Source of the DNA: Hemileia vastatrix
Taxonomy: Eukaryota; Basidiomycota; Pucciniomycetes; Pucciniales; Zaghouaniaceae
DNA: 64,000 bases
Reading direction: 5' to 3'
Assembly: GCA_030280995.1 (NCBI GenBank)
Contig: JASXTE010000015.1
Span: 19,827,001-19,891,000, forward strand
Shown: positions 1 through 64,000 of the stretch, one piece after another
Position numbering within the stretch: the stretch's first letter is position 1
Layout of the letters: the number at the start of each line of letters is the position of its first letter
Made by a program: the position numbers and the translations under genes
Notes under the pieces: model-generated
Seen by the model: only the letters and a program-made list of their open reading frames with translations
Database searches by the model: none
Told to the model about the DNA's origin: nothing

Positions 1-957
1 TTATTGTGTAAGTTTTAATTATACACTTTTTGTCTTATTGTTAGACTCTCTAGATAATTCTTCCAATCTTTCAATTCTTAATAATAATTTACTTATGATT
101 TTTGATGCCATTGGATTTTCTTTCAAAAAATATTCAACTTTATCTGTGTCTAATTCAGAAGACTCATCATTATTATTGGATTGAAGATTCAATTCATTTG
201 GTTCAATTTTATTGTTCCTAGTATTATCCTTTTTTCAATAAAACTCTGTACTTTGTCATCATTTAAAGATAAATCTAAAATGCTATGTTCAAATGAATAA
301 TTCTTAATATCCTTATCAATTATATTCTATACATCTATATCAATTTCATTACCTATGAGTAATTTATTATTAGTATCATATAATTGATTATGAGAAGATG
401 GATGACTTTCCAAGCTTTTACTTTACTTACCCATCCTTTTCTCCCTTTCTTCTGTAAGGGTGACTGCTGGAACTCTATTGAGGAGGATGTTTGTAGTTTT
501 AAGATTACCAGTCCCATTTCCATTTGCTTACTGTAATTTTTTTTCCACTTCTTGATTTGGAGCTAGAGGTACTTATGGAAAAAAAGTGGAAGGGTTGTTG
601 ACCACTGAGGTAGGTTGAACTTTGAGACTTAACAATGCTTGATTTACTTCTATGAATCCTTGAGCTGCTCTCTTTTCCAGATTTTTCATCTGGTCCAACA
701 TGTTGTTTACTTTCACTTTCACATTGTTTAGAAGTGATGATAGGGAATGAATTTGCTCTTGTAATGTGTTTCTTGACTTCTTTATTGTGATTTGGTTTAA
801 TGGCCTTTATTTTTACTCTATAGTATTTTGAGGAGTGTTACTATTTTTTGGAGATTCTTGTTCCTCCATTTGAATATCCTGTAACAGGTTTATCAGCTCT
901 AAGTCTTAAGTTGTAAGGCTTTACCTCATCACTCACAATGTCAACATCATCACACAT
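1..957 (-). pseudogene. Gag 5'-region remnant of a gypsy element
   Basis: Read on the minus strand, an ATG at 957 opens an 11-codon acidic exon (925-957). An intron-like gap follows (donor GTAAAG at 924, acceptor ACAG ending at 879), then a second exon with coiled-coil character. The layout matches the start of element 1 (6986) and element 3 (40650): a short acidic exon, then a GTAAG-type donor, then CAG before a GAT codon. Several stops and indels break it (for example TAA after about 21 codons of exon 2). Near 440 a GTAAGTAA and, further on, an AG before GTAAT resemble a second intron-like pair seen in element 1. It runs off the window edge. This is a dead copy, useful mainly for comparison. 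Confidence 0.55.
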
Positions 958-1555
958 GTAGAAAATGGAACTTAATCAAAAAATTCAGATATAATTATAA
1001 AAACTTCAAAAAGAGTTTTATCAGTATGATATAACACTACTTAAGTCAATTAATTGCTTACTTGTAGTTTTAAGAGTGAATTTATAAGTGCCAAAAGTCA
1101 GATATGCTTTTATGTGGTCACTTAATTCAAGATGTCTACAAAATATAGCCATTTTTATATATTTAAAAAAGAAATTTGTCAGTACTCTTCTTATTAAATA
1201 TTAAATGAGTTGTACAAACCAAGAAAAAAAGAATTAAAAGTGAAGTTAAAAATAATCAATTAATCAGTTTTTTATTATTTGGGTTATTATTTGCAAAGAT
1301 TAAAAATTTAATTGGTCTATTGACAGATCTTTACTAAGACCAATTGATGTTCAATTAGTAGTAAAATTTTTGATTCCATATCACAATTTTATTATATAAC
1401 ATGGCTTCTTTTTCTGAAATCACTATAGGAAGTGACCCCAACTCTTTGTAATTAATTCAATCATGTTTATAGGGATTTTTTTTACTTGTAGCCTTTGTTT
1501 GAATTTTTACTTACTGGAAGAAAACCAACAGAATTGTTGAAGAAAGGCCCCTGAT
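958..1555 (-). other. Presumed leader between LTR and gag remnant
   Basis: This AT-rich stretch lies between the end of a minus-strand LTR (TGTCAGGC at 1556 on the plus strand) and the gag remnant that starts at 957. Its place fits the untranslated leader of that element. No gene is seen in it. Confidence 0.4.
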
Positions 1556-3525
1556 TGTCAGGCTTAGTTCAAGTACAAAAACGTTAATAGCTTAATTAGT
1601 CAGTTTTCTAAAAGATTTTGATGGTCCAGTATGAATAGTGTTGTCCAAATCCAATTAAGTAATGAAATATAATTCAATGTAATGGTCTCTGTCAGCCTGT
1701 ATATCCCCAGGACTGAGTAAAAAGTACTTATAAGTTATGTTAAACACATGAACTATACATGGGAATAATAATTAAGAGTACACAAATAGTATACATAAGT
1801 AAATTTATGATAATATACAAAATATGCCATTATAACACCTTATATACATGCATATATCCATCTTTTATAGGTCTTAGGTACTTAATATTAGGTTGGAATA
1901 TGTTAGGGTAATTTTAAGAACCTTAAGTATAATGCTAAATAATTTTTAAGTACACTTAAAGCTGTTATTTTCACTGTTTTATGAAAAAAAACAAGAAATG
2001 TGCTTTATTTCACTTAAAAGTTGACTATATGCGCCATAAACTTGAGAATATCAAAAATGTGCTTTGAAAGATCAATTTCTCTTATTTAGGAATATTGATT
2101 TGGCTATCTAAATGCATAAAAATAACACTTTTCAAATTTGGTGTTTTTTATGCCAGAAATGGCTTCTGTGTACTGGCCACATACTGCCTGCTTTTTTCCC
2201 ATGTGAATAGCTTCATTTTTAGAAAAGTTAGCTTTTTAACACTATAATTACCCCACATTCTACGCCCACTGTGGGGAAACACACTAAAATAGGCAACAGG
2301 CGCTTATTTAGTGTCCTAGTTTAATTAATAATGCGTTGACCTTGTTTATATGCACTAATTTCATTAAAAACCTTACTCTTGGCATCTTATTTCATCACCA
2401 CGCTTAAATTTGCCTAAATTTAGTCAAGGATTTACCCGTGAAAGTGCCTTCCAAGGACTGCATGTAGTTACCCCACATCCCACGCTCTTTTTTGAGTTTT
2501 TGGGTGGTTTCTCAGTCAATATTGGGTATTTTTGAATGGGAATTTCATGTAGTATAATGTCAGTATTAGCCCCATTATTTCTACAGTGAATCTTCCTTAT
2601 TATTAAGCTATTATTAACCTTAAAAATTCGCCTTTAGACTTTTATATTATTGTTTATTACGCATATATTCTCTTTTTATCTTATTTCTTAATTTTGATGT
2701 ATTTTCCTCATTAATACAGGATTTTGGTGGTTGTTAATCTTCTAATTATGTCATGGATTACAGGAAATTTTGATGGGAATGTCTATTAGTGGTTTGGAGG
2801 TATTATTAACTATGTATTGGGTGGTACATCAAGGGAAAAATTGGGGAAATCATTGTGTATAAAAAGAGGAGGGTTTTTGGTTGTATTTCTTCATTCTTTA
2901 TCATTACAATTTACCCAATATAACCAAATAAATTTCAATACATATCAATTAGTATTTTTATAAGACTTTTGAATAGTATCCGAATTATAAAATCTATTTT
3001 TCTACCAACTAAAAAGATTGTAAGCCATATATAAAAATAGTGAGAATTATATTACTGAGACCTTTAATTTTGATGATATTTTACTACTTTTTGGATTTAA
3101 ACTACAGTATTCATATAGGACCATTAAAATCTTCTAGACAACTGACCATTTAAGCTAGTTCACGTCTTTGTACTTGACCTCAGCCTGACAGTCTCACTAA
3201 TTTAATCTCACTAATTATGCATTGTATACAGCTTACAGCTGGTATAAAAATAGAACTGATGATTTAAACCAATATTTAAAAGACTTTAGCAGTACTAATG
3301 AATATGTATTGGTTGGGTTTCTTTATATATTTGTAAGGCAATGTAAAAGATTGTAGAAAACAAGACCAAAAATGGCCTATTTTTATACCCAATAATTTTT
3401 CAATGTTTCCCCCTGGTTTACCAATCCTATACACAACCAATGATGCCTCAATCTAGCAAGTACACATGCCCATCAACTTAAGGAGTAACCAATCACACAA
3501 GAAAAATAATATCACATACCAAAAT
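1556..3525 (-). repeat. Family-C LTR (C0), interrupted, minus strand
   Basis: The stretch starting TGTCAGGCTTAG at 1556 and the stretch 3196-3525 both match, in order, the family-C LTR at 4763-5154 plus 14332 onward. They are therefore two parts of one minus-strand LTR, split by solo LTR C1 and then cut by LTR B1 at 3526. It is probably the 5' LTR of the element whose gag remnant lies at 1-957. The remainder was not found. Confidence 0.5.
1690..3190 (+). repeat. Solo LTR C1 (family C), TSD GTCTC
   Basis: The 1501-bp unit starts TGTCAGCCTG and ends CAGCCTGACA, so it has inverted TG...CA ends. It is flanked by the 5-bp direct repeat GTCTC (1685-1689 and 3191-3195). A TATA box (TATAAAAA) lies at 2858-2865. 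No internal coding region is present, so it is a solo LTR left by LTR-LTR recombination. Diverged copies lie at 4763-23860 (minus, split) and 57568-58817. Confidence 0.8.
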
Positions 3526-4762
3526 TGTCAGCCAGGCTGTCTCAGGAGCCCAGTAAACTGTTATAATACTTTATTGGAACCATAAGAGGGAATAAAATTA
3601 TGTATTTTATGTATTTAAAATAAAATATTTTATTGATTAATTAAATTATATAAATATTTTATAAATACATGAAATAATTTTTATATTAATTTCATTATTA
3701 AGTAAATTATTTATATACTTACATAAAACATAATATATATTATATTCTATAAATCATGGCACATTTTTATGTATTTAATATTTATAAATATATATTATAA
3801 CTTTAATGATAAAATTAACTTTTAATGTAATTAAAATTTGATTAATAAAATTTATATATTAAATAAAACTTTTCATATTTTATTATCCATATATATATTG
3901 GGCGCTTTTTTGACCCTTAATTGTGTCAGGAAAATTATTAAATAAGTTAAAACACTTATTTAATAAAAGGGTATTCAAAGTCTCACTTTAAATTAGCAAT
4001 ATCATTAAATTAATTATTTGTTTCATTCAAACTAGTTATTGAATTAATTAAATTGTTAAAATAATTAATTAATTCTGCTTTATACTAGGTTAAATTGATT
4101 ACATGAATTTTTGCATCAAAATAATTTTATTTGTTTCAGTTAAAACACTTACATCTTACTGTAATGCCTGTTTTGGATTATATTACTCACATTTCTTATG
4201 TTTCAGACTTACTTAGTTACTCATTATTTTAATTAATTGGTTTGGGAAATTATGGTGGGAAAAATACTTACTTAATCATGGGTTTAGTTAATTGTTGCAT
4301 GTTTTTCTCTTAATATCTATGTTTTAGTTATATTCTTTTATTTTATTGTTTCACCTTATTACTATTTTGTATATACTCATTTGTGGCGCTTCAGAGGTCC
4401 CCTTGCCTATAAAAAGGCCTTGGGTAATCCCCTTTAGCCCCATCACTTACATTATCTTATTATTTTTTACAATACATTATTATATTAATTACATATGGCG
4501 CTTGTCTCCCTTTTAATTTCTATATTAAATAAATTAAAGGTTGCTTTAAGATTTTTAGTAGTCCCTAGTTGGTATTTAAGCAGTGTAGAATATAATTACT
4601 TACTGGATCAAAATACCTATTAAACCATTGTCTTTTGTCTTATCAGCATTCCCAAAAACCATTATTGCACTTCCTTTAAACATTCCCCTTTTCCTCCTTT
4701 TTTTCTTTTTTTTTTATTAGTTTTCTTTAATTTCTTCCCCCTTTTTTCCTTCTTTTCCTTTC
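3526..4762 (+). repeat. LTR B1, 3' end missing
   Basis: It starts TGTCAGCCAGGCTG and matches the complete solo LTR at 59751-60953 and, more distantly, the LTRs of element 1. Shared blocks include GACCCTTAATTGTGT (near 3915) and a TATA box at 4408-4415 followed by AAGGCCTTGG. The expected terminus, ending TGACA after a CTTCTAGAC block, is absent because family-C LTR C2 begins at 4763. Confidence 0.6.
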
Positions 4763-5154
4763 TGTCAGGCTGAGGTCAAGTACAGAGATGTGAACTAGCT
4801 TGAATGTTCAGTTTTCTAGAAGATTTTAATGGTCCTATATGAATACTGTAGTACAACTCCAATAAGTATTAAAATATAACTCAATATAAGGGTCTCAGTA
4901 ATTTTAATTTCACTAATTATAAATGGGTTACAATCTTATAATTGGTAGAAAAATAGATGTAATAATTCAGATACTATTCAAAGAGTTTATAAGTTCTATT
5001 GATAAGTATTGTAATTTTATTGGTTATATATTTGAATTGTAATGATAAAGAATGTAGAAAACAAGACCAAAAAACCCTTCCTTTTATACACAATAACTTC
5101 CCCAATGAACCCCTTAATTTACCAGCTCTATACATGGTTAATGAAGCCTCATTC

Positions 5155-6295
5155 TGTCAGCCAGGCTATTCCAGGAGTCCAGTAAATGATATATAAATTA
5201 TAAAACCTTAAAGAGTGGGTAAAACTTGTATTTAATGAATATAACTTAATATTTTATTACATAATGAAATTATATAAGAATTTTATTATATACAAATGTT
5301 ACATTAAATTTATTGGTTATATATATTTTTATTTACAATTAAATTGAGCATAATATAATATATTCTACAAATAATGGCGCATTTTTATATATTTAATAAT
5401 TATAAATTTATATTTAATTAATTAAAAAAACATATATTATAATTACAAGTGTAAATTTGATTTATAATATATTTAAATTAATTACTTAAATTTATATATT
5501 AACTAATACCTCTCATATGACACTAAACAATTATTAAGGACGCTTCTTTTGACCCTTAATTGTGTTAGAAAAAACAAATAAATTAATTTGAACTAAATTG
5601 AGATTAATTGATTGTTTTGTTGCGTCAAATTATTTTTTGTTTCACTTAAAATGTCCTCTAATCAGGATGTACCATCTGTTGGGAATTATATTTCTCATAG
5701 TTCCTATGTTTCCACTCTTGTTTAGTTATTTACTATTGTCACTTACTGATTTGGGGATTAATGGCGGGGAAATTGGATTCTTAATTGGGCTTTTAATTAA
5801 TTGTTTCATGTTTTTCTCTATATTGTTATGTTTCATTTACTCTTTTTGATATATTTGTTTTATTCCTTTCTAATCATTGTATTTACTGATATAGTAGCGC
5901 TTCAGAGGACCCATTGCCTATAAAAGGGCCTTGGATAATCCCCTGTAGCCTCATCACTTATTATACACTCAACAATTAAATACAATTTTTATATTACGTT
6001 TATATTCTTTTTATTAGTAATAAAATTCTAATTAAAATTTTATATAACAATTTAAAGGTTGCTTTAAGTCTGATAGTAATTATTTTGGTTGCCGCGCAGA
6101 ACTCTTACTTAAATAATATTAATATTAATAAAACCAAGTTGTTGTCACCTCCCAGCTCACTTATCGTTGTTTTTCTCTCAATAAATTAAATACTTTTATT
6201 AAATTTTATTTTTTTTATTACCCATACTCCTTTCCTCCTTCTCCTCCTCTCATTCCTCCTTCTATTTTCTCCTTCTTCTAGACGACCGGCCGACA
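5155..6295 (+). repeat. 5' LTR of element 1
   Basis: The 1141-bp repeat starts TGTCAGCCAGGC and ends CGGCCGACA. Its near-identical partner is 13187-14326. It contains the RNA polymerase II promoter (TATAAAAG at 5919-5926). Confidence 0.93.
5919..5926 (+). promoter_or_regulatory. TATA box of element 1 5' LTR
   Basis: TATAAAAG is followed by GGCCTTGG. The same block is conserved at 4408, 13950 and 60602 in related LTRs, which supports it as the core promoter that starts genomic RNA. Confidence 0.7.
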
Positions 6296-6985
6296 ACTGA
6301 GGGCCTTTCCAAACGACGACGACGATCGAAGCCTGGCGACGAACGACAAAACGCACGGACCACCTAGCAAAACGAAACTTTTGCCGCGACTGTGTTTCGA
6401 ACTTGGGTTCGACATCTTAGGTTTATATAATATTAATTTTTATATTATTTTGAAGTGATTTTTCGATCACTATAGTAAGTTCACCTTTGCGCCTCTCACT
6501 CATATTACTATATTTTTATTGCAATAACAGTGATTGTGGCTTAATTGCTGATTCACTGAGTGTAAGTGTTCAATTTTTAAAAAAATTTTTTTCCTAGTTG
6601 ACCATTATAGAGTGTTAAATCCTCTTAGTCCTAGAAGAATTGACATTATTATTAATACAAAGTGAATTATTAATTTAATTTTTTTTTTATTAATTAATTA
6701 TTGTTAATTTTGGTTGACTTAAGACATTGTGCTTAGTCCCAATATATTGCCATATTTAATATTGGTAATTAATTGGTTGAATTAACTAACTTGTTATTCC
6801 CAATTTAAACTTGCAATCCATTTTTTTAAAAAATTAATTTTTTTAATTATTACTTTATATTGAAAGTTATTTTTTCTATAATTTAATTAATTAAAAAAAT
6901 TTTTTATATTATTTGGAGCAATTATTGACTAACTTTGATTATTTTTTTATAAAGTACAAAGTAAAATATTAATCTTCCCACTAGT
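6296..6985 (+). other. Leader of element 1 with CpG-rich start
   Basis: The leader between the 5' LTR and the first ATG begins with about 120 bases rich in CpG (6296-6415) and then turns AT-rich. The first bases after the LTR (ACTGAGGGCC) do not begin with TGG as a tRNA-CCA primer site would. Diverged GTTGAC...GTCC motifs (near 6596 and 6711) resemble the leader array of element 3. Confidence 0.5.
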
Positions 6986-7667
6986 ATGTCCAACAATTTG
7001 ACAGAAAAAATGGATAACATGCAAGTGGATGAAATAGAAATTGACTATGATGCTGACACTGTAAGTTCTTCTAAAGTTGGTCATAAAAAATCTTATGTTA
7101 ACACAAAGAATTCTCATCCTGCAGGATGTGGAAATGACAGGAAATGCAAACAAACCAAACCCCCTTCCCCCAGTACCACAGAAGGAAGTAAAGCCTCTAG
7201 TGCCTCAAGAAGGTCTTCCAAAAGGCTTCAAAATAAAAAAGCTTCCTCTGCCACAACAAATCAGCAACCTCTCCAGTCATATAAAAGAGTTGAAGACAGA
7301 AAATATGACGTACAAAGCAAAGGTAGACACATTGTGGGATCAGGTCCAAGAACTCAGGAACCAGATTCAGGCCCAGGCCCCTCCTCAATTGCCTCCCAAT
7401 CAGCTTCAATTTCAGGCTCAACCTTCACAGCCACCCAGCTCAACCATCCAAAATCCAAATACTATGGAAGTAGAGCAATGGAAATGGGATTATCTAATGA
7501 GTCACTACCAACAGAATGTGCAACACCCTCCTCATCATCAGCCTGGCCCATCCAGAACACCCAATTTCCATCCACCTCCTCATCCCTACCAACAAAGCAG
7601 GAGAAAGAAGGCCCAAGCACAATCCCAAACCCAGTCCCAGGGGAAGTTTCCTCCTCTGCCATGGTAA
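6986..7667 (+). CDS. Overlapping spliced ORF1 of element 1
   Basis: Joining exon 6986-7060 to exon 7125-7667 across a 64-base intron (GTAAGT...TGCAG) gives a 205-residue protein in a different frame from Gag-Pol. It has an acidic start, a coiled-coil stretch, a Pro/Gln-rich part and a basic end. In element 3 the same frame, after an intron at the same place, keeps the motifs HIKEL..EN, GPSRT and HPYQ, although it has two stops there. The left-edge copy also keeps HPY followed by RRK in this frame. Its stop TAA (7665-7667) sits inside GTAAGT and overlaps ATG 7661-7663 of the Gag-Pol frame (ATGGTAA). A second intron-like pair (7664-7721, branch-like CTAAT) would rejoin to the same TGG-TAA. Function unknown; an alternative Gag N-terminus or accessory protein. 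Confidence 0.6.
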
Positions 7668-10600
7668 GTAATTTGGTTGATAGTCACTTGGGTATATTTT
7701 CTAATAAATCTTCTTCTGCAGGTAATATTATTGAACATGGTGAAAGAACAGTTAAACCTGTTAAAAGACAGCTTCCTGTAACTAGTAGCCCTATTGATGT
7801 AATTAGCAAATTGTCATTTGATGAACCTTTACATTTAACTTCTACATCTTTAATTAATCCTTCTCTTGAAATTAAAAATGATTCTGTTCCCCCTGAAATC
7901 TATAACTTAATTGAAAAAACTTCTGAGGAAATTTTGAAAGATACCCTTGATTTTAATATTGTGAAAGACAAACATGTGAGAGATGTGTTAATCCATGAAA
8001 ATGATAGATTAAATAATTTACACTTGCAATGTAGAGTGAGTTCTTCTGTACAAGATACAGCTTATATAAAAATCAAAGAAGCCTTGAATATTGTTCTTAG
8101 TCAACAAAAACAAATAAGAAGTGACCATAGAGCTATCTCAGATAGAAATATTAGTCTGCATAAGACATTGAGTGAATTGAAACCCCTTATTGAGGAAAAT
8201 TATTCATTCAAAAATGAAATAAAATCTCTACAAAATGAGTTGAAGAAACTAAAAAATGACTTCCATGCACTAAGTACCAAACACTCAGTTTCTGAGGACA
8301 GAAATGTTCTATCTCTTGCAAAAGTGAATGACCAGATGTCTGAAATTCCAAGAATAAGAAACTATGTGTCTGACCTACAGGAAAAGTTCTCAACCTTAAC
8401 CATCAATAATGAATTAAATGAGATTTCTGCCAGTAAGCTGCATAAAAATAAAGGGAAAAAACCTGAACAAAGTTCATCCTTTCTTCCTCATATTTCAGCC
8501 ATTAAACAAACTGACAATGAGTCTGTAAAATCTTTTGCTACTAGCAAAAAATCTTGTGATGGTCATGCACCAGCTGTTTCTGTAAATAATGAACTTTCTG
8601 AACACCTGGCTAAACTTCAGGAATTATTACTAATGAATAATTCAAACCAAAAAATGGACCATCCCAGTAGTCAGAAAAATTGGCCTAAGTTAGACCAATA
8701 TCCTACCTTTGATGGTGATTCTTCCTCTGATTGGCAACACTTTATCCAAAGAATTGATAATTTAAAGAGATCTTATAAACTACCTGATGAGGAAATTGTT
8801 TCTAAGCTAATTTCTTTATTTTCCAATGTAGCCTTGATGTGGTATGAATCTGTCCTCTTAGATAACAATCATTATACATGGAATGATTGGAAATCCTTGA
8901 TTGAGAATCAGTTTGGTGGTTCAAAATTCAGGTTAGCTCAGCAAAGACTGTATGAGAATACTAGATATGTATCCTCCTCTGTTGAAAAGCCCATTGTTTT
9001 TCTGATGAAAATAACTAAAATCCTTAGAGCAATTGATCCAAAGATGGATTATGATATTTGGAGAGATAAAATCTTGTATAAATTACCAAATTCTCTTAGG
9101 GATTTGATTGTTGCTAGAACTGAGCATGTAAGGGAAAATTCTTCTTTCATTAATATCTGTAATGAAGTACTACTCAACCATAGATATGAACCAAAGAATT
9201 ACCTTAGTAAATCTTATAATGATCAGAATAAACCTTCTATAAAGCTCCAAGAAAAATCTGGTAAACCCTCTGCCCCAGTTGCACCTAAAAAATATGCAAC
9301 AAATACTTGTTATAAATGTAACAAACCGTGGCAGAAGGGTCATGTTTGTGACAAGAAAATTCATCTTGTTGAACAAAATGAAGACACTGATGAACTTGAT
9401 CTTGATGTCAATAATTCTTCCAGTGACTGTGAAAGTAATATCTCCTATGACAATGAATCTGTTAAAGATGTTTTAATGTTGGAACATGATGTCCATTATT
9501 TAAATAATATATCTGAAGATTGTGTATTGAATTTATCTTCAGTAGAAAATGCTGAGATAATTAAAGATATTACTAACAATTCTATTCCTATATCCCCTTT
9601 AAAGGCACCTGTTATCATTAATGGTAAAAATGTTGATGTAGTTCTTGATTCTGGTGCTGGAGGAAGTGTAGTATCTGAAAAAGCTTTGGCTTCAGTGGAT
9701 AAGGAATATTTGTGTAAATTATTGCCTATAACTTCTGAAAAATGGAGAGGGTATGGTTCTACCTTATTTCCTATTGGCAAATACAAAACCTCTGTATTCT
9801 TCAAATATAATGGTGGTTTTGTCAGAGCTATTTGTGAATTTGTTGTCATGCAAAATGATAATTTGAGCAATTGGTTTATTATGGGAAATGATATTTTAAC
9901 CATGTTTGGTGTGAAACTGGACCCAGCAAATAATTGCTTTACCTTAGGAATGAATGGGAAAAGAAAATTCAAAATTTCTTCTCCTAAACCTTCTGGGCAT
10001 TTGTTGAAATCTTGTAACTCACTGACCCACTGTAAAGGTAGAACAACAACTGAAATGGATGATTTATTACATGAAATAAATACCGCTTCTTTTGGTGATC
10101 ATTTGACTAATGAACAAAAGGATTCTATTGTTGCCTCTATTACCTCTTTCCCTATGGCTTTTGCTCATGGTTCTCATGTCTTGGGAATTGTTCAGGAAGA
10201 GATGAAAATTACCTTATCCTGTAATTTGAGTGATATTCCTCCTTCCCTTAAGAAAAAACCATATCCTGCTTCTCCATCAAAAAGAAAAGATATTGAAGAT
10301 AATATTGAAACATTATTGAAAATGAATATCATTGAGAAAGTGGATGTCACCCCCAAGTATTGTGTCATCTCCCCAGTCTTAATTTCTTATGAAAAAGATA
10401 AAGCTAGATTATGTGGAGATTACAGAGCTTTAAATACTTATACTGTTGATGATATTTATCCTTTACCCAGAATTAATTCAATACATGCTACCTTGCAAGG
10501 TGCAAAATTTATTAGTTGTCTGGATGGTAATAAAGGGTATCATCAAGTTCCAGTTGAGAAAAATTCTCAAAATTTTTTGCTTATTGCTACTCATATGGGA

Positions 10601-13153
10601 ATATATAAGTATGTTAGGATGCCATTTGGCCCTAAAAATGCTCCTTCAGTTTTCCAGAAAGTCATGGATAACACTTTCCATCAAGAAATTATTGAAGGTT
10701 GGCTCATGGTTTATATTGATGATATTATTGTTTTTTCTAAAACTTTTGATGAACATATGATTCATTTAAATAGAGTTTTCCAAAAAATGGATGAAATCAA
10801 TATGACCTTATCTTTAAAAAAGTGTAAATTTGGTTTTCAATCTTTGAAAGTCCTTGGCCATGTTGTGTCAGGCTTACAAATTTGTGTAGACCATAATAAA
10901 GTTGCTGCCATTCAAAATGTGAAAGCACCAACTTCTGTAAGAGAAATCCAAAGTTTTTTAGGTATGTGTGGCTATTATAGACAATATATTAAAAATTATC
11001 AGGTCATAGCCTTGCCTCTTACAAAACTAACCAGAAAAGATGTTGCTTTTCTCTGGAATGATGACTGTCAAAAAGCTTTTAATACATTGAAAAATTGCTT
11101 AATGTCAGCCCCTATATTGGCTCTTCCAGATTTTAACAAGCCATTTGTACTTTATACAGATGCTAGCTTTATTGGTCTGGGTGCTGCCCTTCACCAAAAG
11201 CAAATTATTAATGATAAATCCTCAGAGGTTGTAATTTGTTATATTTCAAGAACCTTAAGAAATAGTGAATTGAAATATGGTGCCACTCAATTGGAGTGCT
11301 TAGCAGTTGTTTGGGCTCTTGAGAAACTTCATTACTACTTGGATGACCAAAAATTTGAGTTGGTAACTGACTGTAGTGCTGTGAAATCTCTCTTAAACCT
11401 CAAAACACCTAACAGACATATGTTCAGGTGGCAACTTGCTGTTCAGGAATACAGAGGAAGGATGACTATTATCCACAGAGCTGGAAATGTTCACTCTAAT
11501 GTTGATATGCTCTCCAGATTGCCTCTGCCAAATAATGACTCCAATCCTGCTTATGTACCTGAGGATGACACTGTTCATATACATGGTATATTTATAGTTG
11601 ATATGGAAGAAGAGTTATTACAGTTAATACTGGATTCATATGATAAAGATTCTGACTTAAATAAATTAGTTACTATTTTGAATGATCCTAAGAATGCTTC
11701 AATTCAAGCATTAATAAAAACTCTTCCTGCAAAATACCAAAATGCTTTAAATAAAGGAAAGTTTTCTATTGAAGATGGTTATATTTATTATAGAAGGAAG
11801 CTTACCAATGTAATTGTTATTCCTCCTTCAATGAAAGAAACTATCCTCAAACTTTGTCATGATGACATATTAGCTGGTCATTTTGATCTTGAAAAAACAT
11901 TGATTAGAATCAAAAACACTCCATGGTGGGCTAATATGTCTGAAGACACAAAATTATATGTTGAATCTTGTGATTCCTGCCAAAAATCTAAAAAGTTAAC
12001 AGGCAAGAGAGCAGGGTTATTACAACATATTGAAGCACCTAGTGCTCCCTGGCAAATCATTAATATGGATTTTGTCACTGGTCTTCCTGTTGCAGGTAAA
12101 GACAGCTTTAACTCTTGTTGGGTAATAGTTGATAGATTCACAAAAATGTGCAAATTTATTCCAACCCACAAAGATGTATCCACCAAAGAATTAGCTTTCT
12201 TATGGTGGTCTTACATGTTTAATATTATTGGTTTTCCAAAAGCCATTATCTCTGATAGGGATCCAAAATTCACTTCTGAGTTTTGGACCTCTTTGATGGA
12301 TATTTGTGGCTGTGAGTTAAAATTATCTACAGCTCACCATCCTCAGACTGATGGTCTAGCTGAAAGAATGATTCAAACTCTGGAAGATATGATTAGAAGG
12401 TATTGTGCCTTTGGTTTAGAATATAAAGATAATGACAGATTTACTCATGATTGGGTCACTCTTTTGCCTGGTCTTGAATTTGCTTATAATAGCACTGTTC
12501 ATTCTGTCACTGAGAAAAAGCCTTTTGAGATTTGGTTAGGTTATGTCCCAAACACTCCTGCTCAGATTCTCAATAATAAATTACCTAAGTTGGAACTACA
12601 TCCTGGTGTAAAATCTTTTATGCAAATGCAACAGCTATGCAGAAAACATGCTCAGACTTGTATTGATAAAGCATTTGAATATGAAAAGAAAAGATGGGAT
12701 AAATCCCATAAAGAATACACATTTAACAAGGGTGATGAAGTGTTGATCTCTACTGTCCATTTCAATTTACAAGGTAACCACAAATTAAAAGATCCTTTTG
12801 TAGGACCATTTGTTGTTAAAAGAATGGTTGGTGATAATGCAGTAGAAGTTGTATTGTATTCTCCATATGATAGGAAACATCCTGTCTTTCCCATTTCTTT
12901 GCTTAAACCTTATACTTCCAACAGTGACTTATTTCCGAAAAGAAGAGGAAGACCTAAGAAGAACCCTCAGGAAGTCACAGAAACAGCAGAAATTGATAAA
13001 ATTCTCAATGATAGAATTATCACTTCTGAAAGAGGTACTGAATATTTATTGAGATATAAGAACAAATCATCTGAACATGATGCATGGATACCTGGCAAAG
13101 AAATTTCAAATCTGCCTGCTCTGTTGAAAAAATACAAAAAGAAAAAATCTTAG
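6986..13153 (+). CDS. Gag-Pol polyprotein of element 1, chromodomain type
   Basis: A 2055-residue frame. Residues 1-240 are low-complexity in this frame and overlap a second frame (see 6986-7667). A coiled-coil Gag region follows (about 360-480), then a capsid-like region (about 560-740) and a zinc knuckle near 775 with odd spacing (CX2CX7HXC). The protease has DSG at 888. Reverse transcriptase has YIDD at 1243-1246, followed by RNase H with TDAS near 1391. Integrase has an HHCC region from about 1625 and catalytic Asp 1715, Asp 1756 and Glu about 1792 (D35E spacing). A C-terminal chromodomain-like segment (about 1998-2045) suggests a chromovirus that may target heterochromatin. No stop or frameshift separates Gag and Pol. 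The ATG at 6986 gives the longest frame; an alternative start is the ATG at 7661 (GCCATGG, residue 226). Confidence 0.92.
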   Translation: MSNNLTEKMDNMQVDEIEIDYDADTVSSSKVGHKKSYVNTKNSHPAGCGNDRKCKQTKPPSPSTTEGSKASSASRRSSKRLQNKKASSATTNQQPLQSYKRVEDRKYDVQSKGRHIVGSGPRTQEPDSGPGPSSIASQSASISGSTFTATQLNHPKSKYYGSRAMEMGLSNESLPTECATPSSSSAWPIQNTQFPSTSSSLPTKQEKEGPSTIPNPVPGEVSSSAMVSNLVDSHLGIFSNKSSSAGNIIEHGERTVKPVKRQLPVTSSPIDVISKLSFDEPLHLTSTSLINPSLEIKNDSVPPEIYNLIEKTSEEILKDTLDFNIVKDKHVRDVLIHENDRLNNLHLQCRVSSSVQDTAYIKIKEALNIVLSQQKQIRSDHRAISDRNISLHKTLSELKPLIEENYSFKNEIKSLQNELKKLKNDFHALSTKHSVSEDRNVLSLAKVNDQMSEIPRIRNYVSDLQEKFSTLTINNELNEISASKLHKNKGKKPEQSSSFLPHISAIKQTDNESVKSFATSKKSCDGHAPAVSVNNELSEHLAKLQELLLMNNSNQKMDHPSSQKNWPKLDQYPTFDGDSSSDWQHFIQRIDNLKRSYKLPDEEIVSKLISLFSNVALMWYESVLLDNNHYTWNDWKSLIENQFGGSKFRLAQQRLYENTRYVSSSVEKPIVFLMKITKILRAIDPKMDYDIWRDKILYKLPNSLRDLIVARTEHVRENSSFINICNEVLLNHRYEPKNYLSKSYNDQNKPSIKLQEKSGKPSAPVAPKKYATNTCYKCNKPWQKGHVCDKKIHLVEQNEDTDELDLDVNNSSSDCESNISYDNESVKDVLMLEHDVHYLNNISEDCVLNLSSVENAEIIKDITNNSIPISPLKAPVIINGKNVDVVLDSGAGGSVVSEKALASVDKEYLCKLLPITSEKWRGYGSTLFPIGKYKTSVFFKYNGGFVRAICEFVVMQNDNLSNWFIMGNDILTMFGVKLDPANNCFTLGMNGKRKFKISSPKPSGHLLKSCNSLTHCKGRTTTEMDDLLHEINTASFGDHLTNEQKDSIVASITSFPMAFAHGSHVLGIVQEEMKITLSCNLSDIPPSLKKKPYPASPSKRKDIEDNIETLLKMNIIEKVDVTPKYCVISPVLISYEKDKARLCGDYRALNTYTVDDIYPLPRINSIHATLQGAKFISCLDGNKGYHQVPVEKNSQNFLLIATHMGIYKYVRMPFGPKNAPSVFQKVMDNTFHQEIIEGWLMVYIDDIIVFSKTFDEHMIHLNRVFQKMDEINMTLSLKKCKFGFQSLKVLGHVVSGLQICVDHNKVAAIQNVKAPTSVREIQSFLGMCGYYRQYIKNYQVIALPLTKLTRKDVAFLWNDDCQKAFNTLKNCLMSAPILALPDFNKPFVLYTDASFIGLGAALHQKQIINDKSSEVVICYISRTLRNSELKYGATQLECLAVVWALEKLHYYLDDQKFELVTDCSAVKSLLNLKTPNRHMFRWQLAVQEYRGRMTIIHRAGNVHSNVDMLSRLPLPNNDSNPAYVPEDDTVHIHGIFIVDMEEELLQLILDSYDKDSDLNKLVTILNDPKNASIQALIKTLPAKYQNALNKGKFSIEDGYIYYRRKLTNVIVIPPSMKETILKLCHDDILAGHFDLEKTLIRIKNTPWWANMSEDTKLYVESCDSCQKSKKLTGKRAGLLQHIEAPSAPWQIINMDFVTGLPVAGKDSFNSCWVIVDRFTKMCKFIPTHKDVSTKELAFLWWSYMFNIIGFPKAIISDRDPKFTSEFWTSLMDICGCELKLSTAHHPQTDGLAERMIQTLEDMIRRYCAFGLEYKDNDRFTHDWVTLLPGLEFAYNSTVHSVTEKKPFEIWLGYVPNTPAQILNNKLPKLELHPGVKSFMQMQQLCRKHAQTCIDKAFEYEKKRWDKSHKEYTFNKGDEVLISTVHFNLQGNHKLKDPFVGPFVVKRMVGDNAVEVVLYSPYDRKHPVFPISLLKPYTSNSDLFPKRRGRPKKNPQEVTETAEIDKILNDRIITSERGTEYLLRYKNKSSEHDAWIPGKEISNLPALLKKYKKKKS
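7061..7124 (+). other. Predicted intron 1 of element 1 ORF1
   Basis: The donor is GTAAGT and the acceptor TGCAG, in phase 0 after codon 25. Equivalent junctions exist at 40719-40777 in element 3 and at 879-924 (minus) in the left-edge copy. In element 3 this segment holds an in-frame TAA, so reading through it would end translation there. Confidence 0.6.
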
Positions 13154-13174
13154 CATTTTTTTTATTGTTTTTTT

Positions 13175-13186
13175 AGAGTGAGGGAG
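13175..13186 (+). other. Predicted polypurine tract of element 1
   Basis: AGAGTGAGGGAG directly precedes the TGTCAG start of the 3' LTR. Element 3 has the identical tract before its otherwise different 3' LTR (44485-44496). Plus-strand DNA synthesis would start here. Confidence 0.6.
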
Positions 13187-14326
13187 TGTCAGCCAGGCTA
13201 TTCCAGGAGTCCAGTAAATGATATATAAATTATAAAACCTTAAAGAGTGGGTAAAACTTGTATTTAATGAATATAACTTAATTTTTTATTACATAATGAA
13301 ATTATATAAGAATTTTATTATATACAAATGTTACATTAAATTTATTGGTTATATATATTTTTATATACAATTAAATTGAGCATAATATAATATATTCTAC
13401 AAATAATGGCGCATTTTTATATATTTAATAATTATAAATTTATATTTAATTAATTAAAAAAACATATATTATAATTACAAGTGTAAATTTGATTTATAAT
13501 ATATTTAAATTAATTACTTAAATTTATATATTAACTAATACCTCTCATATGACACTAAACAATTATTAAGGACGCTTCTTTTGACCCTTAATTGTGTTAG
13601 AAAAAACAAATAAATTAATTTGGACTAAATTGAGATTAATTGCTTGTTTTGTTGCGTCAAATTATTTTTTGTTTCACTTAAAATGTCCTCTAATCAGAAT
13701 GTACCATCTGTTGGGAATTATATTTCTCATAGTTCCTATGTTTCCAATCTTGTTTAGTTATTTACTATTGTCACTTACTGATTTGGGGATTAATGGCGGG
13801 GAAATTGGATTCTTAATTGGGCTTTTAATTATTTGTTTCATGTTTTTCTCTATATTGTTATGTTTCATTTACTCTTTTGATATGTTTGTTTTATTCCTTT
13901 CTAATCATTGTATTTACTGATATAGTAGCGCTTCAGAGGACCCATTGCCTATAAAAGGGCCTTGGATAATCCCCTGTAGCCTCATCACTTATTATACACT
14001 CAACAATTAAATACAATTTTTATATTACGTTTATATTCTTTTTATTAGTAATAAAATTCTAATTAAAATTTTATATAACAATTTAAAGGTTGCTTTAAGT
14101 CTGATAGTAATTATTTTGGTTGCCGCGCAGAACTCTTACTTAAATAATATTAATATTAATAAAACCAAGTTGTTGTCACCTCCCAGCTCACTTATCGTTG
14201 TTTTTCTCTCAATAAATTAAATACTTTTATTAAATTTTATTTTTTTTATTACCCATACTCCTTTCCTCCTTCTCCTCCTCTCATTCCTCCTTCTATTTTC
14301 TCCTTCTTCTAGACGACCGGCCGACA
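13187..14326 (+). repeat. 3' LTR of element 1
   Basis: The 1140-bp partner of 5155-6295, with the same ends and a TATA box at 13950-13957. The flanking CATTC repeats the base run before the 5' LTR. Confidence 0.93.
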
Positions 14327-14624
14327 CATTCCATCTAATAGACATGTCTAGCAACATAAAGAGTGACCAGTAACATACTTAGAATGATATCACCCTCCAA
14401 AATCCTGTAGTAATTGGGATAATCCATCAAAAATAAAGAATAAGCAAAAAAGAGAGTTTATGCATGCTATACATTAAAATAAAAGACTAAAAAGGGAAAC
14501 TTAAGACTAATTATTACTCAATAATCAGGGGGGTTAAAAGTGGAAATTTTAGGGCTAATCATGACATTATACTACATGAAATCCCTCTTCAAAAATAACC
14601 AAAATTGACTGAGAAACCACTTAA

Positions 14625-15376
14625 TGTCACGCGCCACGTGACACTTGAGGCAAAATCAGCTCATTAAATCAATAACATTGAGTCCTAAATCTATACTCAA
14701 AGCGCAGAAAGCAATTCTCCATAGCAACTGCAATTTCCTTTGTGTACTTACTATTTAACTGCGCTAGCCTAAACTCTAAATCTAAATTGGTCAATCTCCC
14801 AATAGGGTGCCTTAGTCCTTTTCAATAAGCGACGCACAGCGCTAGGTTCAACAAAATAGTACAATAGTAGTTTTCATTAAAGTTTTGTTAATTAATTAAA
14901 AAGGGTTAAATTGAGCATGGACGGATATTTAGCGAAGAGGGTCTAAGTGTATGTTAGTAATGGTGCGATGGAAGGGAGGTCAATGCGAGGAGGAACAAAG
15001 GATATAAAAGGGGTTGGTTATTTGGTTCGATATTCCTTAGAATTAAATTATAAAATTGTATTTACATTAATAGTGGTAAATCTTTAAAGTTAAAATCATT
15101 GTTATTGTATCTTTCTTTTATTTTCTCAATATTCATTTCTAAATCCTAAATCTTTGATTATTGAGTTTCCAACCCTTCGTGAGATTTTAAGAATTACTAT
15201 TACCATTGAAACTAGTCTATAATTCTTCTCGAATGAACCTCAAACCTGTAGCTCTTACTTCGAGTGACCTTCAAATCATTCCTCGAATCATTCCTCTGTG
15301 CTTCGAAGAAGTTTCTAAATCCCTCATCTCACTTTCAGGAACATCCTCGACCTTGTGCATAGGTCATCCGGTGACA
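14625..15376 (+). repeat. 5' LTR of element 2
   Basis: The 752-bp repeat begins with the palindrome-like CACGCGCCACGTG. A TATA-like TATAAAAG lies near 15002. By eye it differs from the 3' LTR at about 19 sites, of which 13 are CG against TG or CA. Confidence 0.9.
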
Positions 15377-15447
15377 GTATAATTTAATTCTCCGTAGTTC
15401 TCATTCTTTGCACTACTATGTCCTTTTAGGTGTTTCTAAAATTTTAA

Positions 15448-16635
15448 ATGGCACCTGTTCAACGCACTCCTCCTATGGGTGCTACTACTAGAGCTTGCGC
15501 TAGAGGCAGGCCAACAGCCACAAGGTCTGTTTCTCGCACTCACTCTTTGGAACCACTCGACCTTAGGGAACGGCAACATTCAGTTAAATCTGTAGAAGAC
15601 ATCCCACAAGATTTTGAGGATTCTAGTGACGAAGAAGAAGGAGAGGATACAATGCACGAGGCACCATCCGCCCCTGCCAATCACCCTTCTGGCCAATCCT
15701 CAGAACCTGGACCATCTAACTCTCTGGAAGATTTCATGAGACTTTTCATGAAAACCCTCTCAAATCCAACGTCTTCAGAGGGATCTAAGTTCAAAACTCC
15801 TTCTATGAAATCTCCTGACAAATTCGACGGAGATCACCCCAACAGATTGCGACCCTTCTTGCAAACCTGCAAGTTACTGTTCCATAATGACTCTTGAACC
15901 TTTAACAGCGACCGATCAAAGGTTGTTTACGCTTTCTCATTCCTAGCCGGGAAAGCAGCAAGATGGTTCGAACCTTATCTGCTCATGCTTTCTTTGACAG
16001 AAACCCACTTACTTATCAATAATTGGGAAAAGTTTGATGACCAACTTTTTACGTTGTTTGGGGACCCTAATGAAACGGACAACGCCGAAATTGAACTTGA
16101 TTTTCTTCGCATGAGTGATAATGGTAAAGCCTCTGAATATATCTCAAACTTCAGAGCACTTCAAACTCGAGTAGGTTGGAATGATGCTGCCCTTAAGTAT
16201 CATTTCAAGAAAGGACTTCCTTTGAGGATTCTAGATCAATTAAATCTTCACGGTCAGAAGATGACTACTTTAACGGATTTAATGGATCGAACACTCAAAC
16301 TTGACGGCGTTTATCAAGGACGACTTCAACATCGTCGATATGCCAACAAATCTCAAGGCCTAAATTTTAAATTGGGACCTTCTTCACACCCACGACCAAA
16401 TCAATCCTCCTTGACTCAATCCAAACCCAATAAGGGAAAGGATAAACCTCGACCAAAAGGCTCGACCCCAGGCGATATCAGCAAATTACTGGATCCTAAA
16501 GGGGAACTTAAAGAAGCTGAGAGGAAGAGACGAGCAGATAATGGGTTATGTATGTATTGTGGGGGTAAGCACAAGTTGAAAGACCGTGTAAAGTTGAAGG
16601 AAAGAGAAGGTACTAGTTCGAAGTCAAAAAACTAG
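15448..16635 (+). pseudogene. Gag of element 2
   Basis: The frame from ATG 15448 to TAG 16633 is a retrotransposon Gag: a Ser/Glu-rich N-terminus, a capsid segment (KFDGD..RLRPFL, then WEKFDDQL..LFGDPN) and a C-terminal zinc knuckle. It is broken by TGA at 15895, in the context TTGA. The knuckle reads CMYCGGKHKLKDR, so the last Cys of CX2CX4HX4C is replaced by Arg. Without these changes it would be about 395 residues, normal for chromovirus Gag. Pol follows in the -1 frame. Confidence 0.85.
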
Positions 16636-16668
16636 TAGATAGTTTACTTGTGTGCAAAGCAAACTATC
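16626..16668 (+). promoter_or_regulatory. Programmed -1 frameshift signal, gag to pol
   Basis: The heptamer AAAAAAC (16626-16632) sits in the gag frame as A-AAA-AAC, directly followed by the gag stop TAG. After a 5-base spacer, GATAGTTT (16638-16645) and AAACTATC (16661-16668) form a perfect 8-bp stem with a 15-base loop. The -1 frame is open from the heptamer into the protease region. Heptamer, short spacer and stem-loop are the classic eukaryotic and viral -1 frameshift layout. Confidence 0.75.
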
Positions 16669-19600
16669 TTATCTCTCCCAGTGCACAGAACCTCCATGTC
16701 TTAAGGACTGGAGTTGCCTTAAACCGCTTGAGATTCATTCTTTTTAAGGAGGATATCCCCTTCAGTTGTCTTATAGACTCTGGAGCTTCAATTTCTTTTG
16801 TTAGTTTATCTTTTGCCGAGAAGCTTCAACTAACATTTACAGATATCGATTGAACTCCAATCTATTTGGTCGAATCAGAGGAACCCAAATATTGGGTAAG
16901 TAAGAAAGTTTTATGGGTTTTCAACTTTCCAAACTTTCCCCCCTTTGAGTGGGAATTATCAGTCTTGGATGCCCCAAGGATGGACGATACCATTCTTGGC
17001 CATGACTTTTTAACGCATTTGAATCCCGAAATTGATTGGACTAGGAGATTGATCACCCCACTCTCTAAGTATATTTCTGATTCTTCAATGCAGGTCAATA
17101 GGGAGTTAAACAACCCGCCTGACAACGTCCTGCTAGAGGACAAGTCTCTGCCAGATGACTTGCAAGCATCTGATCCTTCTCTAAATGAGCAATTGGCTAA
17201 CCCTTCTAGCTCAATGACTTCACTCGAAGAGGATTTAAATTGCCTCAAAGTAATCGAATTCTGCTCTCTCAATACAGGTATCCCCTCGACAGATTCTCTC
17301 GAAGATGAAGAGGACGACCAAATCAACGTTGAAGCCATTAAATCAACTCTACCTGAAATCTACCATGATTTCCTCAATGTTTTCTCAATCCGTAAGGCCA
17401 ATAAGTTACCACCTCATCAACCCTACGATCATCAAATAGAGTTAATAGGCCCAGTACCTTCGGCAGGTCATGTCTATTCTTTATCGAAGGACAAATCTCA
17501 AGTTCTTCAAGACTACATTGCAGAGAATGTAGCCAAAGGTTTCATCAGAGCCAGTAAATCTTTAACTGGCTCCCCTGTCCTTTTTGTAAAAAAGAAGGAC
17601 GGTAGTCTTAGGTTGTGTGTTGACTATAGAAAGCTCAACACAGTCACGAAGAAGAATGCATATCCTGTTCCTCCTATGTCATTACTTCTTACCCTTTTCA
17701 ATGGTGCTAATTTCTTTTCTAAAATTGATCTTAGAGGCGCTTACAATCTGATTTGCATTGCAGAAGGTCATGAACCACTGACTGCAATGCGCACTAGATT
17801 TGGTAGTTTTGAATATTTAGTTATGCCTTTTGGATTATGTAACGCACCTTCAACTTTTCAAACTTTTGTTAATGATATCTTTCAAGATGTTGTTGAACAA
17901 TTTGTAGTCGTCTATTTAGATGATATTTTAATATTCTCGAAAACACTGGATGAACATATTCATCATGTTCGACAGGTCCTAAATCGTCTTCGAGATCATG
18001 GTCTCTACGCCAAGCATAATAAATGTGAATTCCAACTCAAATCAATTGATTTCTTGGGTTTTACGTTGTCCACTGACGGTTTAGTCATGGATGACAAAAA
18101 AGTCCAGAAAATCCTGAAATGGCCTGAGCCCAAAAACATTAAATCACTCCAAGGATTTTTGGGTTTTGCAAACTTCTATAGAAGATTTATTAAAGATTAC
18201 TCTAAAACTATTTCCAATCTTACTTCTCTTCTTAGAAAAGACATTCCTTTTGTTTTTACTTCTACAGCACGAAAGGAATTCGAAGCACTAAAAACAGTGT
18301 TCACCACAGCCCCAATTCTTCGACATTTTGATCCTTCTGCCTCGACAATAGTTGAGACGGATGCGAGCGATTATGCTATTGCAGGGGTCATCTCCCAATT
18401 AAATCCTGAAACAAATTTGTTTCATCCTGTTGCTTTTTAGTCACGCAAACTCATAGCCGCAGAATTAAATTATGAAATTCATGACAAAGAGCTTTTAGCT
18501 ATTATCCATTGTCTTAAAAAATTGCGTTCTTTTCTTCTCAGCCTAGATAGTCCTTTTCAAATTTTAACAGATCATAATGCTTTGAAATACTTCATGTCTT
18601 CTAAAGTGTTAACCAGGCGTCAAGCCAGGTGGGCTGAATTTTTGTCTGAATTTTCTTTCTCTATTTCCTATCGCCCAGGAAAAAACTGCATTGTCCCAGA
18701 TATCTTGTCACGTCGAGACGACGTTTACCCACAGCGGGGGGACGCATTTGCTGACAAGAACCCAGCAAATGTGCAATCAATCTTCAACAAATCAATGTTA
18801 ACGACTCATCAACTTAATTAGATGACAATTCAATCTTTTCAAAATCCACTATCCAACATCCTCGAAGCTCAGTCGAAGGACGAATATTGTTTAGGGTTAA
18901 AAGACAAAATACTCTCAAAGCAAGGGGCCAAAAGATTTAGTATCGAATCAGGCCTATTAGTCTTCGAAGGTAGAGTAGTCATACCCGACAACAATGAGAT
19001 AAAATTATGGATTTTCAACAGTCGACATGATTCTCCATTAGCTGGTCATTTTGGGGTTGATAAAACCTACCAGTTAATAGCGAGGGATTTCTTCTGGCCA
19101 GGTATGACCAGGGAAATCAAGGCCTATATAAAAGCTTGTTACGAATGTAATAGGAATAAGGCTCCCCGTCACCGGAAGCATGGGTTGCTTCAACCACTTC
19201 CTATTCCCTCTAAACCTTGGGAATCTTTATCGATGGATTTCATTTCTCAACTTCCTATTTCTAATGATTTTGATGCTATATTAGTAATAGTAGATAGATT
19301 TTCAAAAATGTCTATTTTTATTAAAACCACTACTACTGCTACAGCAGAAGATTTGTCAAAATTGTTTCTAGAATATGTATTTTCTAAACACGGCTTACCA
19401 AATGATATTATTTCAGATAGAGGCTCATTGTTTGTATCCACATTCTGGACCCAACTGTGTTGACAACTCAATATCACGAGGAATCTCTCCACAGCCTATC
19501 ACCCTGAAACCGATGGTCAAACAGAAAGAGTTAACCAAATCCTCGAACAATATCTTCGAATGTATGTCAGTTACCAACAAGACGATTGGACCACATGGTT

Positions 19601-20282
19601 ACCATTGGCCGAATTTGCTTATAATAACTCGACTCATTCTTCGACCGGACAATCTCCCTTCGAAACCATTTATGGACGACATCCTCGATTCAACTCAATC
19701 CATGTAGGAACTAATCATCCTGCGGAACATTATCTTCGAACTATATCACGACTCCAAGAGGAACTTAAAACAAATTTGGAATCAGCGATTCAAAGATACA
19801 AGGAACAGGCCGACAAACATCGACAATCTGCTCCTTCCTTTAAACCAGGCGACAAAGTATGGCTCGACGCACGAAACAATCGAACAACAAGACCATCAAA
19901 GAAACTGGCTGAAAAGCGCTTGGGACCATTCGAAATCGACTCTGAAGTCTCTAAAACGGCATTTCGACTCAAGTTACCTCCTAAATGGCAGGCAATTAAC
20001 CCTGTTTTCCATGTATCTCTCCTGGAACTGGCTCGAGAAATATACCCGGGAAAGAACCAACCCCCTCCGGAACCGGTCGAAGTAGAAGATCATCTAGAGT
20101 GGGAAGTAAGTCGTATCCTTGATTCAAGAATACACAAGGGGAAACTTCAATACCTCGTGGAATGGGAAGGCTTCCTCAATGACTCAGACAAAACATCCTG
20201 GGAACCAGCCATCAATGGTTCTAACGCCCCTGAACTCCTAAAATCTTTTCATTTGAAATATCCTTTAAAACCAAAACCTTAA
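16636..20282 (+). pseudogene. Pol of element 2 (PR-RT-RH-IN-chromodomain)
   Basis: One frame, continuous apart from four stops (TGA 16851, TAG 18438, TAG 18819, TGA 19460). Protease shows IDSGAS near 16780. Reverse transcriptase has DYRKLN, MPFGL and YLDD (near 17913). RNase H has ETDAS and TDHNAL. Integrase has the HHCC region near 19045-19150, then the catalytic region and a GHPR..N-type terminal part. A canonical chromodomain (EWEVSRIL...YLVEWEGF...SWEP) ends the protein at about 20095-20220. Two of the four stops (16851, 19460) sit in TTGA and are explained by TCGA to TTGA changes. It is translated only after frameshifting from gag. Confidence 0.9.
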
Positions 20283-21178
20283 AAAATTTCTTTATTTAAA
20301 AGTTTCTTTTCTTTTTCTTTCTTTCTTTAAAATCTAAAAAAAAAAAAAAAAAAAAAAAAAAACACTGCTTAAATTTCTTAGCCTTGTTTTCTTTTTTCTC
20401 TCTTCTTTTTTCTTTCTTCTCCTTCTATAAAATTTCCTCCAAAACCAACTAAAAATAAAATAAAATAAAATAAAATAAAATAAAATAAATAGAATAAACA
20501 TAAATAATAAAATAAAAATAAAAAACTCTTAAATCTCTCTAAATATTTTCTTTCTTTTCTTTTTCAATTCTTTAAATACATTCTTTTCTTAAATTTAAAA
20601 TTCTCTTCAAAAAAATTTCTCTTCCAAAAAATTTGTTCTCTCTTTAAAAACTTTCTTTCCTTTGAATCATCAAATCTTGTACAACACAACCATTTCCTCG
20701 AACTTAACTTCAACCTCTAAAATCTCCCTATAATAATTCTTCGAAACAAATAATTCTTCTTTTCAAATTCTCTTAAAATTCCAAATTCTGTTTTTTTCTT
20801 TTCTTTCTTCTTCCTCTCTTTTCAACTAAAATTTCTTAAAAAAAAATAAAATAAAATTTAAAATCCTCAATTTAACAAACTCATCTCAATCACAAAACCG
20901 TTTTTCTTTTTTTTCTCTTTCTTTTCTTACATAAAAATTTCCTTTTAAAAAACATTAAAAACTTCCTTCAATTAAACAACCTTTTTTCTTTCTTTAAATT
21001 TCTTCTTTCAAATTCTAAAATTTTTTATTTAAAACTTCTTTTTTTCTTTTTCTCTCTCTCTTAAATCTTATAAAATTAATAACATTCACCTACAATAAAA
21101 AAATAAAATAAAATAAAATAAAATAAAACTAAAATACAAATTTATTTTTTTTCTACTTCTTTACATCTCCTTTTCATT
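20283..21178 (+). other. AT-rich, CT-rich spacer inside element 2
   Basis: About 900 bases between pol and the end of the antisense gene. They contain a poly-A run (20338-20362), an AAAAT/TAAAA repeat (about 20450-20490 and 21100-21127) and many CTTTCTT stretches. No gene is seen on either strand. Confidence 0.7.
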
Positions 21179-22129
21179 TCAAATCTTTTCTTTTAATTTC
21201 TCTCGAACCAATCTTTTCATTTTCTCCAAAACTACCCTTATCTCCTTCCTGCATTTCTCAAATACCTCCTCCTCTCCTACCGGAACCACCTCTCCCATCT
21301 CCAAGAGCTCCTCTGCCACGTCGAAGGAAGCCGCGTCGATAATTGTGTCAACCTCCCCACATAATTCTTCCACGAACCTTACTCGTCGACCTTGACGAGG
21401 TTTCTTCGACCACACCTGGTCCAGGGTGTCTTCAGGTTCTTCAATTACTTCCGTGGCCAGAGGGTTTGCCTCAGTTGGTATAACCGACGCAGGCTCCGCA
21501 ATTGGCTCTTCAAGGTTATTTGATGTCTAAAACAAAACTCATCAGTAACTTCATCCTTAAAATAAACAATTAAAACTTACCTCGAAGATGGGGTCAGGCT
21601 CTAAAAATAACCTTGGCGCCACTTTGACCTCTACCTCTCTCTCTTCCTCGTTGTCCTTGATGACCACCCGTCGTTTCTTGGGTGCCCGCCCTGGAACAGG
21701 GACTTCATCTTCATCTTCCTCCACCAACTTGTCGACCTCTTCCTCGACACCTCGCTTCGAACTTGTGGCCTGGGTTACCCAGGTTGAGATCTCATTGTTT
21801 AATTCCTTATCATTTTCCCCCACCAATTGTTCATCTTCGATCGAGACATCCCAAATGTCTTCGACCACCTCTTTGGTTTTAGGAATTACCCAAAACTTAG
21901 TCTTGGTAAATCACTTTTCGATTTCTGCGTTCTTTGTCAATGCATCGCACGCCACTCGCCGCCAACGACAAAACTCGCATTTCTGGTGAGGGCCTCAAGT
22001 CGCCGTACTTTTGACACAGAAATACTCCATGCTTTCACAAGCCGTGCAAGTCTGTGAAAACTGTCGCGTGATCATTCCCCCATCCGCTTTAGGGTGTGGA
22101 GGCGTAGGTGTGGGAGTGGGGCAGTTCAT
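21179..22129 (-). pseudogene. Spliced antisense gene of element 2
   Basis: On the minus strand an ATG at 22129 opens a frame to 21581. A 54-base intron (GTAAGT at 21580 to TTTTAG ending at 21527) joins in phase 0 to 21526-21179, giving about 298 codons. The N-terminal part is Cys-rich (C..C, then CEFCRWRR..C), possibly zinc-binding. The middle is acidic, with a basic run (PKKRR) like a nuclear localisation signal. A second basic patch (KKPRQGRR) and a helical charged C-terminus follow. Two TGA codons interrupt it (after codons 44 and 69); both fit CGA to TGA change. No family is recognised. Antisense ORFs between pol and 3' LTR are known in some plant gypsy elements; a link is inference. Confidence 0.6.
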
Positions 22130-22241
22130 TATAAAAAAAGAATAATTAAGAAGTGAGAAAAAAATTATTAGAAGAAGGGAAACTAGTGTGGGAAGATGGC
22201 TCAAGCTCAACGGAGTTCGCAATTTTTTATACCCGGGCATC

Positions 22242-22993
22242 TGTCACGCGCCACGTGACACTCAAGGCGAAATCAGCTCATTAAATCAATAACATCGAGT
22301 CCTAAATCTATACTCGAAGCGCAGAAAGCAATTCTCTATAGCAACTGCAATTTCCTTTGTGTACTTACTATTTAACTGCGCTAGCCTAAACTCTAAATCT
22401 AAATTAGTCAATCTCCCAATAGGGTGCCTTAGTCCTTTTCAATAAGTGACGCACAGCGCTAGGCTCAATGAAATAGTACAATAGTAGTTTTCATTAAAGT
22501 TTTGTTAATTAATTAAAAAGGGGTAAATTGAGCATGGACGGATATTTAGCGAAGAGGGTCTAAGTGTATGTTAGTAATGGTGCAATGGAAGGGAGGTCAA
22601 TGCGAGGAGGAACAAAGGATATAAAAGGGGTTGGGTATTTGGTTCGATATTCCTTAGAATTAAATTATAAAATCGTATTTACATTAATAGTGGTAAATCT
22701 TTAAAGTTAAAATCATTGTTATTGTATCTTTCTTTTATTTTCTCAATATTCATTTCTAAATCCTAAATCTTTGATTATTGAGTTTCCAACCCTTCGTGAG
22801 ATTTTAAGAATTACTATTACCATTGAAACTAGTCTATAATTCTTCTCGAACGAACCTCGAACCTGTAGCTCTTACTTCGAGTGACCTTCGAATAATTCCT
22901 CGAATCATTCCTCTGTGCTTCGAAGAAGTTTCTAAATCCCTCATCTCACTTTCAGGAACATCCTCGACCTTGTGCGTAGGTCGTCCGGTGACA
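22242..22993 (+). repeat. 3' LTR of element 2
   Basis: The 752-bp partner of 14625-15376. It keeps CG at most sites where the 5' LTR has TG or CA. At two sites the two LTRs show TG against CA, as if both lost the same CpG on opposite strands. Confidence 0.9.
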
Positions 22994-23347
22994 CTTAAAA
23001 ACCCAAAAAAGGGTGCGAGATGTGGGGTAACTACATACAGTCCTTGGCAGGCACTTGCACAGGTAAATCCTTGACTAATTTAGGCAAATTTAAGCTTGGT
23101 AGTGAATTAAAGCGCCAAAATTGAGGTTATTAATGAAATTAGTACATATAAAGAGGGTCAATGCATTTGTAATTAAGCTAGGACACTAAATAAGCACCTG
23201 TTGCTTATTTTAGTGTGTTTCCACATAGTGGGCATACAATGTGGGGGTAATGATAGTTTAAAAATGCTAACCTTGATAAAAATGAAGCTATTCACATGGG
23301 ATAAATGTAGGCAGTAACTGTCCAGTTGCACAGAAGCCATTTCTGGC

Positions 23348-23349
<2 letters not shown>

Positions 23350-23400
<51 letters not shown>
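23350..23400. repeat. Poly-A tract of 51 bases
   Basis: A pure A run inside the minus-strand family-C LTR C2. The homologous place in copy C3 has 28 T (58625-58652) and in C1 only six T (near 2145). Confidence 0.9.
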
Positions 23401-23401
<1 letters not shown>

Positions 23402-23860
23402 ACCAAATTTGAAAAGTGTTCTTTTTATGCATTTGAATTACCCAATCAATAGTCCTAAATAAGACAAATTGATCTGTCAAGGCACATTTTCAATATTATT
23501 AAATTTATATAGCACATATATTTTAAATTTTTAAGTGATTTAAAGCACATTTCTTGTTTTTCATATAAAACAATGAAAACAACAGCTTTTTAAATCTACT
23601 TAAACATTATGAAGAATTATGTTTAAAGTTCTTAAGATAACCCTAACATATTCCAACTTAATATGAAGTACATAAGACCTATAAAAGGTGGATATATGTT
23701 TGCATATAAGGTATTATAATGGCATATATTGTATCAAATCATTAATTTCACTTATGTATACATCTTGTATACCTTTACTTATTCTTCCCATGTGTACTAC
23801 ATGTGTTTAACATAATTTATGAGCAATTTTTACTCAGTCCTGTGAATATCCAGGCTGATA

Positions 23861-23893
23861 GTGCGGGTACTAGGTGCTTTCTCACTAATCATG

Positions 23894-23974
<81 letters not shown>

Positions 23975-24109
23975 AAAAATCATGTTAATTTCACACTCAC
24001 TCACTCACTGATTAAAAAATCAATTCAGTTTCCTAACTCTCACATTGTTTCACAAGAGTTAATTAAAAATAAAATAAAAAATCCATTTATTTAATATACT
24101 TTATTTATA

Positions 24110-24149
<40 letters not shown>

Positions 24150-24700
24150 CAATCCAAACAAACCACAACCAACCTTTTTCTTTAAACATCTCATCCACGC
24201 AAACAATACCGACTTTTACAACCACTTCACATAGCTTTACATATATAACATATACATCTACACATCTCTCTGCCTATCTCTTTATCTCTCCCTCTCCCTC
24301 TCCCTCTCTCTCTCTCTATATATATATATGTAAACACATTTCAATAATCCTTATTCACCAAATCCATTCCGCAAAAAAAAAAGAAAATAATAAAAATAAG
24401 TACCTATATCATTCGATGATCTTGTCACTGTAGCAGATACATAAAAATCTAACACAATAGAAAATTACTAAGCTAATAAAATGAAATAAAATCTCAAGCA
24501 TAATAAAGAGAAGTCTAAGTTTAAAAGATAGAAAGAGAGAGAGAGAGATAAATATTTGGATAAGTTATGCCTATTCATTGATCAATAGAAAAAAACGTAA
24601 ACATATGATATATTCCTAATCCCATTTGCAAACAACTATAAAGGGTAATAAAAAAAACAAGAAATTATAATGAATATAAACAGAGGCTTTATGTATGTAT
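23861..24700. other. Gene-free stretch with microsatellites
   Basis: It holds a (TA)n tract at about 23898-23926 running into (GA)n to about 23961, another (TA)n at about 24113-24147, and CT/TA tracts near 24280-24329. No gene is seen. The last part is probably the 3' untranslated region of the arrestin-like gene. Confidence 0.7.
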
Positions 24701-27700
24701 TTATTTAGGAGCTTCCCATTGCCTAATTAAATTATCTAACTTTCCAGCCAAGGAAACACTGTTGTTGCTGGATAAACTCAACCGGTTCAATTCACGACTA
24801 GATAGAATACCATCATCATCACCCAAGTCATTAACTTGGCCGCTATACGAAAGTCTATTCTTCCAGAAATCTTTTGCCCTAACCACCGAATTGGCTGATT
24901 GCAAAGGAGTGCTGTTTGAAGGTGTAGTAGAATCATTGCCTGTTCTAGACGACCTGTTAGAATTGACACGACCTAATGACCAACCAGATAAAGGATTAAT
25001 AACGGAATGTGGTCGAGGACGATGCGGCATCACTGATATAGGAGGATGGGAAGGTTTATGAACTTCAATCGGGGTTGGGACTTGATGAATAGGAGCTGCA
25101 CTTGCAGGTAAACTAGTGCGTCGGCCATTTAGTGACAAAGACAAAGAAGAAGATTGAGTCATAAGATCTGATGGGGCCCGATTTTTCGTGGACAATCGTT
25201 GGTTAATAGAATGATTAACTGATTGACGACGGAAAACGTTCGAAGTCTGAGTTTGCTGGTTTGTGGGAAGATGTTCATGTTTTCGAGAAGCATGAGAAAA
25301 AGATAAAGAAGACCGTAATGAAGAAGAGGACAAAGACGAAGAAGACGATGAAAAAGAGGAAGAGGACGATGAAGACGATGATAATAAGGAAGAAGTTGAA
25401 CCTGTAGAAGTAACGGGTTGCCCTTGCTTCGACTTTTGGAATTTACCAGCCCAGTGAGCTGCAGCAGATAAAACTCGACTTCCCCTAGGAGCTCTAATTG
25501 AATCATACTCTTGCGACGTTAAAGGAATCGGACGATCAAGATCAATTTGATGATCTTCAACTGAGATAGAGATCCTGGATAAAGAATCTCCCACAACATG
25601 AGAGGCTGATGGAGGAACACCTGAGCTGGGTAAATAATCAGGTTGATGAAGATCAGTTAGCTCAGAAGAGTCAAGGAAAGAAGACATTGCTGTGGCTATT
25701 TTTGATTCTGGTGGTAATGCGACCACTACTGCTGATGGTGTTGTTGAACGGCTAAATTGTCCGGATCGAGGGGAAAGAATAGGTTGTCCAGCTAAAACAA
25801 GAGATGAACTTTTAGTAGGTGAACGATGAATAACAGGCATTGAGAGGCGCTTAGATGTAGCTTTTTGTACAGCTTGATTGGTTTCTTGCAGAGCCTTGAT
25901 CAGCTCTTCTTCAATTTCATTGAGTTGATCACCGTTCCAACCGCCTGGCAATTCATTAAAAGGTAATGGTGAATGGCTACCACAAGTACTTGAAAGCTGG
26001 GAAGATTTGGCAAGACGATCGGGAGTATGAGTAGAAGATGGTTGACGCTTAGTTCTTACTTTGCGGCTTAAAGGAGGGGTAGCATTATTGTCAAGTTGAT
26101 CAGACGGCTTGAGAGAAAAAGAAGAATCAGTTAAGTTGGCATGTTTAGGGGGTAAATGAGTGTGGGAAGAAAAAGTTGGGTTGGAAACACAGTTTGTGGT
26201 TGTAGATGGGACAAAAGGGCTCTTAGAATGAGATTCTTGATCAACATAAAGAGGAAATGGTACGGAATCTTTATCAATACTGATTGATTTAACGGATTTG
26301 GTAGGCGAACTGAGATTAGGAGATGACGATGGCATGTTTTTAGGTAAAAGGCTCTCAGAATTGTTATTGGAAAGAGGTTTAATATTTGAAAGCCGAGCAG
26401 AAGAAAATGGCTTGGTAATGTGTTCATGATTCACAATAGTGCGGTTGCTAAAATGAAAACCCATACGGCAAGTTAATGACAAAAAGAAGAAGAAAAAAGA
26501 AAAAAAAAAAAAAAAAAACGGATTGGAATATAAACAAGTCCTCACCCAGGTGAAAGATTATTTTGCTGATCAGTTAAATGAGGCACCCTCAAATCTAAAC
26601 CTAAAGCTGAGATTAAAGTTGGGGACTGAGAATCAGGGAGATCCGATGAGGGAGAAGTAATATTGGGTAATGGAGATGTTGAATCATCAACATTATTAGA
26701 ATCAGGCTTGACAGAAGAACAAGACGATGCCCGACTAGAGCGAGGTAATGTAGAAGGGGTATCATCTACAAGTGTCGGCATGCGTTTGAGTAAATTGTCA
26801 GATAAAGCAGTACGGGAAGTAGTGAGGTTGTGGTTAAAATGAAGATCGTGAGAATTTAAATGAGAAAACAATGCAGCAGGAGGTACAGCGGGTTGTCGTG
26901 TAAGGGAAGGAGTTGAAGAATCCAAATCAATTGAATCAACACTAGGAATATTATTTGAAAGGAAATTTGCACTAGTAGTAGTGGCGGCACTGGTAAGGGG
27001 GGGAGGAGTTAAGGGCCTAGGAGAAGAAGGATCTGAATGTTTAGGTTTGGGAGAATGAGCGGCTGGTATAGGATTGGGCTCTGGAACAGCATCGAGAAAA
27101 GGTTGCCGGAGAGGAATGGCACAACTTCTTGCACGAAGTGCGCCGGCAGTTCCAGTATGACCTGGGTGGAGAGGGCGGTTAGAAGATACATTAGAAGAAT
27201 GGGAGTGAGTCTGACGATCTCCTAGTGAAGAAGATGTTGATGATGATTCAATTGCCTGGGCATGACGGTTTAGTAAGCCAGCAAGGCCTGCCAAGCCTGC
27301 GGAGTCACGGCGTGTAAATTTGGCAGGCATATATGAATTTGACGACAAAGAAGCCGATGATGGAAGTTGATCATGGTCTTGGTTGGTATTAGAACGAATT
27401 TCATTATTAGGATAATTATTTCGACAGGCGTGACTACTACTGTGGCAATCATTGTGTTTACTTTGATCTTCATGAATATGAAGATCATTATCATTACGTG
27501 ACAACGCAGAAGGGGAATTATCATGGTGATCTGATGGATTTGTCTGAGGTAAAGAGTTTAAGTCAGCTTTATCTGTGCTGCCACTCTCACGAGCAGTAAC
27601 GTTTTCAGGTAGCCAAACACTTGCAGAGTTATGGATGGTTTGATCATCTTCGGGTTCAGAAGGATTAGCTGAATGATTATTTGGGGAAGTAGAACGAACC

Positions 27701-30353
27701 CCTGTATCGGATTGATTGAAATAATTGTTGACACTGGCCAATGAAGCTAAAGCTTCTTTAGAAAGTTGATTGCCATGCATCGTACCAGCTCTGCTTTCTC
27801 CAACTTCACCAATAGTTTCAAGGTGACGGTAGGGTTGATGGCCTGAATTAAAAACTTCATGAAAACTAGCTGGAGAAGATGAACGAGAAGATGCTTCAAA
27901 AGCTATGGTGATGCAATAGGATTAATAGGTGCAGTTATATCTGTATGACAGTTACAAATCGCATGAAAGTAAAAAAAAATAAAAATAAAATAAAAAAATC
28001 CTTACAAGGAATATGATGATTAGGTGGAGGGAGAGGAGCAACTGATGGTCTAGATGGCTGAATAGTGTGAGGTGGTTGTGGAAGATCACGTTTCTTTGAT
28101 GATGCAGCCGAATGAATAGATGCATTGTTAAGGTTCACTAGAGAGTGATGATCAGAGGGCAAATGATGAAAAGTGTCTCTTCGTGAATCTTGTAAATAAG
28201 ATATATTAGTGTCCATAGGCACTTTAAATGACAAAAATCCATCAGAGTGAAAACAAGGGAAAAAAACAGATGGAGAGATCAACATACTAAGAGGTACGCT
28301 TTGAGGATGTGAAGATGATGGGAATGGTTGAGGGTGGGACGTCTGGTGTGGAAAAGGTTGGGCATGAGAATTCGGAATAATGAACGGTGAGTCAAGGGGA
28401 AGTGAATTATGGCGTGGCCTGGGCGGCGCATAAGGAGATGGGAAAGAGGAATGATTAAACGTAGTTGGTGGTAGGGGAAAGTTGACAGATGGGTGTGATG
28501 AAGGATCATGATAATAATCTGTTGGATGCAGTTGTTGTTGAGATGATATTGAGATAGAGTCAGATGATGATAAATCCCACTGTGAATGAATTGAAGATGA
28601 AGATGAAAGTGGATAAGGGTGGGGATGGGAATCTGAAGGTACCGATGGGATGGAAGAATATGAAGGTTGATAAGAAAGAGGGGAATAATATGGGACAGTG
28701 GGATACGAAGGAGGATTGTGGGTTAGAGAGGGAGATGACCAAGAATTACGATGAAGGTCAGTTGGAGGAATAGGAGGAGGCCAATTCTGGCGATGATGAT
28801 GTGAAGAAGAGGGCACAGGAGAGTGCCGAGGCGAATGAACAGGGGAAGGTAAAGGAGATGAAGGTTTTGAAAGCAGCCCAGGTTGAAGTGACACAGGATG
28901 GGGGGATGTTGAGCGACGACGAGGTGGAGGAGGTGAAAGAATTGGGGCTAAGGAAGAATTGGTAAAAGACCGAGGCCTTGTGATGAGGGAATGAAGAGGG
29001 TCCTCAGTGGATGTGGGTAAAACGTGCTCGATTGACTGTGGAGCTGAAGTGACATCTTTAGGAAGAGAGGAAGGATGGGCAACATGAATCGGCAGCTCAA
29101 TAATAAGATCTTTCCTGCAAAAAATATTTTAAAGGAGGGGGGGAAAGTGTCACTAGCCGTTAGTGCAGAGATGCAACAAAAGAAAAAGGCAACTTACCCA
29201 AGAGGAGAGGTGTCTAATCGAACTGAAAGGTAAATTGATATTTCAAATTGTTTGTTACGTCTGCTAGAGATTGATTCTTGGGCTTGTTGATCATGGTCAG
29301 GCAACTGAGCAACCAACGTCACAGTTTTAGGAGCACTTGAATTGGGTGGAAATTGATATAGAGGACCACTGAAGGGAGTAGATTGGATGACTTGAGTCAG
29401 GGGCGGATCTGTTGAATTGGGAATAATTAATTTTTTGCACAATTGCAACGAAGCGCCCAATATCTGATTGAAAAGGAAGAGTTAGTAGCGAAACAAAAAG
29501 TGAAAACCGATTTTGAGTTGAAAGAGAAAAAAAAAAAAGAAAAAAAAAGACAAAAACAAAAACAAACATGATGGTGAGAGTTATTTTTGACTGATAGCTG
29601 GACGTTTATCAACCCGGAAGTAGGACCGAACCAAAAAAGAGAACGATCCAATTTAGCTTCAGCTGATAAAGATCCAGAGGTATGCCGGATTTCAGCGCGT
29701 TCTTCGATAGGTTGACGAAACACAGGGGCAGAGTAATCCGACCAGCTTTCGTATATGGATACGTTGATTGATTTGGTGACAATAGAACGTTCACCTGTTG
29801 AGATGGACAAGACATGGCAGGTAGCCTTGAGGACGTAATAAACTCTAGCCAACTTGGAAAAATGTATAGAAGAGGGTAATTTTGAAGAAATTGGAAATGA
29901 AAACGGAAAGCGAGTAGTTCCTTGCAAGGCGGTGTAATCTAGATGAAAACCAAGACAAGAAAAAGAGTTTAGCAAAATAAAAGAAAAGAGCAGGAAGAAA
30001 GAACTAGACAAACAGTGACCACCAATTGGATCTTCCGAGGTTGACACAGCATTTGAAGGAGGTAAGCTAGGATCTTGGAAGAGACAAGAGAGTGGGCCCA
30101 AGATGGTAGATTGAGAAGATACATGAGGTAATGAGAGTTGAGCGAAGCCAATGAATTCGACAGCTAAGCGGCTGATGGCAATAGAACATTTTTTTGAGCA
30201 ACTTAGTTGTAACAAACCAGACAGAGGTTGATGTGGAGTAAAAGAGGAAGAGGAGGGTAAGAGTGTGAGGGAGATGACTGGATGATGATAGGTAGCATTT
30301 GGAGGTAGAGGAGGCGAATGGCAAGGAGTGGGTGCATGGACTTGAGAAGACAT
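24701..30353 (-). CDS. Arrestin-related trafficking adaptor-like protein
   Basis: Six exons: 30353-30020, 29938-29568, 29463-29198, 29114-28006, 27902-26546, 26447-24701 (about 1727 residues). All junctions are GT...AG and keep frame; the first donor could be three bases earlier. Residues 1 to about 330 look like an arrestin fold: VISLTLLP..FTPHQPLSGLLQL at the N-terminus, an aromatic beta-rich middle, and LINVQLSVKNNS. The remaining roughly 1400 residues are Ser/Pro/His-rich and probably disordered, with a poly-Ser run. A PPSY motif (28703-28714) is the PPxY type that binds WW domains of Rsp5/NEDD4 ubiquitin ligases. Known relatives (yeast ART proteins, PalF/Rim8) recruit Rsp5 to membrane cargo; which subfamily this belongs to is not clear. 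The tail is much longer than in yeast ARTs. It is divergent from the tetraspanin gene. Confidence 0.75.
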
Positions 30354-30916
30354 GATAAGATAGGATGAGTGAGGGTGGGATGGAGATGGGAGAATGAAGA
30401 GTTAACTAAAAGTGAAAGATGATATAGATAGACTACAAGATAAATATTTAACTATAAGATAATTATATATATACAAAGAATAAGAATTCAGTGAGGAAAG
30501 AAGAATGTTGAGCAGTAAGAGAAAGAGGAAGATGAACAGCCAACCTAAAGTCAGAATATCCAAAGCATATTGCAAATCAAAACAAACAAAGGGGCCGAAG
30601 CTTGTTGATGGGGCGCGTTGCTTACTAAATGCGTGTCGGGAGTCGCGTCAAATGCGTGTGAAAAAGTAGAGCGGTGATTGAGCGGACTGCGGAGTGAGTT
30701 ATGCATATTGCACTTTCCCATGCATCATGGCGCCCAGTCTGAGCCAACGCTACCAAGTCTGTCTGACTTGTCATTCAATTTGCAATTCATATTCATTCAA
30801 TTTGCAATTCATATTCATTCAATTTGCAATTCATATTCTTCTACTTCCCCTTCCTTCTTTTTTCTCATCCACATTCTTCTTAAGCACCATCCACTTACTT
30901 CCCAGCGCCGGTCGCC
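30354..30916. promoter_or_regulatory. Divergent upstream region, arrestin/tetraspanin
   Basis: The 563 bases between two divergent start codons must hold both promoters. A 22-bp unit (ATTCAATTTGCAATTCATAT plus TC) is repeated three times in tandem at 30773-30838, in the presumed tetraspanin leader. CT-rich runs precede the tetraspanin ATG. Confidence 0.5.
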
Positions 30917-31766
30917 ATGCCTAAACTACACCCTCTCACTCGTTGGACATTCATTTTCATCTTTTTCAATATACTTCTTCTCCTCGCGATTGGCGCTTCC
31001 GCTTATCTCGTCTATTATTCCAAATCTCTCCTTGATGAAGCTCCCCATCGTGATGCCTCCTTTTATTGGAGAATCATCTTTTCTGACTATCTACATCCCC
31101 TTTTACCCATCCTTTTTTCTTCTTCTGCTCTTCTCTCTATCTTTGTCGCTTCTTGGTCTCTCGCCACTCAACCAACCCGCTCTAATTCAGCCACAACCCC
31201 TCTTTCCATTTATCTCATCATCGTGGTTCTTTCCTTCATCACCACCCTTTCAACTGGAACCTACATTTGGTTCTCAACTCTCCGTGAACGTGTCGCTTTC
31301 ACTAAAATTTGGATGGCTCTCCCATTTGATGCCCAATCTTTTATTCAAAACGATCTCAAATGTTGTGGTTGGCTCAATGCCACCTCTGCTGGCCTCTTCT
31401 CCCCCGAACTTCAATCAGGTTTTTGCGCAAACCCTCAGTCAATCCCTTCCAATCCTGACCCCAATCTGTCAATCGGTTGCATCAACTCATTTCAAAACCG
31501 GTTGGACGACATCCTCAATATATTATTCACTTCTATTTATGGCTTCACCGCCATCCAGTTTGCAGCCTTTATTTCTGCAGCATGCATCATTAATTTAAGG
31601 AATCAAGAGCGACGGTCAGTTTTCTCTATTTGAGTAACCATCTAAAGAGTTTCTCATTTGTTTTCATCTTTTTTTTTCTTCTCTCTGCTTCCAACGACTC
31701 AAAACCATCATCAGGTTCATGAAAATTGACTACAAACTTTTGAGTGGCAAAGGAGGCTTTGTTTAA
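30917..31766 (+). CDS. Fungal tetraspanin
   Basis: Exons 30917-31614 and 31715-31766 encode 249 residues. Four hydrophobic segments lie near residues 9-30, 52-72, 93-115 and 205-228. The large extracellular loop between segments 3 and 4 carries CCGW (31361-31372), the tetraspanin signature, and two more Cys (GFC, GC) for disulphides. The 100-base intron (GTCAGT...CATCAG) is preferred over read-through to a stop at 31631, because splicing gives a basic tail ending GKGGFV, which I recall as typical for fungal tetraspanins. Such proteins (Pls1, Tsp2 types) organise membrane domains and in some pathogens are needed for appressorium function. Which type this is cannot be told by eye. Confidence 0.82.
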
Positions 31767-32122
31767 TCTAATCATTTCTTTTGGACACCCTTTTCAACCG
31801 GATTCTATTGACTGTCGTCGATCACGTGCATGATTTCCTTTCCTTTTTCAATCTTTTTTTATGCATCCAAAATCTTTTCGCTTTTTCATTGGTCTGGCTT
31901 GAATGGCTTTACTCTATCAGATCAACTTTTACTATTCAAATCGATAGCTCATCATTATGGTCAAGATTATTTTGATTTAGCTCAAGTCAAGAAGTTATAG
32001 TATGTTGGTGACCCCAATTATATTTATAAAATTTCGCATCTATATGTGGCATAAAATTATCGTTTTCTTTATTTCTTCTTTTTTTGGAAAATTGTATTTT
32101 TTATGACTTTTGGCTTTCACAT

Positions 32123-32159
<37 letters not shown>

Positions 32160-33053
32160 TGTTTTTACTTTTTTGAGACTAGACTTCAGTACACGCATAT
32201 ATTTTTATACTACTTTTTGTCGTTGATTTGCATTGATCCAATTACAATTTCTGCTCCGATTACTAATCCATTCAGACTTGTTACTTTCTAATTCATATAA
32301 TCATCATCATGCTCATAATCAAGATATTAATTGTAATATTGATCATTAAACTGGTGAGATTTTAGGGCCAACTCATCATTCCCCTCGCATATAACTCCAT
32401 AAGTTTTGATTGCGCCAAGCGATAAGAAAGTTAATGAAAATGGATGGATGGATGATGGTAGTAACGATGTCAAAAAAAAATTCTTAATTTTAATTATTAA
32501 GGCTAAATTTTGGGTTGTCGTATGGACTGAGACGATCTAATGAGATCTTCAATTTGCCGAGTTGATCCAAAAGTCGGCAACGTCTCATCATTGTCCTGGT
32601 CAACATTTAAAAAAAAATGTTGCCATATTTGTATGTATATATCTCAGTAGAGCATCCACCCAGATGAAGATGTATGGTAAAGTTCGTTCATGTAGTATGA
32701 TGGGATCATTGTTGTATGTATGGTACAGTACACCCCCCTCAAGAAGTCCTAGTGATTTTTTTCGTATATGCTCTTCCGCCAGCCAACTACCTCATGCTCG
32801 CACCATCGTACTCACGTTTTCCTTACTGGCTCATATATTTCTAATAGATCTTAAAAAATAAACTTATATCTCACTTCGCTTTTTTAGTATTTAAGATTTT
32901 TTTGAAAAACACCACTGATGTGTTGAAATGGTTAATCTAGACATTGCACAAGTAAATGGATAAATAGTAAACTATAATTAATCCCCTATGGTACCATATA
33001 TTAAACCATCACTAGCAGAGTTGACGTCTCATGTTCTTCAATAACTTCCACCA
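31767..33053. other. Gene-free stretch after tetraspanin
   Basis: AT-rich DNA with a (TA)n(TG)n tract at about 32123-32160. Short frames here show no recognisable protein character. The first part is probably the tetraspanin 3' untranslated region. Confidence 0.6.
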
Positions 33054-33413
33054 GAAAGAAAAGAATAGAAAAGAAAAGAAAAGAAAAGAAAAGAAAAGAA
33101 AAGAAAAGAAAAGAAAAGAAAAGAAAAGAAAAGAAAAGAAAAGAAAAGAAAAGAAAAGAAAAGAAAAGAAAAGAAAAGAAAAGAAAAGAAAAGAAAAGAA
33201 AAGAAAAGAAAAGAAAAGAAAAGAAAAGAAAAGAAAAGAAAAGAAAAGAAAAGAAAAGAAAAGAAAAGAAAAGAAAAGAAAAGAAAAGAAAAGAAAAGAA
33301 AAGAAAAGAAAAGAAAAGAAAAGAAAAGAAAAGAAAAGAAAAGAAAAGAAAAGAAAAGAAAAGAAAAGAAAAGAAAAGAAAAGAAAAGAAAAGAAAAGAA
33401 AAGAAAAGAAAAG

Positions 33414-33454
<41 letters not shown>
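33054..33454. repeat. AAAAG pentanucleotide satellite and poly-A
   Basis: About 70 nearly perfect copies of AAAAG (33060-33413) run into about 40 A. The 150- to 184-codon open frames here, on both strands, are by-products of a repeat without stop codons. Confidence 0.95.
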
Positions 33455-33455
<1 letters not shown>

Positions 33456-33708
33456 ACATGGGCACCTGATAGCAGGTGCTGCTCCCTGAACAATGAGCAC
33501 ACTATAGGCTCGTGTTGTGCAATATCAAAATCAAAATTGACTCTTAAAATTAAAACTGAAGATAGGGATAAACACCTGTGATTAGGTGTCACTTGATTTT
33601 TTTGCGGTGTTCCTCGATTTGTATTTGTTTAGGTATTGAAGAAGCAAGATTAGTGAAACTTGATATTAGAATGCCATCTCCCAAACTGTGTGTAAGGTAG
33701 TGAGTGTC
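33455..33708. other. Unassigned 250 bp before element 3
   Basis: No gene is seen. GCACCTGATAGCAGGTGC near 33462-33479 forms a short inverted repeat. Confidence 0.4.
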
Positions 33709-33970
33709 TGTTAGCCAGGCTGCTAGACTTACCCAGTAAAATAATTAATTATTTACTGGGAGGAAGCCACACATTTTTTATTTCTTATTTTATTATTAAT
33801 TATAGTTTATTTACTTTAAAGTTACTTGTAATAAGTTAACTGATTACAAAAAGTAAATTTAGTAAATATTTAAAATTAATATTAATGTCCCTTATATTTT
33901 TTTATGTCCTAACACCATGCTCAATGGCAGGTTAAATGAAATAAAAAATTAATATTAAAATAAAATAAAT
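33709..33970 (+). repeat. 5' LTR of element 3, truncated
   Basis: It starts TGTTAGCCAGGCTGCTAGAC and follows the 3' LTR at 44497 closely up to the Harbinger-1 insertion. Sequence beyond that insertion does not continue the LTR. Confidence 0.75.
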
Positions 33971-34052
33971 AGGGGGTATCAATGTTCAGGGATCCGCAAT
34001 TAGGGATCAGGAATTTTTTTTCCCGGGATCAGACATTATTAATTGTGGAAGA

Positions 34053-34088
34053 TTCTTATCCACTAGCCCCAGGGCTAGTGGATAAGAA
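34053..34088. repeat. Perfect 17-bp palindrome near Harbinger-1 left end
   Basis: TTCTTATCCACTAGCCC and its exact inverse are separated by two bases (CA), about 80 bp inside the left terminus. It could be a subterminal binding site for the transposase or MYB-like protein, or a remnant of another small element. Confidence 0.85.
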
Positions 34089-34356
34089 ATCCACGATAAT
34101 GCATTATCCCGCCTCTTATACCCCAATTTCCATTCCTAATTCCTGATCCCAAACTCATCACATCCATGATGGATTTGCAAGAAAGTCACATGACTCATAA
34201 TTGCTGATGCCATCCTTAAGTCTTTCCTCACTCTATGCCACTTAATTTTGGTGGCGAACACTTAAGTTTTTTTCTATCTACACACCTCAACTGCACATTT
34301 GGCGGTGAATTTCCACTTCCCACTTCTCTCATCACATATCCCTTCCACCGACAACA

Positions 34357-35619
34357 ATGAAGCACCTCTCTACTAGGAAGCTACTTCACTCAACAATGAA
34401 TGCTATCACTTTTCTTTTAGTTCTTTACTATAAATCTGACTCTGATTTGGAAGATGCTTTAGCTTATATGTGTTTTCTTTCCAAAAAGTGTTACATCATC
34501 ACCAGGGGGCCAAATCTTTATCATGATCCCTGATATGATCTGGCCTCCATTCTCAACATTCCTCATTTAAACTTCACACAACTTTTTAGAACTTCTCCCA
34601 ATTCTTTCTTCAAACTTTATCAACTTATTTCTGAACATCCTATCTTCCATAACAATTCTCATAACAAACAGCATAATCCTACCATCCAACTTGCTGTTGC
34701 TCTATGTCGCTTTGGCTCAAATGGAAATGGTGCTGCCGTAAGAAGTTTGGATAATCTCTTTAACATAGGATATGGTACCGTGATATTATACACCAAGCGC
34801 TGTATGATTGCTATCCTTTCCCTCAAGTCTCAAACTCTTGCTTGGCCAACTCCAGAACAGTGACTTGAATCCTCTCAAGTAATGCAAGCTGAAGGTTTCC
34901 CTGGCTGTATAGGTTTTGTTGATGGCACAACCATCCCTTTGAGTCAAAAGCCTGCTCATGATGGCAACCATTATTTTGATTGCCAAAAAAGGTTTCTTCA
35001 AAATCTTCTCCAAGTTCTCATCTTTTACAATCTAACTTTTTATCTTCTTTCTAGATACTCTATTGCCATTCAACTTGTATGCGATGTCAATAAAAAATTT
35101 ATTGCTTTTCACAGTGGCTGCCCTGGATCATGTCATGACTCTTCTGTCTTCCAAAGAATGAGGATTTCTCAATCCCCTGACTCATACTTTGACGAATCTC
35201 AGTACCTCCTTGCAGACTCAGCATATGCAAGTGGAAAGTACATTATACCTGCTTTCCGTGGTGCAACTTCAGAAAATGACCCCAAAACTGCCTTTAATTA
35301 TCACCTTGCACAATCAAGAGTACAAATTGAACATGCTATAGGTATTTTAAAGGGACGATTTTCTAGTCTTCGGGAGCTCAGAATCCAATTTCAAAAAAAA
35401 TTGGAGATCAAAACTGCAAATCATTGGATCTTGACTTCCGTAATACTCCACAATATTCTAGCTGATTTAAAGGATGAGTAGAATGATCTTTATGAAGAAG
35501 AGGATCCTGAACCACCACCAGCACTCCCCTCCCTTTATTCACAAATCATTCAATCAACCAGCATACGCTCCATTATAATGCCAATTACTCTCCAACATTT
35601 CACTTTGCAACACTTTTAA
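34357..35619 (+). pseudogene. Harbinger-1 DDE transposase
   Basis: About 400 codons with one 63-base intron (34992-35054, GTTTCT...TTCTAG) that keeps frame. It matches the DDE superfamily 4 (PIF/Harbinger) type. FVDGTT carries the first Asp (34921), LADSAYA the second (35215), and IEHAIGILKGRF the Glu (35329), so the catalytic triad is kept. Three in-frame stops (TGA 34531, TGA 34861, TAG 35479) inactivate it. After the last stop the frame continues with an acidic, Pro-rich tail to TAA 35617. It lies upstream of the dioxygenase on the same strand. Confidence 0.85.
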
Positions 35620-36826
35620 TTTTTAATTTTTATGTTTTCATACTTTCCAAATGTCCTCTTTGTGTACTTAATTCACTTGATTTTGTATTTTGGTTTGTTG
35701 TATATTCATTTTTTTTTTGAATTTACAGTGAATATCTTTTTTTTGGATGGCTCATTGGTTTTCTTTCACCAGCTCAACATGAAATCGCATATTTTCTGAA
35801 ATTGCATATTTTGTCAGTGATTTTTTTTTTCATTCATCCCTCATATCCTTTTCCTATTCTCCTCCAACATCCCTCAAACAATTTGGTTTCATTCATTTTG
35901 TCATCTCATCTCTCCAGGTAAGTCATTTTATTCTTTTTTTTTTGATTTTTTGATTACTAATTATAATTTTTTTTTGTTTTTTTCTGTTTATTTTATTTTA
36001 TTTATCTAAATTTTTTTTGTAAGTGGTTATTTTGGATTTCAATGGTATAATTAACCTTTTTTTTCTCTCCCTCTTTACTTTCTTTTTTAGCTCCATCACC
36101 CTACTCTTCATCCCTCCTTGGCATGGTCATTATCCCCCCTTTCCCTTATTTCACTTTTTTTTGGCTCCATTTCATTGAAACACATACATTGCACATTCTT
36201 TATGCATTTCACTTACTCCATATTCAATTTACCCACAATTCCAACATCAATCTTTCTCACTCTATTTTTCCTACTTTTCAATCAAGGTAAGTTTCATCTC
36301 CTTTTTTTCATGCCTATATGATATCTCATTCCTTGTATGAAAACTTCATACTTAAATATATGTATGACTCTTATCTGGATAACAGTGAACTTATAAAACT
36401 CCTTTTGATCTCATCTTCATTACCACTTTTCAAGTTTTTGTAAAATTTTGAAAATCAGACTCGGAATTAGGGTTAGGTTTATTCAAATCTAATGTTCTTT
36501 TTACTGAAGATTTTCCTGAAGGCTACCTTTCATTTCCTACAAACAGATTTGAATTTGATTCAGTGGTTGCTGAGATATTGACCGTTAAAGTTGAGCCTTT
36601 TTTTTCCCAATTTAAATTTTTATTTCATTTTTTTATGTAACAAATTAGGGTTAGGTTTATTTAAATCACATGTCTTTTAAATGAAGATTCTACTAAAGCA
36701 TATCTTTCATTTCCCACAAACAGGTTTGAATTAGGTTCAGTGGTTGCTGAGATTTTGACCTTTGAAGTTGAGCCTTTTTTCCAAATTTCACTTGTCTTAT
36801 TTCACATTTTTATATTGCATATTTAG
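35620..36826 (+). other. Harbinger-1 interior, probable 5' exons and introns
   Basis: AT-rich DNA with candidate splice sites (CCAG/GTAAGTC at 35918, TTTTTTAG ending near 36090, AAGGTAAGTT near 36287). It probably holds the 5' part of the dioxygenase gene. A segment of about 150 bp is duplicated (36461-36610 and 36645-36780; shared block CAGTGGTTGCTGAGAT). A single inverted copy sits in Harbinger-2 (about 51228-51378). No firm exon is called. Confidence 0.5.
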
Positions 36827-37451
36827 AGGATAAGGATTCTGAAACTCTTATATGATTATTATCTAGGCATATATTCGTTGCTCACAAATATCACTAAAGC
36901 TCAAAAAGATGAAGATTTTTGCTCATGGGACACTCTACCTTCCTTTAACTCTTTTCTTGCTCTTCAACTCAAAAAGCTCTGTAATAAAGCATTTGAAAAA
37001 AATCATGAACTTGCAACCAAAGTTGGAATACCAAATTGGTGTGACTCCAAATGGGAAGATATCAGCCACAAATATCTTTTATTTTCTAATGTTATTATCA
37101 CTCATTCTGGATTCCACAATAGGATTCATATCGATAGGAATGATGCTAATTTTCTTACTTTTGGTATATTCTCATATATCAATCCAATAACTGGCCAACC
37201 AAACCATCTCCAGCTAAAATCAAAGGACATGGTTTATATTTTCCAGAACACCGGTGCATCATTGATTTTGGTTTTGGAAATGGTATCATCGAAACTATTT
37301 GGAATTCTTCTAAGGATAATCATCAAATGACCAAAGCTCCTCCTGGTTTGGAATCCTGTCAAGATTTAACACATTTTGGTTGCTCATTTCAAATCAGTAA
37401 TAAGTTCATACAAAGAATCAATAAGGTAAAGAAAGAAGGTAAAGTTAATTG
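36827..37451 (+). pseudogene. Tet-like 2OG-Fe(II) dioxygenase carried by Harbinger-1
   Basis: An exon beginning after a TTTAG acceptor conserved in Harbinger-2 encodes about 205 residues. FHNRIHIDRNDAN supplies an HxD iron motif (37127-37135). After INPITGQP a 1-base indel shifts frame, and GHGLYFPEH..IIDFGFGNGIIE..IWNSSKDNHQ follows with the distal His (37320). The tail is APPGLESC..LTHFGCSFQI. The order of HxD, IDFG, IW and distal His fits the Tet/JBP-like 2OG-Fe(II) oxygenase family expanded in rusts and mushrooms. TET proteins oxidise 5-methylcytosine; the substrate here is unknown. The same protein is kept in Harbinger-2 with different breaks, so it belongs to the transposon rather than being host DNA caught by chance. 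Assignment is from memory of the family. Confidence 0.65.
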
Positions 37452-38336
37452 ATTTAAAAAAACTTTATCTAGATCCAAAAAGTATGGGGATTAGAGTTGT
37501 CATTGAAAATTTTATATTTTTTCATAAATTTTTAATAAATATTTTTTATATATCAATTTGCTCAAGTAATGTGATGAGCCAACGACCTTTGGTTGTATAA
37601 CAGGTAATCATGATAACATTTATTTGTTTCATGGGGTTCCCCTAGCCTATACCTGTGGAAAGTCCCAAACTTAGTTTCTAGACTTGATCTGCATTTTGGC
37701 TTGAAGAATTGTCATTACTTTAAACTAGGGAAATTGATATATATTAGATATTTATTTAATAATTTATGTAATTATATTAAATTTAGATGACTTCCACCAC
37801 TTACTTCAATAAAATGCAGGGGGGGGGTATTGCCAAATTTTCAAATCTGACATGTGAAATTGATGACTTAGAAAAATTTTAGTGATACCCACCCCTTGCT
37901 TCAATAAAATGCGGGGGAGACTATTGCCAATTTTTTAAAACAAATAGAATTTTTTTGACTTGTAAATATTTTGGTGAAAATTTTTTGGTGCTACCTGTCC
38001 CTTACTTCAATAAAATCCATGGGGGGTTTTGCCAAAATTTCTTATAAGACTTGTGAAATTCTTGACATGTAAGAATTTTTGGGATACCAGTAAAATGCAG
38101 GAGGTAGTAAAGCCAAATTTTCATATAAGACTTTCAAGATTCATGATATGAAAGAATTTTTGTGATACCCACCCCTTACTTCAAAAAAATCCAGGGGTGG
38201 GGGATTGTCAAATTTTCAAAGGAGACATGAAAATTTTATTTAAAAAAAGTGGGAGAGTAATGAAATAAAGGAAACTATTGGAAATTTTATGTACAAATAA
38301 ATATGAACAGTTGAAGTGTGAGAGAAATAAAACAAA
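37452..38336. repeat. Minisatellite of about 105 bp in Harbinger-1
   Basis: From about 37780 to 38225 four to five diverged units share the block GATACCCACCCCTTACTTCA, then AATAAAATGCAGGGGG and TTGCCAAATTTTC. The 330 bases before and 110 after show no gene. Confidence 0.75.
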
Positions 38337-39741
38337 CTAGTCATACAATAATTTCTTTAAACATTCAATTTCCTCAAGAGATTTATTGGCTTTAACACAT
38401 TCTATCAAGAAATCTTTCTTTTTGGAATTTTCTTCATGATCAAACTTATATTTCATCTGCTCTAATAGGTTTTGATGTTCGAGTGTTTTCTCCTCTTTTT
38501 TTGATTTTTCAATACTTAGAGTTAACTCAAACTTCTTCTCCTCCAAATCTTGGGCCCAATCATCCTTCCGTAAAGAGAGCTGGTACTTCCTCTCCTCCAA
38601 ATCTTGGGCCTGATCATTCTTCCGTAAAGAGAGCTGGTACTTCCTCTCTTCCAAATCTTGTAGCCTATCATCCCTCCTTAAAAAGAGCTCATATTTCTTC
38701 TTTTCCAAGCTTAGAGTATCTTTAGCAATTTCTACTTGTTCTAGAGTGATAATAAAAAATAATATAAAGTAGAAGAAAAGTAGAGTAAAGTAATAAGAGG
38801 TATGGTATCACTTACCAGCATCACGTTTCTCTAAAAATTGTTCCATAGACAAAAAAGGGGGTGTGTGATGAAGTATCTCTTTTTCATCTTCTTTGGGAGT
38901 GGAAATTTAGACTACTTGAAGCCCTAGGCTTCTTGTTCAAGGTCATATTTTCCTCCTTATCATTGTCACTACCTTCAGACTCAGTTGATTGAGGATCCTG
39001 GGTTTGTTTGTCAGCCTTTTAAGAAATAAGAAAAAGATAAGTAAATAAAAAATAGAAATGATAAGATAAAAGAAAAAAGAAACAGACCTGAGTTAGATTT
39101 GGTTGGGTTAAATCACCTATAGGATCTACAGAAAAGCTATCTAGATTTGTCTCATTCAAATGAGGGGAGGCTTGAGTGGAGGAAGAGGATGGGAAAAGAT
39201 TTGCTTAAACATCATGTTCGGAGATAGGATCTTCTCCATCCAACATGTTTACAGGATTAACATCGGCTCTCTCTCCATATATTGCACCCATCTCTTTAAA
39301 GTAAGGACATAAATATTCAAGTTTATTGTCTATGGATTTGATACCCTTAGTTATATCAATGTTGGTAACCCCAAAACCAGTGGAAGATGAAAGAGCCTTT
39401 GCCTTCTTGTATTTGGCTCGGTAATGCTTGAAGCGTTCAGACATCTGTTTAGGCAAAAGATAAATCCTTCACTTGGTCTTATTCCGTAATTCATTTGCCA
39501 TTAGAAGATAGCCATTAACTTTTGATGTGGGGGACCGTCCTACTTTAGTGGCATACTCAGTACCAAAACAAGAATCATAGTTAGATTTGGTTTTCAGCCA
39601 GTTGATAAGAATGAGATGTTCATCTTTTTTTAATTGAACGGTCTTTGATTTCTCAGCTGAGCGGGGGAAAGAGGAAGTAGTGGGAATTGAAGAACAACTG
39701 GGTGATGGCTGCCTTTGAGAAGATCTAGGATGACAAGGCAT
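38337..39741 (-). pseudogene. Harbinger-1 SANT/MYB-like protein
   Basis: Three exons on the minus strand: 39741-39088, 39015-38816 and 38740-38337, with GT...AG junctions (GTCTGT...AAAAG; GTAAGT...CTCTAG). The N-terminal part has a SANT/MYB-like helical pattern (LKKDEHLILINWLKTK..YDSCFG, then KQMSERFKHYRAKYKKAKA). The C-terminal part is a charged coiled coil built of 18-residue repeats (LRKDDWAQDLEERKYQLS type, 54-base period). It is broken by TGA 39471, TAA at 39205-39207 and a 1-base shift near 38900. MYB-like partners help PIF/Harbinger transposases bind DNA and enter the nucleus. A damaged copy lies on the plus strand at 49694 in Harbinger-2. Confidence 0.7.
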
Positions 39742-40092
39742 GTTATTATAAATGAAGATGAAAAGGAGCAGAAACAAGCAGATGAGATAGCGAGATGAAA
39801 AGGAGAAGAATTAAATAGATGAAATGGGGAGAAATTCTGAGCGGATAGAATGAACAGGATGGGATGAGAATGGAAGTGCACAGCAAGGTAGAAGGCTGGG
39901 ATATCCAGAAAGTTGTCCAAGATGTGGTTATCAAATATTGAGGATAAAAATGTCAGATAAGAGGTGAACATTGACACGTAAAGTGTCTAATAACCCAATT
40001 ATTAGCAAAAATAATTGCGGAAGATAATTGGGGTATGCAGATTATTTTCCGCAATTAATTTAATTACGGATCGGTCAACATTGATACCCCCT

Positions 40093-40649
40093 ATTATATA
40101 TATATATATATATATTTAATTATTTCAGTTGACCTTCTGTCCTGATAATTAAAATATTATATTATTGTTTCAGTTGAAAAATTGTCCTGGCAGTAAAATA
40201 ATAGATATATAAAATTAATTGAATTACTTATATTAAATTATTTCAGTTGACATTAAGTCCTGGTAATTAAATTTTTTCAGTTGACTCTTAGTCCTGATAA
40301 TTATCAACATACATATTAGTAATTAATTGAGAATTGTGTTAATTATTCCAGTTGACTATTTTTCCTGATAATTAATAAATTATTTTATTATTTCAGTTGA
40401 TTTATTTTAAATCCTGGTAATAAAATATTAATATCTTAATTTAATAAATAATAATTGTGATTATTATTTCAGTTGATTTTTTGTCCTGATAAACATTATA
40501 TCTTCATTATTACAGTTGATTAAATAATCCTGATAATTTATTATATACTTGAAATATTGTTATTTTTCTCTTATTTTCTTTCAACAAAGTGAGATAATAA
40601 CTGATTAAATTTTAGTATTTCTTTCTCTCACTTCAGGTTATCTACAAAA
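40093..40649 (+). repeat. Leader array of element 3, eight diverged units
   Basis: Between Harbinger-1 and the first ATG, TTTCAGTTGAC followed by about seven bases and TCCTGATAATTA recurs about eight times (near 40122, 40168, 40241, 40274, 40349, 40392, 40468, 40511) at uneven spacing. The place corresponds to the gypsy leader. Confidence 0.7.
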
Positions 40650-41259
40650 ATGACTTATCAAAGTGCTTCTACTGCCCATGATGAGGAACTAGACTTGATT
40701 GATTATGATGAGACTTCTGTAAGCTCTCCTTTGACTACAAAAAATTTCTCAAATTAATCAATTATTGAACCAATCAGGATGTGGAAATGCAAGACATAGA
40801 AATAAAAGTGGAAAAAACTGCTCTGGATCAAAAGCCTTCAATGAACCCCCCAGAAGAGCTTCCAAAATGACTCAAGACAAAAAAGATGCCCTTGCAACAG
40901 CGATTCAGAAATATCTCCATTCACATCAAGGAGTTGAGGGCAGAGAATCTCAAACTGAGGTCAAAAGTAGAAATTATAGAAGCAAAGGTAAGAAACATAG
41001 AATCCTTTCTTCAAGAGAAGAGGAAACCTCCTCCAGCACCAAAAGCCCTTTCACAATTTGCCCCTCAACAACAGGAAAAGGTGGAAGTTTCAAAATGACA
41101 ATGGGACTGGTTAAACACTCAGTGGGACTACCTCCAGGCCCAAAAACAACAACAGAAAGCACCTCAGGCAGGTCCTTCCAGAACACATCAGTTCAACCCA
41201 ACACCACCTCACCCCTACCAAGGAGGAAGAAAGAGGAAGAACATTCACAATGGGGATGA
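40650..41259 (+). pseudogene. ORF1/gag 5' region of element 3
   Basis: ATG 40650 opens a 23-codon acidic exon, then GTAAGC at 40719 and CAG ending at 40777, matching intron 1 of element 1. The second exon keeps the ORF1 frame (HIKELRAEN, GPSRT, PHPYQ), interrupted by two TGA codons. A second overlapping frame (164 codons, 40765-41259), corresponding to the Gag-Pol frame of element 1, is also open here. Everything that follows in Gag is deleted. Confidence 0.65.
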
Positions 41260-44200
41260 ATGGGAAGAGAAAATTTAAGATTTCCTCCCACAAAAAATTA
41301 TTAACACCAGGATTGAACACATGTCATTCTGTAGTTCAATATAAAGGAAGATCTACAAGAGAAATGCCTTCCCTTTTTTCTGAAATTGACAATGCTTCTT
41401 TTGGAGAACAACTTTCTGGCGAGGAAAAAGATTCCATCATTCAATTGATAAAATCTTTTCCTATGGCCTTTGCTCATGGGTCACATGAACTAGGATTAGC
41501 TAAAGAAGAAATGAAACTTTTATTATCTTGTCCATTAACTGAAATACCACCTAGTTTAAAGAAGAAGCCTTATCCTGCTTCTCCTACAAAGAGAAAATAT
41601 ATTGAAGACAATATCTCTACCCTTTTAAAAATGAATATTAGTGAAAAGGAAGTTGAAACACCTAAGAATTGTGTTATCTCACCTGTCCTAATTTCTTATG
41701 AGAAAGATAAATCCAGGTTATGTGGTGATTATAGAGAATTAAGCACTTATACTGTTGATGATATCTATCCTTTACCCAGAATTAGCTCTATACATGCTAC
41801 CTTACAAGGTGCTAAATATATCAGCTGTTTAGATGGTAATAAAGGATATCACCAGGTACCTGTTGAGGAGAATTCTAAGAATTTTCTGATGATTGCCACC
41901 CATATGGGTATTTATAAGTATGTTAGGATGCCATTTGGCCCCAAAAAGGCCCCTTCAGTTTTTCAAAAAGTTATGGATAACACATTCCATCAGGAAATAA
42001 TTGAAGGTTGGCTGATGGTTTACATTGATGATATCATCATATTCTCTAAAAAAATTGAGGACCATCTTAACCACCTGTGTAAAGTGTTCCATAAGATGGA
42101 TAAGATAAATATGACACTTGCCTTGAAAAAATGCAAATTTGGTTTTCATTCCTTAAAAGTGCTTGGTCATGTTGTCTCAGGTTTGCAGATATGTGTTGAC
42201 CAAAACAAAGTGGCAGCCATACAACAGGTGAAAGCTCCTTCCACAGTTAGAGAGCTCCAGAGTTTTTTGGGAATGTGTGGATACTATAGACAGTATATTA
42301 AAAATTACCAGGTCATAGCATTACCCCTTACCAAATTAACTAGGAAAGATGTTGCTTTTCTCTAGAACAGTGAAAGACAAAGAGCTTTTGACACTATGAA
42401 ACATTGTTTGATGTCAGCACCAATTCTTGCTTTGCCTGACTTTAATCAACCATTTGTTTTATACACTGATGCCAATTTTATTGGTCTTGGTGCTGCTCTC
42501 CATCAAAAACAAATTATTAATGAAAAAGTTTCAAAAGTTGTAATTTGTTATATTTCAAGAACCTTAAGAAAAAGTGAATAGAAATATGGTGCCACTCAAT
42601 TAGAGTGCTTAGCAGTTGTGTGGGCTTTAGAAAAGCTTCATTATTACTTAGATGATCAAAAATTTGAATTAGTTACTGATTGCAGTGCTGTGAAATCCCT
42701 CTTAAGCTTGAAAACACCAAATAGACATATTTATAGATGGCAACTAGCTGTTCAAGAATACAGAGGTAGAATGACTATTATTCACAGGGCTTGAAATGTT
42801 CATTCAAATGTTGATATGCTGTCCAGATTACCTCTTCCAAATGATGTATCCAATCCAGCCTATGTACCTGAGGATGATACAGTACATATACATGGTATAT
42901 ACATTGTTGATATGGAAGAGGAACTGTTACAATTAATTCTGGATTAATATGATCAAGAGTCTGATTTAAATAAATTGGTTACAATCTTGAATGATCCAGA
43001 GAATACTTCTATTCAAGCATTGATAAAAACTCTTCCTCCAAATTACCAGAGTGCTTTGAGTAAAGGAAAGTTTTCCATTGAAGATGGTTATATTTACTAC
43101 AGGAGAAAACTGACCAATGTCATTGTTATTCCTCCTTCCATGAAAGAAACCATCTTAAAACTTTGTCATGATGACATATTAGCAGGACATTTTGATCTTG
43201 AGAAAACCATTATCAGAATTAAAAATCACTGCTTGGTGGGTTAATATGTCTGAAGACACCAAACTATATGTTGAATCCTGTGATTCTTGCCAAAAATCAA
43301 AAATATTGACTCGTAAAAGAGCTGGATCGATGCAACATATTGAATCTCCTGATGCACCATGGCAAATTATTAACATGAAAATTGTAGCAGGATTACCCAT
43401 TTCTGGGAAAGACAATTATAACTCTTTTTGGGTTATTGTGGACAGATTCTCAAAAATGTGTAAATTTATCCCTACCCACAAGGATGTTTCCACTAAAGAA
43501 TTAGCTTTCTTATGGTGGTCTCATATGTTTAATACTGCTGGTTTTCCAAATGCCATAATCTATGACAGAGACCTTAAATTTACTTCTGAATTTTGAATGT
43601 CTCTGATGGATGTTTGTGGTTGTGATCTGAAACTTTCTACTGCCCATCACCCCCAAACTGATGTATTAGCTGAAAGAATGATTCAGACTTTAGAAGACAT
43701 GATAAAAAGGTATTGTTCCTTTGGCCTTGAGTACAAAGACAATGACAGATTCACTCATGACTGGGTTAACTTACTTCCTGGTTTGGAATTTGCTTATAAT
43801 AGCACTGTTCATTCTGTTACTCAAAGAAAGCCTTTTGAGCTCTGGCTTGGATATGTTCCAAATACTCCTGCCCAAATTCTCAATAACAAAATACCTAAAT
43901 TGGATATACATCCTGGTGTAAAATCTTTTCTTCAAATGCAACAACTATGTAGAAATCATGCTCAAAAATGTATTGAAAAATCATTTGAATATGAGAAGAA
44001 AAGATGGGACAAATCCCATAAAGAACACACTTTTAAAAAGGGTGATGAAGTGTTGATTTCTACAGTCCACTTCAACTTACAAGGTAATAATAAATTAAAA
44101 GACCCATTTGTAGGTCCATTTGTAGTCAGAAGAATGGTTGGTGATAATGCAGTTGAATTTATCTTGTATTCTACATATGACAGAAAATATCCTGTTTTTC

Positions 44201-44463
44201 CAATATCTCTTTTGAAACCTTACACATTCAATAGTGATTTATTTCCCAAAAGGAGGGGAAGACCAAAAAAGACCCCTAATGAAATCACTGAGACAGCAGA
44301 AATTGATAAGATTCTAAATGACAGAATAGTTACTGCTGAAAAAGGTACTGAATACTTATTGTGATTCAAGAATAAATCTTCTGAATATGATTCTTGGATA
44401 CCTGGGAAAGAGCTATCTAATCTTCCTACTCTGCTAAAGAAATATAAAAAGAAAAAAATCATA
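41250..44463 (+). pseudogene. Pol of element 3 (RT-RH-IN)
   Basis: Aligned to element 1 it starts just before reverse transcriptase (GMNGKRKFKISS) and runs to the chromodomain-like end. YIDD is kept near 42024. Disabling changes are TAG 42363 (from Trp), TAG 42579, TGA 42793 (from Gly), TAA 42945, an insertion near 43229, TGA 43594 (from Trp) and TGA 44362. Protease is absent. Residues between breaks are mostly unchanged from element 1, so it is a close relative that has decayed. Confidence 0.88.
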
Positions 44464-44496
44464 GGATTTTTTATTTTATTTTTTAGAGTGAGGGAG

Positions 44497-45251
44497 TGTC
44501 AGCCAGGCTGCTAGACTTACCCAGTAAAATAATTAATTATTTACTGGGAGGAAGCCACACATTTTTTATTTCTTATTTTATTATTAATTATAGTTTATTT
44601 ACTTTAAAATTACTTGTAATAAGTTAACTAATTACAAAAAGTAAATTTAGTAAATATTTAAAATTAATATTAATGTCCCTTATATTTTTTTATGTCCTAA
44701 CATCGTGCTCAATGGCAAGTTAAATGAAATAAAAAATTAATATTAAAATAAAATATATATATATATATATATAATTCAAATTATTTATTTAAAAGTGACA
44801 TTTACATAAACTTTGAAATAAATCAAATAACTTGACATATACAGTAAATACATTATTTTAATACACTATTTATAAAACAACCTTAATATTTGCAATATTT
44901 TATTCTGTAATTTTCTTTTTTCTCTCATACTCCTGTATATAGGATTTTTTAGCTCCATGCGTTCTCTCCATTTTGCCTATATAAGGCCTCCCCTTTTGGT
45001 TGTTCTAAAGTATCTTTTATTTACACAACAAATTTTTCATTACCAACAATCATACCTTTATTACTACTACTTTTTGCTTTAATACTTACATCTGCGTAAT
45101 TCTAATTCATCTAAGTATAATAATAATTATAATTTTTACCTTTTCATTGAGTAATAAAACAAAAAGATAATCCCCTATGTACCTTTACTTTGAAATCCTC
45201 AAATATTCACCTATCACCACCATTGGACCTCTGTTAAAATCTTCTAGACCA
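44497..45251 (+). repeat. 3' LTR of element 3
   Basis: It begins TGTCAGCCAGGCTGCTAGAC directly after the purine tract and ends CTTCTAGACCA. A TATA box (TATATAAG) is at 44978-44985. The end is placed by comparison with the opposing LTR at 45291-46074, which ends alike. Confidence 0.75.
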
Positions 45252-45290
45252 AAATAACCCCTTTAAAGTGTCATTGTCAATGGGTCCTAA

Positions 45291-46074
45291 TGGTCTAGAA
45301 GGTTTTACAGCAGTCCATACGGCAGTGAAGGTGCAAAACCCAGGGATTTCAAAACAGGTATGTGGATTTTATCTTTTATGATTAATTACTCAATTAAAAG
45401 GTAAATAAAAATTATTATTATTACTTATGGGATTTAGATTTATGTAAATGTAAGTACTAAAGAAGAAGTAGTAGTAATAAAATGATTTTTGGTTGTATAT
45501 AATAAATTGTAAGTGATAAGGAATGAATCAAAACAGCACAAAGTGGTAGGCCTTTTTATAGGCCAAAAGGAGAGAGATCACAGGGAGTTAAGAAGACTAC
45601 ATACAAGGGTGTGAGAGGAAAGATACTTTCAAAATTAGAAATTACAAATAACAGAGAGTACTAAAATAATGTGTCAATAAAATATTTTAATGTATATATT
45701 AATTTATTTGATACATTTTAAAGTTCACTTTAAATGTCACACTTAGTACAAAACAATTTGATTTTCCCAATTTTTAGAATTTAATATAATTTTAGTATTT
45801 TAAATAAACTAATTTGAATTTTTATCAATTTTAGTATTAGTATATTTTTATCTGTTTTAACCTGTCATTGAGCAAGGTGTAAGGGAATAAAGATATAAGG
45901 GACATTAATTTAAATATTTACTTAAATTTACTCATTGTAATTAGTTAATTTATCTCAAGTAATTTTAAAGTAAATATAATATAGTTAATAATAAAATAAG
46001 AAAAAAAAAGGTGTGGCTTCATCCCGGTAAATAATTAATTATTTTCCTGGGTAAGTCTAGCAGCCTGTCTGACA
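45291..46074 (-). repeat. Opposing LTR of the element 3 family
   Basis: On the minus strand it begins TGTCAGACAGGCTGCTAGAC at 46074 and ends CTTCTAGACCA at 45291, matching 44497-45251 with clear divergence. A minus-strand TATA-like TATAAAAAGG lies near 45555. Only 39 bases separate the two LTR ends. No coding part is attached and no target duplication was seen. Confidence 0.75.
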
Positions 46075-46186
46075 GTCATAAATTCATCCTTTGTGTGGTG
46101 GCAAAAAAAAAAAAAAAAAAAAAAAAAGCTTGTGAACCCACTCATCATCATCTACAACATTTTTTAAGTAAGATTCATTTCCTATT

Positions 46187-46219
<33 letters not shown>

Positions 46220-46270
46220 CTGGGTTTGTGAAAACTACAACCTTCCTCTAACCCTCCCCCTTCCCTTCCC

Positions 46271-46301
<31 letters not shown>

Positions 46302-46600
46302 AGAGAGTGAAAATTCCATGATGAGAAAACAAATACTCAAAAATTCCTGACTGAAGCAAGATTTAGTGATGTTGGAAAAGATTGATGGTAAGTGGTAAAA
46401 GGTGGATGTGAAGCCAAGAGAAGGTGTTCTTTCCCATACACAAATTTTAAGAATATTTTGAATGACATTTCAAACTGAAAAACATTGTGTGATGATGAGT
46501 ATGAGAGGTAGTGAGAAGTTGATTAACATGGTGGTTGGCAGGAAGAGTGTACACAAAAAAAAAATCACAAGGACTTCTTGTGGGGTACTATATGTACATA
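46075..46600. other. Homopolymer-rich gap
   Basis: Contains A (about 46104-46126) and T tracts (about 46190-46219 and 46277-46301). No gene is seen in the remainder. Confidence 0.6.
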
Positions 46601-46906
46601 CAGTGGGTGGTCAAAAATAAATGCCTGTTTTCATTTCACCATAACTTTTTAAATAATCATTCTATCTACATGACATTTGGCAGCTTTACTAATTCAACCA
46701 TGTAGACTAAGAATATGATATAGATATAATCAATAAAGTTCTTTTATTTATTTATTTTATTTTTTTTAAAATTTGTTGATTTCAAATATAAAAAAATGTC
46801 AGAAGACATTGCCTATGAAATAATTTATTAGAAGCCTGGATATTTATAAAAGATATCAGCAAAAAGAATCAGCAAAAAAAAAAAAAATGAAAAAATTATA
46901 CCAAAA

Positions 46907-48999
46907 TTACAAGCGGGTGGATCCACTGCAAGCATCCACAACAGCTTGCATATGTTCAGGCATTGAAGCAATCATTCTTTCAAATATATTTCTTGGAAGA
47001 CCCTCCCAAGCTTGGCTAAATCTTCTTGCATCTCAATATGACTTTGAGGGTGATATAGCTTCAGAAGTTGGTTTTTGAGCTCCTTTCAGACATTTTCTAT
47101 GGGATTAAGGTCAGGTGATTTTAGATGCCAATCTTCAATTTTATGCAAGTTGGCAGTTGATCAGAAGTTGCAAGCCATCTTTGGATTGTGAACTGGTGCA
47201 TTATCTTACATCAAAATAAGTTGATTATTGTTATCAACTTCTTTGAGCAAGCCACTAGATGAGGACTGAGACATAAACATTTTAAATGAAATGGCTTTCT
47301 GTGTGCTGTTTTTCAGGTAAGAGAACACCAAGGGACACTTGGTGGTGTTGAAAAAAGCACCCCAGATCATGATTGACAAGCACCCACTTTTGAAAGTGGA
47401 TTGAAGACACTTTGAGAATGAACCTTTTTGATGTTTTTTAAGCCAGACATCTGTTGGCGATGATCACTTCCCTACCTCAAAACTTGATTCATCTGACCAT
47501 AAAAATTTCTTACAGTCCTCAGTGGTCCTCTATAAGTGGTCTTGTGCAAACTTAAGATGCTTTTCTGGGTGAGAAACATTCAAGAAGGGCTTCTTAACAG
47601 CCAATTGGGGAGAGAAACTTTCAGCCTAGGTATCCACAGGATTGAGTAATTCTTATTTTTAAAATAAGATAACCTTAATTACATTAAGGTTATAATACTT
47701 ATATATATGGTTATAATACATATATATATAATTATTACACTATTATATGACTTATAGTAGTTTAAATAGCTTATCCATAGCCTAATTATACTTATTAAGG
47801 TGTTAATTTATTCATAATATACTTATCTTAATTGATATTAAGTAACTATAGACATACATAAGCTTATATGTATACATAAACTTCATATTCAGTGAAATAG
47901 GTAGTTATATTATGTATATTTAGGTCTATAAGTGGGTTTTAACCTCTTAATAGCCTATAACCTTTATTTTTCTGCTTATTTTAGGTCATATGGACATATT
48001 CAGTGGACTCACAATTCCTACACAGGTATATACGCCTTTTTCAGGTGCATATATCCAGTTTGGACAACTTAATCTGCTTCCTTTGATGGATTTTTATGGA
48101 TTTATGGGTTGGGATAGCATTACTAGGTTAATATGGATGCTTTGACAGTTAATTTTGCTCCTTTATATGCTTTGGGTTTCATTATATACTCTTTGGATGA
48201 GTTATTTTACCTGTTTCTTTGTGGTATCCGCTTTTATCTGTTTATTCTATTTATGGTATGGGTCTGTGGTATCATTAATTGTGATGGAGGGTCCACACTG
48301 GAGGTCTGGGTTTTGAAAATTCTTGAAGTGGACACCATGGGGAGTTGATGGGCCCTCACAGTGCTGTAATTTCCAGGAATAGAAGTGACATCATCTGGAT
48401 TGAAGGTCTGTGCACTCCAGTGGATTTTGGTATAAGTAAGGGAGGATTTGACGGGTTATTGGACGTCACTTACTTAATACACATCAAATAAACACTATAA
48501 CACAATTATTATCATATATAAATATATTATAAAGCATTTATAAATTGATAATATCTTTATATAAGCTATAACTATTTTTTATTGATCTATTTTCCACCAC
48601 CAGCATGCATAAAAATCCAAGTATTGTGAGTTTATATTGAGAATAACTACTTTATTAGTCTTTCCCTGAGGTTTAATCACTAAATCATTTATCAATAAGT
48701 AGTAGGACCATTAATATTTACTATTAAATGATACTTAGATACTAGCACGCACTGACAGAGAGAGAGCAAGAAATTTGACACATCTCCCAACCTGTAGTTT
48801 TGTGTGGACAATCAGAGAACTTATATGGTTTAACTGTCCCTTGAACCCAGTTTCTTTTCAACAAAACACACACATTAGTGCATGGATGCTGGTAATGACA
48901 GGCAATCTGGTATTCATTGGCACCGCACTCTTCCAGGGTAATACATTTGGCCCTTAGTTCAATACTGAGCTGTTGTTTTTACTCTGTAGACTTAGCCAT
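46907..48999 (-). pseudogene. Tc1-type transposase B
   Basis: The N-terminal helix-turn-helix part (start 48999, LRAKCITLEECGANEYQIA) is followed, past an inserted LTR, by FLWSDESSFE (first Asp, near 47490), WGAFFNTTK, and LNPIENV (Glu, near 47100), ending at 46907. Many stops and indels interrupt it. The order and motifs are those of Tc1/mariner DDE transposases. Confidence 0.75.
47619..48757 (+). repeat. LTR D inserted in Tc1 element B
   Basis: It starts TTTCAGCCTAGGTATCCACA (a decayed TGTCAGCC start, like family C) and ends GCACTGACA. It interrupts the transposase frame. A clean target duplication is not visible. Confidence 0.55.
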
Positions 49000-49235
49000 A
49001 AGCTGAATAATTATTCAAAAAATAGTTTTAAATTTACAATACAAATTAAAATATTGATTTTACCAAGATGTATATAGGTATAAACACATTACCAATACTA
49101 AGAAAAAAGAATTATTAGAGGATGGGAATCTTGAGGTTGGACAAGTGATGGTGGTAGTGAGAGAACAAAAATAAAATGAAGTAAGATTGAAAAAACATGT
49201 ATAAGAGGAGGCATTTATTTTTGGCCACCCACTTT

Positions 49236-49377
49236 GCAGTGGCCTCTAACAACAAGTCTGTGACCAGTATTTTTTTTTTTTTTTTTTTTTTAAATTACAC
49301 TCTCAATAAATATCAGAAAACGTTTTTGTTTTGCTTTCTGGTGTAAAAGCATGTTTCAAGTGGATCTAACATATTAT
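49236..49377. other. Short spacer with T tract
   Basis: About 140 bases with a T run (49270-49290). No gene. Confidence 0.6.
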
Positions 49378-49693
49378 AGGGGGGGGGGTATCAATGTTGA
49401 ATGATCTGTAATTAATTGAATTGTGGATAAAAATTATTATACCCCAATTATCTTGTGAAATTATTTTTGCTAATCATTGGGTTATTAGACTTTTTAAGTG
49501 TCAATGTTCACCTCTATCTGACGTTTTTCATCCTTGAATTTTTTCATAACCATATCTTGGACAACTTTCTGGATGTTCCAGCCTCTTTAACTTTCTACGC
49601 ACTCCCATCCTGTCTAGTCATTCTATCCATTCAGAACCCCTCCCCATCTCATCTGCTTGTTTGATCTCCTTTTCATCTTCAAAAATCTTAACA

Positions 49694-50095
49694 TGCCTCT
49701 TTGTCATAGATCTTCTAAAAGGCATCCTTCACCCAGTTGTTCTTCAAATCTCATTACTCCCTCTTTCCCCCACTTAGCTGAGAAATAAAAGACTGTTCAA
49801 CTAAAAAAAAAAAGATGATCATCACATACTTATCAACTGGCTGGAAACTAAAAACTAATCATGATTCTTGTTTTTGGTACTGGGAATGCAACTAAAGTAG
49901 GATGGACCCCCTCCATCAAACGTCAATGAAGATCTTCTAATGGCTAATGAATTATGAAATAAGACAAAGGGAAGGATTGATCTTTTACCTAAACAAATGT
50001 CTGAATGCTTCAAGCACTATTGAGCCAAATACAAGAAGGCTAAGACTCTTTCATTTTCTACTGGTTTTGGTATGAAATTGAATGCTGAATGAAAA
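49694..50095 (+). pseudogene. SANT/MYB-like remnant of Harbinger-2
   Basis: ATG 49694 opens a frame matching the first exon of the Harbinger-1 MYB-like gene (HRSSKRHPSPSCSS, then LLPKQMSECFKHY). It has several stops. Where Harbinger-1 has a TGA (39471) this copy has Gly, which shows that stop is a mutation in Harbinger-1. Confidence 0.7.
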
Positions 50096-50599
50096 CGTTT
50101 AATAACTAGTTTTTTTTTATATTTATTTTGTACATATTTCATTCTAATTTTTTTTTTTTTCAAGTCAAAAAAAAAAAATGTACACATCTTATTTGAAAAA
50201 GTTGACAATATATATCTCACCCTTCTTCAATTTACTCTGGGAGGTAAAGGAGTAAGGATTACTGAATTTTTTAATTTTATTTCATACATTAATGAAGTTA
50301 ATTAATTAAAAAAAAAGATAATCAAGCAAGTAAAGGAACTTCAAATACTATCTGCCATAGATTTCATGAGCAAAGTCAAAGAAAACATATGAAAAGTATA
50401 GTATTATGAACTCATTCATACAATATAATTGAATAAAGACCTTTATACATCACAAGGGCTTGATGGTACAATACTTAAAGTTGATTGATTATCTTTAATA
50501 GCTGATAACATTAAAAATATAAGAAAATAAAAATAAAATTTTTGAAATAATTTGATCATGGTATTTAGAATTCCTACCTAATGTTTTAGTAGCCATTGA

Positions 50600-51168
50600 C
50601 CCTTTGCCCCTTACTTTCCTTACCCAGTTGATCAAACTTTGATTGATCTAAAAAGAACATCCAAAATGAGTTAGTGTTTCACAAGATTCCAATCCAGGAG
50701 GTGCCTAAGTAGTTTGATGATTATCTCTTGAAGAATTCCAAATTGCTTTCATAATCCTGTTTCCTAAACCAAAGTCCATGATACATTTATGATCCGGAAA
50801 GTATAGTCCATGACCTTTTGATTTTAACAGGTGAAGGGGTTGGTCTTCCAGTAATAGGATCAATATAACAGAAAAGCTAAAAAGTAAGCATATTAGAATC
50901 ATGTTTTTCAACTTGGCTCTGGCTATGAAATACTTCATAGTTGATGATAATATTAGAATAAAAGATATAATTGTTATTGAGTTCAACCCATTCCATACCC
51001 TGTCCAATTGGGAAGTCCAGCTTTCTTGTCCAGGTTATGATTAGATTGAAATGCACAAACATATAATTTTTACAAACAATTGGCCAAGAAATAATTGAGT
51101 GATCCTAAGCTTTGGGAGATAAAAGCCTAGATAATCATCAGATACATGTTTCAGAAGCCTTATTCTCT
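50600..51168 (-). pseudogene. Tet-like dioxygenase remnant of Harbinger-2
   Basis: On the minus strand, after a TTTAG acceptor, the frame matches Harbinger-1: DDYLGFY, then IDPITGRP, GHGLYFPDH..IMDFGLGN, IWNSSRDNHQTT, APPGLESC..LTHFGCSF. The HxD position reads Gln-Val-Glu (50907-50915), so the iron site is lost. A 1-base insertion and stops also break it. The indels differ from Harbinger-1, yet the protein is still recognisable over about 190 residues. Confidence 0.65.
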
Positions 51169-51877
51169 AAATATGAAATATAAAAACATAAGATAAATTA
51201 AGTGAAATTTTGGAAAAAAAAAAATACTTAACTTTAAAGGTCAATATCTCAGCAGCGCACTGAACCAAATTCAAACCTGTTTTTATGGGAAATGTTAAAA
51301 ATTAGCCTTCAGGAGAATCTTTAGTGATAAGGACATCCGATTCAAATAAACATTAACCCTCATTCCAACTCTGATTTTCAAACAAACAGTACTTGAGGCT
51401 TTCTCAGAAGAAGAAGAAGAAGAAGAAGAAGGTAGCATTTCCTGACCACTTTTGATAAAAAAAAAAAAAAAAAAAATTCTTTTGTCTTCTTGAAGAACAG
51501 AATTAGAATTAGAATTGTAATCAGAGTCCAATGGGGGAGATCAAGAGCTATGAAAGAGATAGCTTGATGTAGCTTCTCATGATGTGAGAGTGAGGAAGGG
51601 ATGACACTTATACAGTATAAAAATGTAAATGATGTATACAATGTTTTTGAGTTATAAAGGGTTATGCTGCAGAGTGCTGCAGATGAATAGGATGATGCTG
51701 ACAAATCAGTGACATCAGCATTTTTGGTTGAGAAAGTGCAGATTTGAGTGAAATAAGTGACTTGTGTCACTTTTGAAATCCACCAGTGTTGGGGCTAGTG
51801 TGTTTAGGAAATCCGCACTTAAATAAGTGCAGATTTGGTCAAAGTTAAGTATGGATTCGTCAGAACTGACACACCCT

Positions 51878-52293
51878 ATTTTAATTTTAATTATATATAA
51901 GATTTCAACTTATTATATGAGTTTTATTTATACAAAGACTTTAACCATGTTCTTTCTTGCATTTTTAATTCTTCTCTTTGCTCAAGGACTCAATAATGAA
52001 CCATAATAAGCACTTGAAGAGCTTGGTTCTAAAATGTTTAGTTGTTAGTTGATTTTAAATTTGTTTATTTTATTTTTTTATTTTATTTTTTTATTTTTTT
52101 TTGGGGGGGGGGAGGAGGGGGAGGTATGTGTATGTATGGTACTTGGCAACATATTCTTGTCACCACTTAAATTTTTTTATATTGAGAAAAAAAACAACTA
52201 AACTAAATTGTAGGATTGTGATCCTAAAACGAGCATTATTATATAGATAGATAGATAGATAGATAGAAGGGAGGATAAAGATAAAAAAGAAGA
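51878..52293. other. Gene-free stretch downstream of HPM1
   Basis: A/T-rich, with a G-rich run (52103-52124) and (TAGA)n at about 52241-52266. Probably the HPM1 3' untranslated region at the right edge. Confidence 0.6.
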
Positions 52294-53368
52294 CTACCAA
52301 TGAACACTCATGATTAATCTAGCTACACCTTGAGTGGGATTAATTTCTTTAACCACTTTGACTTGACCACCAGCTTGATGAACTAGTTCACAAAATGGAA
52401 TGTAACCACCACCTACACCAAAATAAACCGTTTTAGCAGCCACAAGAATCCGAGGAGAAGAAGAAGAAGAAGAAGAAGAAGAAGAAGAAGGTTTGATAGA
52501 TTTTAAAACAGCAACGAAATCGGGAAGGGAAGTAGGAGAATAGATAGTTTCAGCGGATAAAACGAGATCGAAAGAGAGATGAGAATTGGAGAGATGAGTA
52601 TGAAAGAGAGACCAAGAAGTAGCAAAGAATTGAAGGGAGATATTGTGTGTGGAAAGGAAAGAGGAGAAGGAAGAGATGAAGGAAGGAGAAAGATGTAGGG
52701 TACCGGCTTGAGGGATGGGAAGGTGATCGACGACAAGTTTTGCACGATGAAAAGCAAGGAGGATATTTGGGAGAGTGATAAGGGCTAAGACTAGTGGTGG
52801 TGTGGAAGAATATGAGAGATAGGATAAGATAGGATAAGATAGGATAGAGAGAGTAACCTTGAGGATTAAAGTCTTGAAAGACAAAGAGAAGTGGAGGATG
52901 AGGAAGGGAAGAAGGAAGAAGAGCAACGAAATTAGCGTAAAGAAAGAGGATGGAGGGGAGAGCAGCGCCACAACCGATTTCCAAGATGGAGGAGTAGTGG
53001 TTGTTGTTGTTGTTGTTGTTGTTGTTGAGATGGCGTGCTAGATCGAGGGAAGCGATCCATGTCTTGAAGCCGCCTTCATAGATGCCAGGGAGAAGATCGG
53101 AGGGAGAGGAGAGCAAGGAGGGAGGAGAGTTAAGTGCGCTAGGTGGGGTAAGTGCGCTAGGTGGGGTAAGTGCGCTAGGTGGGGTAAGTGCGCTAGGTGA
53201 GGTATGAGTGTTGGGTGAGGTACGAGTGTTAGGTGCGTTAGGTGTGCTATGTGTGCTATGTGACCTAAGACAGGCTAGGTCAGCCCTCCACAGGTCGGAG
53301 AACTCAGCAGGCGAACTGAAGACAATCGCAGGCGGGAGTTGGGCAAGAAGCGTGTGGAGGGAGATCAT
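52294..53368 (-). CDS. HPM1: Protein-histidine N-methyltransferase (Hpm1/METTL18 family)
   Basis: Exons 53368-52858 and 52790-52294 (GTTACT...CACTAG, 67-base intron) encode 335 residues. YEGGFKTWIASLDLARHL leads into the SAM-binding motif LEIGCGAALPS. FQDFNPQVL..TLPN follows across the intron, exactly the METTL18/Hpm1 pattern, then DLVLSAETIYSP and GVGGG. Yeast Hpm1 methylates a histidine of ribosomal protein Rpl3. Low-complexity inserts are present: ALTPPS repeats (an 18-base tandem unit), nine Asn and eleven Ser. The ATG at 53368 is the first in frame. BUD23 starts on the other strand about 2.1 kb away across the CACTA element. Confidence 0.85.
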
Positions 53369-53537
53369 GGCAGCGGATGGATGGATTCATGGCGCACACT
53401 TGGCATACACTTCACTCACTTAACTCACTCACTTAACTAGCTTAACTCAATTACTTAATTAGCTTAACTCACTCACTTAACTAGCTTAACTCACTCACTT
53501 AACTAGCTTAACTCACTCACTTAACTAGCTTAACTCA
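53369..53537. repeat. 22-bp minisatellite upstream of HPM1
   Basis: TTAACTAGCTTAACTCACTC-type units (22 bp) recur about five times between 53415 and 53537. The same array resumes at 55283-55460 on the other side of the CACTA element, so it was one array before insertion. Confidence 0.85.
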
Positions 53538-55282
53538 CACTACCAACATTTTGCTGACGTTCCCGATGGAAACATCACCATGGCGTTCCCTTTTCGTTCC
53601 ATTCAAACTTGCGAACGCCACGACGAACGCAACATGCAATTGCGAACGCCACCGATTTCTGGAACGTCAGAGCGAACGCCACACATCATTTTCAACTTGA
53701 GTCACCCACAGTCCATCAATCTAATTCTTCATCTTCCTTCAATCCTTGAGTTATTCCTCATTTTTCTATTTTATTTGAATGTTTGATCATTCTCTTGATT
53801 TTACAAGCCCTGTTTTACAGCAAAGTCGGAAAAGGTTGCCGAAATTTTGACAAAAAAATCGAAATTCCTCTCACGAAAAAATGGTTTGCCTATTCAAAAG
53901 GGTTGGAGATGAGTCGGGAGTACTGTCTTTTGAATAGGCAAATCATTATCTTGTGAGAGCAGCTTCGATTTTTTTGACGAAAAATCCGCAAGCATTTGTG
54001 ACTTGGCTGTATTCTATGTGCTATATTAATTATTTAGTTTTGATCTCATGAATACTTCTTAATCACCGCCCATAGGCACCAGATCATCACAAGGGGATTC
54101 TTCATTCCCTGGGGATATTAGAGATTTTACAAAGACTCTTATGATCAATCAAAACAAATTCTACTCATGGATTAATACCTTAAACAAAGATGTTGAAAGT
54201 ATGAAGGCAGCTAAGACTAATATTGTCAAAAAAAACCATCAAAATTAAATCCATCCTGCACTTCCGAGTTTATCATTTATTTAATTATTTCTTGGGATCA
54301 ATTTCCCTTAGGGCATGAAACTAGACACAGAAAACAGATAAAGTGGAATATGTACATGATTGAGAGTGGGCATAGACAGTCTGAAAATTTGTGAGTTTAA
54401 GCATTTAAGTGTTCAAGGGTCTTGTTTCATTGAACTTTTTGGACAGCATTTTTGGATGCAGCCAGAAAAGCTGTAGGGATCTTGAAAATATGCTTCCAAA
54501 CTGGAAATGCTTGTGGGTTTCTTGCTTCTTATTCAGTGTAAAAAGTTACATAAAATCATGTTTTAGGTGGGGGATTGAAGATGGGAAAATTTTAGTGGCA
54601 AATTATCTCGCTACCACTCATTTTTGGAATACTTAAGTAATTCAATTCTGAGGCTTCAGAAAATTTGTCCGGGTTTCAGGTAGTCTCCTCAGCAGAAGTT
54701 TACATACTTAAATTCAAGTTGATTAGGTCACTTTCTTGTTTTGAGCAAGTATATACATGCCATGTTGGGTGACTCCATGTTTATCAATATAAAAATTTGT
54801 GGAACACTTAGAACAATGACACAAGTGCATTTTGGTTTTATTTTTAACTTTAATGAGGAAAACTAAGTACAATCAGATATAAAAAATGATTCAAGTTAAG
54901 ATCAATCGTAATATTCCTCACTCTCAATAATACTATTTAACTTCCTTTATATTTCCCGCTTCTTCTCCCCATCATGTTTCTCAGTGTAGTTTGTATTTAG
55001 TCTACCACTGTCTCCTCTTCCTTCATGCCCAAAGTTGGGTGAGATTGCATGAAATAAAAATAAGTAAATGAAATAAAATAAAGATCTAGCAAGAGGAAAA
55101 TTGGTAGGTTATGGGTGAATCAAGTCAAAACTGATGCATGGCGTTCGCTCTGACGTTCCAGAAATCGGTGGCGTTCACAATTGTATGTTGCGTTTGTCGT
55201 GGCGATCAGAAGTTTTTATGCATAAAAGTGCAAACGCCATGGTGACGCTCCCGCTGGGAGCGTCGTCAAAATGTTGGTAGTG
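53538..55282. mobile_element. Non-autonomous CACTA (EnSpm) element, TSD TCA
   Basis: The 1745-bp unit starts CACTACCAACATTTTG and ends with its inverse (GGTAGTG). The 3-bp duplication TCA flanks it (53535-53537 and 55283-55285), as expected for CACTA elements. Inverted homology extends about 140 bp and contains GCGAACGCCA motifs typical of subterminal repeats. No transposase frame is recognised. A small hairpin element lies inside. Confidence 0.85.
53818..54009. mobile_element. 192-bp hairpin MITE, TA duplication
   Basis: CAGCAAAGTC... and the inverse of its right half pair over about 85 bp per arm (shared core TTTGCCTATTCAAAAG). TA flanks both ends, which suggests a Tc1/mariner-type MITE. 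It sits inside the CACTA element. Confidence 0.75.
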
Positions 55283-55470
55283 TCACTCACTTCACTCTCC
55301 TAACTAGCTTAACTCACTCTCTTAACTAGCTTAACTCACTCACTTCACTCTCTTAACTAGCTTAACTCACTCACTTAACTAGCTTAACTCACTCACTTCA
55401 CTCTCTTAACTAGCTTAACTCACTCACTTAACTCTCTTAACCCACCTAACTCACCCACTTCACCCACTTA
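55283..55470. repeat. Minisatellite upstream of BUD23
   Basis: The continuation of the 53415-53537 array (TTAACTAGCTTAACTCACTC with CACTTCACTCTC variants), ending just before the BUD23 ATG. Confidence 0.8.
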
Positions 55471-56474
55471 ATGCGTCCTGAACACCAAGCTCCCCCTCAG
55501 ATTGTCCGTGATTTCCTTCTTTCCTTCTTTCTTTCTTTCCTTCTTTCTTTCTTTCTTTAGGTCGCTATCGACTCTTCTTCTCTTCTTCTTTTCTCCTTCT
55601 AGTACTACAATCACTCTCAAGCACTCAAATACTCCTCCAACTCTCGCATACATGCCATCCAGTCTCTCATGGCCTCCCGCTCTGTCGAGCTTCTCAACCT
55701 CTCTTCATCTCTCCCTGCCTTCCTCCTCGATATCGGCTGCGGCTCCGGTCTCAGTGGCGATCTCATCTCATCTCTTGGTCATCATTGGCTTGGCTTCGAC
55801 ATCAGTGGTTCCATGTTAGGTGGCCCTCTTCTCTTTCTTCTCTTGCTTCTCTTTCTTTACCCACTCTCCTCCTTTTAGAACTCGCTCTCGATCGTCAAGT
55901 TCAAGGTGATCTTTGTCTTCATGATATCGGTCAAGGTTTCGCTCTTCGTCCTGGTTGCTTTGATGGGGCTATCAGGTATCTTCTCTCTTCTCTTCTCTCA
56001 TCCCATCCTTTCATACCTTAGCATACACTTCTCTCTTTCTTTCTTTCCTAATCCAGTATTTCCGTCCTACAATGGCTCTGTAATGCCGATGCTTCTCAAA
56101 ACTCTCCTCCTAAACGTCTCAAATTGTTCTTTGAATCTCTCTTTATCGCTCTTGCAAAAGGCTCAAGAGCCGTCTTTCAATTTTATCCCGAATCTGATGA
56201 TCAAGTTCGAATGATCATGTCATTTGCTAATCGGGCTGGGTTTGGTGGCGGTTTAGTGGTGGATTGTAAGATAGTCCCTTTTCGTTTTATGTCTTTAACT
56301 TTCTTATCTCCAATTCTTTGTTTTATAGACCCAAATAGTCGAAAAGCCAAAAAATTCTATCTAGTTCTCATGACGGAATCATCTACTAACTTTTCAACCA
56401 CTACCAACTTACCATCTGCCCTCACAACAAATGAATCCAATCAACTTCCTCCTGATGATGATGATGATGATGAT

Positions 56475-56514
<40 letters not shown>

Positions 56515-57081
56515 GTGCTACAGTAGCTTATAATCGTACTCGTGACTCAAAATCATCAAGTAGTAGTCATAAAAAGAAGAAAAATCTAAAAGGTGGATTA
56601 GATACTCGTCAAACTTGGATTCTTAAAAAGAAACAACTCTATCGAATGAGAGGCAAAGAAGATGTAAGCATCATCTCTCTATAACTTGTCTATCTTTTTC
56701 TTTCTCTCACCCCCCTTGTTATTACAATTATTAATCAACCTCTTTTTTTTTCCTTTTTTTTTTCTCTCTCCCTCTCTCTCTCCATTTTTTTTTTTACTTT
56801 ATTTTCTTTCATCTCTTTCATTTTTCAATTTTTTTTTCATTTTTTTCATTTTTTTATTTTTATTTTTTCATTCTATACATTTATATTCATTTATTTTGAT
56901 TTCATTTCATTTTTCATTCTTATTTTTATTTTTTCAATTTTATACAATTTTTATCATTTTTTATCAATTTTTTTTTTTTTTTGATGTTTCATTTCTTTCA
57001 TTTGACTCTTTTTTTTTTTTTTAATCGCAGGTCCCCAGAGACTCAAAATTCACTGGACGAAAAAGAAAACCAAGGTTTTAA
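55471..57081 (+). CDS. BUD23: 18S rRNA (guanine-N7) methyltransferase Bud23
   Basis: Six exons: 55471-55503, 55603-55819, 55879-55975, 56057-56265, 56329-56663, 57031-57081; 313 residues, all GT...AG and in frame. MRPEHQAPPQI, then YYN and NSRI, LLDIGCGSGLSG (SAM site), GFDIS.SML, DIGQGF.LRPG.FDG, ISVLQWLCNAD, VFQFYPE, GFGGGLVVDYPNS and WILKKKQLYRMRGKEDVPRDSKFTGRKRKPRF follow the family from end to end. Bud23 with Trm112 methylates a guanine of 18S rRNA in the small-subunit pathway. An Asp/Asn run (7 Asp, 12 Asn, from microsatellites) lengthens the linker before the C-terminal basic tail. The last intron (56664-57030) is T-rich and unusually long (367 bases). Splicing it restores the family C-terminus. 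Confidence 0.93.
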
Positions 57082-57567
57082 AATAAAAAACCCCCCCTTT
57101 CCCCCCGAATATCCATTCATCATTTCATATCACTGGTTATTTTCAATAAAGTATCTATGTATGACATGTAAGACAAAAAAAAAAAAAAAAAAAAAAGCTT
57201 AACTTGAAATTCAGTAGCAAAGTAAAATCATAATAAGAGATTTTTCATTTTATAAAAAAAAAAATTAAATTGACATGGTATTTTATAACTTTGATGGGGG
57301 AGAATGATAGTGATGAGGTAAAGATGGGCGTAGGAAATGATTGATTGATTATTTCTCAAGTTGGGTGATGATGTGGGAATGTCTTTGTCGTCTAATATTT
57401 GATTGAGAGCATGTACTGTCGTTATCCTAACTCTCTAAAAGAATTGAAAATGAAAAAAACGTCATTTTGCTAGCTGAGCCTAATATTATCCCCAGTTGCT
57501 TGTTTCATTTTCCCTATTAATCCGGATGGACACTTTAATGAACACATGTACGTCTCATCACTGTCAC
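57082..57567. other. BUD23 3' region
   Basis: C and A tracts, including a 23-base A run (57175-57197). No gene is seen. Confidence 0.6.
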
Positions 57568-58623
57568 TGTCAACCTAGATATTACCAGGACTGAGTGAAA
57601 ATTGCTTATAATTTAGGCTAAACACATTTAGTACACATGGGAGCAATCATTTTTTTTTTTTTTTTTTATTTCTTACAATCTCACCCAGCTAGGGGCATGA
57701 AGGCATGGTTAACTAATTGGCTAGGTGCAAGTGGGGAGTAATGAATGTAATGAGTTAGGCAACAACAGAGCAATTGAAAAGATGACAAGGGGGGCAACCA
57801 GGTGGCTTGAGAACACAGATGGGGATGCCAAGGGGGGGGGAGGGTAATCCTCGAGGGGTCGTGGTTTGATGGGCAGGGTTTTTCAAGAATGTAAGGGGAG
57901 TGGAATTCCGCAGCTGACCCAAGTGAATGACCAAGCACGATCGTCCAGATAATGGGTGGTTGAATAAGTGGGGTGGTTGACAAAGTGGGGTGGGTTCTCC
58001 TGCCTTCATGCACGTGTCCATCCATTGTAGGTTGCTGAGGGAGAATAGAGACATTGTGGGGATAACAAGACATCAACACCAACATGAAAACAATTGTGCC
58101 AACCATGGGCGAAGGGGTGTGGTTAAAAAGGGGAGGAGGCAGCAGGGATTCAAACCCACAACACACAAGTCAATGTAACAAGCTGCCATCCAGGTGATGA
58201 TCTAACCACATAGACCATCTCACCCTTGGGAATAATAAATAAAGGTACACAAGTTGTATACATAAGTGAAATTAATGATTAAACACAATATATGCCATTA
58301 TAATACCTTATATACATGCATATATCCATCTTTTATAGGTCTTATGCACTTAATATTAAGCTGGAATATGTCAGGGTAATCTTAAGAGCCTTAAATATAA
58401 GGCTACATAATTTTTAAGTAGACTTAAAGCTGTTGTTTTCATTATTTTATGTAAAAAACAAGAAATGCACTTTAAATCACTTAAAAGTTGAATATATATG
58501 CGCTATATAAATTTAATAATATTAAAAATGCAGTTTGACAGATCGATTTGTCTTAATTAGGACTAATTGATTGGGTTATTCAAATGCTTTTTAAAAAAAA
58601 AACCCTGTTTCCAAAATTTTTAT

Positions 58624-58657
<34 letters not shown>

Positions 58658-58817
58658 TTAATTTAATTTAATTTAATTATTTTTTTATGCTAGAAATGGC
58701 TTCTTTGTAACTGGCCACACACTGCCTGCAAAATAATCCCATGTGAATAGCTTCATTTTTATCAAGGTTAGCATTTTTCATGCTATAATTACCCCCACAT
58801 TGTACACCTGCTATGGG
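57568..58817 (+). repeat. Family-C LTR C3, 3' truncated
   Basis: It starts TGTCAACCTAGATATTACCA and follows solo LTR C1 up to about its position 2270, then stops. A SINE (57648-58227) is inserted in it. A T tract of 28 (58625-58652) sits where C2 has 51 A. Confidence 0.7.
57648..58227 (-). mobile_element. tRNA-derived SINE, about 580 bp
   Basis: On the minus strand it begins AAGGGTGAGATGGTCTATGT. An A box (TGGTCTATGTGGTTA, 58203-58217) and a B box (GGGTTTGAATCCC, 58145-58157) form a tRNA-like RNA polymerase III promoter. It ends in a poly-A tail (T run on the plus strand, about 57650-57667). GGGAGCAAT (57639-57647) and GGGAATAAT (58228-58236) flank it as an imperfect target duplication. The uninterrupted copies C1 and C2 continue straight through this place. 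The 161-codon frame inside is not a gene. Confidence 0.75.
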
Positions 58818-58904
58818 GTATGGTAGCAGTGTCAGCACTTTGTCCAGAGTGAACTGGAGTTAGATGCTTTGGCTGAACCATAGCTTAAATACTAAAACTA
58901 TGTA
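58818..58904. other. Short unassigned spacer
   Basis: Between the broken end of C3 and the Tc1 element A terminus. Nothing recognised. Confidence 0.5.
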
Positions 58905-59095
58905 CAGTGGGGTGACAAAAGGTTGAGTCTGATATTGGAGGTTGTTTTGAACTTGCCCCATCTTTGTCAGTTTACTTCAGCACAACAATAATCTCTGCCA
59001 CCATCATTTTTTTTTTTTTTTTTTTTTTTTTGTATTTTGTATTTTGATTTTGCACCCTTCTTTCTTCAATAGTAAGTTTCTTTTTATTTGTTATC

Positions 59096-59139
<44 letters not shown>

Positions 59140-59189
59140 ATTTTAAACTTCTCAAATGAATTTGTTTTTCTTTCCTGAAATTGTTTTAG

Positions 59190-61408
59190 ATGGCGAGCAA
59201 GAAAACTGCAAAAAAAAGTACTATACAACTGAAGAAAAAGCTACAGTTGTCTGGTTAGTGAGCAAGGGAATCTCTACAAGAAATGTAGCATCTTTATTAG
59301 AAATGCCTCAAACATTTGTATCTTCCATTATGTCAAGATACCATCAGAGGGACACAGTCCAAACTCCAAAACCAAAGGGGTGCCCCCTTGAAAATGACTG
59401 ACAGAGATCTTTGGCAGCTTGCACATGTGCTAATAAAAACTAATCCAAAAGCAACATTAGCTGAAATAACTGACTCACTGTCTGCTAATGTTTCTTGCCA
59501 AACTGTCCAAAGACATGCACATGAGCTTGGATTTCACTGCTGAGTTGCTGCTGAAAAACCATACTTAAACAAAACTCACAAGCAAAAGAGACTTGCATTT
59601 TCTAAGGATCACTTAAGCTGGACTGTGGATGATTGGAAAAGGGTTATTTTCTCAGATGAATCAAGTTTTGAGATTTGAAAGAAGTCAAAAAAAAAAAAAA
59701 AAAAAAACATGAGTGTGGCAAAAGAATGGTCAACAATTTCAGGAGGAGATGTGTCAGCCAGGCTGTTCCAGGAGCCCAGTAAATATACATACAAATTTAT
59801 TGAGGACATAATATTTTCAGCTTATGTATTTAAATTTAATTTATATTACATAATTTATTATATAAATATTTTATTTTATAAGTGAAATAAATTTTATATT
59901 AATTTTATTATCATATAAATTAAGTATACATCAATTAAATTATTATATTCCATATAAAGGAACACATTTTTTATGTATTCAATAAATAAATAATTAATTA
60001 CAATTTTATAATATAATTACTTCCTTTTAATTATCTTATATTGTAATTACATTAATTATTTAATTTAAATATATAATTAAAAACTTTTCATATAAACTAT
60101 TATCCATAATTAGTGGCGCTTTTTTGACCCTTAATTGTGTCAATGATATATTAAATAATTTAAAAAGCTTATTTAATAAAATAGTATTATAAGTTCTCAA
60201 TTTAAATTAATTAATTGTTTCATTTAAACTAGTTATTTAATTACATAGTTAAAACAATTAATTAATATTAATTTACACTGAATTAAATTGATTACATACC
60301 TTGTTGCGTCAAAACATTTTATTTGTTTCACTTAAAAAAATCTGAAAACATAATGTAATACTTGTTTTGAATTATTTTTCCCATAGTTCTTATGTCACAG
60401 GGTTGTTTAATTACTCATGATTTTTAATTAACTGATTTGGGAATTTATGGTGGGAGATTTATTTTCTTAATTGGGATTCTTATTATTTTTGTATATTTTT
60501 CTCTCAATTACTATGTTACAAGTATTCTCTTTGTTCTTCTTGTTTTATCTCATTACCATTTTGTATACAGTCATTTGTAGCGCTTTAGAGGTCCCATTGA
60601 CTATAAAAAGGCCTTGGTAAACCCCTTTTGCCTCATCAGTTATTACTCAACATATTTTAAATACACTCTATTATATTTTATTAATTATTGTAGCGTGTCA
60701 ATCCTCTCCAATATTAATTACAATATTATAAGGTTACTATAAGAATATTTAATTATTTAAGAGTTGTTAAGAGAGCAAAGAGTAAATAAAACACTTACTA
60801 GTATAAGCCATACAAACCTTGTCCTCCCTTCTTGTCTATTAGTCAACTATTTTATGGCCCATCTTTTCTCTTTTCCCTCTATCTTCTTCCTCTCCTTAGT
60901 CTCCTTCTTTCTACTCTTCCTTTTTCTCCATCTTCTAGACAAAATGGCTGACAAGATGATTCAACCAGATTTTAGAAGTGGAAACAGATCAGTTATGGTC
61001 TGGGGTGCTTTTTTTAACACTATAAAAGCACCTCTCACATTTCTTCCTCAAAACCAATGGAAATCAACTGATTTTGTTCTGAATGTTTACATGGATACCC
61101 TTCTGCCTTTTCTTGCTAAGCATGATCCAACTTGAAAACTCATCTTAAAGGAAGATAATTCTCCAATCCACACATCTCTTCATTTTAAAAACTATAGATC
61201 AAAAGAAAACATTCATAAAATGGAAAATTGGCCTTCTCAATCTCTAGATTTGAACCCTATAGAAAATGTATGGCATAAACTCAAAACTACCATTCAAGAC
61301 TTTTATCAGCCAAAAAATATCAACCAGATGAAGATTGCACTCAAGATGACTTGGGAGAGCTTTCCTGATAGTTTTCTAGAAAATTTAATGGCATCAATGC
61401 TATCTTGA
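59190..61408 (+). pseudogene. Tc1-type transposase A
   Basis: From ATG 59190: an N-terminal helix-turn-helix (TTEEKATVVWLVSKGISTRNVASLL), a second DNA-binding part (KATLAEITDSL), FSDESSFE (first Asp, near 59655), then past the nested LTR VMVWGAFFNT, EDNSPIH (second Asp, near 61153) and LNPIENVWHKLK (Glu, near 61261), ending 61406-61408. Frameshifts near 59210 and 59385, an expanded A tract (59689-59707), several stops (TGA 59541, TGA 61132) and the LTR disable it. All three catalytic acids are still visible. Confidence 0.85.
59751..60953 (+). repeat. Solo LTR B2, TSD AGATG
   Basis: The 1203-bp unit starts TGTCAGCCAGGCTGTTCCAG and ends AATGGCTGACA. AGATG flanks it (59746-59750 and 60954-60958). 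A TATA box is at 60602-60609. It interrupts the Tc1 transposase gene; the frame continues on the far side. Confidence 0.88.
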
Positions 61409-61776
61409 ATGGAGTTTGTTGTCAAGGCACATGGTGGAACCACCCCATGGTGACTGAAAACAAAATATTTTTTTTCTCTGTGAGTTTTTATTATTTTCAA
61501 ATTCTGTTTGGTGAAAATTTTCATTATTCTATCCAAACTATCTAATGGTATTTTTTTCATATTTTTTTAGATGTTTCCTCACTGACTTGAAATATTAAGC
61601 CACAAGAAAGCTGTAAATCTATATGGGGAAACTATTTATTTTCATTTTCTTTGCTATTATATTCTTATTCTAGAGTCTCTATTCTATCATATATCAAAGT
61701 TTTATAGATGTTGAATAAAAGGTTTATGAGTAATAAATAAATGAATTCAGACTCAACCTTTTGTCAAGGTACTGTA

Positions 61777-62340
61777 CATAATGAAAAATCACTAAGAATG
61801 TTAAGTACCCTGCATAACACCCCTTCCCCCCCCTGCATAGTGATCTCCCCACCACCAATCACTATGCAATATTGGGGGTGGACTTGCTAGCAAGTCCTCA
61901 GCCTGAACTCAGATGGAACTCAGATGGAACTCAGACTGAACTCATACTGAAACCATACTGAACTCTACTTGAACACCCACCTAAAACTGTTCTGCTGAGT
62001 GGTGTTCATCCCTGATTGTATGGCTTCTTTATCAATAGTTCAATGTGTGTTCAATCTGTGGTGAGTTTGGGTCCAAGGTTGCGGACTCGCTAGCAAGTCA
62101 AGCCCCCATATTGTGTGGTGAATGATGTGAAAATTCACAATGAAATAGAAAAGACAGAAGACACTGGAGAATGAAAGAAAAAACAAACAAAAAAAATAAT
62201 AATAAACACCTAGTAGATGACAATGTTGATCATGCCACACATTTGGGCCCAGATTCTTTGTTAATAATTGAGATATCTGATCTTAAGATGATACCCATTC
62301 AATAATAATTTCTTTTCTGTGGACCTGCTAATTAAGAAAA
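61777..62340. other. Spacer with short repeats
   Basis: Includes diverged repeats of GAACTCAGATG (about 61905-61970), a perfect 18-bp palindrome GGACTTGCTAGCAAGTCC (61880-61897) and a near copy at about 62083-62100. Possibly the 3' end of the copia element; no gene is seen. Confidence 0.5.
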
Positions 62341-64000
62341 TAAAAATCCCAATCTACATGTATACATGTTTTGTCAGAGGGATTATCAGTAGCTTCTACA
62401 ATAGCACCCTTGTTGTTGCAGAATAGCTTTGTTGGCCCATGACAAAGTTCCATCTTGGAAAGACGATTACTCATTCATAATTCTTGTCTTATTACATTCA
62501 ACATAGCCATAATCTCTGAGTGGGAGGGAAGCTGTAGCAACCCATGATTTCCTCTTAGACTGCCATAGAATTTAACAGTTATTGATTAGCAAGGCATAAC
62601 CTCTGGTAGCCCTCACAAAATCACCACCCCATGTAGCATCACAATATACTTTGGTTTTAGGTGTATTATTAAGTGAAGGAAAAATATGGAACTTCATATC
62701 CTTGGTGAATTGTAGATACCTGAGCAGATGGTTAAGAGCTCACCATTTGGGTTCACCTGGTCTTTCTGAATAGCATTCCAGGAAATTAACCAGACATGAA
62801 AGATCTGGCCTGGATCCAGCCACAATATAGGATAGGGAGCCAATAATGGATAAGAATTTCATTGGGTCAATAGGGGCATTTGTTTTGTCCTGGAGAGAGA
62901 CTAAAGAGAGAATAGCCAGAAATGATGAATGAGAGGTTAGGCTTACTAAATTGTTTTCATGAAGAATCTTGTTCACAAGTCTAGGTTGATGAATTGTGAA
63001 ACCCCAGTTGCATCTGGAAAGTGCTAAACCCACTATGGAAGAGATACCATCAGACCATTTCACATGTCAATGTTTATCTACATCCTGTTCCAACTCCTGA
63101 AATACCACATTATCACTTACAACTACCACCCTGTCATCTATATGTGTATACATAATATACTCTTATAGCCTGTTTTTGATAACACATAAACACTAGCATC
63201 CTGGTTGCTGGATTGATAACCAAGCTTCAAAAGAATGCTGCTTAGGTGTTTTCACCAGCACATAGCTGCATGTTGAGTGCCATACAGAGCCTTCTTCAGT
63301 ATGGATACATAATCTGAGGTGTTCAATTCAAAACCTTCAGGTTGTTTAACATAGATTTCTTCATCCAGAGGGCTATCTAAGTATGCTTCTGTGACATTAA
63401 AGGTATGAATAGGCCAGTTATAAGTTGTTGCCAATATCAGCATCAACAAGAGAGAAGCAAATGTAGCCTTTGGGGCAAACATATCATTAAAGTCAATACC
63501 CTCTATCTGTTTGAATCCCTGCACTAAAAACCTCACTTTGTGTCTGATAATCTTACCAAATTCATCTTGCTTTAAAGAGAACACCTATCTGGCTCCTGTA
63601 ATGTTTTTTTCCAGGCAGAAGTGGAACAAGATCCCATACACCCATATTTTTCATGTTATCCAGTTCATTTTTGCATGCTACTTTCCAATTTTATGCATCT
63701 GCACTTTTCATGGCCTGCTTAAAGGTACAATGGTAGCCTGTCAGATAAGTCCAATGGATTATTTGAAATATATTAAACCATTGTATCTTGTTCAGCAATT
63801 GTTTCTTCTTCAGTGAAATCACCAAAAACGTAGCATATTAAGCTCATTCAGCAAGGTGGAGAGCACATCTAAGTCCAAGGAATTGATTGCATTAAGCTTC
63901 AATTTGGAGGATGGTTGTTTCCCTTTTCAATCATGGAGAGAAAATATAATAGTCCACAAAGCTGCCTTACCCTGCTGAAATCTAGCTTCATGTCTAGTCC
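62341..64000 (-). pseudogene. Ty1/copia pol fragment (RT and RNase H)
   Basis: On the minus strand, running in from the right edge: a connector (NMGVWDLVP), then reverse transcriptase (RHKVRFLVQGFKQIEGIDFND..FAP, FNVTEAYLDSPLDEEIYVKQPEGF), a decayed catalytic site (HIDD near 63145 instead of YVDD), a thumb/RNase H region (SIIGSLSYIVAGSRPDLS) and RNase H (YCDATWGGD..R, near 62635). Stops and frameshifts are frequent. No LTR was recognised for it within the window. Confidence 0.8.

Follow-up and report, generated by a model that had tools for sequence, protein, structure and literature searches.

We identify the segment at positions 33972-40091 of the window (the whole 64,000-nucleotide stretch of Hemileia vastatrix DNA that was analysed) as the decayed copy, very probably in both identity and anatomy, of a rust-fungus DNA transposon that moves by cut and paste and belongs to the PHISTA type, related to PIF/Harbinger; the data support the Tet-like dioxygenase gene that it carries as a regular part of the element that has been under past selection at the protein level. 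The element is of PIF/Harbinger type, about 6.1 kb long, with matching terminal repeats and a flanking TA on each side. Its left end begins with GGGGGTATCAATGTT at 33972, the complement of GGGGGTATCAATGTT terminates at 40091, and the terminal inverted repeats (33972-34002, forward strand; 40061-40091, reverse strand) match over 32 bp, the flanking A included, with 87.5% identity between the left and right ends. The TA dinucleotides at 33970-33971 and 40092-40093, read directly from the DNA, are a probable target duplication. All three genes of this copy are broken. Chance is excluded for the features other than the MYB-like gene because of the Pfam scores and the many copies, and the first-pass annotation, which had placed a Harbinger DDE transposase between matching terminal inverted repeats, is borne out on both counts.

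The transposase gene (34309-35481, forward strand) contains the DDE domain within 34864-35478, where a Pfam scan matches DDE_Tnp_4 (PF13359) with E=1e-24, and is interrupted by two in-frame TGA codons, at 34531-34533 and 34861-34863. Its best named relative by BLASTP is Puccinia striiformis P0001 (57% identity), against which it has a 21-residue insert at the position of 34992-35054, likely a 63-bp intron. Among named relatives the top four scores belong to DDE_Tnp_4 proteins of rusts, and lower-scoring relatives include proteins of Phytophthora and plants.

The Tet-like 2OG-Fe(II) dioxygenase is found in two pieces on the forward strand, in different frames, and both match PF20515. The first (36827-37330, E=6.5e-16) carries the HxD motif, with codons at 37127-37129 and 37133-37135, and the second (37150-37452, E=5.2e-9 over 37150-37449) carries the distal His and the sequence LTHFGCSF. 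An enzyme of this kind with both motifs had been proposed from the letters of the sequence, and the profile matches agree with this in both frames, with the correction that the distal His codon lies at 37321-37323 and not at 37320. These iron ligands are invariant in the frames of 12 relatives. Across 113 aa the first piece is 74% identical to an open frame of 389 aa from elsewhere in the genome; the second, across 80 aa, is 79% identical to one of 338 aa. In the window copy the distal His and HxD are in different frames. A frameshift explains this better than an intron, because the open-frame relatives conserve, at the protein level, the stretch immediately preceding the break; a 50-bp GT..AG intron picked out by eye at this point was rejected, as it would excise that conserved stretch. 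Protein searches with the dioxygenase returned 21 candidates, none with E<=1e-5, and in another search 92 candidates, none with E<=10, so that Pfam and the copies within the genome are the basis for placing it in this family. Sequence searches of the PDB found no Tet structure, and an AlphaFold model of a dioxygenase relative (mean pLDDT 33.5) was too poor for a fold search.

The third gene is on the reverse strand. Its main part (39205-39810) is interrupted by a single in-frame TGA (39469-39471) and has open-frame relatives of 252-289 aa, and a charged, repetitive frame at 38337-38807, with no Pfam match at E<=1, is probably joined to it as a C-terminal exon, there being, by eye, a similar 151-aa frame in the locus L035. 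A third gene is thus present where a MYB-like gene had been annotated, and its Myb identity comes down to sub-cut-off matches in relatives: the window's own pieces have no Pfam match at E<=1, and the four open-frame relatives scanned (of five) match Myb_DNA-bind_4 with E of 0.0014-0.022, below the Pfam cut-off. The same scan also produced equally strong matches that are implausible, to DHHA2 in another frame (E=0.0017) and, for one of the four relatives, to FUR (E=0.015); the Myb matches are therefore no more than suggestive of a possible Myb/SANT-like DNA-binding protein. An AlphaFold model of the third protein (pLDDT 42.6) was too poor for a fold search, and PDB sequence searches gave nothing useful.

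A second, more diverged copy lies on the reverse strand of the window at 49384-51382, the left boundary being provisional. It aligns with the first in blastn pieces of 65-78% identity and contains the dioxygenase region, the right end and part of the third gene; the HxD position is lost, and no transposase match was found within 49384-51382.

A sample of elements was drawn by terminal repeat alone. The repeat has 9,738 matches at <=1 mismatch in the 748-Mb genome, versus none for the reversed pattern. Among the 100 exact matches listed, which cover the first 14.9 Mb of contig C2, there are nine neighbouring inward-facing pairs less than 10 kb apart, and all nine were examined; this sample is therefore nine pairs from part of one contig. 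The four elements of 6.9-7.3 kb all hold the transposase, the dioxygenase and the third gene, identically ordered and oriented, a 3.5-kb element (L040) holds the dioxygenase and third gene with no transposase match, and four elements of 0.44-1.02 kb have none of the three genes, apart from a single stray match (E=0.007). Full-length members lacking the dioxygenase, which would have marked it as a chance insertion, are thus absent from the sample (0 of 4). In one full-length member, L036, all three frames are open (transposase 454 aa, dioxygenase 184 aa, third gene 289 aa); its dioxygenase covers PF20515 positions 46-211 of 211 and terminates just past the Pfam domain, and those of L035 and L037 continue further. 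None of the other three full-length members is intact: in L037 and L039 the dioxygenase frame is open and the transposase and third gene are damaged, and L038 is broken throughout. Elements that carry the enzyme lie next to short non-coding relatives and to retrotransposon-like elements.

PF20515 scores above cut-off at no fewer than 150 places in the genome, the number scored out of 10,849 first-look candidates; it was found in none of 14 control genomes. Such abundance, and the passage of TET genes between transposon superfamilies (Kojima, PMC12730594), could be taken to mean that the dioxygenase is a chance neighbour, brought by the independent insertion of, for example, another TET-carrying transposon into a Harbinger copy. 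We consider this extremely improbable, in that the gene has the same position and orientation in all four full-length elements that were chosen solely by their terminal repeat, adjoins the right end in the window's second copy too, and belongs to a layout that recurs in three related elements elsewhere. The last of these come from 10-kb stretches around open dioxygenase frames, four of the seven fetched dioxygenase loci without stops: in three of the four the three genes are laid out in this way, the transposase being a relative with 65-67% identity, and the remaining one has no transposase match. In 30 PF20515 loci ranked by Pfam match and taken with 1.5 kb on either side, flanks too short to reach terminal repeats, the element's terminal repeat was absent at <=2 mismatches; a Pfam scan of ten frames taken from them found dioxygenases in two and no match in eight.

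Selection on the enzyme is evident from nine open dioxygenase frames with 140 shared codons, in which all 36 pairs have dN/dS below 1, the choice of open frames favouring low values. It is 0.03-0.07 between two subfamilies (20 pairs), where dS of 1.4-3.1 is near saturation, and 0.17-0.56 within subfamilies (16 pairs). Comparison of the window's two copies gives a similar picture for the C-terminal half of the dioxygenase, with 18, 11 and 51% of codon positions 1, 2 and 3 changed, and a weaker signal in the N-terminal half (37, 30 and 52%). An open dioxygenase beside an open transposase is seen in one of the four full-length members sampled (L036). Strong purifying selection between subfamilies might also be expected of a dioxygenase domesticated to work for the host, with the transposon a mere vehicle; this is very unlikely given the multiplicity of PF20515 loci and that, in the stretches examined, the dioxygenase is tied to a transposase and terminal repeats and is often broken. 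The preferred reading is of an enzyme belonging to the element.

Elements of this kind are already known. The implication of the first-pass annotation that a Harbinger element with a Tet-like gene was undescribed does not stand, as TET-carrying Harbinger elements, termed PHISTA, were described in Puccinia and Austropuccinia psidii in December 2025, with 15 families in six rust species (Kojima 2025, PMC12730594), and the window copy adds another member. The likeness, drawn from Kojima's description, extends to the Harbinger DDE transposase, the TET/JBP-like dioxygenase, a third protein, the rust host and, probably, the insertion-site TA (PMC12730594). PHISTA elements make a 2-bp TA target duplication (PMC12730594), and the TA on both sides of the window copy would fit such a duplication. 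According to Kojima, none of the PHISTA third proteins has a Myb/SANT domain (PMC12730594); the relatives here give the sub-cut-off matches described above. Nuwa shares a Harbinger-type DDE transposase and has a second, DNA-binding protein, but has just these two proteins (PMC12730594); the window element has the dioxygenase as well. The 3-bp duplications of Nuwa and canonical PIF/Harbinger elements (PMC12730594) are not seen: none of ten elements (the window copy and nine sampled, the nine picked with a pattern already containing TA) has a 3-bp direct repeat adjoining symmetric terminal repeats, and an asymmetric 3-bp reading is possible in six of the ten, the window copy not among them. The Kyakuja-Dileera-Zisupton (KDZ) elements are likewise fungal DNA transposons with a Tet-like (TET/JBP) dioxygenase, but have transposases of other groups, and Zisupton makes 8-bp duplications (PMC12730594).

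We favour, with some reservation, a role for the dioxygenase in escape from silencing, as already proposed by Kojima (PMC12730594). Movement of the element would fall to the transposase, perhaps together with the third protein; the dioxygenase would most likely oxidise 5-methylcytosine, or possibly another base, on element DNA; and this oxidation may, as long as copies are active, relieve silencing based on methylation or mutation that depends on it, to the presumed benefit of transposition. The CpG ratio of the window element is 0.26, and that of the four full-length sampled carriers 0.07-0.32, compared with 0.68, 0.70 and 0.84 for three nearby open-frame stretches, judged by eye to be host genes, and 0.02, 0.03 and 0.74 for retrotransposon-like stretches (Gypsy-like by eye), a comparison confounded by age from which a protective effect can be neither claimed nor excluded. 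Between copies, CpG is lost far more than other dinucleotides. As the window copy is CpG-poor and the loss is CpG-directed, carriage of the enzyme did not shield it, and the loss speaks against the copy having been lastingly protected. Continuing CpG decay in carriers is also what one might see if the enzyme is the element's own and has no escape role, but, for example, marks the ends for the transposase, has thymine or adenine as its substrate, or benefits the element by acting on host DNA; in Kojima's account the activity of the PU-type enzyme is untested and other base modifications are allowed (PMC12730594). This alternative is possible and the less probable one, since Pfam assigns the enzyme to the Tet-like superfamily and the open-frame relatives keep HxD and the distal His.

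It is quite doubtful that the dioxygenase carriers without a transposase (L040 and the window's second copy) are anti-silencing helpers acting in trans for short elements with the same repeats; if they were, demethylation and transposition functions would be divided between element types. For the escape role that we favour, CpG decay in carriers bounds the protection that the enzyme can give. The sample drawn by terminal repeat first, together with dN/dS, provides independent support for a Tet-like dioxygenase as a regular component, under selection, of a Harbinger-type element in this large genome.

The first-pass annotation proposed that a PIF/Harbinger-type transposon in the window carries a gene for a Tet-like dioxygenase, and profile matches to both components bear this out. 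The element is 6,120 bp long (33972-40091, in a window of 34% G+C), with three genes between terminal inverted repeats that match over 32 bp at 87.5% identity. The plus-strand transposase gene at 34309-35481 gives a Pfam match to DDE_Tnp_4 (E=1e-24), and the dioxygenase (36827-37452) matches PF20515, the Tet-like 2OG-Fe(II) oxygenase superfamily, in two frames (E=6.5e-16 and 5.2e-9), both above the 27-bit cut-off; the third gene (39810-39205) is on the minus strand. The suggestion that a Harbinger element of this kind was undescribed does not hold. The accessible text of Kojima (2025; PMC12730594) reports 15 TET+ Harbinger families with TA duplications in five Puccinia species and Austropuccinia psidii, a lineage named PHISTA, and the window element fits these, as described there, in its transposase, its dioxygenase and the set of genes it carries.

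The window transposase is 57% identical to a Puccinia striiformis protein, relative to which it has a 21-residue insert corresponding to a 63-bp GT..AG stretch (34992-35054). This is probably an intron, because its counterpart in L032, a related copy elsewhere in the genome, contains stop codons. The named relatives of the transposase suggest a rust host. A tandem duplication (36465-36636 and 36643-36813, 83% identity) lies directly upstream of the dioxygenase and has a single counterpart in the second, more diverged window copy (49384-51382, minus strand). Degenerate repeats occupy the interval between the dioxygenase and the third gene (37760-38250) and are present in related elements too, and a long AAAAG microsatellite with poly-A at its end (33060-33454) lies about 500 bp ahead of the element.

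Both the HxD motif and the distal His, the iron ligands in this enzyme family, are present in the window dioxygenase, in different frames. Kojima (2025; PMC12730594) assigns them the same role in the text available. Open frames of 338 and 389 aa elsewhere in the genome are 79% and 74% identical to the window dioxygenase over 80 and 113 residues, respectively. PF20515 is highly abundant in this genome, with at least 150 places above the cut-off (150 were scored, out of 10,849 first-look candidates, and all 150 exceeded it), and was found in 0 of 14 control genomes.

Allowing up to one mismatch, a genome search for the terminal repeat gave 4,861 matches on one strand and 4,877 on the other, and the reversed control pattern gave 0 on both. 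Pairing of neighbours among 100 exact matches listed, all on one contig, gave nine inward pairs less than 10 kb apart and five more at 12-20 kb, as well as four same-direction and five outward pairs within 20 kb; all nine inward pairs below 10 kb were examined (L036-L044), and the five at 12-20 kb were left out. The four elements of 6.9-7.3 kb all contain transposase, dioxygenase and third gene in a single order and orientation, and no full-length member without the dioxygenase was seen among them. All three genes are open in L036, where the dioxygenase ends directly past the Pfam domain; in L037 and L039 the dioxygenase is open but the transposase and third gene are damaged, and all genes of L038 are broken. 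The open dioxygenase frames of L036, L037 and L039 leave the initial 45-49 PF20515 positions unmatched, which makes an additional upstream exon likely, and none was found. A 3.5-kb element has dioxygenase and third gene with no transposase match. The remaining four (L041-L044, 438-1,017 bp) are MITE-like: they share the terminal repeats, and the single coding match among them is a stray one (E=0.007).

Further copies were drawn from four 10-kb stretches centred on open dioxygenase frames, plus L035, chosen since its dioxygenase is the closest to that of the window. Three of the 10-kb stretches have the same three-gene layout, with transposases 65-67% identical, and in the other, L031, a dioxygenase and a third gene are present. 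Over 3.3 kb, L035 shares 92% identity with the right half of the window element, and no transposase match lies upstream.

The window copy has TA on either side. No 3-bp direct repeat lies beside symmetric terminal repeats in any of ten elements (the window element and L036-L044), nine of which were chosen with TA in the search pattern. The base outside the flanking TA is identical left and right in eight of these ten (about 0.28 expected by chance for each), and six could also be read with a 3-bp duplication (TAA/TAT) placed asymmetrically; both features could reflect a target preference or a duplication exceeding TA. A TA duplication is the simplest reading, short of proof.

The third gene had been called MYB-like. 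Pfam gave no hit to its window pieces at E<=1; four of five open-frame relatives were scanned and gave Myb_DNA-bind_4 matches below the cut-off (E 0.0014-0.022), with DHHA2 and FUR matches equally strong. As the four relatives are homologous, the Myb_DNA-bind_4 matches count as a single weak piece of evidence. None of the third proteins in Kojima's families has a Myb/SANT domain according to the accessible text (PMC12730594), and the quality of the predicted fold model is too low to settle the matter. The weak matches in the relatives lean towards the MYB-like label.

In a comparison of the two window copies, the C-terminal half of the dioxygenase differs at 18, 11 and 51% of first, second and third codon positions, and the N-terminal half at 37, 30 and 52%. 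dN/dS is below 1 in all 36 pairs among nine open dioxygenase frames of the genome (140 shared codons). Values are 0.03-0.07 between two subfamilies (20 pairs) and 0.17-0.56 within them (16 pairs); because the frames were selected for openness and between-subfamily dS is near saturation, they show constraint and not its exact strength. The dioxygenase gene is a genuine component of the element and has been under selection.

The window copy itself is decayed, with two in-frame TGA codons in the transposase, one in the third gene and a frameshift in the dioxygenase; the second copy has, by eye, QVE at the HxD position. CpG ratios are 0.26 for the window element and 0.15 for its second copy, and 0.68, 0.70 and 0.84 for three open-frame stretches judged by eye to be host genes. 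Between the two copies 0 of 22 CpG are kept, compared with 41-70% of other dinucleotides, and between the window element and six relatives 3/47 to 20/55 CpG are kept, compared with 60-90% of GC/CC/GG. Since CpG loss between copies is far above that of other dinucleotides, CpG-directed loss acts on the element family, and the Tet-like gene is no bar to it in the window copy, where CpG is heavily mutated despite the gene. No protective effect of the dioxygenase is readable from CpG ratios, because two retrotransposon-like stretches are more depleted than the window element (0.02 and 0.03) and a third is not (0.74). One retrotransposon-like frame (6965-13153, plus strand; 2,062 aa, Gypsy-like by eye) is fully open with 4 CpG in 6.2 kb (ratio 0.02), and may represent a lineage adapted to CpG-directed mutation and not a decayed copy.

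Kojima (2025; PMC12730594) proposes that the enzymes act against silencing by methylation and against C-to-T hypermutation. In the Hemileia vastatrix family, the dioxygenase may provide an escape from silencing, as the first-pass annotation suggested.
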